Below, in pieces: positions 1 to 39,330 of a stretch of 39,330 bases of DNA (the first letter of the stretch is position 1; the number at the start of each line of letters is the position of its first letter). The notes under the pieces are model-generated. The model saw only the letters and a list, made by a program, of their open reading frames with translations, had not been told where the DNA came from and searched no databases. This DNA is from a virus. A program made the position numbers and the translations under genes. The stretch is taken from the IMG/VR virus record IMGVR_UViG_3300012930_000020, positions 1-39,330 of that record; one strand, written 5' to 3'.

Positions 1-33
1 TGCAGCGCGCGGGGGCTGGTCGGGCACCCGTGA
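1..33 (+). CDS. C-terminal tail of an unidentified gene (5' part outside window)
   Basis: The window opens inside a reading frame of ten codons, all ending in G or C, that stops with TGA at 31-33. That codon bias matches the confident genes of this window. The stop overlaps a GTG as GTGA, the junction used throughout this genome. Too little is left to identify a product. Confidence 0.35.
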   Translation, partial: CSARGLVGHP

Positions 34-95
34 AGCGCGTGCGGATACTGCAGGGGGCCCCTCAGGGTCGTGCTACTCCCTCCGCTGATCGATGA
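30..95 (+). CDS. possible 21-residue coupled peptide
   Basis: A GTG at 30 overlaps the preceding stop as GTGA. The frame runs 21 codons, is basic at its N-terminus (MKRVRILQG), and ends in a TGA that overlaps the next ATG as ATGA (92-95). The two coupling junctions are the only support. Codon bias is weaker than in confident genes, so this may be chance. Confidence 0.2.
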   Translation: MKRVRILQGAPQGRATPSADR

Positions 96-283
96 CCGTA
101 CGCACCCGAGGGTATCTTCTGTTGACGGTTCGCCCGCGGACCGCCTCTGCGATGCCCTCTCTCTCATGCCGAGGTCGCGAGAGTCTGACCACCGAGCTCC
201 CTCGCACCGCAATTTTTTTCTTCGAGCTCTCCCCACCTCTCGACCAGGTGACCTCGGTGCGGGCGGCAGAGTATACCTGGTAG
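92..283 (+). CDS. possible 63-residue hypothetical protein
   Basis: This frame starts at an ATG overlapping the previous stop and ends just before the first start-associated promoter. Its third-position GC is only moderate and I recognise no motif. A T-run at 213-219 encodes part of an Ile-Phe-Phe-Phe stretch. The stretch 1-325 is otherwise empty apart from the promoter at 290-318. Confidence 0.28.
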   Translation: MTVRTRGYLLLTVRPRTASAMPSLSCRGRESLTTELPRTAIFFFELSPPLDQVTSVRAAEYTW

Positions 284-289
284 TTCTGG

Positions 290-325
290 TTGACGTCGTC
301 ACCAGGATGTGCCACGATCTCGCAT
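290..325 (+). promoter_or_regulatory. start-associated leaderless promoter, copy 1
   Basis: TTGACG (290-295), a 17-nt spacer beginning tcGTCACCA and carrying GTG near its end, a -10-like CACGAT (313-318), then 7 nt to the ATG at 326. Five other copies share TTGAC, GTCACCA and GTG at identical spacing. TGAC-nnn-GTCA is an inverted repeat inside the promoter, so an operator may be built in. Confidence 0.7.
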
Positions 326-838
326 ATGGGAACGAAGGCAGACTTCTACGTCGGGACGAGGCTCGGAGCTGAGTGGGTCGGGAGCGTCGGCTACGACGGC
401 CACCCAGACCGTGACCTCCGGCGCCGCCTGAGCAGGGTCCGCACGGAGCGCGGGTTCCGGTCCTCGGTCGCCGCGCTGCTCAGCGAACCGCGGCGCGAGC
501 CAACACTTCCCGGCGAGGGCTGGCCGTGGCCGTGGGAGGACAGCCACTGCTCGGACTACGTGTACGCGTACGTCCAGACGCCTCGGAGCTCTCGAGGGCT
601 CGGGACGGTGCTGGTCCTGTGTGGGGTATCTTCTCCGAAGTGGGAGACGTTCTCCGAGCTCGACCGTCGGTGGCGTCGTCAGCCGCTCACGGTGGCAGCC
701 GAGAGGTGCCCGACCTGCGGGGAGCTGGTGGCGAGCCCGAGGGTCGAGCTGCCGGACATGTCCGAACGAAGGGCGAGCCGAGAGGTCGTCCTGTCCAAGA
801 GCGGCCTCGTGTTCCTCAAGCTGCCCAGTTCAAGTTGA
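326..838 (+). CDS. TKADFYVG-family phage/bacterial accessory protein
   Basis: The 170-residue protein begins MGTKADFYVG, continues with AEWVGSVGYDGHPD and carries LPGEGWPWPWEDS near residues 70-85. I recognise this as a widespread small-protein family of phages and bacteria (TKADFYVG...AEWLGSIAWDG...GWPWPWDDS), with no established biochemical role that I know of. I chose the ATG at 326 rather than the upstream in-frame GTG because it lies 7 nt after the -10 element of a repeated promoter and begins exactly where the family does. No Shine-Dalgarno is present, as expected for a leaderless mRNA. The C-terminal 50 residues, including a Cys-x-x-Cys, are less typical. Confidence 0.75.
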   Translation: MGTKADFYVGTRLGAEWVGSVGYDGHPDRDLRRRLSRVRTERGFRSSVAALLSEPRREPTLPGEGWPWPWEDSHCSDYVYAYVQTPRSSRGLGTVLVLCGVSSPKWETFSELDRRWRRQPLTVAAERCPTCGELVASPRVELPDMSERRASREVVLSKSGLVFLKLPSSS

Positions 839-869
839 CGACGTCACCAGAGTGTGGGACGCTCCGCGC
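835..869 (+). promoter_or_regulatory. start-associated leaderless promoter, copy 2
   Basis: TTGACG (835-840), a 17-nt spacer with acGTCACCA and GTG, GACGCT (858-863), then 6 nt to the ATG at 870. The TGA at 836-838 of the preceding gene lies inside the -35 hexamer. Confidence 0.7.
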
Positions 870-1577
870 ATGACGACGAACAAGGAACAGGAACTCCGCG
901 CTGCGCTGCGCACGCTGCTCGATTCTGTAGACTATATGACTGGGGCGTGTCGGTCGAGCGAGCAGGTCGGTGCAGTGCTACCCAGTGTCGTGATCGTGAA
1001 CGCGAAGAAGGCGCTCGACGCGTCTGAGGACCGGCAGGATCCCGAGCGTGGCGACCAAGATGACGCTCGACGAGGTCAACGTCCCGGTACTGGAGAACCC
1101 GAGGCTCCGAAGAACGTCGGGTATGCGAAGGCGTGGGTGAGCGGGCCGCTGCGGGTCACCGACCAGCTGTTCCCTCCCGAGACGACGAAGTTCGCGTTCG
1201 ACCGGGCCGACGCGCTCGGGTCGTTCACCCTGTGCCTGTACTGGCGCGAGCAGGTCGACGTGTCGTCCGGCACGAAGGTCTATTGGGTCGACTTCGAGCT
1301 GTTCGAGGTCCGAGGCGCGCGGGCCGACGCGGTCCTCGAGTACCAGCGGCGCGGCGCGGTCGTCATGGACGACGCGGTGACCGACCTGTCCGAGGCGGAG
1401 GTCGCCGCCGCTGGGTTCGTGAAGTGGGACGGCTGCACCCAGCTCCAGGTCGCCGACGTCCACGTCGACCACAGGAGCGAGCTCCGCCGGCTGACCTGGG
1501 CGGTGTCCGAGGCGCGTCGTCGCTGCGCGCTGATCATGATGTGGTCGGACGTTGCCGTCGAGTACGCGGCCGACTAG
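870..1577 (+). CDS. hypothetical protein, possibly frame-disturbed in the middle
   Basis: The 235-residue frame starts directly after promoter copy 2. An N-terminal helical part (about 1-50) and a C-terminal part (about 90-235, rich in Trp, Phe and acidic residues) look like real coding sequence with G/C third positions. Between about 1046 and 1100 the bias moves to the +1 frame, which reads VATKMTLDEVNVPVLENP from a GTG at 1048, while this frame gives a charged linker of poor codons. Either it is a real linker, two genes have fused, or two compensating indels are present. I do not recognise either half. Confidence 0.6.
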   Translation: MTTNKEQELRAALRTLLDSVDYMTGACRSSEQVGAVLPSVVIVNAKKALDASEDRQDPERGDQDDARRGQRPGTGEPEAPKNVGYAKAWVSGPLRVTDQLFPPETTKFAFDRADALGSFTLCLYWREQVDVSSGTKVYWVDFELFEVRGARADAVLEYQRRGAVVMDDAVTDLSEAEVAAAGFVKWDGCTQLQVADVHVDHRSELRRLTWAVSEARRRCALIMMWSDVAVEYAAD

Positions 1578-1586
1578 CCTTCGGGG
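1552..1586 (+). promoter_or_regulatory. leaderless promoter of the lipoprotein gene
   Basis: TTGCCG (1552-1557), 17 nt, TAGCCT (1575-1580), then 6 nt to the ATG at 1587. The geometry equals that of the start-associated promoters, but the GTCACCA spacer motif is missing, so it probably belongs to a separate regulatory class. The -10 contains the stop codon of the preceding gene. Confidence 0.5.
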
Positions 1587-1877
1587 ATGCTGATCAAGAC
1601 GACGACCATGGCAGCCGTCCTCGCGCTGTCCGTGACTGCCTCCTGCGCCGCACCTCCAGGTCAGGTCGACGCCGCGCTGGGCGAGGTCTCGCAGTCGCTG
1701 ACGTGCTTCAACATCCACTGCGCCGGCGCGAACTCTCCCGCCAGTCGGCTCCAGTGCATGATCAACTGCGGCACCGACGCCGTGCACTGCCACGACTGCG
1801 GGGCGTTCGACCACACGCCCGGCTGCGCGGGAGACCCGACGCAGTCCGTGTGCGCGGCCGGCATCGAGGACCCGTAG
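1587..1877 (+). CDS. small secreted Cys-rich lipoprotein
   Basis: A 96-residue protein with a classical export signal: basic N-terminus (MLIKTTT), a hydrophobic core of about 12 residues, then TASC as a lipobox-like cleavage site with Cys20 as lipid anchor. The mature part of about 76 residues carries eight further cysteines, two histidines near CHDC and little else, which fits a disulfide-knotted extracytoplasmic domain. The mature N-terminus (GEVSQSL) resembles myxobacterial lipoproteins. The likely role is at the surface of the infected cell, for example superinfection exclusion, but this is inference from location only. It is transcribed from its own leaderless promoter. Confidence 0.75.
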   Translation: MLIKTTTMAAVLALSVTASCAAPPGQVDAALGEVSQSLTCFNIHCAGANSPASRLQCMINCGTDAVHCHDCGAFDHTPGCAGDPTQSVCAAGIEDP

Positions 1878-1883
1878 CACTTG

Positions 1884-1919
1884 TTGACAACGTCACCACG
1901 ACGTGAGAACCTGCCGCCC
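1884..1919 (+). promoter_or_regulatory. start-associated leaderless promoter, copy 3
   Basis: TTGACA (1884-1889), a 17-nt spacer acGTCACCA-cgac-GTGa, GAACCT (1907-1912), then 7 nt to the ATG at 1920. The -35 is a perfect consensus. Confidence 0.75.
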
Positions 1920-2156
1920 ATGCACAAGATCACGGAAGACGACGCCAAGGTCACGGTCACCACGACCCTGGCGAAGCTCAAGGCGTTCGAGAACGCGACG
2001 GTTGAGATGGCCGACACCCGGTACCAGGCCCGGATGGCCTGGCACGCTGCCAAGAGCGCACAGGTCGACTACGAGCAGAAGCTCAAGGAGGAAACCGCCG
2101 CGAACGACGCCCAGGTCGCCGCGGCGGCGGCTCTCCGCGGCGATGGTGGTCGATGA
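1920..2156 (+). CDS. small helical hypothetical protein
   Basis: A 78-residue, Ala/Lys/Glu-rich protein predicted to be almost entirely alpha-helical (LAKLKAFENATVEMADTRYQ, then KSAQVDYEQKLKEETAANDA). It starts at the ATG that follows promoter copy 3. It is the first gene of a two-gene unit and overlaps the next start as ATGA. No family recognised. Confidence 0.7.
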   Translation: MHKITEDDAKVTVTTTLAKLKAFENATVEMADTRYQARMAWHAAKSAQVDYEQKLKEETAANDAQVAAAAALRGDGGR

Positions 2157-2461
2157 CCGACCTCAAAGACAAGTTCGACGCGTACAGGGCCAGGGCCATG
2201 GCGGCGAACGAGGGACCATTCGCCGCCATGAGCGCCGGCTACGCGGCGCTGAAGGCGCTCATACGGGACGACTGGCCTGAGATCGGCAGCGCGCTCGCCG
2301 CTGACTCAGTGAGGTACCGAGAGGTCGGCCACGGTCACCGGGACGGCTCGCTGGTCGAGCTCGTCTACTCGGTCGGCACCGAGGCGCTCGGGTGGCGCAC
2401 CTACGAGATGACCTACAACCAGGACTCTCGGGCATGGGTCCCGACGAAGAGGGCCGAGTGA
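2153..2461 (+). CDS. hypothetical protein, coupled to upstream gene
   Basis: A 102-residue soluble protein starting at an ATG that overlaps the upstream stop (2153-2156). The N-terminal half is helical; the C-terminal half alternates short strands (ELVYSVGTEALGWRTYEMTY), suggesting an alpha+beta fold. No catalytic motif seen. The coupling implies it is made in fixed ratio with the 78-residue protein. Confidence 0.7.
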   Translation: MTDLKDKFDAYRARAMAANEGPFAAMSAGYAALKALIRDDWPEIGSALAADSVRYREVGHGHRDGSLVELVYSVGTEALGWRTYEMTYNQDSRAWVPTKRAE

Positions 2462-2486
2462 CTTGGCGGACCGCGGCGCGTTAACG

Positions 2487-2523
2487 TTGACAACGTCACC
2501 ACTACGTGGTGTGCTCGTCGCTC
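2487..2523 (+). promoter_or_regulatory. start-associated leaderless promoter, copy 4
   Basis: TTGACA (2487-2492), a 17-nt spacer acGTCACCA-ctac-GTGg, TGTGCT (2510-2515), then 8 nt to the ATG at 2524. It has the poorest -10 of the set, but the spacer motif is intact. Confidence 0.65.
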
Positions 2524-2958
2524 ATGAGATTCAAAGAAGACGGCCACCTCGTCCTGTACCGACACGACCTCCTGCCCGAGCATCAGGATGGTCCGCCGCT
2601 CTCGCTCCTGCCTGAACACTTCACTATCCAGGTGCGCCAGGCGGCTACGATGGTGAGCTCGCTCTATACGGTGACGTACAGTGACGACGTGCACCTTGTA
2701 GACCTCACCAAGTGGTTCCACGCCGTCGATGCCGACCTCAGGCGCCGCCATCACACCATGGCGTGCGAGCTGGCTGACGCCAGGCGGCTCATCAAAAAGT
2801 TCAACGACGGGGTGGTGCGGGTCGTGGAGGCCCTCGGTCTCCAACCCAGCGGAGCCGACTTCGACGCGATGATCTACCACATCGAGCGGTTGCGGCTGCG
2901 CGCGGATCAGCAGTTCTTACAGATAGTGCTGGGCTCGCCGGCTGGCCTGACGCCATGA
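2524..2958 (+). CDS. hypothetical protein with coiled-coil C-terminal half
   Basis: A 144-residue protein. Residues 1-75 form a mixed region (HLVLYRHDLL, SSLYTVTYSDDVHLVDLTKW); from about 76 on it is helical and charged (AVDADLRRRHHTMACELADA). The start is the ATG 8 nt after promoter copy 4, not the in-frame GTG 18 nt earlier, which would lie inside the promoter. It overlaps the next small gene as ATGA. Function unknown. Confidence 0.7.
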   Translation: MRFKEDGHLVLYRHDLLPEHQDGPPLSLLPEHFTIQVRQAATMVSSLYTVTYSDDVHLVDLTKWFHAVDADLRRRHHTMACELADARRLIKKFNDGVVRVVEALGLQPSGADFDAMIYHIERLRLRADQQFLQIVLGSPAGLTP

Positions 2959-3116
2959 GGCCGAGGTGTGTTGCCTGCGGGTCGCAAGGGCACGAGGCGG
3001 TCCATGACGACGGGTTGTCGGTCGCAGACGCGGCGCGCTCCTACTGAGTCGCTAAGTGGGAAGTCTACCGCGCAATCAAAAAGATGTACTCAGGGGACAT
3101 CAGGCACCGCCGGTAG
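2955..3116 (+). pseudogene. small Cys-motif/helix-turn-helix gene interrupted by an in-frame UGA
   Basis: The ATG at 2955 overlaps the previous stop. The frame reads a CxxC-x4-H segment (CVACGSQGH), then LSVADAARSY, a TGA at 3045-3047, and continues in the same frame as VAKWEVYRAIKKMYSGDIRH to a TAG at 3114-3116. Joined across the UGA this is a standard helix-turn-helix, in which Gly normally occupies the turn (AARSY-G-VAKWEVYRAI); GGA to TGA is one substitution. As written it makes a 30-residue peptide without the recognition helix. It could be a nonsense mutation, a sequencing error or readthrough. Confidence 0.6.
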
Positions 3117-3119
3117 TTG

Positions 3120-3154
3120 TTGACAACGTCACCAAAGTGTGGGAACCTCCTTCT
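3120..3154 (+). promoter_or_regulatory. start-associated leaderless promoter, copy 5
   Basis: TTGACA (3120-3125), a 17-nt spacer acGTCACCA-aagt-GTGg, GAACCT (3143-3148), then 6 nt to the ATG at 3155. It heads the five-gene coupled unit that contains the membrane sensor. Confidence 0.75.
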
Positions 3155-3514
3155 ATGAAGACGAGATCGATCGTGGAGGACGTCTCAGGCTCCCTCAACC
3201 GGAGGTACTTCGCCGAGGTGGAGGTCGACAACGATATCAACGTACGCCGCGAGGGTCACAGCACCGCGGAGGCCGCGCAGAAGGTCGTCGCCTCCATCAG
3301 GTACCAGGCCGACGCCGCGGAGCGCAAGTTCGTCGAGTCCGGCGTGCTGCTGAAGACGGACCCGTCGTCGGGGCAGCGGTTGGAGGACACCGCGCGGGCG
3401 CTCGGCTGGCGGACGGACTGGTCGAACGGCGACGTCCCTTACTCGTGGGACGAGGTTCTGGAGCGGGTCAGGTACCTGTCGACGGATTTCATCCGCTCGG
3501 GTAAGAAGCCGTGA
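3155..3514 (+). CDS. hypothetical protein, first gene of the sensor operon
   Basis: A 119-residue soluble protein. It starts with a strand-rich segment (RRYFAEVEVDNDINVRREGH) followed by helices (TAEAAQKVVASIRYQADAAE) and a Trp-rich C-terminus. It is translated from the A of the ATG 6 nt after promoter copy 5, and its stop overlaps the next start as GTGA. Not recognised. Confidence 0.7.
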   Translation: MKTRSIVEDVSGSLNRRYFAEVEVDNDINVRREGHSTAEAAQKVVASIRYQADAAERKFVESGVLLKTDPSSGQRLEDTARALGWRTDWSNGDVPYSWDEVLERVRYLSTDFIRSGKKP

Positions 3515-3783
3515 AGACGACGACGTTCTTCGGCGAGGAGGTCGGCGACGTCTCGCGTGACCAAGAACCTCAGGTCGCGGAGCTCGTACGGCTCCGCGAT
3601 GAGAAGGCGAGGCTCGAGGCGGAGGTCGCCGAACTGCGGGCTACGGTGGAACGCCGAGACGTGCGGATCGAGCAGCTCTACGCTCGGCACAGGTCCGTCG
3701 TCCGCGAGGTCGGGTTGGCCCTCGGGCAGGGGCTCGCTGCGGTCGCAGCGGCTCAGCGTGCCATGGACGGGTTGCTATCGTGA
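3511..3783 (+). CDS. coiled-coil small protein
   Basis: A 90-residue protein whose residues 20-60 form a clear heptad-type coiled coil (VAELVRLRDEKARLEAEVAE), followed by a helical Ala-rich tail. The GTG start overlaps the preceding stop. It could oligomerise or bind a partner in the same operon. No family recognised. Confidence 0.65.
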   Translation: MKTTTFFGEEVGDVSRDQEPQVAELVRLRDEKARLEAEVAELRATVERRDVRIEQLYARHRSVVREVGLALGQGLAAVAAAQRAMDGLLS

Positions 3784-4184
3784 GCGACCTGGTCAGGGCC
3801 CGCACCGTCTACCGGACGGTGGCACTCGACGACCGGGCGCGGGAGCTGTTCGGCAACGACGTGGAGGGAGGCCCGACCGCCGCCATCGCCGACCTCCTGG
3901 CCGCGGGGCAGGAGACCCGCGCGATCGTCCGGCTGGCGCGGTGCTGCGAGGCGTGCTTCCGCGGAGACGCGTCCCTGTCCGACACTCCTCCGGCATACTA
4001 CGCCAGCTGGGCGCCGAAGAAGGCCAGGCGGGAGGAGACCGCCACGGTGAGGCCCGCTGCCGGGGCGAAGTTCTGGCGCGGCGTCATCGACGAGAAGGTC
4101 CTCGCCGCCAAGGTCGACATGGAGAGGCGCCGAGCGGCCACCGACGATGACAACAGCAACAAGAAGAACGGAGACAACCAGTGA
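3780..4184 (+). CDS. hypothetical protein of the sensor operon
   Basis: A 134-residue protein with an N-terminal helical domain (ELFGNDVEGGPTAAIADLLA; RAIVRLARCCEACF) carrying a CCxxC cluster at about 59-63, and a highly charged disordered tail (DDDNSNKKNGDNQ). GTGA coupling on both sides. No function can be assigned. Confidence 0.65.
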   Translation: MSDLVRARTVYRTVALDDRARELFGNDVEGGPTAAIADLLAAGQETRAIVRLARCCEACFRGDASLSDTPPAYYASWAPKKARREETATVRPAAGAKFWRGVIDEKVLAAKVDMERRRAATDDDNSNKKNGDNQ

Positions 4185-5110
4185 AGTTCAAGTTCCAGCG
4201 GCTCAGTAACCAGGTCACCGCGGTCCTCGCCGTCGTCGTCCTCACTTCGACCGCGGTGGTCGGCTCGGTCATCGTGTGGTCCGAGTCTCGCCGCGACGAG
4301 CAGGACGTGCTCGACACGGCCCGCGCCGTCGCGGCGGGGCTGTCGCAGCTCTGCGGGACGACGCTCGAGGCTGGGGTAGACGGCGGGTACCTGACGACGG
4401 GTGACCTGTTCGATGGCAGGCTCGACCTGATCCCGGGCGCGAACACGGTCGACGGCACCGGCAAGCTCGAGGAGAAGCACTACCACCGCGGGTACGACTG
4501 GTACACCGACCGCGTGTGGGTCCGGCCGTTCGACGCGGCGCTCGCTAGCTCACCCGACTTCATGTACACGATCTGCAACGACGCCGACGGGTACATCCCA
4601 ACGAGCAACAGCGTCTCGATGCAGCCTCCAGGCAAGGGTCCGTTCCGGGCGAAGCGGTGGGACGAGCTGCGCACGCCGATGCACCTCGCCGCGGCGCACA
4701 GCCTGGAGCCCTACCTCGTGCAGCCGTACCTCCGGGAGGGGCGCTGGGCATGGGACGTGTCCGTCCCGATCTCCGTCAAGGGTCGCCACTGGGGCGCGGC
4801 GCGCGTCGGGGTCAGTCAGGACAGGATCTCCGAGCGGAGGTGGAGGCTTGCCCTGGCGCTGGCCGGCATGCTGCTCGCGGCCGGGGCGCTGACCATCGAG
4901 GTCGGCAGGCGGGTCGTCCGCCGTGCCACGACCCCTCTCAGCGACCTGGCGGCCACGGCACACGCGGTCAGCGTCGGCGAGGACAAGGAGGAGGACGCCG
5001 TGCCTGGGCTGGACAGGACCGACGAGGTCGGCCAGATGTCCAGGTCCGTGAGGCGGCTCAGGATCAGCATGCGGGCGGCCATGAGGCGGATCGACGGAGA
5101 CGGGGTGTGA
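4181..5110 (+). CDS. orphan chemoreceptor-like membrane sensor with terminal HAMP domain
   Basis: 309 residues with receptor architecture: short cytoplasmic basic N-terminus, TM1 at about 12-33, an extracytoplasmic domain of about 185 residues, TM2 at about 221-243, and a HAMP domain at about 247-303 with the conserved Pro (TTPLSDL) and DEVG at 281-284. The sensor region has motifs typical of methyl-accepting chemotaxis proteins: DADGYIPTSN near 134-143 and WDVSVPISVKGRHWGAARVG near 190-212. The protein ends right after HAMP: no MCP signalling hairpin, histidine kinase or cyclase follows. Such a truncated receptor could join host receptor arrays or titrate a ligand or partner. It is fourth in a coupled five-gene unit. 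Sensor and HAMP assignments are firm; function is inferred. Confidence 0.85.
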   Translation: MKFKFQRLSNQVTAVLAVVVLTSTAVVGSVIVWSESRRDEQDVLDTARAVAAGLSQLCGTTLEAGVDGGYLTTGDLFDGRLDLIPGANTVDGTGKLEEKHYHRGYDWYTDRVWVRPFDAALASSPDFMYTICNDADGYIPTSNSVSMQPPGKGPFRAKRWDELRTPMHLAAAHSLEPYLVQPYLREGRWAWDVSVPISVKGRHWGAARVGVSQDRISERRWRLALALAGMLLAAGALTIEVGRRVVRRATTPLSDLAATAHAVSVGEDKEEDAVPGLDRTDEVGQMSRSVRRLRISMRAAMRRIDGDGV

Positions 5111-5328
5111 AGGCGTCCGCGCGTGACCACCGCGGGGCGAGGAACCCGAACGCGGTGCTGACGCCTCGCCTGGTCGGCGAGGCGAGGCGGCTCCACGCGG
5201 CCGGGTTCGGCTACGGGTTCGTCGCGCGGTGGCTCGACGTCAGCAAGAGCTGCGCGCAGGCGCTCCTGACCGGCCGGACCTGGAAACTCAGGCAGGACAA
5301 GAAGCTAGTCAGTCTTCCTCGCCGCTGA
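5107..5328 (+). CDS. small helix-turn-helix protein
   Basis: A 73-residue protein beginning with basic residues and NPNAVLT, then ARRLHAAGFGYGFVARWLDV-SKSCAQALLTGRTW. This matches the short phage HTH layout (xxNPNAKLT...IRxLxxxGxxxxxIAxxFGVSxxxVxxIxxGxxW) often found alone or beside HNH domains. The GTG overlaps the sensor gene stop, so the regulator is made with the sensor. Its last 20 nt overlap the convergent minus-strand gene. Confidence 0.7.
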   Translation: MKASARDHRGARNPNAVLTPRLVGEARRLHAAGFGYGFVARWLDVSKSCAQALLTGRTWKLRQDKKLVSLPRR

Positions 5329-5683
5329 GCTCGGCCATCTGCTCAACCTGGCCCCAGCGCTCCTCGAACTCGTCGGCCGCGACAGTCCTTCCTGTTAGTG
5401 TCGGTCGGACACCACCAGCTCTACGGAAGAAGACCTGCAGCCGCCCGGCATCATTGATCGCCAGGCGATCCAGCTCCAGACCATCCGGGACGACGTAGTT
5501 TCCCTGGTCGATGCTCCGCCTGATCGCCGCGCGCAGCTCACCCTCGGCGGCGGCGACGACCTCGGGGCTCACCTTCCGCCCGACGAACTTGCCGAGCACG
5601 TCGCGGACGACCTCGTCGAGGCAGCGCTGGCGGTCGGCCGCGTCTACCTCAGCCAACGTCAGGAGCGTCGAGGGCCGCAGCAT
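5309..5683 (-). CDS. hypothetical protein
   Basis: 124 residues, acidic, helical N-terminus (DAADRQRCLDEVVRDVLGKF) followed by EGELRAAIRRSIDQGNY-VVPDGLELDRL and a strand LQVFFRRAG. It is the second gene of a two-gene minus-strand unit, 3 nt after the HTH gene. It carries internally a 19-bp palindrome (5396-5414) nearly identical to the one at 10021. No family assigned. Confidence 0.65.
   Translation of the reverse strand: MLRPSTLLTLAEVDAADRQRCLDEVVRDVLGKFVGRKVSPEVVAAAEGELRAAIRRSIDQGNYVVPDGLELDRLAINDAGRLQVFFRRAGGVRPTLTGRTVAADEFEERWGQVEQMAELSGEED
5396..5414. promoter_or_regulatory. operator-like palindrome, copy B (inside a gene)
   Basis: TAGTGTC-GGTCG-GACACCA differs from copy A at three positions and keeps five perfectly paired inner bases per arm. 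It lies within the minus-strand hypothetical gene 5309-5683. Confidence 0.4.
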
Positions 5684-5686
5684 TGG

Positions 5687-6019
5687 TCAGTCTTCCTTGC
5701 CCGCGGCGATCCTGTTGAGCTTCTTGACGTCGATCGGCTGGGCGTTCTTCCTCGCGTACTTCTTCAGGTCGACCCCGTTCTTGCGGAGCCGGCCTGCGAT
5801 CGCGGCGGCGCTGTTGCGCTTGATGCCGAGCTTGTCGGCAACCTCCGTCACGGTGCTCGAGTTCGTCCAGGCTCGGGCGAACTCGGCGTAGTCGGGTGAA
5901 GCCCTCCGCGTGTTCGGCGGCGCGTCGTCGTCGTTCACGGTGTCGTCGGTGAGGGCGTCGTCGTCGTACGACACGCTGCTGGTCTTCTTCTTCGAGATCT
6001 TCTTCGACTTTTTCTTCAT
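5687..6019 (-). CDS. Lys-rich HTH DNA-binding protein
   Basis: 110 residues. The N-terminus is extremely basic (MKKKSKKISKKKTSS), then an acidic Asp-rich linker, then a winged-helix/HTH-like domain at about 45-95 (FARAWTNSSTVTEVADKLGI-KRNSAAAIAGRLRKNG). This resembles small phage DNA-binding proteins in which 'W..S.SV.EVA.KLG' forms the HTH. A good Shine-Dalgarno (GGAG) lies upstream of the ATG. It is divergent from thyX and a candidate regulator of that AT-rich intergenic promoter. Confidence 0.7.
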   Translation of the reverse strand: MKKKSKKISKKKTSSVSYDDDALTDDTVNDDDAPPNTRRASPDYAEFARAWTNSSTVTEVADKLGIKRNSAAAIAGRLRKNGVDLKKYARKNAQPIDVKKLNRIAAGKED

Positions 6020-6094
6020 GGTTGTCTCCGTTTCAACATATTCTTGTATACGGATCGCTTAGTAAAGCCAACGAGCAACGAGAAAGCGAAAAAT
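6020..6094. promoter_or_regulatory. AT-rich divergent promoter region (HTH gene / thyX)
   Basis: This 75-nt gap is much more AT-rich than its surroundings. On the plus strand TTGTCT (6023-6028) and TGTATA are 17 nt apart, a plausible promoter for thyX; on the minus strand TATGTT precedes the GGAG-ATG of the HTH gene. No copy of the start-associated motif is present. Confidence 0.4.
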
Positions 6095-7021
6095 ATGAAG
6101 CTACCTGCGTTTGTTCCCGACATCCATCATACACCAGCTGGGACGCCGTACCTCAAGGAGCCCGGAGTCGCCCTCGTGGCGATGCCGCGCTTCATGCCGG
6201 AGCAGGCGACTCAATTCGTCAAGAGCTTCGGCGACGTGTTCGACGCGGCCGACTATGAGGACGACTGGTACGAGAACGGAGAAGGTGGATACCGCAGCCC
6301 GGACCCAGGGGTTCAGAACCTCAAGGTCGACGATGGTGCGGCGCTGTGCAAGTTTGCTGGTCAGACCTGCTACCTGTCGTTCGGCGAGAAGCGGACCCGC
6401 AACAGCCCGGAGGAGGTGAAGCGCTACTTCGACAACATCAAGTCGTCTGGGCACGGCTCAGTGACTGAGCACGCCTACTACTCGATGGTCGTGTGGGGCG
6501 TCGACCGCGCGTTCTCCCACGAGCTGGTCCGGCACCGCGCCGGGTGGGCCTACAGCCAGCTCTCGCAGCGCTACGTCAGCGGAAGGACGCTCAGGTTCGT
6601 CGAGCGTCCCGAGTACCAGGACGACCCGAGGCTGCACGAGTCATTCGTGCGCTGGATCGACGACGCGAAGGAGGAGTACGACACCCGGGCGGCGCTGCTC
6701 GCGCAGAAGATGAGCGCGCAGCTCGTGGCGAGGACGCTGACCGAGAGGCGCAAGGCCGTCAACCAGGCCGCCAGGAACTGCCTGCCGAACGAGACCGAGA
6801 CCGCAGTCGTGCTCACCGGCAACGTCCGCGCGTGGCGGCACGTCCTGGAGATGCGTGCGTCCGTGAGCGCCGACGTCCCGATCTCGCAGGTCATGCTGCG
6901 TGCCTACGAGATCCTGAGAGAGGTGTCGCCTGTGATGTTCGACGACTACACGCGCCACGACGCCGGAGCCAACAACGCAGGCGACAGGCAGCACCTGACC
7001 ACGCTGTACCGGAAGGTGTGA
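6095..7021 (+). CDS. thyX: flavin-dependent thymidylate synthase
   Basis: ThyX converts dUMP to dTMP using FAD, NADPH and methylenetetrahydrofolate. The 308-residue protein shows the family signatures: GHGSVTEHA (about 128-136), the ThyX motif starting at Arg146-His147-Arg148 and running AGWAYSQLSQRYV, and the C-terminal block VRAWRHVLEMRAS...VPISQ. The classical motif is RHR-x7-S; here eight residues separate RHR from the Ser of LSQRY, one more than usual. An in-frame TTG 51 nt upstream is a weaker start; the ATG at 6095 follows an A-rich stretch. Together with Dcd it would supply dTMP for phage DNA synthesis. Confidence 0.95.
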   Translation: MKLPAFVPDIHHTPAGTPYLKEPGVALVAMPRFMPEQATQFVKSFGDVFDAADYEDDWYENGEGGYRSPDPGVQNLKVDDGAALCKFAGQTCYLSFGEKRTRNSPEEVKRYFDNIKSSGHGSVTEHAYYSMVVWGVDRAFSHELVRHRAGWAYSQLSQRYVSGRTLRFVERPEYQDDPRLHESFVRWIDDAKEEYDTRAALLAQKMSAQLVARTLTERRKAVNQAARNCLPNETETAVVLTGNVRAWRHVLEMRASVSADVPISQVMLRAYEILREVSPVMFDDYTRHDAGANNAGDRQHLTTLYRKV

Positions 7022-7068
7022 AGAGTGCACTTGCCTACAGCACGGCGGTCATGCTAGACGAGTTCTAA
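7018..7068 (+). CDS. possible 16-residue coupled peptide
   Basis: A GTG at 7018 overlaps the thyX stop as GTGA and opens a 16-codon frame (MKSALAYSTAVMLDEF) ending in TAA. Support is only the coupling junction. It may instead be part of a spacer before the next Shine-Dalgarno. Confidence 0.22.
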   Translation: MKSALAYSTAVMLDEF

Positions 7069-7082
7069 ACTCTGAGGACTGT

Positions 7083-7328
7083 ATGTCGATGACGATCACC
7101 AACAACCAGGAAGACTCGTCTGCCTGCCCGATCTGCCGAGAGCCTAACCTGACGCGGGTCAGCTGCGTCTACACGTCGTGCCGGTTCTCCGTCACGTCGT
7201 GTATGCGCTGCGACAAGGCTCAGGCGGTTGCGGCGTTCATGGCCGACCACGAGAAGGACTGCACCCAATGCCCGGCGGTCGTCACCGCGTCCCGGCCGGC
7301 GTTCGCGGCTCCGTCTCGAGCCGCGTAG
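7083..7328 (+). CDS. Cys-rich zinc-ribbon-like small protein
   Basis: 81 residues with CPICxxP near the N-terminus, CVYTSC, CMRC, and DCTQC further on, consistent with one or two zinc sites. The Ala/Pro tail looks disordered. GAGGA five bases before the ATG is a good ribosome site, so this gene is leadered. It is convergent with the lysis module: its TAG and the opposite gene's TAG sit back to back in a perfect 14-bp palindrome (7322-7335). Confidence 0.7.
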   Translation: MSMTITNNQEDSSACPICREPNLTRVSCVYTSCRFSVTSCMRCDKAQAVAAFMADHEKDCTQCPAVVTASRPAFAAPSRAA

Positions 7329-7335
7329 CTACGCG
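7322..7335. repeat. 14-bp perfect palindrome at convergent stop codons
   Basis: CGCGTAGCTACGCG holds the plus-strand TAG (7326-7328) and the minus-strand TAG (CTA at 7329-7331) of two convergent genes with no base between them. No T-run follows on either strand, so it is not a classical terminator. Confidence 0.6.
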
Positions 7336-8186
7336 TCCTGCTGAGCCGACCCCTTGAGGTCGTGGTCGAAGTACGTCAGCAGCGTGGTCCAGTCGAGACC
7401 GTTCGGTGCCCGACCGGCGATCGTGCCGACCGCGTCGTGGTTGACGTGGGCGATCAGGATCCCGTTGTTCCGCTGCGCGCCGTACCTCGCGACCGCCCGG
7501 GGCGTGACCCACACCAGCAGGCCCCACGTGTCGACCAGGAGCCCCTTCTCCGCGTCGTGGTCGACGACCGCTACGCAGTGGCCGTTCTCCAGGACCGGGT
7601 CGCCAGCGACGTCCCAGACATCGCCGTTCCTCTGCGGCATGCCGCCGGAGTTCAACCACTCGGCCGGGAGCGCCATCGACAGGTCGCACGCGCCGCTGGT
7701 GACGTGGTTGGCGAGCATCACCTCGTGCCAGTTGGTGGCGTTGACCGCGACCCACCCGACGTCCTTGCTGCCGTCAGCATAGCCTGACCTGACACCGTGG
7801 TCGGCGCTCACCGTAGGGTCGCAGCCGTTGTCGGTCTCTGGCTTACCTGGGATGTACCCGCCGATGACGCGGTACTCGTGCAGGAGCTGGTCATCGCGGT
7901 AGATGAACGCCCCTTCGCTCGACGCGTTTCCCGTGAGGACGCCGATGCGCCTCGCGCGAGCCGCGATCACGCAGTCGCCGAGCTGGTTGTTGAGGAACGT
8001 ACCCGCGAGCATCGCCTGGAACGAGCTCGACGTGTTCGCGGAGAAGGTCGTCCGGTTTGGGACCGTCAGGGTTCGGTCGCCGACGATGTGGCTCATCGCG
8101 AGCGCGTGGCGGAGGTGAAGGTGCTCGACTCGGCAGCCGCCGACGCGGACCTCCCGACCGAGGTGCGGGGCGAAGGTCGTCCTCAC
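7329..8186 (-). CDS. papain-like (C39-type) cysteine peptidase, probable lysis accessory
   Basis: 285 residues. The pattern NNQLGDCVIA (about residues 66-75) supplies a candidate nucleophilic Cys, and NGHCVAVVDHD...GLLVDTWGLLVWVT further on supplies His and the following strand block. This arrangement is typical of a phage/bacterial papain-fold peptidase group. It is the last gene of the minus-strand lysis group behind a holin-like gene and a muramidase, so a role in cleaving peptidoglycan cross-bridges is plausible, though a virion or immune-evasion protease is possible. The start is GTG at 8186 with a purine-rich stretch upstream. No signal peptide. Confidence 0.65.
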   Translation of the reverse strand: MRTTFAPHLGREVRVGGCRVEHLHLRHALAMSHIVGDRTLTVPNRTTFSANTSSSFQAMLAGTFLNNQLGDCVIAARARRIGVLTGNASSEGAFIYRDDQLLHEYRVIGGYIPGKPETDNGCDPTVSADHGVRSGYADGSKDVGWVAVNATNWHEVMLANHVTSGACDLSMALPAEWLNSGGMPQRNGDVWDVAGDPVLENGHCVAVVDHDAEKGLLVDTWGLLVWVTPRAVARYGAQRNNGILIAHVNHDAVGTIAGRAPNGLDWTTLLTYFDHDLKGSAQQDA

Positions 8187-8193
8187 GCTGACC

Positions 8194-8859
8194 TCACTTC
8201 CCAGCCGCGCGGCGGGCGGAGAGGACCTCGCGGGCGCGCTGCGGCAGCGTCGTCGCCGCGGGCGCGAGCACCCGCGGGAGCTCCTCTGAGCCCGACCCCG
8301 AGCCGGAACCAGCGCCAGGCTGCGACATGACCGCCTGCAGCGCGCAGTTGATCAGCTCGGACGCGTCGGTCACGGCGAGCGCCTCGACCGCCTGCAGGTA
8401 GTTTGGCTGCTCCAGCGCCACCAGCACGTCGCCGAGCACGCCGTTGTCGAGCACGCACTGCCCGGTCTTCAGGGCGACCTGGCCGGCGCGCACGCAGGCG
8501 AAGCTGAGGCCGAGTCCGAGGACGCCGACCACGACCAGCGTGCCGAGCCGGGCGAAGCCAGCCTGCGGGAGCTTGCGCATGTTGACCTCGTGCTCCATGG
8601 ACATCTTCTGCACCAGGACCGAGTGCTCGAGGCTCATCTTGCTCACCTGGAGCTGCGCCGCCGACGCGATCGCCTGCTTCTCCTTGCCGGCGTCCGCCCA
8701 CCCCTGTGCTCCGATGTAGGCGAGGAACGGCGAGACGAGGAGGAGGATCCGGGTCGGGTCGACGCTCCACCCCAGGTAGGCAGCGACGGCGCCGCCTCCG
8801 GTGAGGAGCGCGACGACGAACTTCTTGCTGAGCAGCAGGTCCTTCACGATCTTCGGCAT
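8194..8859 (-). CDS. holin-like membrane protein
   Basis: 221 residues with two close transmembrane helices (about 12-29 and 33-49), a soluble segment with a 10-residue near-repeat (KMSLEHSVLVQ / KMSMEHEVNMR), a third hydrophobic helix (about 101-120) and a GSGSGSGSEE linker before a Pro/Arg-rich tail. The N-terminal two-helix unit resembles phage holins, and the gene sits with a muramidase, hence the call; the long C-terminus is unusual for a holin. The ATG at 8859 lies 6-7 nt after a -10 element, so I prefer it over the TTG at 8895, which forms the -35. Confidence 0.6.
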   Translation of the reverse strand: MPKIVKDLLLSKKFVVALLTGGGAVAAYLGWSVDPTRILLLVSPFLAYIGAQGWADAGKEKQAIASAAQLQVSKMSLEHSVLVQKMSMEHEVNMRKLPQAGFARLGTLVVVGVLGLGLSFACVRAGQVALKTGQCVLDNGVLGDVLVALEQPNYLQAVEALAVTDASELINCALQAVMSQPGAGSGSGSGSEELPRVLAPAATTLPQRAREVLSARRAAGK

Positions 8860-8895
8860 GCCAGCAAGATATGCAGAATGTTCATGATGCGTCAA
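8857..8895 (-). promoter_or_regulatory. leaderless minus-strand promoter of the holin-like gene
   Basis: Read on the minus strand: TTGACG (8895-8890), 17 nt, ATATCT (8872-8867; TATCTT if the spacer is 18), then 6-7 nt to the ATG. The geometry equals the plus-strand start-associated promoters, without GTCACCA. Confidence 0.55.
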
Positions 8896-8910
8896 GTGAA
8901 GTAACTTGAC
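8891..8910. promoter_or_regulatory. perfect palindrome (operator) in divergent promoter
   Basis: GTCAAGT (8891-8897), six bases, ACTTGAC (8904-8910) form a perfect 7-bp inverted repeat. The left arm overlaps the minus-strand -35 (8890-8895); the right arm overlaps TAACTT (8902-8907), which lies 8 nt before the ATG of the plus-strand gene. A single dimeric protein bound here would block both directions. Confidence 0.6.
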
Positions 8911-8915
8911 CTACG

Positions 8916-9254
8916 ATGAATGATAAAACCACAGACATCAGCGAGTACGTCGGACACCTGTACGTGAGCAGCAACGGGCAGCTAGTCGTCGACAAGCACG
9001 TGTCAGATGCGGAACACCTCCTGGCAAGCTCGGACCAGGGGTCGCAGCCACTCTACGGCTGCAGGATGTACATCGACGACCTGATACCAGAAGAGTGGAG
9101 GAACAAGCCTGTGAAGCTCACCGTGTTCAAGAACAGGATCACTGATCAAGAAGTCATACCGACGTTCACGCTGGGTATCATGATCACGCGGGTATGCTCT
9201 TCTGCATCGACGACCTCATCACCGGAAGTCCTCCAGGTAGAACCATCGCCGTGA
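8916..9254 (+). CDS. hypothetical protein embedded in the lysis region
   Basis: 112 residues, more AT-rich than its neighbours (start atgaatgataaaacc), with a strand-rich middle (VGHLYVSSNGQLVVDKHVSD; KPVKLTVFKNRI). It is the only plus-strand gene between the holin-like and muramidase genes, and its last 71 nt lie antisense to the muramidase 3' end. It could be a regulator or anti-holin because of its position, but the sequence shows no such motif. The C-terminal 20 residues are Ser/Thr-rich and may not be functional. Confidence 0.5.
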   Translation: MNDKTTDISEYVGHLYVSSNGQLVVDKHVSDAEHLLASSDQGSQPLYGCRMYIDDLIPEEWRNKPVKLTVFKNRITDQEVIPTFTLGIMITRVCSSASTTSSPEVLQVEPSP

Positions 9255-9960
9255 TGTCGATCGGCCCGAACCCCGGAGCCTCGCGCGGGTAGTTCTTCAG
9301 GTACGACTCCCCGTCGCCGTCGTACTGCCACCCGAGCAGGTGGGCGGGGTCGGTCCCAGTCTCGGCGATCACGTCGATGGTCAGGTGCGGCCCGTACAGG
9401 GCGATCACGCTGCGCCCGCAGCCGAGCAGGTTGATCGGCGCGCCGGCTGTGTGGATCCCGAGCGCGCGCAAGAGCTCACCACCGTAGAGCGTCGGCTTCC
9501 AGCCGGAGAGCTGCTCGTACCGCGCCACCCACGCGCCGACGCCGTCGAACACCTGCTGCGCGCTCGGGATGCTGCGCTGGCCTCCGCGCTCGACGTCCAC
9601 CATCGCCCAGAGTGTACCGGGGTGCTCACTGCCGATCTGATCCATCATCTTCCAGAAGAAGTCGGCCTGCGTCCGCGGCTCCTGGTTGAGGTCGAGGAAG
9701 TGGTAGTAGCCGTCCCAGAAGTCGCCGGAGCTCGACCTGCCTGCGTACCTCGGGTGGTTGACGATGGTCGTGCGGTAGTGCAGCGCCCGCTCCGTCTCCT
9801 CGTGGTACGTGCCCTGCGTCAGCTTGTGGACGAAGCCGTGCCACGGCGGTCCGGCGTCCATCAGCGCCTGTACGTCGCCGAGACCGTCTCCGACGTACGT
9901 GTCCACGATGAGCGGGTCTAGGGGTATTGTCTGTGATGGTCCTGGTCTGGTGGTCGCCAT
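9184..9960 (-). CDS. GH25-type muramidase (endolysin)
   Basis: 258 residues. Family 25 glycosyl hydrolases cleave the MurNAc-GlcNAc bond. The sequence follows the GH25 order: an N-terminal Asp strand (LIVDTYVGDG), HGFVHKLTQGTYH (about 42-54), GYYHFLD, LWAMVDVE with the catalytic-type D-x-E, a helix ending in GAWVARYEQLSG, WKPTLYGG, and LGWQYDGDG near the end. No signal peptide or cell-wall-binding repeats, so a holin is needed; the nearby membrane protein could serve. I chose ATG 9960 because TAGCTT lies 7 nt before it (leaderless pattern); a TTG nine bases earlier is the alternative. Confidence 0.8.
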   Translation of the reverse strand: MATTRPGPSQTIPLDPLIVDTYVGDGLGDVQALMDAGPPWHGFVHKLTQGTYHEETERALHYRTTIVNHPRYAGRSSSGDFWDGYYHFLDLNQEPRTQADFFWKMMDQIGSEHPGTLWAMVDVERGGQRSIPSAQQVFDGVGAWVARYEQLSGWKPTLYGGELLRALGIHTAGAPINLLGCGRSVIALYGPHLTIDVIAETGTDPAHLLGWQYDGDGESYLKNYPREAPGFGPIDITAMVLPGGLPVMRSSMQKSIPA

Positions 9961-10020
9961 GGCTGTCAAGCTACACGAACTCGCTGCGCGGATGGACCAG
10001 GTTCTCCGTCGGTAACCCAG

Positions 10021-10039
10021 TAGTGTCGGATGGACACTA
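10021..10039. promoter_or_regulatory. operator-like 19-bp palindrome, copy A
   Basis: TAGTGTC-GGATG-GACACTA is a perfect 7-bp inverted repeat. A near copy (16 of 19 bases identical) lies at 5396-5414. It is upstream of the muramidase gene on its strand. Confidence 0.5.
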
Positions 10040-10056
10040 TCGGACTCTATGGTTGA

Positions 10057-10082
10057 CTAACCGTGTCCTAACCGTGTACTAA
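10057..10082. repeat. 11-bp iterons
   Basis: CTAACCGTGT occurs at 10057-10066 and 10068-10077, and CTAA again at 10079-10082, giving an exact 11-bp period, close to one helical turn. Tandem binding sites for a repressor or replication initiator would look like this. Confidence 0.55.
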
Positions 10083-10379
10083 GCAGAAGCGACTCGGATC
10101 GAACCAGGACCAGCGAGGTGGACCAGGTAGCCGGGTGCCGAAGCGCGATAGGTTCGCCCGCCTCGGGAGGCGGAGCGGAGCCGAAGACGGTCCCTGAAGG
10201 CCCCGTCTGGTGGTGATGGTGTGGATAGCTGTGCTCGTCCGGATCCGGATCGACGAGGATCGGTGGGTCTCTAGGGGATCGACTGGAGGTGATGGTGTGG
10301 AGAGGTCCGTGGACGGTGATCAGCTGGGATCGATCCTGCCGTGCTCGCCGCGCCTGGTTGGTCCGGGAGGACCTGGTTG

Positions 10380-10415
10380 TTGACACTGTCACCAGGTAGT
10401 GGTACGGTCGGCCGC
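10380..10415 (+). promoter_or_regulatory. start-associated leaderless promoter, copy 6
   Basis: TTGACA (10380-10385), a 17-nt spacer ctGTCACCA-ggta-GTGg, TACGGT (10403-10408), then 7 nt to the ATG at 10416. It is the copy with the best -10 and lies about 7 kb from the others. Confidence 0.8.
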
Positions 10416-10739
10416 ATGATCATGTTCCTGGCGATCTGCTACGTCACCCCAGCCCTGGCCGTCGGCGGGGTCTCGCTGCTGTTCTTCGAGGACGTGGAGT
10501 GGCTGCCCGAGGGTGGTCTACCGGCCGTGCTGTTCCTCTGCGGGCTGTTCTGGCCGGTCACGATCACCACGTCGCTGGTCGTCGTCCTCGTCTTCTGCGC
10601 TCGCCGGGTCGGCGGCGGGTTCGCCGTGCTCTGGAGAGCTCTCCGCGACCGGAGGTCGAGGGCTGCGGCGGAGGCTCAGGTCGCGCGGGACCAGTTATTG
10701 CCGAGCGCGAGGGTCGCGCGGGATCGCCGGGCTTCGTGA
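10416..10739 (+). CDS. two-helix membrane protein
   Basis: 107 residues: TM1 at about 3-22 (FLAICYVTPALAVGGVSLLF), an acidic loop (FEDVEWLPEGG), TM2 at about 37-60 (LCGLFWPVTITTSLVVVLVF), then a strongly basic helical tail (RRSRAAAEAQVARDQ). The layout would also suit a holin or membrane-depolarising protein, but its location with another membrane gene and away from the muramidase leaves the role open. Leaderless start after promoter copy 6. Confidence 0.7.
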   Translation: MIMFLAICYVTPALAVGGVSLLFFEDVEWLPEGGLPAVLFLCGLFWPVTITTSLVVVLVFCARRVGGGFAVLWRALRDRRSRAAAEAQVARDQLLPSARVARDRRAS

Positions 10740-10981
10740 CCGCGATCCTCGCGTCTGACGTCCGGCCGAGGTGGGTCAAGTGGGTGGTTCCTCGTCGTGG
10801 TGACGAGTTGCGGGTGGTGGTATCGGTCTGCTGGTACCTCCTCAGCCTCGTCGTGTACTGCGTCAACCTCATCGAGTACGGTTTAACGTCAAGGCCGATC
10901 GATCACGGGTGGTTAGCGGTCTCGAACCTCGCGTTCATGGGTTGGTTGTTCCTCTGTGGTCAACTGCATCGTCGTCGGTGA
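10736..10981 (+). CDS. small membrane protein, coupled
   Basis: 81 residues. The GTG overlaps the upstream stop (GTGA). Two hydrophobic helices, about 28-46 (VVSVCWYLLSLVVYCVNLIE) and 57-76 (WLAVSNLAFMGWLFLCGQL), are preceded by a basic cytoplasmic-type N-terminus. Paired with the upstream membrane protein it may form a hetero-oligomer, such as an exclusion or holin/antiholin pair; this is inference. Confidence 0.65.
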   Translation: MTAILASDVRPRWVKWVVPRRGDELRVVVSVCWYLLSLVVYCVNLIEYGLTSRPIDHGWLAVSNLAFMGWLFLCGQLHRRR

Positions 10982-10991
10982 GCATGTACAA

Positions 10992-11064
10992 CGATCTGTA
11001 GCTCAACGGACAGAGCAGTGGATTTCTACTCCACGGGTTGTAGGTTCGATTCCTACCAGATCGA
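10992..11064 (+). tRNA. tRNA-Arg (anticodon UCU)
   Basis: The cloverleaf is complete: acceptor CGATCTG/CAGATCG (7 bp), D stem GCTC/GAGC, anticodon stem GTGGA/TCCAC with loop TTTCTAC (anticodon TCT), 5-nt variable loop, T stem GTAGG/CCTAC with loop TTCGATT, discriminator A at 11064. CCA is not encoded (CGA follows). It reads AGA and by wobble AGG. AGG is used very often in the phage genes, including tandem AGG-AGG, so the tRNA fits codon supply for the phage. Confidence 0.95.
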
Positions 11065-11109
11065 CGATTGCGTCAAACACACGAATCGTCGCTCGACAGT
11101 ACCTACGAC

Positions 11110-11141
11110 CGTGACCCGTCGTTTTCGCCTGATCGGTCACG
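11110..11141. promoter_or_regulatory. 7-bp inverted repeat upstream of a promoter
   Basis: CGTGACC (11110-11116) and GGTCACG (11135-11141) are perfectly complementary with an 18-nt loop, 6 nt before the -35 at 11148. It could be an operator or the end of the tRNA transcript; no U-tract follows. Confidence 0.35.
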
Positions 11142-11147
11142 AGGGGC

Positions 11148-11186
11148 TTGACTGGCGGCGGGCGGTTTGTGCTAGCCTAACGCCAC
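11148..11186 (+). promoter_or_regulatory. leaderless-type promoter
   Basis: TTGACT (11148-11153) and TAGCCT (11173-11178) are 19 nt apart, and the ATG follows 8 nt later. The spacing is long, so this is weaker than the repeated class. Confidence 0.4.
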
Positions 11187-11624
11187 ATGAGCATCTTCGT
11201 CAGGGTGGGTGCCGAGACGGTCTGCGTCGATGGCCCGGGCGGCGACGTGTTCGGGACGTCGCCGAGGTTAGCGGTGCCATACGAGATCCTCGACCGCGAG
11301 GTTGAGAACTCACTCGCGCGCCAGCGCAGGGAGTCCTGGCTGCGCGGACCGCTGGGTGTGTCTGCACCAGCCTGCGTCGAGGAAATGCGGCGTCACGTGG
11401 AGACAATTGCCGTCGCGATGGGGTTCTACGTTGCCGACGTGGCCACCGATGACCACGTCACCACGTTCTACGTGAGCCATGGGTCGGATCGTTCACGCAG
11501 CGGGCGGGTTCTGGTGAATAACAACGTCGCCACATCGTGGTGCCCGCTGCGCGACGCGAGAGTCGGGGAGGCCCTCGGCGTGCTGCTTCACACGGACCGC
11601 ACCGTTACCTCGGTCGGCCTGTGA
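11187..11624 (+). CDS. hypothetical protein
   Basis: 145 residues, mixed alpha/beta (MSIFVRVGAETVCVDGPGGD; VETIAVAMGFYVADVATDDH), no recognised motif. Its 3' part contains a degenerate copy of the start-associated spacer motif (about 11519-11540) that is not followed by a start codon. It heads a coupled chain that leads into dCTP deaminase, so a link to nucleotide metabolism is possible but unproven. Confidence 0.65.
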   Translation: MSIFVRVGAETVCVDGPGGDVFGTSPRLAVPYEILDREVENSLARQRRESWLRGPLGVSAPACVEEMRRHVETIAVAMGFYVADVATDDHVTTFYVSHGSDRSRSGRVLVNNNVATSWCPLRDARVGEALGVLLHTDRTVTSVGL

Positions 11625-12121
11625 CCGGGCTCGACGAGCTCGAGGCTGCCTCGGCGCGGGCGAACCAGCTCTGGTACATCGCGCACCCGGTCCATCCGAC
11701 CGCGGAGGAGGTCGACGATCGCATGCGTCGGCTCCGGGGCTACGTGGGTGGTTCACCGGGCGACCGCGAGGCTCGCGAGGTCATGGTGGAGGTCATCCGC
11801 GCCAACCTCGAGAACGCGAAGTCGTGGCTGGCGTGGCTGACCACGCGGTACCCGGAGGTGACGTTCATCGCACCGTGGATCGCGGCGATCGAGAGCGGGG
11901 CGGACGACGACCTCGTGCCGGAGCAGCGCGAGCGCGGCCTGCGCGACTGCTGCCGGACGGTCAGCGTGTGCTGCGGGATCATCCACGTCGGCGGCCGGGT
12001 GTCGAGCGGGATGTTGGCCGAGGCCGCGCACGCCGACCACGTGGTGGACCTGACGTACCTCGGGCGACTGCCTCCCGAGGTGGACCCTGTGATCGGAACC
12101 GATCCGAGGTGTGACCGATGA
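11621..12121 (+). CDS. DUF4406 / nucleoside 2-deoxyribosyltransferase-like protein
   Basis: 166 residues, GTG start overlapping the previous stop. After a helical N-terminus it shows the Rossmann-like layout of this superfamily: ANLENAKSWLAWL, VTFIAPWIAAIESG, a CCGIIHVGGRVSSGM loop (about 119-133), an acidic residue and AHADHVVDLTYLG-RLPPE at the end. In phages such proteins are taken to act on deoxynucleosides or nucleotide-sugar bonds. The family call rests on pattern recognition. The neighbours downstream (MazG-like, dCTP deaminase) support a nucleotide role. Confidence 0.55.
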   Translation: MTGLDELEAASARANQLWYIAHPVHPTAEEVDDRMRRLRGYVGGSPGDREAREVMVEVIRANLENAKSWLAWLTTRYPEVTFIAPWIAAIESGADDDLVPEQRERGLRDCCRTVSVCCGIIHVGGRVSSGMLAEAAHADHVVDLTYLGRLPPEVDPVIGTDPRCDR

Positions 12122-12498
12122 CGAGCATCACCGACCAGCCTGCCCCGACGCCGCGCCCGGACCTCATCCCGGTCTGGGACCACGTGGTCATGGACTTCCG
12201 GCTGCGCTTCGAGGACGCGCTCGACGGAGTCGACGACGACAACAAGGACGTCGCGTGGCAGGTGCTCAACGACATGCGGGAGCGCGACGAGCTCGGCCGG
12301 GCGCGGTACGGGACCCCACTCACGACCAACAACGGTCGTGACCCGCTCGTCGACGCGTACCAGGAGATGCTCGACGGTGTCGCATACCTGAAGGCGGCCT
12401 GGCTCGAGGGTCAACCTGTACGGTACCTCTACTACAAACAGATCGACGGCCTGATCGTGCTCCGCAGGTTCATCCTGGCGCGCGAGGGCTCGAAGTGA
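12118..12498 (+). CDS. MazG-like / dNTP pyrophosphohydrolase-like protein
   Basis: 126 residues, ATG overlapping the upstream stop. The centre has RARYGTPLTTNNGRDPLVDA-YQEMLDGVAYLKAAW, a block shared by phage all-alpha NTP pyrophosphatase-like proteins (RyGtpL..nnGRD.l.DayqE.lD...Yl). The E-x-x-x-D pair in YQEMLDG would bind metal in such enzymes. The MazG metal site is not completely traceable, so the exact activity is uncertain. Next to dCTP deaminase and a deoxyribosyltransferase-like gene it fits dNTP-pool remodelling. Confidence 0.55.
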   Translation: MTSITDQPAPTPRPDLIPVWDHVVMDFRLRFEDALDGVDDDNKDVAWQVLNDMRERDELGRARYGTPLTTNNGRDPLVDAYQEMLDGVAYLKAAWLEGQPVRYLYYKQIDGLIVLRRFILAREGSK

Positions 12499-13061
12499 GC
12501 GTCCTCGTCGACAGGGACGTCCTCAACGCGGTCGCCGGCGGCGCGATCGTCGTCGACCCGTTCGACCCGAAGTGCCTCGGGACCAACAGTTATGATGTCC
12601 ACTTGGCGCCGACGCTGTGCGTGTACGCCGACCGCGAGACTCCGCTCGACGTCAGGGTCCCTCGCGCCACTCGCGACCTCGTGATCCCGGACAGCGGCCT
12701 GGTCCTCGAGCCCGGCGAGCTCTACCTCGCGTCGACCGTCGAGTACACCGAGTCGCACGAGCACGTGCCGATGCTCAACGGTCGGTCGAGCCTCGGCCGA
12801 CTCGGGCTCAGCATCCACGTCACGGCCGGCACCGGGGACGTCGGGTTCTGCGGCCACTGGACGATGGAGCTGTTCGTGATCCGGAGGCTCCGCGTCTACC
12901 GCGGGATCCCGATCGGTCAGCTCTTGTGGATGACCGCGAGTGGTGCGCCGGACCAGCCCTACGGCGACAAGCGGTCCGCGAAGTACAACCACGCCGACTC
13001 GCTCCCGCAGGCGAGCCTGCTGCACGAGGAGCTCGGTCACGGATCGAAGCGAGGTGGGTGA
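12495..13061 (+). CDS. dcd: dCTP deaminase
   Basis: 188 residues, the usual size. The enzyme deaminates dCTP to dUTP, feeding dUMP to ThyX. Sequence marks: LGTNSYDVHLAP near 32-43, LEPGELYLASTVEY (about 76-89), the motif NGRSSLGRLGLSIHVTAGTG (about 97-116) with the S-x-L-x-R-x-G core, and DVGFCGHWTMEL with the catalytic-position Glu. GTG start overlapping the upstream stop (GTGA). A trailing HGSKRGG tail is extra. A bifunctional dCTP deaminase/dUTPase cannot be excluded by eye. Confidence 0.92.
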   Translation: MSVLVDRDVLNAVAGGAIVVDPFDPKCLGTNSYDVHLAPTLCVYADRETPLDVRVPRATRDLVIPDSGLVLEPGELYLASTVEYTESHEHVPMLNGRSSLGRLGLSIHVTAGTGDVGFCGHWTMELFVIRRLRVYRGIPIGQLLWMTASGAPDQPYGDKRSAKYNHADSLPQASLLHEELGHGSKRGG

Positions 13062-13062
13062 C

Positions 13063-13341
13063 GTGGGTAGGATCAAGGGACGCCGGCAGGTGACGCTGTA
13101 CATCGACCCGACCTTCTACGAGGAGGTCCGCTGCGCCGCGTACATCCTCGGGGAGGACATCTATGAGTTCGCCGGCGCGGCGATGCGGGTGGCGATCGAC
13201 GCCCGGCTGACCAGCGAGCAGCGCGCCGGGGTCAAGCAGATGGCGGAGCTGGCGCGCGCGGCCACCAAGAGCAGCGCCGCGTCCGGGAAGAAGGGGAGGG
13301 TCCCGACGATCCGGATCTCGAAGTCGACTACCTTGACGTAG
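13063..13341 (+). CDS. ribbon-helix-helix DNA-binding protein
   Basis: 92 residues. GRRQVTLYIDPTFYEEVRCA gives the N-terminal beta-strand and first helix, followed by YILGEDIYEFAGAAMRVAID as the second helix: the CopG/Arc-type fold. The C-terminal third is Ala/Ser/Lys-rich. The GTG at 13063 follows GAGGTG at a good distance; another in-frame GTG at 13054 would overlap dcd. It is a candidate repressor for the leaderless promoters or the palindromes, by inference. Confidence 0.65.
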   Translation: MGRIKGRRQVTLYIDPTFYEEVRCAAYILGEDIYEFAGAAMRVAIDARLTSEQRAGVKQMAELARAATKSSAASGKKGRVPTIRISKSTTLT

Positions 13342-13367
13342 GTCGATGTCGAGGAGGAGACTCACCC

Positions 13368-13526
13368 ATGGCGATCTCGGTGGCCGGCGCGAAGCCGAAG
13401 AAGAAGCGCAAGAAGAAGGGGCTGCTTCGGAGGATCGCGAAGAAGGTCCGAGGCGCTGTCGGGAGGGCCGGGAGAGGCCGGCGGGGCAAGGCGAGCAAGA
13501 AGGCCGGGACGAGCGGCGCCGGCTGA
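13368..13526 (+). CDS. 52-residue highly basic peptide
   Basis: An excellent Shine-Dalgarno (GGAGGAGA at 13353-13360) precedes ATG 13368. The product has 20 Lys/Arg and no acidic residue: MAISVAGAKPKKKRKKKG, then an amphipathic basic helix LLRRIAKKVRGAVGRAG and a Gly/Arg/Lys tail. Third positions are GC-rich in this frame. It could be a DNA-condensing protein or a membrane-active cationic peptide. PKKKRK resembles a eukaryotic nuclear localisation signal, most likely by composition. It sits between an RHH gene and a PP-loop gene. Confidence 0.65.
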   Translation: MAISVAGAKPKKKRKKKGLLRRIAKKVRGAVGRAGRGRRGKASKKAGTSGAG

Positions 13527-14269
13527 CGCCGCTCGCTGAGTCCTCTAAGCTGCTCCGCGAGGTCGGCGCGTACGCGCCGGGAGGGGTGGTGGTTGGGCTG
13601 AGCGGCGGCAAGGACTCGCTGGTCACCCTCGATCTCTGCGTCAGGGAGTTCGGTCCGGCGCGCGTCAGGGCGTTCCACATGTACATCGCCCGAGGGCTCG
13701 AGTGCGTGGAGCGGACGGTTCGCTGGGCGGAGCGCAGGTACGGGATCGATGTCGAGTTCGTCCCGCACTGGATGCTCGGTCAGGCATACAAGAACGCGAC
13801 CTACATGCCTCACCGGCGCCGAGCTGACGGCTGGCGCGACACGCGGATGACCGACATCGAGCAGGCGGTCCGCGGGAAGCTCGGCTCGGACTGGTTCGCG
13901 TACGGGCACCGCATGAACGACTCGATCGAGCGCGTCGGCATGCTGAGCCGGAACGGTGGACTCGACCAGGTCGGTCGCCGGGTGTACCCGCTGCGGTCGT
14001 GGAACGAGGCGTCGGTGGTGGCGTACATGCGGGCTCGGCGCATCCCGTCGCCTCCGCGGCTGACGATCCTCCGGCGGTCGATGTCCGGGGTGTCCTTCCA
14101 GGAGGACGTGCTCGTCGCGATCCGCGAGCGCTTCCCGGACGACTTCGCGCTGCTCGTGGAGAAGTTCCCGTTCCTGCCCGCGAAGCTGGCCAGGTACGAG
14201 CTGAAGAAGAACAGCTGGAAGCAGGAGACGTACGTCGACAAGTGGCGGACGTCGCTGAAGGGAAGATGA
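13523..14269 (+). CDS. PP-loop ATPase / PAPS reductase-like protein
   Basis: About 248 residues. VVVGLSGGKDSLVTLDLCVR is the PP-loop (SGGKDS, about 27-32), followed by RAFHMYIARGLE and, near the C-terminus, DWFAYGHRMNDSIER and YPLRSWNEASVVAYMRARRI, as in phosphoadenosine-phosphosulfate reductase-like proteins. These adenylate a substrate or move sulfur; DndC-type DNA phosphorothioation enzymes belong here. No C-terminal reductase Cys motif is obvious. The start is unclear: CTG at 13523 overlaps the previous stop, GTG at 13586 would cut the first helix, and the upstream ATG 13346 overlaps the basic-peptide gene in another frame with poor codon bias. Confidence 0.75.
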   Translation: MTPLAESSKLLREVGAYAPGGVVVGLSGGKDSLVTLDLCVREFGPARVRAFHMYIARGLECVERTVRWAERRYGIDVEFVPHWMLGQAYKNATYMPHRRRADGWRDTRMTDIEQAVRGKLGSDWFAYGHRMNDSIERVGMLSRNGGLDQVGRRVYPLRSWNEASVVAYMRARRIPSPPRLTILRRSMSGVSFQEDVLVAIRERFPDDFALLVEKFPFLPAKLARYELKKNSWKQETYVDKWRTSLKGR

Positions 14270-15249
14270 CAGTGAAGAAGAGCAACTCCGGCGACGTCAA
14301 GGGCGCCCTTCACCCGGCACAGAAGTTCGTGCCGACGCGTCTCCACCGCACGACGCTGAAGGAGGCGCCGTACAACCCTCGGCAGATCGACGACCACGCT
14401 CGCAAGAAGCTGATGAACAACATCAAGTCGGTCGGACTGCTGGACACGCTCGTGTTCAACAAGAGGACCGGTCACATCCTATCTGGACACCAGCGACTTG
14501 GCATCCTCGACAGCCTGAGCAAGACAGGGAGCGACTACTCTCTGGACGTGGCCGTCGTCGATCTCAACGAGAGAGATGAGAAGAACCAAAACCTGTTCTT
14601 CAACAACCCGAGCACGCAGGGGACCTACGATGACGACGCGCTCGCGAAGATGATCGCAGATGAGGTGGTCGACTACGACAAGGCTGGGTTCGACGACATG
14701 GACCTGCAGATGCGGTTCGAGGGGACCGAGTACGCGGTCACCATGTTCGACGACGACAAGGCACCGAAGTCTGTGCAAGACGACCTGGAGCAGCTGGAGG
14801 AGATCCAGCGGATGAAGCGCGAGCGGAAGGCGCACCGCGAGCGTGACCAAGAGGAGAACGACCCTGAGTTCTACGCGGTCGTCGTCTTCCCAGACCGCGA
14901 CGCGCAGGGGCGCTTCATGGAGCGCGTCGGCATGAACAAGAACGACCGCTATGTGGACGGAGTCCGCCTCCACACGTCTCTGGAGGCGACCAAGGCGAGG
15001 TCGAAGACGTACGACGGAGAGGTGTTCGAGGAGATGAAGTTCTGGCTCGCCCGCGACCAGAAGACGGTGGTCGACGACGAGCTGACCAGGATCGCGTCGC
15101 TCCTGCGTGGCAAGAACATCCGGTCGCGCGCGCTGGAGGCGATGGCTGTGATATCGTCTCAGACGCCGATCGACAACATCACTGGTGAGGAGCCGGATAG
15201 CACTCCAACATTCAAGCCGCGCAATAAGAGGAAGGTGAGAGATGCCTGA
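14266..15249 (+). CDS. ParB-like nuclease-domain protein
   Basis: 327 residues, ATG overlapping the PP-loop gene stop. Residues about 28-85 hold the ParB/Spo0J N-terminal fold: LKEAPYNPRQIDDHARKKLM, SVGLLDTLVFNKRTGHILSGHQRLGIL, with the GHQR box. Next comes FFNNPSTQGTYDDDALAKMI (the 'N.N...G' segment common in phage ParB-like proteins), then a long charged coiled coil and a C-terminal domain. Such proteins bind nucleotide and often nick DNA. The 4-nt overlap with the PP-loop gene suggests joint work on DNA, for example modification or nicking. Confidence 0.8.
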   Translation: MTVKKSNSGDVKGALHPAQKFVPTRLHRTTLKEAPYNPRQIDDHARKKLMNNIKSVGLLDTLVFNKRTGHILSGHQRLGILDSLSKTGSDYSLDVAVVDLNERDEKNQNLFFNNPSTQGTYDDDALAKMIADEVVDYDKAGFDDMDLQMRFEGTEYAVTMFDDDKAPKSVQDDLEQLEEIQRMKRERKAHRERDQEENDPEFYAVVVFPDRDAQGRFMERVGMNKNDRYVDGVRLHTSLEATKARSKTYDGEVFEEMKFWLARDQKTVVDDELTRIASLLRGKNIRSRALEAMAVISSQTPIDNITGEEPDSTPTFKPRNKRKVRDA

Positions 15250-15565
15250 AGACGTAGAGGACTACGTGGCGAAGGAGTTCCATGGCTTGGTGTCAGACCT
15301 CCAGCGCAACGACGTCGTGAGGTTCGAGGAGGAGAGGAAGAAGCAGGCCGAGCTGCGCGCCGCGCTCCGCCGGACCTCCGGGCAGGGTATGAGCGCCGGG
15401 GACCTGCTCAGGAGGCTCGACGGCGACCCCGCCGACGCAGACCGCAAGGTTCAGGCGGAGCTCGACCGCGTCGACAAGGACGCGAAGGCCGCGGTGGACA
15501 AGAGCCAGAGCAAGGCGGCGCCCCTCCCTGAAGGACACTTCCCGCCGCCGCCGGAGTGCGAGTAG
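15242..15565 (+). CDS. charged helical hypothetical protein
   Basis: 107 residues, starting inside the last eight bases of the ParB-like gene. Helical and highly charged (VVRFEEERKKQAELRAALRR), then GMSAGDLLRRLDGDPADADR and a Pro-rich tail. A small DNA-packaging or scaffold role is conceivable from location, but nothing in the sequence proves it. Confidence 0.65.
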   Translation: MPEDVEDYVAKEFHGLVSDLQRNDVVRFEEERKKQAELRAALRRTSGQGMSAGDLLRRLDGDPADADRKVQAELDRVDKDAKAAVDKSQSKAAPLPEGHFPPPPECE

Positions 15566-15574
15566 TATCGTTGG
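15563..15574 (+). promoter_or_regulatory. -10 element of a leaderless promoter
   Basis: TAGTAT (15563-15568) lies exactly 6 nt before ATG 15575. No good -35 is visible 17-18 nt upstream. The TAG is also the stop of the upstream gene. Confidence 0.35.
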
Positions 15575-15736
15575 ATGCCGAACAAGCCGCAGCGTTACTC
15601 GTGCAGAGGTTGCGGTGAGAGCTGGGTCTCCACCAGCTCGCGGTGTCCGAACGGCTGCTCTGCGCTCGCCAAGTCCGACGGTGAGTTCACGAGGAAGACG
15701 TTCCAGGGAGACGACGACCTGAAGAAGGGTGGCTGA
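15575..15736 (+). CDS. 53-residue zinc-ribbon protein
   Basis: CRGCGESWVSTSSRCPNGC gives a CxxC...CxxxC zinc ribbon at residues 10-28, followed by a charged tail (DGEFTRKTFQGDDDLKKGG). The start is the ATG 6 nt after TAGTAT. Codon bias fits the genome. It may bind nucleic acid or help a larger complex; function unknown. Confidence 0.65.
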   Translation: MPNKPQRYSCRGCGESWVSTSSRCPNGCSALAKSDGEFTRKTFQGDDDLKKGG

Positions 15737-15741
15737 GGAAC

Positions 15742-16173
15742 GTGCGCACGTTTCTCAGCGTCCGCGCGCTCTGCACGTTCGACGCCGACCAGCTGCAGGA
15801 GGTGTTCGACCAGCGGGTCACGATCGACGACACCGACCCGACCACCGCGTCGCAGGTGCAGGCCGGCCTCGTGACGCTCGCGGCGAGCACGACGAGCCAG
15901 CAGTTCAGCTTCGGGAGCGTGGTGTCGGCTGATACGCTGCTGGTGGTCGCCTTCCAGGAGGTGCAGGTGCAGCTCGGCAGCAACACCGCCCCGCTGGTCA
16001 GCGTCCGCCCGGTCCCGGCGAGCTCGGCCGCGGCCGTGGACTCGGTCTACCAGCGTCAGTCGCAGAGCGGGGTCCTGCTCCTGCGAGGCAAGGTCGGCAG
16101 CCTGTACCTGAGCAACCCGAGCAGCGCGGTCGCTGCCCAGGTGTTCGTCGCCGTCGTGGGCAACGCGCTCTAG
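15742..16173 (+). CDS. probable virion beta-structure protein
   Basis: 143 residues, GTG start 5 nt after GAGGA. Strand-rich, with Thr/Ser/Val repeats (TLLVVAFQEVQVQLGSN; SGVLLLRGKVGSLYLSNPSS), ending in AAQVFVAVVGNAL. The final pattern resembles small decoration-type proteins farther downstream (25582 and 27813 genes). It is the first gene of the morphogenesis region. No specific family recognised. Confidence 0.55.
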   Translation: MRTFLSVRALCTFDADQLQEVFDQRVTIDDTDPTTASQVQAGLVTLAASTTSQQFSFGSVVSADTLLVVAFQEVQVQLGSNTAPLVSVRPVPASSAAAVDSVYQRQSQSGVLLLRGKVGSLYLSNPSSAVAAQVFVAVVGNAL

Positions 16174-16174
16174 C

Positions 16175-16210
16175 TGGACCAACACGTGTCTCAGCTGGTA
16201 GGCTGATTGC
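16175..16210 (+). promoter_or_regulatory. leaderless promoter at the head of the late region
   Basis: TGGACC (16175-16180), 18 nt, TAGGCT (16199-16204), then 6 nt to the ATG at 16211. It is a candidate promoter for the portal and head operon. Confidence 0.45.
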
Positions 16211-17983
16211 ATGGCAGCTGGAACTGTGATCAGCGGCGGGTTTCCTGGTCGCGTCGCCCAGGAGGTCCAGCCAAACCAGAAGTGCTCCGGGTGCATGCAC
16301 TATGATGGCCAGGCCGGGAGGACCGGGGTGTGCACGATCGGCGACTCCCCGTGGAAGTGCGGTGACGGGGACGCTCAGGACATCGGGTACGCCCCGATCG
16401 CGCGCGGGGCCGGGAGCTACCTGCCGGACATGAGCAACCACGGCGCGCACGCGCCGGAGGTCGGCGCGCAGGGGACGTCGGAGTTGTACGGGGCCGGCTC
16501 GACGCGCCCGGTGACGTTCCACCAGGTGTCGCTCGGCGAGGAGCACGTCCACCTCGTCAAGTCGATCGTGGGCCGCCACACCGAGCTGCAGAAGTCGCAG
16601 TGCCTGCTGTGCTCGATGCGCGGCGCGCGAGGCGGCGCGGTTCGGCCCGACATCGGGTTCCAGTCCTGCACCTGCGCGCCGATCCAGGCCACCGACGTCG
16701 CCAAGACCCTGGTGTCTCGGATGAGCAACGCGCAGCGCGTCGGCGTCAGCTTCGACGACCTCGCGCAGTGGGTCCGCGACGTGGCCAAGGCGGGGTTCAA
16801 GCTCCCGGTGCCGAGGAAGGCACGCAGTCTCGGCGCGCGCGTCGTCGACCCCGAGCGACGCGCCGAGGACCGCGCGCTGAACCGGCCGAAGAAGCCGGCC
16901 CTCTCCGACCAGGTTCAGGCCGAGGCCAAGACGCGCAAGAGCGACCCCATCCAGATCCAGCTCGACCGCGCCGGGGGCCACCTGACGCCGACGATCGAGA
17001 AGGCGTCGTTCTACCACATGGCCGGGAGGTACGACGTGACGCCGGCGGGCGGCGGGAAGCACCACGTCGACTTCCACCCGAGGGAGGGCGGCCCGTCGAG
17101 TCGCCTGAACGGGCCCTTCGGGTCACCCAAGGCGGCCCGCCACGCGCTGATGGTCCACGCGCGCAGGGTCACGGAGGGAGGGTCCTCGTCGAAGACCGGA
17201 GAGTCCCCCACCGCGCCAACGCGGAAGATCCGGGCGGTCGGCTCCGGGCCCCCGGTCGAGAAGTCCACCGGCGCCGAGGACCACCTCAGCAAGAGCTACA
17301 TGGACGAGTGGGTCGCGCAGTTCCGCGGGACCCCGCTGTTCAAGGAGGCCCACAAGCTCTGCGAACAGGAGCTCGAGCTGCAGGAGGCGCAACTCAAGGA
17401 CCGCGTCGCCCGCCTCAAGCACGACAAGGAGCGCGCCGCCGCGGTCGCCAAGATCCGCCCGCAGCAGGCGGACAGGTCGTGGGAGGAGGAGTCGGTCAGG
17501 CGCGAGCGCGTCCAGATCGCGAAGCAGCGGCTGGTCCTGAAGCTCGCCGACCTCCGGCTGGGAGGGGTGGAGAAGGGTGACTCAGTCTCCAAGGCGATCG
17601 ACAACACCAAGCACTCCCACGTCGTGACCGGGAAGCTCGCTCCTCATGGTGCCGGGTACTCCGGCCGGAAGGCGGCCCACGCCGCGGTCGACCGCCTCGA
17701 CAGCAAGTATGGGTCTTCTGCACACACTGTGGCGAGGAACCCCAACTACAAGCCGAAGACGCTGAAGTGGGACAAGACGTCGGCCTACGGCCCTGGAGGG
17801 CACACAGCTGAGGCGGGGCACGGGGCATATGTCCACTCACCGGAGCCGCACGGGCAGCACACCGTGACGTACTACCCTCATGGTCAAGGCAAGGATGGTG
17901 CCCTGCATGGTGGGACGCACTCGTCGCCGGCCGCCGCCCACGCTGCAGCCGAGATGCACCACCAGAAGATGATCGGGGGATGA
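16211..17983 (+). CDS. large multidomain head-associated protein with Cys clusters
   Basis: 590 residues, not assignable to one family. N-terminal zinc-type cluster C25-x2-C28...C41...C50; a second cluster (CLLC...CTC) near 134-158; Pro/Lys-rich linkers; a helical coiled coil at about 385-450 (LCEQELELQEAQLKDRVARL); and three short His/Gly/Ala-rich modules near 275-320, 463-510 and 540-590 of the form 'V.G....Y...KAA..A...L'. It directly precedes portal, where terminase would be expected, yet it has no Walker motifs. It resembles 'polyvalent' proteins packaged with phage DNA; that role is inferred. Confidence 0.6.
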   Translation: MAAGTVISGGFPGRVAQEVQPNQKCSGCMHYDGQAGRTGVCTIGDSPWKCGDGDAQDIGYAPIARGAGSYLPDMSNHGAHAPEVGAQGTSELYGAGSTRPVTFHQVSLGEEHVHLVKSIVGRHTELQKSQCLLCSMRGARGGAVRPDIGFQSCTCAPIQATDVAKTLVSRMSNAQRVGVSFDDLAQWVRDVAKAGFKLPVPRKARSLGARVVDPERRAEDRALNRPKKPALSDQVQAEAKTRKSDPIQIQLDRAGGHLTPTIEKASFYHMAGRYDVTPAGGGKHHVDFHPREGGPSSRLNGPFGSPKAARHALMVHARRVTEGGSSSKTGESPTAPTRKIRAVGSGPPVEKSTGAEDHLSKSYMDEWVAQFRGTPLFKEAHKLCEQELELQEAQLKDRVARLKHDKERAAAVAKIRPQQADRSWEEESVRRERVQIAKQRLVLKLADLRLGGVEKGDSVSKAIDNTKHSHVVTGKLAPHGAGYSGRKAAHAAVDRLDSKYGSSAHTVARNPNYKPKTLKWDKTSAYGPGGHTAEAGHGAYVHSPEPHGQHTVTYYPHGQGKDGALHGGTHSSPAAAHAAAEMHHQKMIGG

Positions 17984-17987
17984 CCCG

Positions 17988-19766
17988 GTGGTCGACGCGC
18001 AGGGCATCGCGGCGCAGCAAGACAGGTTGCCACCCGACATCCAGAAGGCGGTGGCGGAGGCGTTCGGCGAGCTGGTCGAGAAGGCGTGGTCGAACGAGAG
18101 CCAGGCTACCAAGGCGGCCGGCCCGGCTCCCTCAACGAACGACAACCAACCCAAGTCGTGGTTCGCCGACCCATTCGCGCTGCTCGACTCGGTCGGCATG
18201 GGCTACCGCAACGCGCCGACGTACCTGACCTACGACACCCTCCGCCAGGTGTCCGAGCGCGACACCTTCGTCGCCCCGATCATCCTCACCCGCCAGGACC
18301 AGGTCGCGGCGTTCGCCCGCCCGCAGGTCAACAAGTACAGCGTCGGGTACCTGATCCAGCCCAACCAGGGCGACCCGAAGCGGCTGCTGACCCGGGGCGA
18401 GCAGGACAAGGTCGAGCACCTGACCAACTTCATGCTCCACACGGGGCGCGAGTACAACCTCGGGAGGGACGGGTTCGACCCGTTCCTCAGGAAGTTCACC
18501 CGTGACTCGCTGACCTACGACCAGGCCACGTTCGAGAAGGTCAGGACGCGCTCAGGTCAGCCGTTCTCGTTCCACGCGACCCCGAGCGACACGATGCGAA
18601 CGGCGACCCCGAAGGTCCTCAAGGGGACGCCTCCGCGGCTCGCAGACCTGAAGAAGGACATCAAGTACGTCCAGCTGATCAACTCGTCGATCACCGCGCA
18701 GTTCACGATCGACGAGCTCGCGTTCTGCGTCCGCAACCCACGTACACACGTGAAGACATACGGCTACGGGCTGCCGGAGATCGAGACGCTCATCACGACG
18801 ATCACCTCGCACCTGTGGGCTGAGGAGTGGAACCGCCGCGCGTTCTCACAAGGAAGTACAGTAAAAGGTCTCCTAAACGTCAAGGGGAACGTCCCCCCGG
18901 TGCAGTTCGAGGCGTTCAAGAGGATGTGGCACTCGCAGGTCTCCGGCGTGCAGAACGCGTGGAAGACGCCGATGCTCAACTCGGAGGACGTGCAGTGGAT
19001 ACCGATGCAGCTGAGTAACACCGAGATGGGTTACCAGATGTGGGTTGAGTATCTTTGTAAGATCACTTGTGCATTGTTCAGGATCGACCCGGCCGAGATC
19101 AACTTCGACCTGCGCGGCGGCGTCGGGCAGCAGCCGGTGTTCATGTCCACGAACGAGGCGCAGCAGAAGGCGAGCAAGGACCGCGGTCTCCAGCCGCTGC
19201 TGCGGTTCGTGGAGGACGCGCTGAACCGCCACGTCGTCTGGCAGGTCGACCCGAGGTTCAAGATCACGTTCGTCGGGATGGACGCGAAGACCGAGGAGCA
19301 GGCGATCCAGCTCCGCATGCAGCAGGTCCAGAACACGCACAAGCTCAACGAGGTCAGGGCGATGGACGGGCTGCCTCCGGTCGAGGACGGGGACGTCGTG
19401 CTCAACCCGGTGTACATCGGGTACCTGACCCAGCGGCAGCAGATGGCGGCGGCCGCCCAGCAGCAGGCGCAGCCCGGCGCCTCCGGGCCCTCCGGGTCAG
19501 CGGGCGAGGGTCCTCCGCCGAGGTTCACCCGCCCACCCGGTGAGGAGGAGAGCCACGGTGCGGACCAGCTCCGGCAGTTCGCGGAGCGCGCACCGGCCGG
19601 TTCCGGTCCGGGCGCCACTTCGTCTGAGCCCGACGGGTCGAGCGGGCCGTCGCCGCAGGTCATGTCGCGCCTGCACATCGACGACTGGGACTCCGTCGTC
19701 AGCCACTCGATCAAGAGCGACGACCTCGCGAAGGCCGAGGTATACGACGTCATCGACCTCGACTAA
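17988..19766 (+). CDS. portal protein
   Basis: 592 residues. The portal is the dodecameric ring at the head vertex through which DNA is packed. Recognisable blocks: DTLRQVSERDTFVAPIILTR, TYGYGLPEIETLITTITSHL, NRRAFSQGSTVKGLLNVKG, then WIPMQLSNTEMGYQMWVEYL and FRIDPAEINF near 350-375, as in HK97/SPP1-type portals of large myoviruses. The C-terminal 100 residues are a disordered Gln/Pro/Ser-rich tail with a terminal acidic helix. GTG start 4 nt after the upstream stop. Codons at about 18848-18880 and 19018-19080 are unusually AT-rich. Confidence 0.92.
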   Translation: MVDAQGIAAQQDRLPPDIQKAVAEAFGELVEKAWSNESQATKAAGPAPSTNDNQPKSWFADPFALLDSVGMGYRNAPTYLTYDTLRQVSERDTFVAPIILTRQDQVAAFARPQVNKYSVGYLIQPNQGDPKRLLTRGEQDKVEHLTNFMLHTGREYNLGRDGFDPFLRKFTRDSLTYDQATFEKVRTRSGQPFSFHATPSDTMRTATPKVLKGTPPRLADLKKDIKYVQLINSSITAQFTIDELAFCVRNPRTHVKTYGYGLPEIETLITTITSHLWAEEWNRRAFSQGSTVKGLLNVKGNVPPVQFEAFKRMWHSQVSGVQNAWKTPMLNSEDVQWIPMQLSNTEMGYQMWVEYLCKITCALFRIDPAEINFDLRGGVGQQPVFMSTNEAQQKASKDRGLQPLLRFVEDALNRHVVWQVDPRFKITFVGMDAKTEEQAIQLRMQQVQNTHKLNEVRAMDGLPPVEDGDVVLNPVYIGYLTQRQQMAAAAQQQAQPGASGPSGSAGEGPPPRFTRPPGEEESHGADQLRQFAERAPAGSGPGATSSEPDGSSGPSPQVMSRLHIDDWDSVVSHSIKSDDLAKAEVYDVIDLD

Positions 19767-19775
19767 GATTCGGGC
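19764..19775 (+). promoter_or_regulatory. -10 element before a GTG start
   Basis: TAAGAT (19764-19769) contains the portal stop codon and lies 6 nt before the GTG at 19776. No -35 is visible. It may allow independent leaderless expression of the next gene. Confidence 0.3.
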
Positions 19776-21488
19776 GTGGCGACCCCGTACCAGTTCGCGA
19801 ACCGCGGCCAGCTGCTCATCGTCCCGGTCGGGCCGTCAATCGATGAGGTGCCGTACCCGTCGCAGACCCTGACCAAGCCACCGGACTACTCCGTGTGGGT
19901 GCACGGCGCGGTCCACGAGCCGGGTCCGGGGCTCGACGCGGGACGCATGTCACCTCGTCTCTACCAGGAGGTGCGCAAGGACCTCGCCAGGTACGCCCCG
20001 GTCGAGGTCACGCGCTCGGCGTTCCGCCGGGCCTCGCACGCGTACGTCGGGGTGATCGACTCGCGCGGCACACCCTACTACTTCGCGCTCGACTCGCGCG
20101 GCGTGTCAGTGCGCGAGGCGCCCGGCGACGCCGCCTGGAAGGCGTTCGAGCGCCTGGCCGGCGACGAGCTCGCCGCCGCGGTGCGCGAGCGCCGCGCGGA
20201 GGCGGGCAGGGAGGTGCGGGCGATGGGCGCCGAGCTCGCGGCGCCGCTCGTCGTCACGAAGGGCCTCAAGTACGGGAAGAAGCTCGACTGGGAGCACAAC
20301 GTCCCGCACTCGAGCTGGTGGAGGAAACCTCCTCGGACCAAGAAGACCAAGGCCGGAGACCCAGGCCATGAGTCTGCCGAGTCTGCTGAGGCCGACGCGG
20401 TCGACAAGTCCGACGTCCTGGTGGTCGTCGATCACGTCATCAAGGCGCTGCCGCGCGGCGGCAAGGAGGAGGAGGCCAAGAAGACGCCGAGCCATAAGGC
20501 GTCGAAGAAGAAGGGCGGCCGGGGCGGGAAGACGCGGTACTCGTACCCGGGCGAGGGCAAGTCGGGCGGCGCTCGAGGGTCGGGCGGCCAGGTGCCGCTC
20601 GTGGTCGAGCACGACGACACGCGGAACGCGGACCCCGCAGAGCTCGCCAACCAGCTCGGCGTGTCGGTGCGCACGCTGCAGCACGTCGCGCGCCGGCTCG
20701 GGAGCGACGACTTCTCCGCGTTCATGCGCGCGCGCCTCAAGCGGTTCGCCGCGAAGCACCGGCTGGACCCCGACTACTGGGGGACCCTGTACTCGGTCCT
20801 GGTCGCGACGCCCGGCGAGCCCGTCGCCAAGAGCAACGATGCGGCGGCGTGGAAGGAGTTCGGCGACGACGTCAACCGGGTCGCCGCCGCGGTGCCCGAG
20901 GGTCACCGCGAGCGGTTCGGCGACCGCAAGGTGTTCATCCACCACGTCCACGACGAGATGAAGCGCCGCGGCCTGTATTCGGGCGACCTGGACCAGTTCA
21001 AGCAGCACGTCGCCGCCGCCCACCAGAAGAGGTACGTGGTGCTGTCGCGCGCGGACCTCGTGGCGGCGATGGACCCGCGGTCGGTCGCCCGCGCCGAGAC
21101 CAAGCTCGACAACGCCAGGTTCCACTTCGTGTCCGGTGCCCAGCACGACCCGGCGGCGCTGAAGAAGCTGGACGCCGCGACCGCGGCCCGCAGCGCCCCA
21201 GCCCCGGCGGCCTCCACGCCGGCCGCGGCCGGCCGGGTGAGGTCGAAGCCCGCCAAGAAGGCCGGGCCGCTCTACGACGCGGCGCACGCGGCGTCGCAGG
21301 AGGCTGTCGAGGCGACGGCCCACGCCAACAAGACGCGGACGCCGGACGCGCACCTCGTCGCGATGGCCGCCCACCACCAGGCAGGAGCCGCGCACCAGAA
21401 GGCATCGGGCAGGACCAGCGATAAGGCCGCGCTCCGCCATTTCGAGCAGTCGACATCCCACCTGCACGCGTCGAAGGCGACGCCATGA
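19776..21488 (+). CDS. multidomain virion-associated ('polyvalent'-like) protein
   Basis: 570 residues. An N-terminal domain (about 1-160) with VWVHGAVHEPGPGLDAGRMS and SHAYVGVIDSRGTPYYFALD; a Lys/Gly-rich linker with KKGGRGGKTRYSYPGEGK; a helical DNA-binding-like segment (about 285-330, PAELANQLGVSVRTLQHVAR is HTH-like); a winged-helix-like domain at about 365-455 (FGDRKVFIHHVHDEMKR...LSRADLVAAMDPRSVARAETK...FHFVSG); and an Ala/His-rich helical tail. The winged-helix block recalls a domain of myxobacterial and plasmid proteins. Such chimeric proteins may be ejected with DNA; inference. Confidence 0.6.
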   Translation: MATPYQFANRGQLLIVPVGPSIDEVPYPSQTLTKPPDYSVWVHGAVHEPGPGLDAGRMSPRLYQEVRKDLARYAPVEVTRSAFRRASHAYVGVIDSRGTPYYFALDSRGVSVREAPGDAAWKAFERLAGDELAAAVRERRAEAGREVRAMGAELAAPLVVTKGLKYGKKLDWEHNVPHSSWWRKPPRTKKTKAGDPGHESAESAEADAVDKSDVLVVVDHVIKALPRGGKEEEAKKTPSHKASKKKGGRGGKTRYSYPGEGKSGGARGSGGQVPLVVEHDDTRNADPAELANQLGVSVRTLQHVARRLGSDDFSAFMRARLKRFAAKHRLDPDYWGTLYSVLVATPGEPVAKSNDAAAWKEFGDDVNRVAAAVPEGHRERFGDRKVFIHHVHDEMKRRGLYSGDLDQFKQHVAAAHQKRYVVLSRADLVAAMDPRSVARAETKLDNARFHFVSGAQHDPAALKKLDAATAARSAPAPAASTPAAAGRVRSKPAKKAGPLYDAAHAASQEAVEATAHANKTRTPDAHLVAMAAHHQAGAAHQKASGRTSDKAALRHFEQSTSHLHASKATP

Positions 21489-21529
21489 TCGTTGGCCTGG
21501 CGCTTCTGGACCCCCTGCTGGTAGGGTAG
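21485..21529 (+). CDS. possible 14-residue hydrophobic peptide
   Basis: ATG 21485 overlaps the upstream stop (ATGA) and encodes MIVGLALLDPLLVG before TAG. It may only carry ribosomes across the gap to the next gene at 21537. Confidence 0.2.
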   Translation: MIVGLALLDPLLVG

Positions 21530-21536
21530 TCGGCAG

Positions 21537-22799
21537 ATGTCAGGATCAGACACCGCGGGGAAGTCGTTCCAAGTGCACGGCCCATTCGCAGGTCCTCAGC
21601 ACATCTACCCGACGGAGAAGAGGGCTAACACGGCGGCGCGCAAGCTGGACGCGCACCTCCCCAAGCCGGGCACCTCCGAGCATGAATTCCACGTGAAGAT
21701 GTATGGGCCGGCCGCCCACACGGTGAAACCGGCGACGGCCTCGAAAGGGCTCAAGTCATTCCGGCTGGTCTCGCTCGACGACTACTACGACGAGGTCACC
21801 AAGGCCGATCCGGCCGCTCCTCCGGCGCCGCCCGGCCCGCCGGCGAAGACCCCGCGCCGCCTCCAGAGGCCGAGCGTGACCCCGACGACGCGGATGAAGC
21901 CGATCTCCGATGAGGAGGCGATGACGCGCCTCCGCGGGGGCAACCGGGAGACGTTTGGGCACCGCGAGAACTCCCAGAAGGCGCTCGCGACCGGGTACTC
22001 CAAGGTGTCTGGCGGCGGCGCGCTCAGGGCCCCGAACAGGGGTGACCTCGACCTCAACCTGAGCGTCGAGGACCTCAACCGCGCGGTCCCGCGGTCCCGC
22101 GCCGCCCGGCCGACCACCTCGAGCTCCAAGTCGCCGAGGGCGGTCGACTCCGGCGGCGCCGCCGAGCTCTCGCTCAGCCTGGACGTCGGCGACGCTTTCA
22201 CGAAAGGAAACACCGTGGCGAAGACTGATTTCAACGACCTGTTCAAGTCCGAGCTCGGCATCCCCGCCGACGAGGTCCTGTGCGCCTGCCCGCACTGCGA
22301 GGCGCCGATCACCAAGAGCGACCTCGAGAAGGGCCACAAGGGCAAGGGCGCGACGACGCACCAGTCCGGCCCGAAGCACGGCAAGAGCAGCGCGCACGTC
22401 CGCGACCACAACCCGGAGGGCGGGACGATGCGCGGCGGAGACGGCCGCGGCGTTCACACCCCGAGCCGAGGGGTGCCGGGCGCCAAGAAGACCGACGAGG
22501 TCCACGTCCAGACGACCGGGCGACACAAGGGCAAGCTCCATGGGGTCTCCAAGGCTGTTCCTCCCGCCGTCGACGACGAGAGCAGCGACGACGCCTCGAG
22601 CGACCACGGGTCGGACGAGGCCGTGAGCAAGGCGGAGCCCAAGCGGATGGTCACGATCCGCGGCACCGAGTTCGTGAGGTACATCGACGACGGGTCGGAC
22701 GCCGCGCTGGCCAAGGCGATCAGCGAGGGCACCCTCGGAGGGACCCCGCCGACGCAGCCGCTCGACCTGAACAACGACATGACGCGGCTCCTGGTCTGA
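21537..22799 (+). CDS. low-complexity head-associated protein with internal start
   Basis: 420 residues. The N-terminus holds one copy of the short module seen in the 16211 gene (FQVHGPFAGPQHIYPTEKRA-NTAARKLD). A Pro/Arg-rich linker follows. From about residue 227 a second unit starts at VAKTDFNDLFKSELGIPADE, preceded by GAAAGGA 8 nt before GTG 22215, so an internal start making a 194-residue protein is likely. That unit has CACPHC and an acidic Ser/Asp tract identical at DNA level over 48 bp to the scaffold-like gene. Function unknown. Confidence 0.55.
   Translation: MSGSDTAGKSFQVHGPFAGPQHIYPTEKRANTAARKLDAHLPKPGTSEHEFHVKMYGPAAHTVKPATASKGLKSFRLVSLDDYYDEVTKADPAAPPAPPGPPAKTPRRLQRPSVTPTTRMKPISDEEAMTRLRGGNRETFGHRENSQKALATGYSKVSGGGALRAPNRGDLDLNLSVEDLNRAVPRSRAARPTTSSSKSPRAVDSGGAAELSLSLDVGDAFTKGNTVAKTDFNDLFKSELGIPADEVLCACPHCEAPITKSDLEKGHKGKGATTHQSGPKHGKSSAHVRDHNPEGGTMRGGDGRGVHTPSRGVPGAKKTDEVHVQTTGRHKGKLHGVSKAVPPAVDDESSDDASSDHGSDEAVSKAEPKRMVTIRGTEFVRYIDDGSDAALAKAISEGTLGGTPPTQPLDLNNDMTRLLV
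22215..22799 (+). CDS. probable internal-start product (zinc-type CxCxxC, acidic tract)
   Basis: In frame with the 420-residue gene. GTG 22215 is preceded by aaagga with 8-nt spacing, and the sequence after it looks like a true N-terminus (MAKTDFNDLFKSELGIPADE). It contains CACPHC, a His/Lys/Gly-rich middle and the DDESSDDASSDHGSD tract. It could be the main gene, the upstream half being a fused separate protein. Confidence 0.4.
   Translation: MAKTDFNDLFKSELGIPADEVLCACPHCEAPITKSDLEKGHKGKGATTHQSGPKHGKSSAHVRDHNPEGGTMRGGDGRGVHTPSRGVPGAKKTDEVHVQTTGRHKGKLHGVSKAVPPAVDDESSDDASSDHGSDEAVSKAEPKRMVTIRGTEFVRYIDDGSDAALAKAISEGTLGGTPPTQPLDLNNDMTRLLV
22571..22618 (+). repeat. 48-bp direct repeat, copy 1
   Basis: Identical, base for base, to 28928-28975, and encodes DDESSDDASSDHGSD in the same frame in both genes. 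Confidence 0.85.
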
Positions 22800-22802
22800 T
22801 TC

Positions 22803-24206
22803 GTGGCAGGTCGCGGCGAGCCGGCCGGCGGCGACGCGGGGCTCGGCGCGGCGGCGCAGCTCCACTTCCGCGTCCGCCCGTCGAGGTACATGGCGGTGAG
22901 GGACGTCGTCGACCGCGTGGTGTCGGCGTATGACGAGCGGGTCGCCATGATCGTCGACGAGGTCGTCGGCGTGCTCGGGCGGCCGGACCGAGATCCGGGG
23001 TCGACCAGGCTGGTCGTCGTGGCCGGTCCTGAGCTCGTCGAGAAGGCGGCGAAGGCGCCGTTCCGACCGGGGAGCCGCGGCGGGAAGTGGTACCGGGACT
23101 CCAAGGGGAACATCCGCTACGGGGACCCGCCGGAGGGGCGGTACATGGGCGACGCGCCGGACGCGTCGCCGATGCCGCACCTCGACCACCTCAGGCCCGG
23201 GCCCTTCATGGGAGCGTTCGGCAACGACCGGGCTCTGGTTGGCTTCCTGGCGGGTCAGGGCGCCGCGGGCGGGTTCTCCGACGGCGACCTCAGGTTCCTC
23301 AGCGCGTGGTACGGGACCGAGGAGGACGGCGGCGCGCTGTTCGACGCGTTCATGGAGTGCGCCGGGCTCACCCCGGAGGACCTGGACGGCGGGGTGGTGA
23401 ACCTCCGCTTTGGCGCCCAGCAGCTCACGTACGAGGAGGCGGTGTTCGAGTTCTTCGCCGCGCAGGGTCCGCTGTTCATGGGCGACGACTCGTCGTCCGA
23501 AGCTGCGGTTGGTGAGTGGCACCGCGTCCTCAACGACGAGATCAAGCCGCTGTTGGACGGCGTGTTCGTCAAGTACGAGGAGGCCAAGCGGGACCCCGAG
23601 GTGCAGCAGCGGTTCAAGGACGACGCGACCCGGCGCCGGCGCCGGTTCTTCGCCAACGCCCGCCGCCGCGCGCCCGACCTGGCGGGGTTCGACGACCTGG
23701 TCGTCGGGGACTGGAAGCCCGACAGGCAGGTCGACGCCGCGGTGGTCGGGCTCGAGGTCCTCGGCCTGACCACCCGCCGCTCTGGGGTCGAGCGCCACGC
23801 GTACGTCCACGGGCGACCCCACCTTCGTCAGGCGGTGATGCTGGACGGCCGCCTGCTCTCCGACGGCTCGGATGGCCCGCTGATGAGCGCCAGGGACAAG
23901 CTGCCGTCGCTGCCGACGCCGCACCTGATGCTGGTCTACGTCGCGTCCGAGCTGAACCACAGGTGGGACCCTCACACCAGGTCGTTCTCCACGGAGAAGC
24001 AGGCCGAGGTCGGGAGCGGCGCGCTCGGCGAGGCCGTCCTCGCCGCCCTGGCCGCCAAGGGCCCTCGGTGGGCCGAGGTGGTCGGCCCGGTCTCCGCCCG
24101 GCTCCACGCGCTGGTCGACGGCGTGGTGACCAGGCTCAACGCCGTGAACTCGCGCGAGGGTTACCCGGACAAGCACGCCCCGGTGCCGGGGAGGAGGGCG
24201 TCGTGA
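22803..24206 (+). CDS. multidomain virion-associated protein
   Basis: 467 residues, GTG start 3 nt after the previous stop. An N-terminal helical domain leads to PFRPGSRGGKWYRDSKGNIR-YGDPPEGRY (about 93-121), a Gly/Arg/Tyr signature I associate with 'polyvalent' phage proteins carrying several enzymatic modules. A helical region (AVFEFFAAQGPLFMGDD...RRRRRFFANARRRAP) and a C-terminal ANARR/His-rich part follow. No catalytic site is evident. It lies between the portal-proximal proteins and MuF. Confidence 0.55.
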   Translation: MAGRGEPAGGDAGLGAAAQLHFRVRPSRYMAVRDVVDRVVSAYDERVAMIVDEVVGVLGRPDRDPGSTRLVVVAGPELVEKAAKAPFRPGSRGGKWYRDSKGNIRYGDPPEGRYMGDAPDASPMPHLDHLRPGPFMGAFGNDRALVGFLAGQGAAGGFSDGDLRFLSAWYGTEEDGGALFDAFMECAGLTPEDLDGGVVNLRFGAQQLTYEEAVFEFFAAQGPLFMGDDSSSEAAVGEWHRVLNDEIKPLLDGVFVKYEEAKRDPEVQQRFKDDATRRRRRFFANARRRAPDLAGFDDLVVGDWKPDRQVDAAVVGLEVLGLTTRRSGVERHAYVHGRPHLRQAVMLDGRLLSDGSDGPLMSARDKLPSLPTPHLMLVYVASELNHRWDPHTRSFSTEKQAEVGSGALGEAVLAALAAKGPRWAEVVGPVSARLHALVDGVVTRLNAVNSREGYPDKHAPVPGRRAS

Positions 24207-24607
24207 CCGCAGGGCCGTTCATCCTCGAGCTCGACGACTCGGGTGGCGCGCCGACGCTGCACGTGCTGACCCCGCAGTCGGTGCTCGTCGTCCTCGGTCC
24301 TCGGGACCTCGAGAAGAAGCTCCGGGCGTTCGCCGACCCGATCAAGAACGAGGTCGTCGTGAACTCACCCGCCGGCAGGAGGTGGTACGTCGAGAAGATC
24401 CTGCCCGCGCTCCGGTTCTACTGCGGCAAGTACGGCGCCGAGGTCCCCGGGTGGCTGGTCGGCAACAACCACTGGGAGGGGATGTCGGGAGACGAGCAGG
24501 AGCACCTGTTCGGTCCGGGCGAGCTCCGGCTGCGCGAGTTCACGCCGGCGAACTGCGCGGACATCGCCGTCGTCCGCGATGAGCCGGACGCCGGAGGACC
24601 TCAGTGA
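24203..24607 (+). CDS. hypothetical protein, coupled between head genes
   Basis: 134 residues, GTGA overlap at both ends. Alpha/beta: FILELDDSGGAPTLHVLTPQ, then a helical segment with RRWYVEKILPALRFYCGKYG and VPGWLVGNNHWEGMSGDEQE. Fully embedded in the head operon, so probably structural or an assembly factor. Confidence 0.6.
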   Translation: MTAGPFILELDDSGGAPTLHVLTPQSVLVVLGPRDLEKKLRAFADPIKNEVVVNSPAGRRWYVEKILPALRFYCGKYGAEVPGWLVGNNHWEGMSGDEQEHLFGPGELRLREFTPANCADIAVVRDEPDAGGPQ

Positions 24608-25581
24608 CCAGGCGATCGGTGTCGTCGTCTCAGCGTCGCCGGGTCCGCCAGGCGATCCTGGACGGGCACCTCGCGTTCGTCGCCGAGGTGTTCGGGTCGA
24701 CCGCGATCGACAAGGAGGACTACGACCGCCTGCGGGCGGCCGGCAAGATCCGGGACGAGAGGCTCATGCCCGAGGACGCCGCCGCGGCCGGCCACGCGAT
24801 CGGGGCGATGACCGGCCACGCGATCGTGGACGCGTCGTCCGCTTCCGGGGTCCGGGCGGACGACCCAAGGCCGCTGCTGGCCGACCCGGCCGCGTTCTGG
24901 CGCCACCTGCGCAGCGACCCGCAGGTCGTCACGGAGGTGGAGCGCGAGGCCGTCGCGCTGCTGCGCGCCCGGGTCGCCCAGCACGTTCGCGGGCTCGGCG
25001 ACAAGCTCGACGCCGCCGTCGGTCGGATCCTGGTCGCCGCGGCCGACGACGACCGGCGGCGCCGCCTGGTCAGCCCCGGGGCTGAGGGTCCGCCTGGCGG
25101 CCACGACGTGGTCGTGTCGAGGATCCGCGACGAGGCGACCGCGCTCCGCCGGGACTGGCTCCGCATCGCGCACACCGAGCTGCACAACGCGGTCGAGGAG
25201 GCGAAGGCCGCCGTCCTGGCGACCAGGTCCCGGCCTCGGGACCCTCGGGTGTTCAAGCGCCCGCACCACGACGCGTGCGCGTTCTGCCGGACCTTGTACC
25301 TGAGGCCGGACGGCGTGACGCCGCGCGTGTTCAAGCTGAGCGCCCTGCTCGGGAACGGCAGCAACGTCGGTCGCCGCGCGGGTCGGCCGTCGCGCACCGA
25401 GTGGAAGGCCGTGGTCGGTGCGGCTCATCCGCACTGCCAATGTGAACTGTTCGCACTGGCTGCGGGTATGGGTTTCGACGCCGGGGGCCACATGGTGTAC
25501 GTTGGAGCCAAGAAGTCGCTGTCGATCGAGGTCGAGCTCGCCGACAACGCTTCTCTCCACCACGTCTGCGAGGAGCGATAA
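24604..25581 (+). CDS. MuF-like minor head protein
   Basis: 325 residues. The C-terminal half has the Mu gpF signature: IAHTELHNAVEEAKAA (helix with conserved T-E), then RPHHDACAFCRTLYLRPDGV and AHPHCQCEL, the C-x-x-C...H-P-x-C-x-C metal-binding pattern. The N-terminal half is helical. MuF proteins attach to the portal and help head morphogenesis. The 40 residues after HCQC include a Val/Ser tail with no clear function. GTG start overlapping the upstream gene. Confidence 0.8.
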   Translation: MTRRSVSSSQRRRVRQAILDGHLAFVAEVFGSTAIDKEDYDRLRAAGKIRDERLMPEDAAAAGHAIGAMTGHAIVDASSASGVRADDPRPLLADPAAFWRHLRSDPQVVTEVEREAVALLRARVAQHVRGLGDKLDAAVGRILVAAADDDRRRRLVSPGAEGPPGGHDVVVSRIRDEATALRRDWLRIAHTELHNAVEEAKAAVLATRSRPRDPRVFKRPHHDACAFCRTLYLRPDGVTPRVFKLSALLGNGSNVGRRAGRPSRTEWKAVVGAAHPHCQCELFALAAGMGFDAGGHMVYVGAKKSLSIEVELADNASLHHVCEER

Positions 25582-26157
25582 ATGGCCCGCATCTCAGGAA
25601 CCGTGTCCCGCAACGTCCCGCTTGACCCTGTGATCGGCCGGCCGCTGACCCTCTCCGGGACGTTCGACACCTACGTGTCGGCGAGCGAGCTCACCCGGGT
25701 TACGCCGACCCTCGACCAGCTCATCGCGAGCGGGATCTTGACGAAGCACACCCGGTCGATCGAGGACGGCGGCCTGATCGCGTCGGCGTCCGCCCCGATC
25801 GTCGACACGCCGAACACGTCGGGCGTCGCCTCGCCGGCCCCGCTGCAGGCCCTCCCGTTCGCCATCCCCGACGCTGCTGCCACGTACACCTACACGGCGC
25901 AGAAGTCGTTCGAGCTCGTGGACGCCATCGTCCACAAGATCGGCGCCGGCGTCGGCACGACCTACCAGCTTCAGGACGGCGCTGGGGCGGCCATCACCGA
26001 CGCGATGTCCGGCACCACGGACAAGGCGCCGACTCGCATGGGGTCCATCGACCGAGCCAAGAACCTGGTCGCCGCGGGCGCCACCTTCAAGATCGTGGTG
26101 GCGAAGACCAGCGGCTCCGCCGCGGCCGAGCTGATCGCCCTCGTCATCCTGCGGTGA
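25582..26157 (+). CDS. head decoration/fibre-like protein
   Basis: 191 residues with GAGGAGCGATAA before ATG 25582. Strand-rich, with little charge: PFAIPDAAATYTYTAQKSFE, VDAIVHKIGAGVGTTYQLQD, FKIVVAKTSGSAAAELIALV, ending in LR. The same 'strand, Ala/Thr, terminal V/I/L' look recurs in the 27813 and 28156 products. By position between MuF and protease it probably decorates or stabilises the capsid. Confidence 0.6.
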   Translation: MARISGTVSRNVPLDPVIGRPLTLSGTFDTYVSASELTRVTPTLDQLIASGILTKHTRSIEDGGLIASASAPIVDTPNTSGVASPAPLQALPFAIPDAAATYTYTAQKSFELVDAIVHKIGAGVGTTYQLQDGAGAAITDAMSGTTDKAPTRMGSIDRAKNLVAAGATFKIVVAKTSGSAAAELIALVILR

Positions 26158-27011
26158 GCGAGTTCTCCTCCCTCGTCACGCGGGAGAAGCCGCGTGAGCT
26201 GGGCCCGGCTCCCGGCGGCAAGAGCGGGGCGCTGCTCGCGACGTACGAGGGCGGGGTCCGCGCGATCGTGAAGGTGGTGAAGAGCAGGCTGCCCAGCGGG
26301 CACCACAAGCAGCGCGGGGTCCCGGCCGCGCTGCACCCGCTGCGCGAGGTCGCGTACTATGAGCTCGACCAGATGCTCGGCTACGGGCTGGTTCCGGAGA
26401 CGGCGCTGACCAGCAAGGCGGTGCCTGGACGCCAGGCGTCCGCCCAGCTGTTCATCCCGGCGCTCCACCTGGACGACCTGCAGCCGTCGCTCGCGGACAC
26501 GGACGCTGAGGACTGGGGCGACCGCCTCGTCGAGGCGTGCGTGCGGGTCCCGAAGGTGTTCTGGAAGCGCCTCCTCGTCCTCGACGTCATCGGCGGCGTC
26601 CGGGACAGGCACGCGAACAACGTCGGGGTCCTCATGCGCGTCGTCGACGACCACCCCGCGTACCGCCCCGTCGCGTGGGACAACGCAGTGTCGTTCGGTA
26701 AGACGTTTGACAGGTACCACAATGTCTTTCACAAGTACCTGTTCAGGAGGTCTGTTGACCTCGGTGATGAGTGGGTGAAACTAGATAGGTTGACTAGAGC
26801 TGACCTCAGGTTCGCTGTTGGAGAACTGGTCAACGGTGACGACATCGAGCACGCGTTCAAGCGCGCCAGGTTCTTCTGCGACTACCCGTATAGACTGCCG
26901 TGGAAGGTCTGCAGCGACGGTCGCGACGGTTCGCGTGATTTCCCGGACTACAGGGCGTACTTCGAGCCCTCCAGGGAGGGCCCCCTGCACATGTCTCGAG
27001 TTGCGATCTGA
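26154..27011 (+). CDS. PI3/PI4-kinase-like (atypical) protein kinase in head operon
   Basis: 285 residues, GTG overlapping the upstream stop. Kinase-fold marks in order: AIVKVVK (Lys40 at the beta-3 Lys position), REVAYYELDQ (helix C, conserved Glu), SAQLFIP hinge-like strand, FWKRLLVLDVIGGVRDRHANNVG with D151-R-H-x-x-N156 as catalytic loop, and VAWDNAVSFG with D176-N as the metal-binding D. This matches PI3/PI4-kinase-like and HipA-type kinases (DRHxxN...DN..SF). It would phosphorylate a protein or small molecule; virion proteins or host translation are possible targets. Codons at 26695-26830 are AT-rich. Role inferred, fold fairly sure. Confidence 0.75.
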   Translation: MSEFSSLVTREKPRELGPAPGGKSGALLATYEGGVRAIVKVVKSRLPSGHHKQRGVPAALHPLREVAYYELDQMLGYGLVPETALTSKAVPGRQASAQLFIPALHLDDLQPSLADTDAEDWGDRLVEACVRVPKVFWKRLLVLDVIGGVRDRHANNVGVLMRVVDDHPAYRPVAWDNAVSFGKTFDRYHNVFHKYLFRRSVDLGDEWVKLDRLTRADLRFAVGELVNGDDIEHAFKRARFFCDYPYRLPWKVCSDGRDGSRDFPDYRAYFEPSREGPLHMSRVAI

Positions 27012-27044
27012 AATTCGTGTATATTCGGTGAGTGGTGACTCGAG

Positions 27045-27800
27045 ATGCATGAACGCAGTCACGTCGAGCGGCTCCTGGAGAACGACGACTTCCTCGTCTG
27101 GTCTCCCGTCGACGCGACGCTGATAAAGAAGGCCGCCGCGGCCGGCGTCGATGTCGAGGTGGTCCGGCCGATCGGGGGCCACTGTTCGACCGAGGGGATC
27201 GACCGCCAGGACGAGGTGGTGGTCGCCCGGGGCCTCGACTTCAGCGAGTTCGTGGCGTTCGGCTACTTCAACGACAATCACCGCCAGGACACCGCCTCGG
27301 TCCTCGGCTACCCGCGGGTCGCCCGCCTGGAGAAGTCCGGGTCGCGGTGGTGGACGGAGGGCAATCTCCTGGTCGGGTATCCGCCGGCGGACCGCGTGTG
27401 GGAGCTCGCCAAGGCGCTCGCCAAGTCCAAGGCCCCCAGGAACCTCGGTTTCAGCATCGAGGGCAAGGTCCTGGAGCGCGACGGCGGCAACCGCATCGTC
27501 CGCGCGAAGGTCAGGAACGTCGCCATCACCAACGCGCCGGTGAACACCGACTGCTCGTGGCGGATCCTGTCCAAGGCGTTCTCTACGGTCGAGCTGGTGT
27601 CGAAGGCCCTGGTGAAGAGTCAGGCGATGGTGCAGAGTCAGGGGGCCACCGCGTCCGGGCACCACCGAGTGAGCAGCATCGTCCACCGCCGCAACGACGA
27701 CCTCAGCTTCCGCGAGGCGGTCGACCGCGTGCGGAGGATCCACCCGAACTTCAGTCGAGGCACCTGCGAGCAGGTCGTCCGCTTCGCGGCGAGCCGCTAA
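27045..27800 (+). CDS. HK97-type prohead protease (S78/U35)
   Basis: 251 residues. The protease matures capsid and scaffold. Motifs: VVRPIGGHCSTEGIDRQDEV, then FGYFNDNHRQDTASVLGYP with candidate catalytic His79, WWTEGNLL, and RNLGFSIEGKVLERDGG with Ser137, followed by VRNVAITNAPVN, the classical order for phage U35/S78 proteases. The C-terminal 60 residues, basic and helical (FREAVDRVRRIHPNFSRGTC), are additional. It sits just before the scaffold-like and capsid genes. TATATT about 19 nt before the ATG may give extra transcription. Confidence 0.85.
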   Translation: MHERSHVERLLENDDFLVWSPVDATLIKKAAAAGVDVEVVRPIGGHCSTEGIDRQDEVVVARGLDFSEFVAFGYFNDNHRQDTASVLGYPRVARLEKSGSRWWTEGNLLVGYPPADRVWELAKALAKSKAPRNLGFSIEGKVLERDGGNRIVRAKVRNVAITNAPVNTDCSWRILSKAFSTVELVSKALVKSQAMVQSQGATASGHHRVSSIVHRRNDDLSFREAVDRVRRIHPNFSRGTCEQVVRFAASR

Positions 27801-27812
27801 GGAGAACGAGAG

Positions 27813-28139
27813 ATGGGAGCCACCAAGAACCTGTTCTCACCGCGGCCGTGGGCGAGCAAGCACGACCCGAACCTCCACTCGGGCATCGTCCCGGTGACCG
27901 GGACGGCCGTGGTTGACCTCGGGATCGGCCACAACAACTTCGTCCCGACCGTCGCCCTGCAGGCCGGGACGGCCACGCTTGCGAACGCCGCATCCGAGCA
28001 GTCGTGGGCCTACGGCCCGCAGCTGGGGCAGTTCACGATCTTCACCTGGAAGGCGACCGCCGCCGGGACCACCACACTCATCGCGGCCACCGCGGCGGTC
28101 AACGTGTCGTTCGTCGTCGTCGTCGACGCCTCGGCGTGA
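27813..28139 (+). CDS. small beta-rich head protein
   Basis: 108 residues with AAGGAG upstream of ATG 27813. Strands VVDLGIGHNNFVPTVALQAG, GQFTIFTWKATAAGTTTLIA, VNVSFVVVVDASA. Likely a capsid decoration or fibre protein judging by composition and position. No family assigned. Confidence 0.6.
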   Translation: MGATKNLFSPRPWASKHDPNLHSGIVPVTGTAVVDLGIGHNNFVPTVALQAGTATLANAASEQSWAYGPQLGQFTIFTWKATAAGTTTLIAATAAVNVSFVVVVDASA

Positions 28140-28155
28140 CTCAGAGGAGAGCTCC

Positions 28156-28509
28156 ATGGGACAGAACAGCGCAATCCCGAACTTCGCCAACGTCAACCTC
28201 GCCAAGGTGAACCGGAACGAGACGTTCACCGTGCCGGACACCTTCCAGCAGGCGTCGCCGTCCGGGATCTCATCCGGGCTGTCGCCGTCGAACTTGTTCG
28301 ACAGCAAGCGCACCGGGGTCGGCGGGTACATCTTCGCCGCTTACAGCGACGCGGCGGGACCTGCCACCGACGACTTCCAGTACCACCTCAACCCGGCCGA
28401 CGTGGTCGCGGTCAGCAACGCTGCTCCGGCAGTCGTCAGCGTGAACGGCAACACCGTGTACACGATCACGAACACCAGCGTCGCTGGTGTCCTTCTCTAC
28501 TACTCGTGA
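28156..28509 (+). CDS. small virion-type protein
   Basis: 117 residues, GAGGAGA 7-8 nt before ATG 28156. The sequence (IPNFANVNLAKVNRNETFTV; VGGYIFAAYSDAAGPATDDF; VYTITNTSVAGVLLYYS) is Asn/Ser/Val-rich and strand-forming. It ends at a GTGA that overlaps the following gene. Position suggests capsid decoration. Confidence 0.6.
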   Translation: MGQNSAIPNFANVNLAKVNRNETFTVPDTFQQASPSGISSGLSPSNLFDSKRTGVGGYIFAAYSDAAGPATDDFQYHLNPADVVAVSNAAPAVVSVNGNTVYTITNTSVAGVLLYYS

Positions 28510-29582
28510 GCAGGGGAACCGACATGGGTAAGAAGCGGATCCCGGAGCCCAAGCTCCTCAAGGCCCTCGCCGAGCTGCAGGCCGCGGCCGGAGTCGAAGA
28601 CGACGAGGATGACGACGACGTCGCCAAGGGCGACCCGCTCGAAGACGCGGACCCCGAGGGTGGCTTGTCAACCGAGGGGGAGCCGCTCTCGAGCGCCGCC
28701 CCGAGGGGCAAGTCGACCAAGAAGTCGGACCGGCGGTCGATGCCGTTCGGAGGGTCGTCGTCTTCGTCGTCCTCGAGCAGCGCGTCGTCCGACGACGAGA
28801 GCAGCGACGACGGTCCGCCCCGTCCGCCCAAGAAGGGCGCGAAGAAGGGTATCAAGAAGGCCGCGAAGGCGGCGTCGAGCTCGAGCTCGATGAGCAGCGA
28901 CGACGAGAGCAGCGACGACGAGAGCAGCGACGACGAGAGCAGCGACGACGCCTCGAGCGACCACGGGTCGGACGACGCCGAGAAGTCGTTCCGCGAGGTC
29001 GCGGACGGCGACGAGACGATGCACAAGGCGATCGTCGTGAACGAGTTCATCGAGTCGATGGTCGACCAGCTGAGCATCGCCCTGAGCAGCACGGCGAAGA
29101 AGATCGCCAAGTCGATGCAGGCCATGGAGGAGCGGTTGAACGGTCGCATCGACCAGCTCGGGGCCGGCGTCGGCAAGAGCTTGTCCGGCCAGCAGGCGTT
29201 CAACGCGCGTCTGGCGAAGGCGGTCGCGGGGATCGGGAACATCGTCCAGGACGACCTGCTCGGCATGGCCGACCTCGTCAAGTCGATCGCCGACCAGCCC
29301 GCCCCGGCGGCGCGCGGGAAGGCAGTGCTCAGCAAGGGCGAGGTCAACCAGCCACCGTGGGGCGGGGCCAACGCCGACCAGAACATCATCGACGGGACCG
29401 GGGACTACATCACCGAGCTCCGCACGCTGCCGACGAGCACCATCAACGACTGGCTCTTCAAGAAGAGCGCGACCAACCAGCTCGACATGAACGTAGTACT
29501 GGCGTTCGAGGCCGACAAGTACAACCCCGAGGCGCTGCCCATGTCTGTGCGCAAAGCCCTCGTCAACGATCTCATCAAGTAG
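28506..29582 (+). CDS. scaffold-like acidic Ser/Asp-rich protein
   Basis: 358 residues. A short helical N-terminus (PEPKLLKALAELQAAAG), then about 140 residues of Ser/Asp/Glu and Lys-rich disorder including four tandem DDESS units, then a long helical part (AIVVNEFIESMVDQLSIALS; AMEERLNGRIDQLG) and a compact C-terminal domain (NDWLFKKSATNQLDMNVVLA). It is next to protease and capsid, as expected of a scaffold that is cut during maturation. ATG 28524 with AGGGG upstream may be the true start rather than the coupled GTG 28506. Confidence 0.6.
   Translation: MSRGTDMGKKRIPEPKLLKALAELQAAAGVEDDEDDDDVAKGDPLEDADPEGGLSTEGEPLSSAAPRGKSTKKSDRRSMPFGGSSSSSSSSSASSDDESSDDGPPRPPKKGAKKGIKKAAKAASSSSSMSSDDESSDDESSDDESSDDASSDHGSDDAEKSFREVADGDETMHKAIVVNEFIESMVDQLSIALSSTAKKIAKSMQAMEERLNGRIDQLGAGVGKSLSGQQAFNARLAKAVAGIGNIVQDDLLGMADLVKSIADQPAPAARGKAVLSKGEVNQPPWGGANADQNIIDGTGDYITELRTLPTSTINDWLFKKSATNQLDMNVVLAFEADKYNPEALPMSVRKALVNDLIK
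28893..28949 (+). repeat. 15-bp coding tandem repeat
   Basis: Unit agcagcgacgacgag repeats 3.8 times from 28893 and encodes SSDDE. It probably grows and shrinks by slippage; the last unit runs into the 48-bp repeat. Confidence 0.85.
28928..28975 (+). repeat. 48-bp direct repeat, copy 2
   Basis: Same 48 bp as 22571-22618, same frame, encoding DDESSDDASSDHGSD. Confidence 0.85.
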
Positions 29583-29690
29583 AAGCTCGTGTGTTCCAAC
29601 TGTCACCGAGTTCGTACGAAGCAGCGTCGTCAGGGTAGTCCTGACCAGCGTGCGAGCACGAAAGCTCGTAAGTTAGGAGAATCATTGTGA
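29583..29690 (+). pseudogene. C-terminal remnant of an HNH endonuclease
   Basis: Immediately after the TAG of the scaffold-like gene, in the same frame, the sequence reads KLVCSNCHRVRTKQRRQG and on to a TGA at 29688-29690. VCSNCHRVRT is the characteristic C-terminal CxxCH end of phage HNH homing endonucleases (L-C-x-N-C-H-R-x-x-T). No HNH N-terminal half or start codon with a Shine-Dalgarno remains. The stretch is AT-richer than neighbouring genes. A small stem CGAGC/GCTCG (29665-29680 region) follows. It now serves as leader for the capsid gene. Confidence 0.6.
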
Positions 29691-31087
29691 TTTCGATGAA
29701 GGACTACGAAGGTTATCAGGGCTTCGGGCAGCTCGCCCAGGTCGAGGTGGACGAGCTGTCCAAGGCGCTCTCCGCCGGATACCAGAACCCGCCGGTCTCC
29801 GGCTCGAACGCGCTGCGCGTCGAGTCGCTCGAGCAGACGCTGCGGATCCTGACGTTCACCCAGGGCCACATCCAGTTCTGGCGGGACATCCCGAAGCAGG
29901 CGGCGTTCAGCACGGTCGAGGAGTACAACGTCCAGACGAGCTACGGCTCCGACGGCGGCATGTTCACCCGTGCCGGCGAGCTCCCGCAGGTGCAGGACGC
30001 GAGCTACGAGCGCCGCACCGCGCTGGTGAAGTACATCACCACGCAGCGCGAGGTCGACCACCCGACGACGCTCGTCCGGCCCGCCCACGGCAACGTGGTC
30101 GCGCAGGAGACGCAGAACGGTGGCGTCTGGATCCTGGAGCGCGTCGAGCGCGCGCTCTACACCGGCCGCATGGACGTGATCACCGAGGCGTGGGACGGCC
30201 TCGACCAGCAGATCCGGAGCGACCCGTCCGCGGCGAACACGTCGATCATCGACCTGCGCGGCGGCATCCTGACCGAGGACAACATCGAGGACGCCACCAA
30301 CCGCGTCATCGAGAACTATGGCGTCCCGACCGACCTCTACGCTGCGCCGAAGGCGCTGAGCTCGATGGTCAAGGCGTTCTACCCGCGCGAGCGGTTCAAC
30401 ATGCCGGCGCCGGTCGACGGCACCGTCGGTATGAGCGTCAACAAGGTCAGGACCCAGGCCGGCCTGATCAACCTGAAGGGGAACATCTTCCTCCGCTCGG
30501 GTAAGAACAACTCGGTGAAGAACGCGCCGGTGAGCGCGAACTCGGTGCGCGCGCCGGTCGTCCCCAGCCTAGCGGTGGCCAACACGGCCGGCCCGATCGC
30601 GGCGTCGCTGTTCGGCACCGGCGACGTCGGCCTGTGGCGCTACAAGGTCACGGCCGTCAACCGATTCGGTGAGAGCGCGGCGAGTGCGACGGCGTCCGCG
30701 TCGATCGCGGCGTCCGGCGACGAGCTCACCCTCACGATCACGAACAACGCCGACAGCTCGGACGTGACGACCGGCTACAACATCTACCGCGTGCCCGCGG
30801 TGGCCGGCTCGGCCGGAACCGAGCAGTTCATGCTCCAGGTGCCCCGCATCGCCGGCGCCGCGACCACCACGTTCGTCGACGCTAACCGCTTCCTGCCGAA
30901 CACGAGCCGCGCGTACCTGAAGCAGATGAACCTCCAGGCGATCAGCTTCAGGCAGCTGGCGCCGATGATGAAGATTCCGCTCGCCACCATCGCCTTGAGC
31001 ATCCGCTGGGCTATGCTCCTATATGGAATGCCCGTCGTTTACGCGGTCAAAAAGTTCAATATTTTCGACAACGTGGGCGACGAGTAG
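29687..31087 (+). CDS. major capsid protein with FN3/Ig-like insertion
   Basis: 466 residues. Start GTG 29687 has AGGAG seven bases upstream. The N-terminal arm and E-loop region (QTLRILTFTQGHIQFWRDIP; YNVQTSYGSDGGMFTRAGEL) and the spine/A-domain parts (VERALYTGRMDVITEAWDGL; IEDATNRVIENYGVPTDLYA, FLPNTSRAYL...ISFRQLAPMMKIPLATIALS) fit an HK97-fold capsid of a large myovirus. Residues about 300-405 form an added domain (WRYKVTAVNRFGESAASAT; TTGYNIYRVPA) typical of fibronectin-III/Ig-like surface modules. It encodes the likely most abundant virion protein. Last 25 codons are AT-rich. Confidence 0.85.
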   Translation: MISMKDYEGYQGFGQLAQVEVDELSKALSAGYQNPPVSGSNALRVESLEQTLRILTFTQGHIQFWRDIPKQAAFSTVEEYNVQTSYGSDGGMFTRAGELPQVQDASYERRTALVKYITTQREVDHPTTLVRPAHGNVVAQETQNGGVWILERVERALYTGRMDVITEAWDGLDQQIRSDPSAANTSIIDLRGGILTEDNIEDATNRVIENYGVPTDLYAAPKALSSMVKAFYPRERFNMPAPVDGTVGMSVNKVRTQAGLINLKGNIFLRSGKNNSVKNAPVSANSVRAPVVPSLAVANTAGPIAASLFGTGDVGLWRYKVTAVNRFGESAASATASASIAASGDELTLTITNNADSSDVTTGYNIYRVPAVAGSAGTEQFMLQVPRIAGAATTTFVDANRFLPNTSRAYLKQMNLQAISFRQLAPMMKIPLATIALSIRWAMLLYGMPVVYAVKKFNIFDNVGDE

Positions 31088-31120
31088 CGAGCGTAATCCC
31101 GCAGGACTGAAGGAGCCCAC

Positions 31121-31405
31121 ATGGCGAACGTGACAGCGAAGCTCAGGGTCCTGGACATGCGCGGCGAGACCACCAACACCAGGTGGGGCTCCGTCACGTT
31201 CGACGCGGCCGGCCTGGCGGAGGTGGAGGTGCCGGAGGAGGAGCTGGAGATGCTGCGGAGCTGCAGGCCGTTCTCATGGCTCGCGTCGGACCACGGCCCG
31301 GCGCAGGCGGACGCGGGTGGAGTCGAGTCACCGGCCGCCGAGCCGCTCGCGCCGGCGGTCGCCGACGACGGCAAGGGTAAGGTCCAGCAGTCGAAGCGGA
31401 GGTAG
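31121..31405 (+). CDS. small head or neck protein
   Basis: 94 residues with AAGGAG before ATG 31121. The N-terminal 55 residues form a beta-type domain (VTAKLRVLDMRGETTNTRWG; VTFDAAGLAEVEVPEEELEM); the tail is acidic then basic and disordered. It sits directly after capsid, where head-fibre or decoration genes are common. Not recognised. Confidence 0.6.
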   Translation: MANVTAKLRVLDMRGETTNTRWGSVTFDAAGLAEVEVPEEELEMLRSCRPFSWLASDHGPAQADAGGVESPAAEPLAPAVADDGKGKVQQSKRR

Positions 31406-31409
31406 GGCT

Positions 31410-32273
31410 GTGGTGACCTCCCCGAGGAACGCGTCGAACATGCCCGCGACCGCGACGGCCAGCGTGCGGCAGACGTCGTCGAGGTTCAGCGCGCTGATGT
31501 CGCTCGACGACCTGGACGGCGAGTACCTGCTCGACAACTACCTCACCGGGTTCAGGTTCGAGGGCGCGGATGGGCAGGAGCTGTCGCCGATCTTCTACGA
31601 CGAGAAGATCGCGAACGCGATCGCGAAGCTCGAGGAGATCACCGGGATCGACGTCCTGGAACGCGACGTGGTGTCGGAGAAGCACGACTACCACACCACC
31701 GACTACATGAACTACGCGTACGTCCAGCTGTTCCGGATCCCCTGCCAGAGCGTCTCCGAGGTGCGCGCGGTGTACCCGACCGGCCAGACGATCCAGGTGT
31801 TCCCGTCCCAGTGGGTGCGCCTGACCGTCGAGCACAGCCAGTTCCACCTCGTGCCGACCAGCGGGTCGCTCGCGCAGGTCCTGCTCGGCGGCGGCAACGG
31901 GTACCTGCCGTTCATCTTCTCCGGCCTGTCGTACCTCCCCGGGCTGTGGGAGGTCGACTACGTCTCCGGCTTCGCGCCGGACGCGGTCCCGCGCGAGGTC
32001 GCGGCGGTGATCTGCAAGCTGGCCTCGATTGAGGTCCTGACCCTCATGAGCGACCTCGTCGGCCCGCTCGGGGTGGCGTCGACGAGCATGGGCATCGACG
32101 GCATGTCGCAGTCGATGGCCCGCCAGCTCCCCGCGTTCAAGGCGCGCATCGACGCGTACAAGGTCGACCTCGGGCTGCCGGGGCCGACCCTCGGCGTCGA
32201 CCCGAAGTACGGCGGCGGCGAGATCGCGCAGCTCCGCCGCAACTACGTCGGCCTGGTGGCCGCGTCGGTCTAG
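31410..32273 (+). CDS. head-tail connector (adaptor) protein
   Basis: 287 residues; GGAGG seven bases before GTG 31410 decides the start (GTG 31413 also possible). Blocks: SLDDLDGEYLLDNYLTGFRF, IFYDEKIANAIAKLEEITGI, VQLFRIPCQSVSEVRAVYPT, LPGLWEVDYVSGFAPDAVPR and a helical end. The layout of helices around a beta-strand-rich centre, and its place after capsid, fit gp6-type head-completion proteins that bind the portal. Family identity is by pattern. Confidence 0.6.
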   Translation: MVTSPRNASNMPATATASVRQTSSRFSALMSLDDLDGEYLLDNYLTGFRFEGADGQELSPIFYDEKIANAIAKLEEITGIDVLERDVVSEKHDYHTTDYMNYAYVQLFRIPCQSVSEVRAVYPTGQTIQVFPSQWVRLTVEHSQFHLVPTSGSLAQVLLGGGNGYLPFIFSGLSYLPGLWEVDYVSGFAPDAVPREVAAVICKLASIEVLTLMSDLVGPLGVASTSMGIDGMSQSMARQLPAFKARIDAYKVDLGLPGPTLGVDPKYGGGEIAQLRRNYVGLVAASV

Positions 32274-32278
32274 CCCGC

Positions 32279-33109
32279 GTGCCTGGGCCTGGGTCTCGCC
32301 GCGGGTCGGTGACGAGGGCCGGCGGCGTCCTCCGCGGCGGCGCGCGCACCTCGCTGCCGTCGCCGGCGGGCGAGTGGGGTCCGCAGTGGCGGGACAGCGT
32401 GGTCGACTTCGACCGCGACCAGTTCACCCGGTACATCGACGACAAGGGGTACTTGATCACCTGGGAGAAGGCGGTGCTCTGCCCGAACGTCCCGGGCACC
32501 GGCCTGTCGCCGCGCGACCACGCGATCGGGTGCCCGGTCTGCGGCGGCGCCGGGTTCGTGTACGTCGACCCGATCCCGACGAAGATGCTCATGCAGGGCG
32601 TCAAGCTCAGCCAGAGCTTCTACGCGTACGGGCGGTGGGACTCGGGCGGGATGCTCGTCACCGCCGAGCCCGAGTTCGCCCTCGACTGCTACGACCGCCT
32701 GACGCTCGGGAACGGGGTCGGCCGGTTCACGCAGCGCGTCGTCCGCCTGCGCTCGGCAGCGGCGGACGTGCTGAAGTACGCGCCGCTGTGCTTCCACTAC
32801 GTCGCCTGGGTGGGCCGCTCCGGCGGCCTCATCCGGTTCCAGGCGGGCGTCGACTTCAGGGTATCCGCCGACGGGTCGTCGATCGAGTGGCCCGGCGCGG
32901 TCCAGCCCGACGCCGGGAGCTTCTACTCGGTGTGCTACGACTACCGACCCCGGTACGTCGTGACCGACCTCCTCCACCAGCACCGCGACTCGACCATCGA
33001 GGGCAACCACTACCAGTTCCCGGTCCAGGTCGTCGCCAAGCTCGACTACCTGGTCAGAAACGAGGGCGCAGATGCGCGTCAAGTTGTCGACACGAGTCCC
33101 TTCGAGTAG
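32279..33109 (+). CDS. neck/tail-completion protein with Cys motif
   Basis: 276 residues. After a basic N-terminus comes DFDRDQFTRYIDDKGYLITW, then CPNVPGTGLSPRDHAIGCPV-CGGAGFVYVDPIP (CxxC of a treble-clef type) and a strand-rich remainder (YYVAWVGRSGGLIRFQAGVD). This arrangement recurs in phage neck modules between connector and gp10-like proteins. The GTG at 32279 or at 32309 could start it. It overlaps the next gene by 38 nt. Confidence 0.55.
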   Translation: MPGPGSRRGSVTRAGGVLRGGARTSLPSPAGEWGPQWRDSVVDFDRDQFTRYIDDKGYLITWEKAVLCPNVPGTGLSPRDHAIGCPVCGGAGFVYVDPIPTKMLMQGVKLSQSFYAYGRWDSGGMLVTAEPEFALDCYDRLTLGNGVGRFTQRVVRLRSAAADVLKYAPLCFHYVAWVGRSGGLIRFQAGVDFRVSADGSSIEWPGAVQPDAGSFYSVCYDYRPRYVVTDLLHQHRDSTIEGNHYQFPVQVVAKLDYLVRNEGADARQVVDTSPFE

Positions 33110-33848
33110 CGGCGGCGTCCTGGCGCGGAAGGCGTCCGCGGCGTTCGCGGCGGCCGTCGCATCCGCTGGGCCCAGGGTCGCGGCGATCGTCCGGGACCGG
33201 GCCGCGACGGCCGTTGGCAAGCTCGCCCCGGAGTTCGCCCGGCGCTACAAGGCCGCCCTGGCGGCCCCTGGCGCCGTGACCTTGACTGAGAAGGCGGTCA
33301 CGATCGAGACGGCAGACCCCGTGGTCGTGGTGGTCGAGCGCGGCCGACAGGGGTGGGACATGAAGCCGGCGCTGCTCGCGCACGGCAAGCCGTCCAAGGA
33401 CGGCGGGATGTACGTGGACATCCCGATGACCCACAAGCCAGGCTCAGTCCCGCAGGCGACTCGCACCGCGGGACGCCGGGCCGCGCGGAGCATCGGCGGC
33501 GTCGGCACGGTCAGGTTGCCGAGGACCACGCCCGGCAGGTCGTTCGAGCGCGCGGTCCACCGCGGCTCACTCGCCCAGGCGCTCGGGATCGGTCCGAAGA
33601 GGCAGAGCGTGCAGCACAAGCGCGGCGTCCACGACGACGTGATCCGCAGGTCCCGCCGAGGGCCGGGTGGCGGGACGCTGGTGCGGTACACCACCATCCG
33701 CCGGATATCGACGCGCAGCCCGGCCTCGGCGTGGTGGCACCCGGGGTTCAAGGCCCGCCGCGTCCTCGACGACGTGCTGCCCGGCGCGCGCCGCGACATC
33801 GCCGCCGCGCTCCGGGCGGCGGTGACCGAGGTGAGGGGCGCCCGGTGA
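33072..33848 (+). CDS. HK97 gp10-like tail-completion protein
   Basis: 258 residues. A basic helical N-terminus, then VVVVERGRQGWDMKPALLAH, MYVDIPMTHKPG, and near the C-terminus RRISTRSPASAWWHPGFKAR-RVLDDVLP. 'WWHPGFKA' followed by a helix is a hallmark of HK97 gp10-type neck/tail-completion proteins. GTGA junction downstream. It is longer than HK97 gp10 (about 120-170 residues), owing to an Arg-rich inserted region. Confidence 0.65.
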   Translation: MRVKLSTRVPSSSGGVLARKASAAFAAAVASAGPRVAAIVRDRAATAVGKLAPEFARRYKAALAAPGAVTLTEKAVTIETADPVVVVVERGRQGWDMKPALLAHGKPSKDGGMYVDIPMTHKPGSVPQATRTAGRRAARSIGGVGTVRLPRTTPGRSFERAVHRGSLAQALGIGPKRQSVQHKRGVHDDVIRRSRRGPGGGTLVRYTTIRRISTRSPASAWWHPGFKARRVLDDVLPGARRDIAAALRAAVTEVRGAR

Positions 33849-34591
33849 TCGGCCCGGACGACCCGGTCGCCGACCCGAACAAGAACTTCGCGGTGCCGAC
33901 GACCCGCGGCCTCGGCCTCCGCATCCCGGAGTTCGCCATCCGGCAGCTGATCGGGTGGGGCCTCGGCGAGATCAGGTCGAGGATCAACACGCCGGACGAC
34001 GTCGTGGAACACCTGTTCGCGATGGTCCCGCCTGCCGTGAGGGACCAGCTCAGGCAGTGGCTCTTGCACAACGAGAACATCTACCTGGACGTCAGCTGGC
34101 CGCGGGACCCGGTGCACACCGCGCTGATCGTCGTCGAGCCACAGTCGGAGGAGGAGGACACCGGGAACGCGTTCCTCAACGACTCGGTCGGCACGGTGGA
34201 CCGCGGGAGGCTCGGCGACCAGGTCCCAACCGAGGCGCCGGCGTATGGCATCCCGGAGACCAGGACGACGAGCATCTACGTAGCGTCTGACGACGACCGG
34301 CTGACGCTGTTCTTGTACAACATAGTGAAGTACATCCTTGTACATAACAAGATGGCACTTACTAAGTTCTACGACGTGCACAATCTGTCGATCTCTGGAG
34401 GGGTGTTGGAGAAAGACTCCGACAAGCTCCCGCAGTTCGTCTACTACCGGGTGCTGCAGGCGCGGTACATGACGATCTTCGACTTCGACGGGAGCGCCAG
34501 CGGTCCGGTCATCGTCAATATCGCCCTCGACTTCGCGAGGTTCGTCGACGGCGTGGAGTCCGACACCACCGTGTACCCGCCGGCTGGTTGA
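33845..34591 (+). CDS. tail terminator / neck protein
   Basis: 248 residues, GTG overlapping the previous stop. RIPEFAIRQLIGWGLGEIRS at the N-terminus, NENIYLDVSWPRDPVHTALI, EDTGNAFLNDSVGTVDRGRL, then YVASDDDRLTLFLYNIVKYI and a C-terminal IVNIALDFARFVDG. Position just before sheath makes a tail-terminator or sheath-completion role likely. The section 34300-34420 has AT-rich codons (tgtacaacatagtgaag). Family not certain. Confidence 0.6.
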   Translation: MIGPDDPVADPNKNFAVPTTRGLGLRIPEFAIRQLIGWGLGEIRSRINTPDDVVEHLFAMVPPAVRDQLRQWLLHNENIYLDVSWPRDPVHTALIVVEPQSEEEDTGNAFLNDSVGTVDRGRLGDQVPTEAPAYGIPETRTTSIYVASDDDRLTLFLYNIVKYILVHNKMALTKFYDVHNLSISGGVLEKDSDKLPQFVYYRVLQARYMTIFDFDGSASGPVIVNIALDFARFVDGVESDTTVYPPAG

Positions 34592-34631
34592 CTCTCGAGC
34601 TCCGGCAGACCCAAAATGGGCTGCGCGGGCC

Positions 34632-34645
34632 CCCTCGTTTGAGGG
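34632..34645 (+). promoter_or_regulatory. hairpin over a ribosome-binding site
   Basis: CCCTC (34632-34636), loop GTTT, GAGGG (34641-34645). GAGGG is the likely Shine-Dalgarno for ATG 34650, so this stem would hide it. Ribosome access could be regulated. Confidence 0.45.
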
Positions 34646-34649
34646 TAAG

Positions 34650-34961
34650 ATGCACCCCAACCTCATGCCGCAGGACATCGACGACAAGGAAGTCAAGGCC
34701 ACGGTCGGCAGGACGTACCGCGGCGAGGCCGCACCTCCGATCACTACGCCGGAGGCGGTCGCCGCGCGCTGGCAGGCGAGCAGGGTGCACGCGAGCAAGC
34801 CCGGCGCTGTGGCGCTCGGCGACTACTTCGTCATCCGCGGACACAACGACCCGATCCTCCAGGCGAGCATGCTCGCCTACACGGACGTCCGCGTCGCCCC
34901 GGTCGAGGACTTCGACGCCATCTTCGCCAGGCACCATGACTCTTCGTCCCCAGCCATCTGA
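34650..34961 (+). CDS. small protein before tail sheath
   Basis: 103 residues, ATG 34650 after GAGGGTAAG. HPNLMPQDIDDKEVKATVGR at the start and PGAVALGDYFVIRGHNDPIL in the middle give one short helix and strands; the end (RHHDSSSPAI) is disordered. Between the terminator-like gene and sheath it may be a neck cap, but no family is visible. Confidence 0.6.
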   Translation: MHPNLMPQDIDDKEVKATVGRTYRGEAAPPITTPEAVAARWQASRVHASKPGAVALGDYFVIRGHNDPILQASMLAYTDVRVAPVEDFDAIFARHHDSSSPAI

Positions 34962-34976
34962 GACCGAGGAGAAGAA

Positions 34977-36797
34977 ATGACGATACAAGTTCTTTTTAAT
35001 GGTCAGCAGATCGTGCGACCAGGTGCCTACACGCAGATCGACGCATCTCAGTTCCAGAGCACGGTCCTGCAGGGGCTCGGCATCGTCGCCCTGATCGGGG
35101 AGGCGGACCAGGGCACTCCGAGGACCGCGCTGTCCTTCTTGACCGCCGCGGACGTCAGGAAGACCTACGTGTCCGGGGACCTCGTCGAGGCTGCGGCGAT
35201 GGTCGCCGACCCCAGCGGCGACCCGCGCATCCCGACCGGGGCGCAGCAGATCGTCTGCTACAAGGTCAACGGGTCGACGCGCTCGACGCTGACGAGCGCC
35301 CCGTTCACGTTCACGAGCCTGCAGTGGGGCGTGCTCCAGAACAACATCACGGTGGCGATCGCGGTGGCGTCCGGGTTCATCATCACGATCAGCAACCTCG
35401 ACGCGTTCGGCAACCTCATCACCGAGGTCACGCAGACGGCCGTCGGAGGGACCGGCAAGTTCACCATCCAGTACACCGGGGCCGGCTCGGCGGCGACGTT
35501 GACGACCAACGCCACGTCCCTGACGACGAACGTCACCGCCGCCGCGGCGGACAACCTGTCCCTCAACTACTCCGACTACCCGACGCTGTCCCTGCTGCTG
35601 CAGGCGATCTCCGCCACCGGCAAGTACACGGTGGTCACGCTGGCCACCAACACCAACAGCTTCGCGTCGAGCCAGCTCGACGGCGTCACCGCCGTCGACA
35701 TCAAGACATCCGCGACCAGCGTGTTCGCGAAGAACGCGGACGTCGCGAACTGGATCAACGCGAACAGCCAGCAGGTCAGCGCGACGTTCACCGCCGGGGC
35801 GACGGCGTTCACCGGACCGCTGGCCGCGACCCAGCTCACGGGCGGCACGCGCGGCACGAGCGCGAACGCCGACTGGACGACCGGGTTCACCGCGCTGTCG
35901 AGCGTCCGGGTCAACCAGACGGTCCCGCTCGCCTCGGCGGACGCGGTCACCGCCCAAGGGGCGTTCACGATCGCGTCGATCATGGCAGCGCTCACCGCGT
36001 ACGCCAAGCAGGCGAGCAGCACAGCCGGCCAGAACGAGGTCCAGGCGTGGGCCGGGGTCTCCCAGACCAAGAGCGTCCTCACCACGACGGCGAACACCCA
36101 GAACAGCGAGCACCTCGTCCTGTTCGGGGAGAGGGTCTCGCGCACCGCCGCCGTCGGCGGGACGACGTACGTCGGCGGCGCGCTGCTGCGGTACACGGCC
36201 GGCCAGGTCATCTTCTTCCCGGAGTGGGCGGCGGCGTGCGTCGCCGCGGGGATGCGGTGCGGCGCGCCGCTCGGCGAGCCACTCACCTGGAAGTACGCCA
36301 ACGTCACAGGCGTCAGCTCGGACACCTCGTGGTCGGAGCAGAGCAACAGCGACGTCGTCTCGCTGGAGCTGAACGGCGTGGCCGTGCTCAACACGGTCCG
36401 GGGTCGAGGGTTCCGCTTCGACAAGATGATCACCACGTACACGCGGGCGAACAACGACGCGTACACCGAGGAGACCATCGTCCAGATCTGGAAGCTGGTT
36501 GCGTTCAACCTCCGGCAGGCGCTGCAGGACGCGTTCGTCGGCCGCGGCGGCTCACTGCAGCGGGTCTCGACGGTCCCGACGGTCGTCGCCTCGGTCATGC
36601 AGCCGCTCAAGGACGCCCAGGTCATCACCGACAGCGTCGTCGGCGGCCAGCGCCTAAACGCGTGGCGCAAGGTCAGCTGGTCCCTCAGCGGAGACCAGCT
36701 CACGGTGAACGTGACCGTTACCCCGACCCCAGGGATCAACTACGTGCTCGGCACGATCGTCCTCGTACCCGCCCAGATCAGCGGGGCGGCGGCCTAG
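34977..36797 (+). CDS. contractile tail sheath protein
   Basis: 606 residues with GAGGAG before ATG 34977. N-terminal RPGAYTQIDASQFQSTVLQG-LGIVALIGEADQG is the typical sheath start ('PG.y..id.s...g..G..g.iGea..G'). A long Thr/Ala/Ser-rich beta domain (about 100-320) follows, then FFPEWAAACVAAGMRCGAPL, WSEQSNSDVVSLELNGVAVL and the C-terminal contraction domain YTEETIVQIWKLVAFNLRQA-LQDAFVGR...INYVLGTIVLVPA. The gene marks the phage as a myovirus. Early codons are AT-rich, which keeps the start open. Confidence 0.88.
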   Translation: MTIQVLFNGQQIVRPGAYTQIDASQFQSTVLQGLGIVALIGEADQGTPRTALSFLTAADVRKTYVSGDLVEAAAMVADPSGDPRIPTGAQQIVCYKVNGSTRSTLTSAPFTFTSLQWGVLQNNITVAIAVASGFIITISNLDAFGNLITEVTQTAVGGTGKFTIQYTGAGSAATLTTNATSLTTNVTAAAADNLSLNYSDYPTLSLLLQAISATGKYTVVTLATNTNSFASSQLDGVTAVDIKTSATSVFAKNADVANWINANSQQVSATFTAGATAFTGPLAATQLTGGTRGTSANADWTTGFTALSSVRVNQTVPLASADAVTAQGAFTIASIMAALTAYAKQASSTAGQNEVQAWAGVSQTKSVLTTTANTQNSEHLVLFGERVSRTAAVGGTTYVGGALLRYTAGQVIFFPEWAAACVAAGMRCGAPLGEPLTWKYANVTGVSSDTSWSEQSNSDVVSLELNGVAVLNTVRGRGFRFDKMITTYTRANNDAYTEETIVQIWKLVAFNLRQALQDAFVGRGGSLQRVSTVPTVVASVMQPLKDAQVITDSVVGGQRLNAWRKVSWSLSGDQLTVNVTVTPTPGINYVLGTIVLVPAQISGAAA

Positions 36798-36813
36798 GAA
36801 AAGGAGCTGGCAG

Positions 36814-37299
36814 ATGGCACGCACCGCACTTCCACAAGGGCAGGGGACTCGCGTCTGGTCCGGCGCGAGGAGCTTGTTCATCTTCAACGGGGAGACCGTC
36901 GGCTTCGCCAACGGCGTCTCCGGCTCGGAGGAGATCCAGTACGAGCCCGTCGAGATCCTCGACCACCTCAAGGTGATCGAGTTCGTGCCCGTCGGGTACC
37001 GGGCCACGCTCAACGCGCAGATGTTCCGCACCGTGTCGCAGGGTGCATCGGACGACGTCAACGCGCCGGGCAGCATCAAGCAGCAGCAGATCTTACCGAA
37101 GTTCGACGACATCTTCCGCATCCAAGGGGTCGACGCGGTCCTGCAAGACGACCCGAGGATCAGCGGTAAGGCGCTGCACCAGTTCCAGGGCGTGAAGACC
37201 TCGAGCTACAACTTCAACGTCACGCCGCGCGGGATCGTCGGGCAGAACGTCGGCTTCGTGACGATCGGCGCGCTGGACGAGTCCGAGATCCAGCCGTGA
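36814..37299 (+). CDS. tail tube protein
   Basis: 161 residues with AAAGGAG before ATG 36814. SLFIFNGETVGFANGVSGSE, EPVEILDHLKVIEFVPVGYR, and TSSYNFNVTPRGIVGQNVGF fit the beta-sandwich tube fold that stacks inside the sheath. It directly follows sheath, as in other myoviruses. Assignment is by position and general pattern. Confidence 0.78.
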   Translation: MARTALPQGQGTRVWSGARSLFIFNGETVGFANGVSGSEEIQYEPVEILDHLKVIEFVPVGYRATLNAQMFRTVSQGASDDVNAPGSIKQQQILPKFDDIFRIQGVDAVLQDDPRISGKALHQFQGVKTSSYNFNVTPRGIVGQNVGFVTIGALDESEIQP

Positions 37300-37688
37300 C
37301 GAAGCAAGAGCAGCCGGACGACAAGTCGATCGACATCGTCGACGCGGCGGACGACGGTAAGAAGACCGTCGCCTTCACGACGTCGTTCACCATGACCTGG
37401 AAGGACCGGGAGACCGAGGTTGTCAGGGTGGGGACCTTCACGGCGACGCGTCCTGGGCTCGGGACGCTCGGCAAGATCGCCGTGCTGAAGGCGAAGCTCG
37501 ACGGCGGCGAGAAGATCGACCCGATGAACAGCTTCAGCCACCAGATGATCGCCGACCTGTACTACATCCTGACCGACGTCCCCGACTGGTGGAAGCCGGA
37601 CGAGTTCTTCACCGCTGACCCACTGCGTGCAGTGTGGGACCACGTGGGGGCGTGGATCGATTCCTTTCGTAAGGTCCGCGCGGGCTGA
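37296..37688 (+). CDS. tail assembly chaperone, N-terminal product (gpG-like)
   Basis: 130 residues, GTG overlapping the tube stop. After a disordered acidic N-terminus comes FTMTWKDRETEVVRVGTFTA-TRPGLGTLGKIAVLKAKLDG and a helical end (MIADLYYILTDVPDWWK). Position between tube and tape measure and an out-of-phase open frame directly after it identify the gpG part of a gpG/gpGT frameshift pair. It binds the tape measure during assembly. Confidence 0.72.
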   Translation: MTKQEQPDDKSIDIVDAADDGKKTVAFTTSFTMTWKDRETEVVRVGTFTATRPGLGTLGKIAVLKAKLDGGEKIDPMNSFSHQMIADLYYILTDVPDWWKPDEFFTADPLRAVWDHVGAWIDSFRKVRAG

Positions 37689-38064
37689 CGACTACCGCCT
37701 GCTGCGATCGGTCGCGGCGGCCAGGGTCCGCAACGAGTGGCTGCAGCGCTGGTGGTGCAAGAAGTACAACCGCCCCAGGAAGGATCCGCTGCTGGCCGAC
37801 TACACCTTGGAGGAGCTGATGATCGAGTACCTGGAGGACGCGGTCGAGGCCGACCCGGCGGAGGAGTTCCCGCGGGACACCCGCGAGTCCGGCCGGTACG
37901 TCCACAGGACCGGCGACGCCACCTTCGACGGGTGGCAGGAGAGCGCGGCGCGCGGCGAGCCCATCGACTTCGACGAGGCGTTCGACGACCCGGACGCCCT
38001 CCGGCAGTTCGAGGCGATCAAGGCGGCCTCGCGCCGGCGCCACCAGGCCAAGGATGGTGAGTGA
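37627..38064 (+). CDS. tail assembly chaperone C-terminal domain (gpT-like; frameshift product)
   Basis: This frame is open from GTG 37627, but coding bias starts only near 37665, so the first 15 residues are probably not translated separately. The gpT-like part reads YRLLRSVAAARVRNEWLQRW-WCKKYNRPRKDPLLADYTLE and ends with a charged helix. No start with a ribosome site precedes it. It lies one base ahead of the gpG frame, so expression by +1 shift at ttt-cgt (37662-37667) or a -2 shift at the GGGGGCG run (37646-37652) is likely. Confidence 0.65.
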   Translation: MQCGTTWGRGSIPFVRSARADDYRLLRSVAAARVRNEWLQRWWCKKYNRPRKDPLLADYTLEELMIEYLEDAVEADPAEEFPRDTRESGRYVHRTGDATFDGWQESAARGEPIDFDEAFDDPDALRQFEAIKAASRRRHQAKDGE

Positions 38065-39330
38065 TGGCGGACGACGTCAAGATCCAGCTCGGGATCGACG
38101 TGGAGGCGCTGCAGCGTAGCGCTGCGCAGGCCACGAACATCCTGACCCAGGCGTTCCAGGGTGGGATCGGCGCCAACGTGCTCGGCAACGGGCTGGCCCC
38201 GACGCAGGGCCCGTCGCAGCAGCAACAGGGGCCGAACAGCATCGCCGCGATCATCAACTCGCTCCAGCGGATCAACCAGACGCTCCTCGTCGGGTTCAAC
38301 GCGATCGCCGGCGGCGTCTACCTCGGCGGCGGTGGAGGCGGTGGAGGTGGAGGAGCGGGAGGTGGTGGCGGTGGTATCGGGATGGGTGGTCCCGGCGGCG
38401 CGGCGAACCTCGCCCAAGCCGGACCAGGAGCCGGCGTTGGCGGCGGAGGGTTCGGCATCGCGTCTCAGATCCTCGGCCGCGCGGGCGACCTGGCGGGCGC
38501 CCTCATGCCGAGCTCCATGCGCATGTTCATGGGCGGGAAGTACAGCACGGACGTCATGGGGTTCGCGCACAACCTGGTCAGCCAGATCCCGATCGTAGGG
38601 AGGCTGCTCGGCGCGGTCACCGGGCCGTTCCACCAGGTGATGCAGCAGAACGACGAGTTCAAGAACATGCAGTACGAGACGTTCCGCGACTCCGGCGAGG
38701 ACGCGATGGACACGTTCACGAACCTCTGGACCGACGACGACAAGAGGGAGAGGTTCGTCAAGCAGTACGGGTTCAGCCGCGGGGAGACGCAGCAGCTCGT
38801 CGGCTCCGGGTACCGCCGAGGCATCGGCGGAGGTCCCGGCAACAACGCCGCGATTGAGACGATCCTCAACATGCAGGGGCGTCTCGGGCTCGGCCAGGAG
38901 GCCGCCGAGACGATGGGTGGCCTGCGCCGCGGCGGCCTGAAGCCTGGGCAGGAGACGGAAGCCATGGCGTCCGCGATCGGCGTGGCCGTCGCGACCGGCC
39001 TGGAGCGCGGCCGGTGGAACGAGATGCTGTCGATGTGGCAGCGCGCGGCGCAGTCAAGCATAGACACCGACATCACGCTGAAAGGGGTAGTGTCGCAGCA
39101 GCAGGCCATCGGCAGCATGGGTGGCAGGTTCCTAGGCGACACGCCGGCCATGCAGTCGATGGACCAGGCGCTCCGAGGCGCGGCGAGCAACGACCAGTCC
39201 CCGCTGGCGCTCCGCGGAGCGATGCGGCTGACCGGCGGCGACTACTTCGGCTCGACCGCTCGGATGGCGCGCGCGGGTGAGAACCCTGATCCAGACCTCC
39301 AGGAGAATATCCTCGACCAGCTGATGAGCA
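38064..39330 (+). CDS. tail tape measure protein (3' truncated by window)
   Basis: At least 422 residues, ATG 38064 overlapping the previous TGA. The N-terminus is VKIQLGIDVEALQRSAAQAT-NILTQAFQGG; a Gly-rich stretch (about 91-135) follows, then hydrophobic helical segments (MGFAHNLVSQIPIVGRLLGA) and long helical runs. This is the usual head of a tape measure, which sets tail length. The frame is open to the end of the window, so its true length is unknown. Confidence 0.85.
   Translation, partial: MADDVKIQLGIDVEALQRSAAQATNILTQAFQGGIGANVLGNGLAPTQGPSQQQQGPNSIAAIINSLQRINQTLLVGFNAIAGGVYLGGGGGGGGGGAGGGGGGIGMGGPGGAANLAQAGPGAGVGGGGFGIASQILGRAGDLAGALMPSSMRMFMGGKYSTDVMGFAHNLVSQIPIVGRLLGAVTGPFHQVMQQNDEFKNMQYETFRDSGEDAMDTFTNLWTDDDKRERFVKQYGFSRGETQQLVGSGYRRGIGGGPGNNAAIETILNMQGRLGLGQEAAETMGGLRRGGLKPGQETEAMASAIGVAVATGLERGRWNEMLSMWQRAAQSSIDTDITLKGVVSQQQAIGSMGGRFLGDTPAMQSMDQALRGAASNDQSPLALRGAMRLTGGDYFGSTARMARAGENPDPDLQENILDQLMS

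Follow-up and report, generated by a model that had tools for sequence, protein, structure and literature searches.

The window analysed here, 39,330 bases long, comprises an entire IMG/VR record, which is linear and probably fragmentary. It contains a cluster of five translationally coupled genes (Table 1), each overlapping the next by 4 nt (3511/3514, 3780/3783, 4181/4184 and 5107/5110), and the fourth of these encodes the sensor protein that is the subject of this report. Its GTG start lies within the stop of the preceding gene, its own stop overlaps the start of the following one, and its GC content by codon position (0.67/0.50/0.93) matches that of the other genes of the contig. The overlaps bear out the coupling with four small genes that had been described in an earlier note on this DNA, made from the letters alone, whereas the identity of the fifth gene as a helix-turn-helix (HTH) gene remains soft, with no Pfam match and only weak PHROG matches (an HNH endonuclease family, E 1.6e-3, and "DNA binding protein", E 3.9e-3). 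Ahead of the cluster lies a promoter-like element (GTTGACAACGTCACCA..(A)GTGxGAACCT) that is present six times in the window, at 282, 827, 1876, 2479, 3112 and 10372, all within the first 10.4 kb. At several copies an ATG follows a few bases past the −10-like hexamer, resembling leaderless transcripts, and the putative promoter element might help in naming the host group.

Table 1. Coordinates of the coupled genes and of the parts of the sensor protein in the window.
Feature	Start	End	Strand	Description
Promoter-like repeat (GTTGACAACGTCACCA...GTGTGGGAACCTCCTTCT)	3112	3154	+	directly 5' of ATG 3155; assigned by position and spacing only
Cluster gene 1	3155	3514	+	119 aa; start inferred from the promoter-like repeat
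Cluster gene 2	3511	3783	+	90 aa, coiled-coil-like
Cluster gene 3	3780	4184	+	134 aa; overlaps the sensor gene by 4 nt
Output-less receptor ORF (cluster gene 4)	4181	5110	+	309 aa, GTG start; TM1 – single Cache – TM2 – HAMP – stop
TM1	4211	4282	+	about residues 11–34; hydrophobic stretch in the sequence, helix 2–67 in the model
Extracytoplasmic single-Cache sensor	4280	4855	+	residues 34–225; from homology, AlphaFold2 model and fold search
GYIPTSN motif	4589	4609	+	residues 137–143; GYxPTHN in bacterial relatives, with Ser replacing His in the phage copy
TM2 and beginning of HAMP helix 1	4844	4912	+	from the AlphaFold2 model; hydrophobic stretch in the sequence
HAMP domain	4913	5074	+	residues 245–298; its end and tail, RLRISMRAAMRRI, common to the bacterial output-less relatives
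HTH-like gene (cluster gene 5)	5107	5328	+	73 aa; overlaps the sensor gene by 4 nt

The earlier note had read the gene as an intact series of TM1, a chemoreceptor-type sensor, TM2 and HAMP that stops where an output domain should start, and the reading frame, Pfam, the structure model and a search for output domains all confirm this order. The HAMP domain (PF00672) scores 27.5 bits against a Pfam cut-off of 25 (E 4e-6, residues 245–298). In the AlphaFold2 model (pLDDT 87), a helix at residues 2–67 comprises TM1 and continues into the sensor, which has the single sheet of Cache and PAS-like domains, while a second long helix (213–269) joins TM2 to HAMP helix 1, and HAMP helix 2 (280–306) ends near the C-terminus. 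The nearest solved folds to the ectodomain are single-Cache domains, namely those of WalK from S. aureus (Z 14.9, 142 residues aligned, rmsd 2.3), DcuS (Z 12.6), CitA (Z 11–12) and TlpB (Z 11.6). The ectodomains of WalK, DcuS and CitA thus share the fold of the phage sensor (Z 11–15) at 8–15% sequence identity, and they belong to histidine kinases. Structure prediction and search therefore match the ectodomain to sensors and not to a structural phage family, and the first objection foreseen in the earlier note falls away. As no Pfam Cache model exceeds its cut-off (sCache_3_2 reaches 17.6 bits against 28.4), the sensor has a Cache fold but belongs to none of the Cache families described in Pfam. 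Sequence searches show its homology to domains found in methyl-accepting chemotaxis proteins (MCPs) encoded on plasmids (tblastn, E-values as low as 4e-12 at about 30% identity), and the label "chemoreceptor-type" is accordingly upheld.

Those MCPs differ from the phage receptor in that they carry an MCP signalling domain: PF00015 has no match in the receptor, and a related MCP aligns with the window over the sensor part only (tblastn). HisKA and HATPase domains were found neither in the receptor (Pfam) nor in the window (tblastn with a histidine kinase query). Apart from the sensor part, tblastn searches with the related MCP, CheA, a histidine kinase and CheW revealed no output domain in any frame of the window. 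The gene therefore encodes a complete output-less protein and not a broken chemoreceptor.

The phage origin of the contig, also claimed in the earlier note, is substantiated by its myophage portal, major capsid and tail sheath genes, of which portal and capsid are of the SPO1 type. A relative of 65 kb (G001) has structural genes that are 57–90% identical to those of the window. Among named phages, no DNA-level similarity to the first 25 kb of the window was detected, and tblastn returned no close relative of its receptor. The window further encodes a ThyX-type thymidylate synthase (6044–7021), a dCTP deaminase (12495–13061) and a ParB-like protein (13999–15249), consistent with a large phage remaking its nucleotide pool, and a single tRNA-Arg (TCT) gene (10992–11065).

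Whereas a plain protein scan of viral contigs for the receptor found none, searches with alignments brought up further copies. In total, five distinct phage copies with a mutual identity of 28–62% are now known: those of the window, of L108, of L109 (identical to L110 and G001), of L226 and of L229. Their carriers span at least three unrelated phage types. The L226 copy resides on a phage contig of 156 kb (G1533) with its own RNA polymerase subunits, a primase and a baseplate gene, and the phage carrying the L229 copy encodes portal and tape-measure proteins; outside the sensor both contigs are unlike the window, save for one further gene in G1534. Genes for beta-type subunits of a phage RNA polymerase were seen on G1533 at L236:5811–10187. 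Phage structural or hallmark genes are present in four of the five receptor-carrying contigs, the phage status of the L108 contig being taken from IMG/VR and one partial match. The capsid family phrog_752 had no match in the other carrier contigs, and none in the control either. The L229 copy has no close relative in named phages (tblastn), and a fold search of a predicted viral structure library gave weak Cache-like matches only. Weak structure matches to viral proteins led us to search the giant phages PBS1, G and Atu_ph07 for HAMP domains, of which none were found. In the open literature we found no paper joining phages with HAMP or Cache receptors of their own.

All five phage copies end just past the second HAMP helix, as do the bacterial relatives described below. 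An assembly error or frameshift as the cause of the missing output, the other objection that the earlier note had raised, is excluded by this conserved end point, and the output-less architecture is a conserved family trait in bacteria and phages. The receptor is absent from large related contigs and is therefore an accessory gene, and its location varies between close relatives. Both features would suit a passenger gene that serves no function at present, or an assembly that is chimeric or contains a piece of host DNA. Against this explanation stand the typical coding composition of the gene within a coupled cluster, its occurrence on five independent contigs, most of them with phage hallmarks, and the purifying selection shown between the L108 and L109 copies (dN/dS about 0.40 for the whole gene and 0.35 in the sensor; comparisons of either with the window copy are near saturation). 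We regard it as largely refuted and very improbable.

In L108 and L109, the sensor gene is directly followed by a conserved small ORF in the −1 frame (L108:7015–7253, L109:6970–7205; LEALxYRSxGxGLVPYEV...), which is not present downstream of the sensor of the window. Conserved residues lie 5' of any shared ATG, GTG or TTG, and a conserved GGAGG precedes the sensor stop. An unusual start codon, an overlapping gene and a frameshift product are the candidate readings.

The sensor domain is also widespread in bacteria, in several contexts. In the inspected plasmid hits and the scanned genome loci, it is found at the C-terminus of chemoreceptors, in the cytoplasm, behind the MCP signalling domain; the pattern used to scan the genome collection was biased to MCPs of this kind. 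Many chemoreceptors carry it there (L002–L008, L009–L088), and it is not covered by any Pfam model. The notion of an invariably C-terminal, cytoplasmic domain had to be rejected, as a search of whole genomes with a profile of the phage copies revealed periplasmic versions in one bacterial phylum, that of the Desulfuromonadaceae genome L042. These belong to chemoreceptors in CheW-MCP-CheA-CheB-CheY operons, to a histidine kinase and to output-less proteins of about 300 aa. The profile has full-length matches to bacterial proteins (E 1e-46 to 1e-55), the best being frames of 312–322 aa with the same end as the phage receptors. Within one class of this phylum, the output-less form occurs in about 37 of 244 genomes, as frames of 285–334 aa ending in ERLRxSLKxAMDRLxRK. 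All output-less bacterial loci examined encode, upstream, a secreted protein that shares the sensor domain. At least 19 of these loci contain a large Roadblock-like gene within short flanks, and the loci with longer flanks add a DUF4388 gene; the label "Roadblock" derives from one sub-threshold Pfam match of a small protein (19.4 against 23 bits).

Members of this output-less Cache-HAMP family (e.g. L178:6646–7536 and L176:7822–8715) share with the phage receptors the order TM1, sensor, TM2, HAMP and stop, the length and the tail, although the window copy is only about 25–30% identical to them. The HAMP tails were scored with two hidden Markov models. With the model of the bacterial output-less set, whose tail (ERLRxSLKxAMDRL) the window copy matches, the window, L108 and L109 reach 24.5, 22.0 and 13.7 bits; with the MCP-type model, built from only eight similar sequences, they reach 1.9, 0.4 and −0.3 bits. 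On the same models, the HAMP of AF1503 from Archaeoglobus fulgidus scores 47 bits with the output-less set and 30 with the MCP-type set. In the tree, the three phage sequences tested form a clade of their own (SH-aLRT 99) on a very long branch, and the bacterial output-less proteins are nearest to this clade by path, but the phage sequences are not nested among them. As far as sequence comparison goes, the bacterial output-less family is thus supported as the closest relative of the phage receptors, while descent from that family is not proven.

This affiliation weighs on the suggestion of the earlier note that the protein could enter host receptor arrays. As a decoy, it would combine with host chemoreceptors or other Cache/HAMP receptors into mixed dimers or trimers and so change chemotaxis or kinase output in a dominant-negative manner. 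In its favour, HAMP receptors function as dimers, the sensor has homologues among MCP sensor domains, and the periplasmic MCP versions occur in chemotaxis operons. However, MCPs with a periplasmic sensor domain have a HAMP of another type, and array insertion is argued against because the phage HAMPs score with the output-less family and not with the MCP type. The receptor also lacks the signalling hairpin, the part by which chemoreceptors bind CheA/CheW, and mixed dimers via the sensor are unlikely because the phage sensor is only about 25–42% identical to any bacterial domain found. The suggestion is weakened accordingly, and we consider a decoy role rather improbable.

The genes that follow the sensor speak to another proposal of the earlier note, namely that the receptor signals to its own operon partners. 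Ligand sensing would then control the phage DNA-binding protein encoded by the next gene, for instance in an expression or lysis decision. In favour of such phage-internal signalling, the sensor is translationally coupled to the HTH-like gene in the window and to a Cro/C1-type HTH gene in L229 (HTH_26, E 2.7e-4), but these two genes look unrelated. Moreover, the HTH-like protein of the window has a counterpart in G001 (83% identity over residues 6–59) that is coupled to a different gene, with the sensor about 20 kb away. Because G001 keeps the HTH gene without an adjoining sensor, the two genes are no constant pair, and no fixed partner emerges from the other phages, in which the next gene encodes a TRAP-type binding protein (L226) or is the small ORF described above (L108 and L109). 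Signalling to fixed operon partners has therefore lost ground, and we judge it unlikely. The TRAP-type protein of L226 is secreted and translationally coupled to the sensor (L226:5939–7159), with an E-value of 3e-18 to annotated TRAP binding proteins and of 2.5e-7 to a ketoacid-binding protein. This secreted binding protein beside the receptor and the secreted Cache-fold protein of the bacterial loci are suggestive of the sensing of an extracytoplasmic ligand.

What this ligand might be is touched by one motif. Wherever GYxPTHN was found in bacterial sequences of the output-less, secreted or MCP type (61 of 61), it ends in [TS]HN, and of 80 C-terminal domains at least 75 retain the HN pair. 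By contrast, none of the five phage copies retains the motif (PTSN in the window; PTTL, PTTL, PVTN and PTTN in the others), Ser or Thr standing in place of the His of the bacterial output-less family. The loss of the histidine in every phage copy suggests, at the level of sequence, that the ligand has changed or that there is none. In the latter case the sensor fold could be a mere scaffold of an envelope protein that serves superinfection exclusion or membrane modification. Later infections are often blocked by small phage membrane proteins, and the receptor may likewise exclude other phages. Yet the HAMP domain and tail, unneeded for such a role, are conserved to the same end point, and other motif residues are kept in most copies (R156, R159, Q181, Y183, R185, W191, D192, H203, W204, G205 and R208). 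We hold an envelope role of this kind to be quite unlikely.

Output-less receptors with a HAMP domain are already known. The HAMP of AF1503 is the prototype HAMP structure, and HAMP and tail of AF1503 are the best sequence match of the phage receptor in the PDB (E 1.2e-4). AF1503 has been termed an orphan receptor (PMC3570549), and its want of an output domain has been described (PMC3585426). It is archaeal and not phage-encoded, and outside the HAMP no sequence match to the phage receptor was found, but the latter is a variant of the same kind.

We favour, with about even confidence, the explanation that the protein represents a phage branch of the output-less family: a receptor that recurs as cargo in phages and, through its HAMP stub, docks a separate partner in the cytoplasm, probably one of the host. 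Infected cells would most likely contain the receptor as a dimer in their inner membrane. A small extracytoplasmic ligand would displace the TM2 helices, upon which the HAMP bundle would change state. At its exposed end, HAMP helix 2 has the tail RLRxSxxxAMxxI/L, which could serve as the docking surface for the partner, which would stand in for a covalently attached kinase or methyl-accepting domain. In bacteria, the neighbouring Roadblock-like proteins are the likely partners. Searches of the window and of the relative loci, whose contigs are probably fragments in which a missing gene weighs little, found neither Roadblock, CheA nor MCP output, one short CheW-like match in L104 (E 0.004) aside, and the secreted same-domain companion of the bacterial family is absent from them as well. 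Because the phage sequences contain neither companion nor Roadblock-like gene, in which they differ from most of the bacterial loci, the bacterial mechanism may not carry over. For the same lack of a Roadblock-like gene, a host protein is the most likely target of the phage receptor, which probably serves to tap or reset a host sensory circuit during infection.

More tentatively, and with less confidence than we place in the docking receptor itself, the phage-borne receptors may be seen as sensors that detect a small molecule outside and use their bare HAMP stub to signal to a protein of the host or of the phage. Several unrelated phage lineages would have taken them up from, or alongside, a bacterial system that combines a secreted sensor with an output-less receptor and uses Roadblock-like proteins and no kinase.

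If the docking explanation is true, a phage brings its own outward-facing chemical sensor and uses it during infection. The truncated receptor is a conserved protein type of bacteria and phages instead of a wreck, and the role of a HAMP without attached output, as in AF1503, thereby becomes testable in a new system. The comparison also draws attention to a bacterial signalling operon that has yet to be studied. We found no paper in the open literature that joins HAMP with Roadblock and DUF4388. In L178 (6646–10403), L179, L176 and L189–L217, this operon comprises genes for DUF4388, a large and a small Roadblock-like protein, the secreted Cache-fold protein and the output-less Cache-HAMP receptor, in this order.
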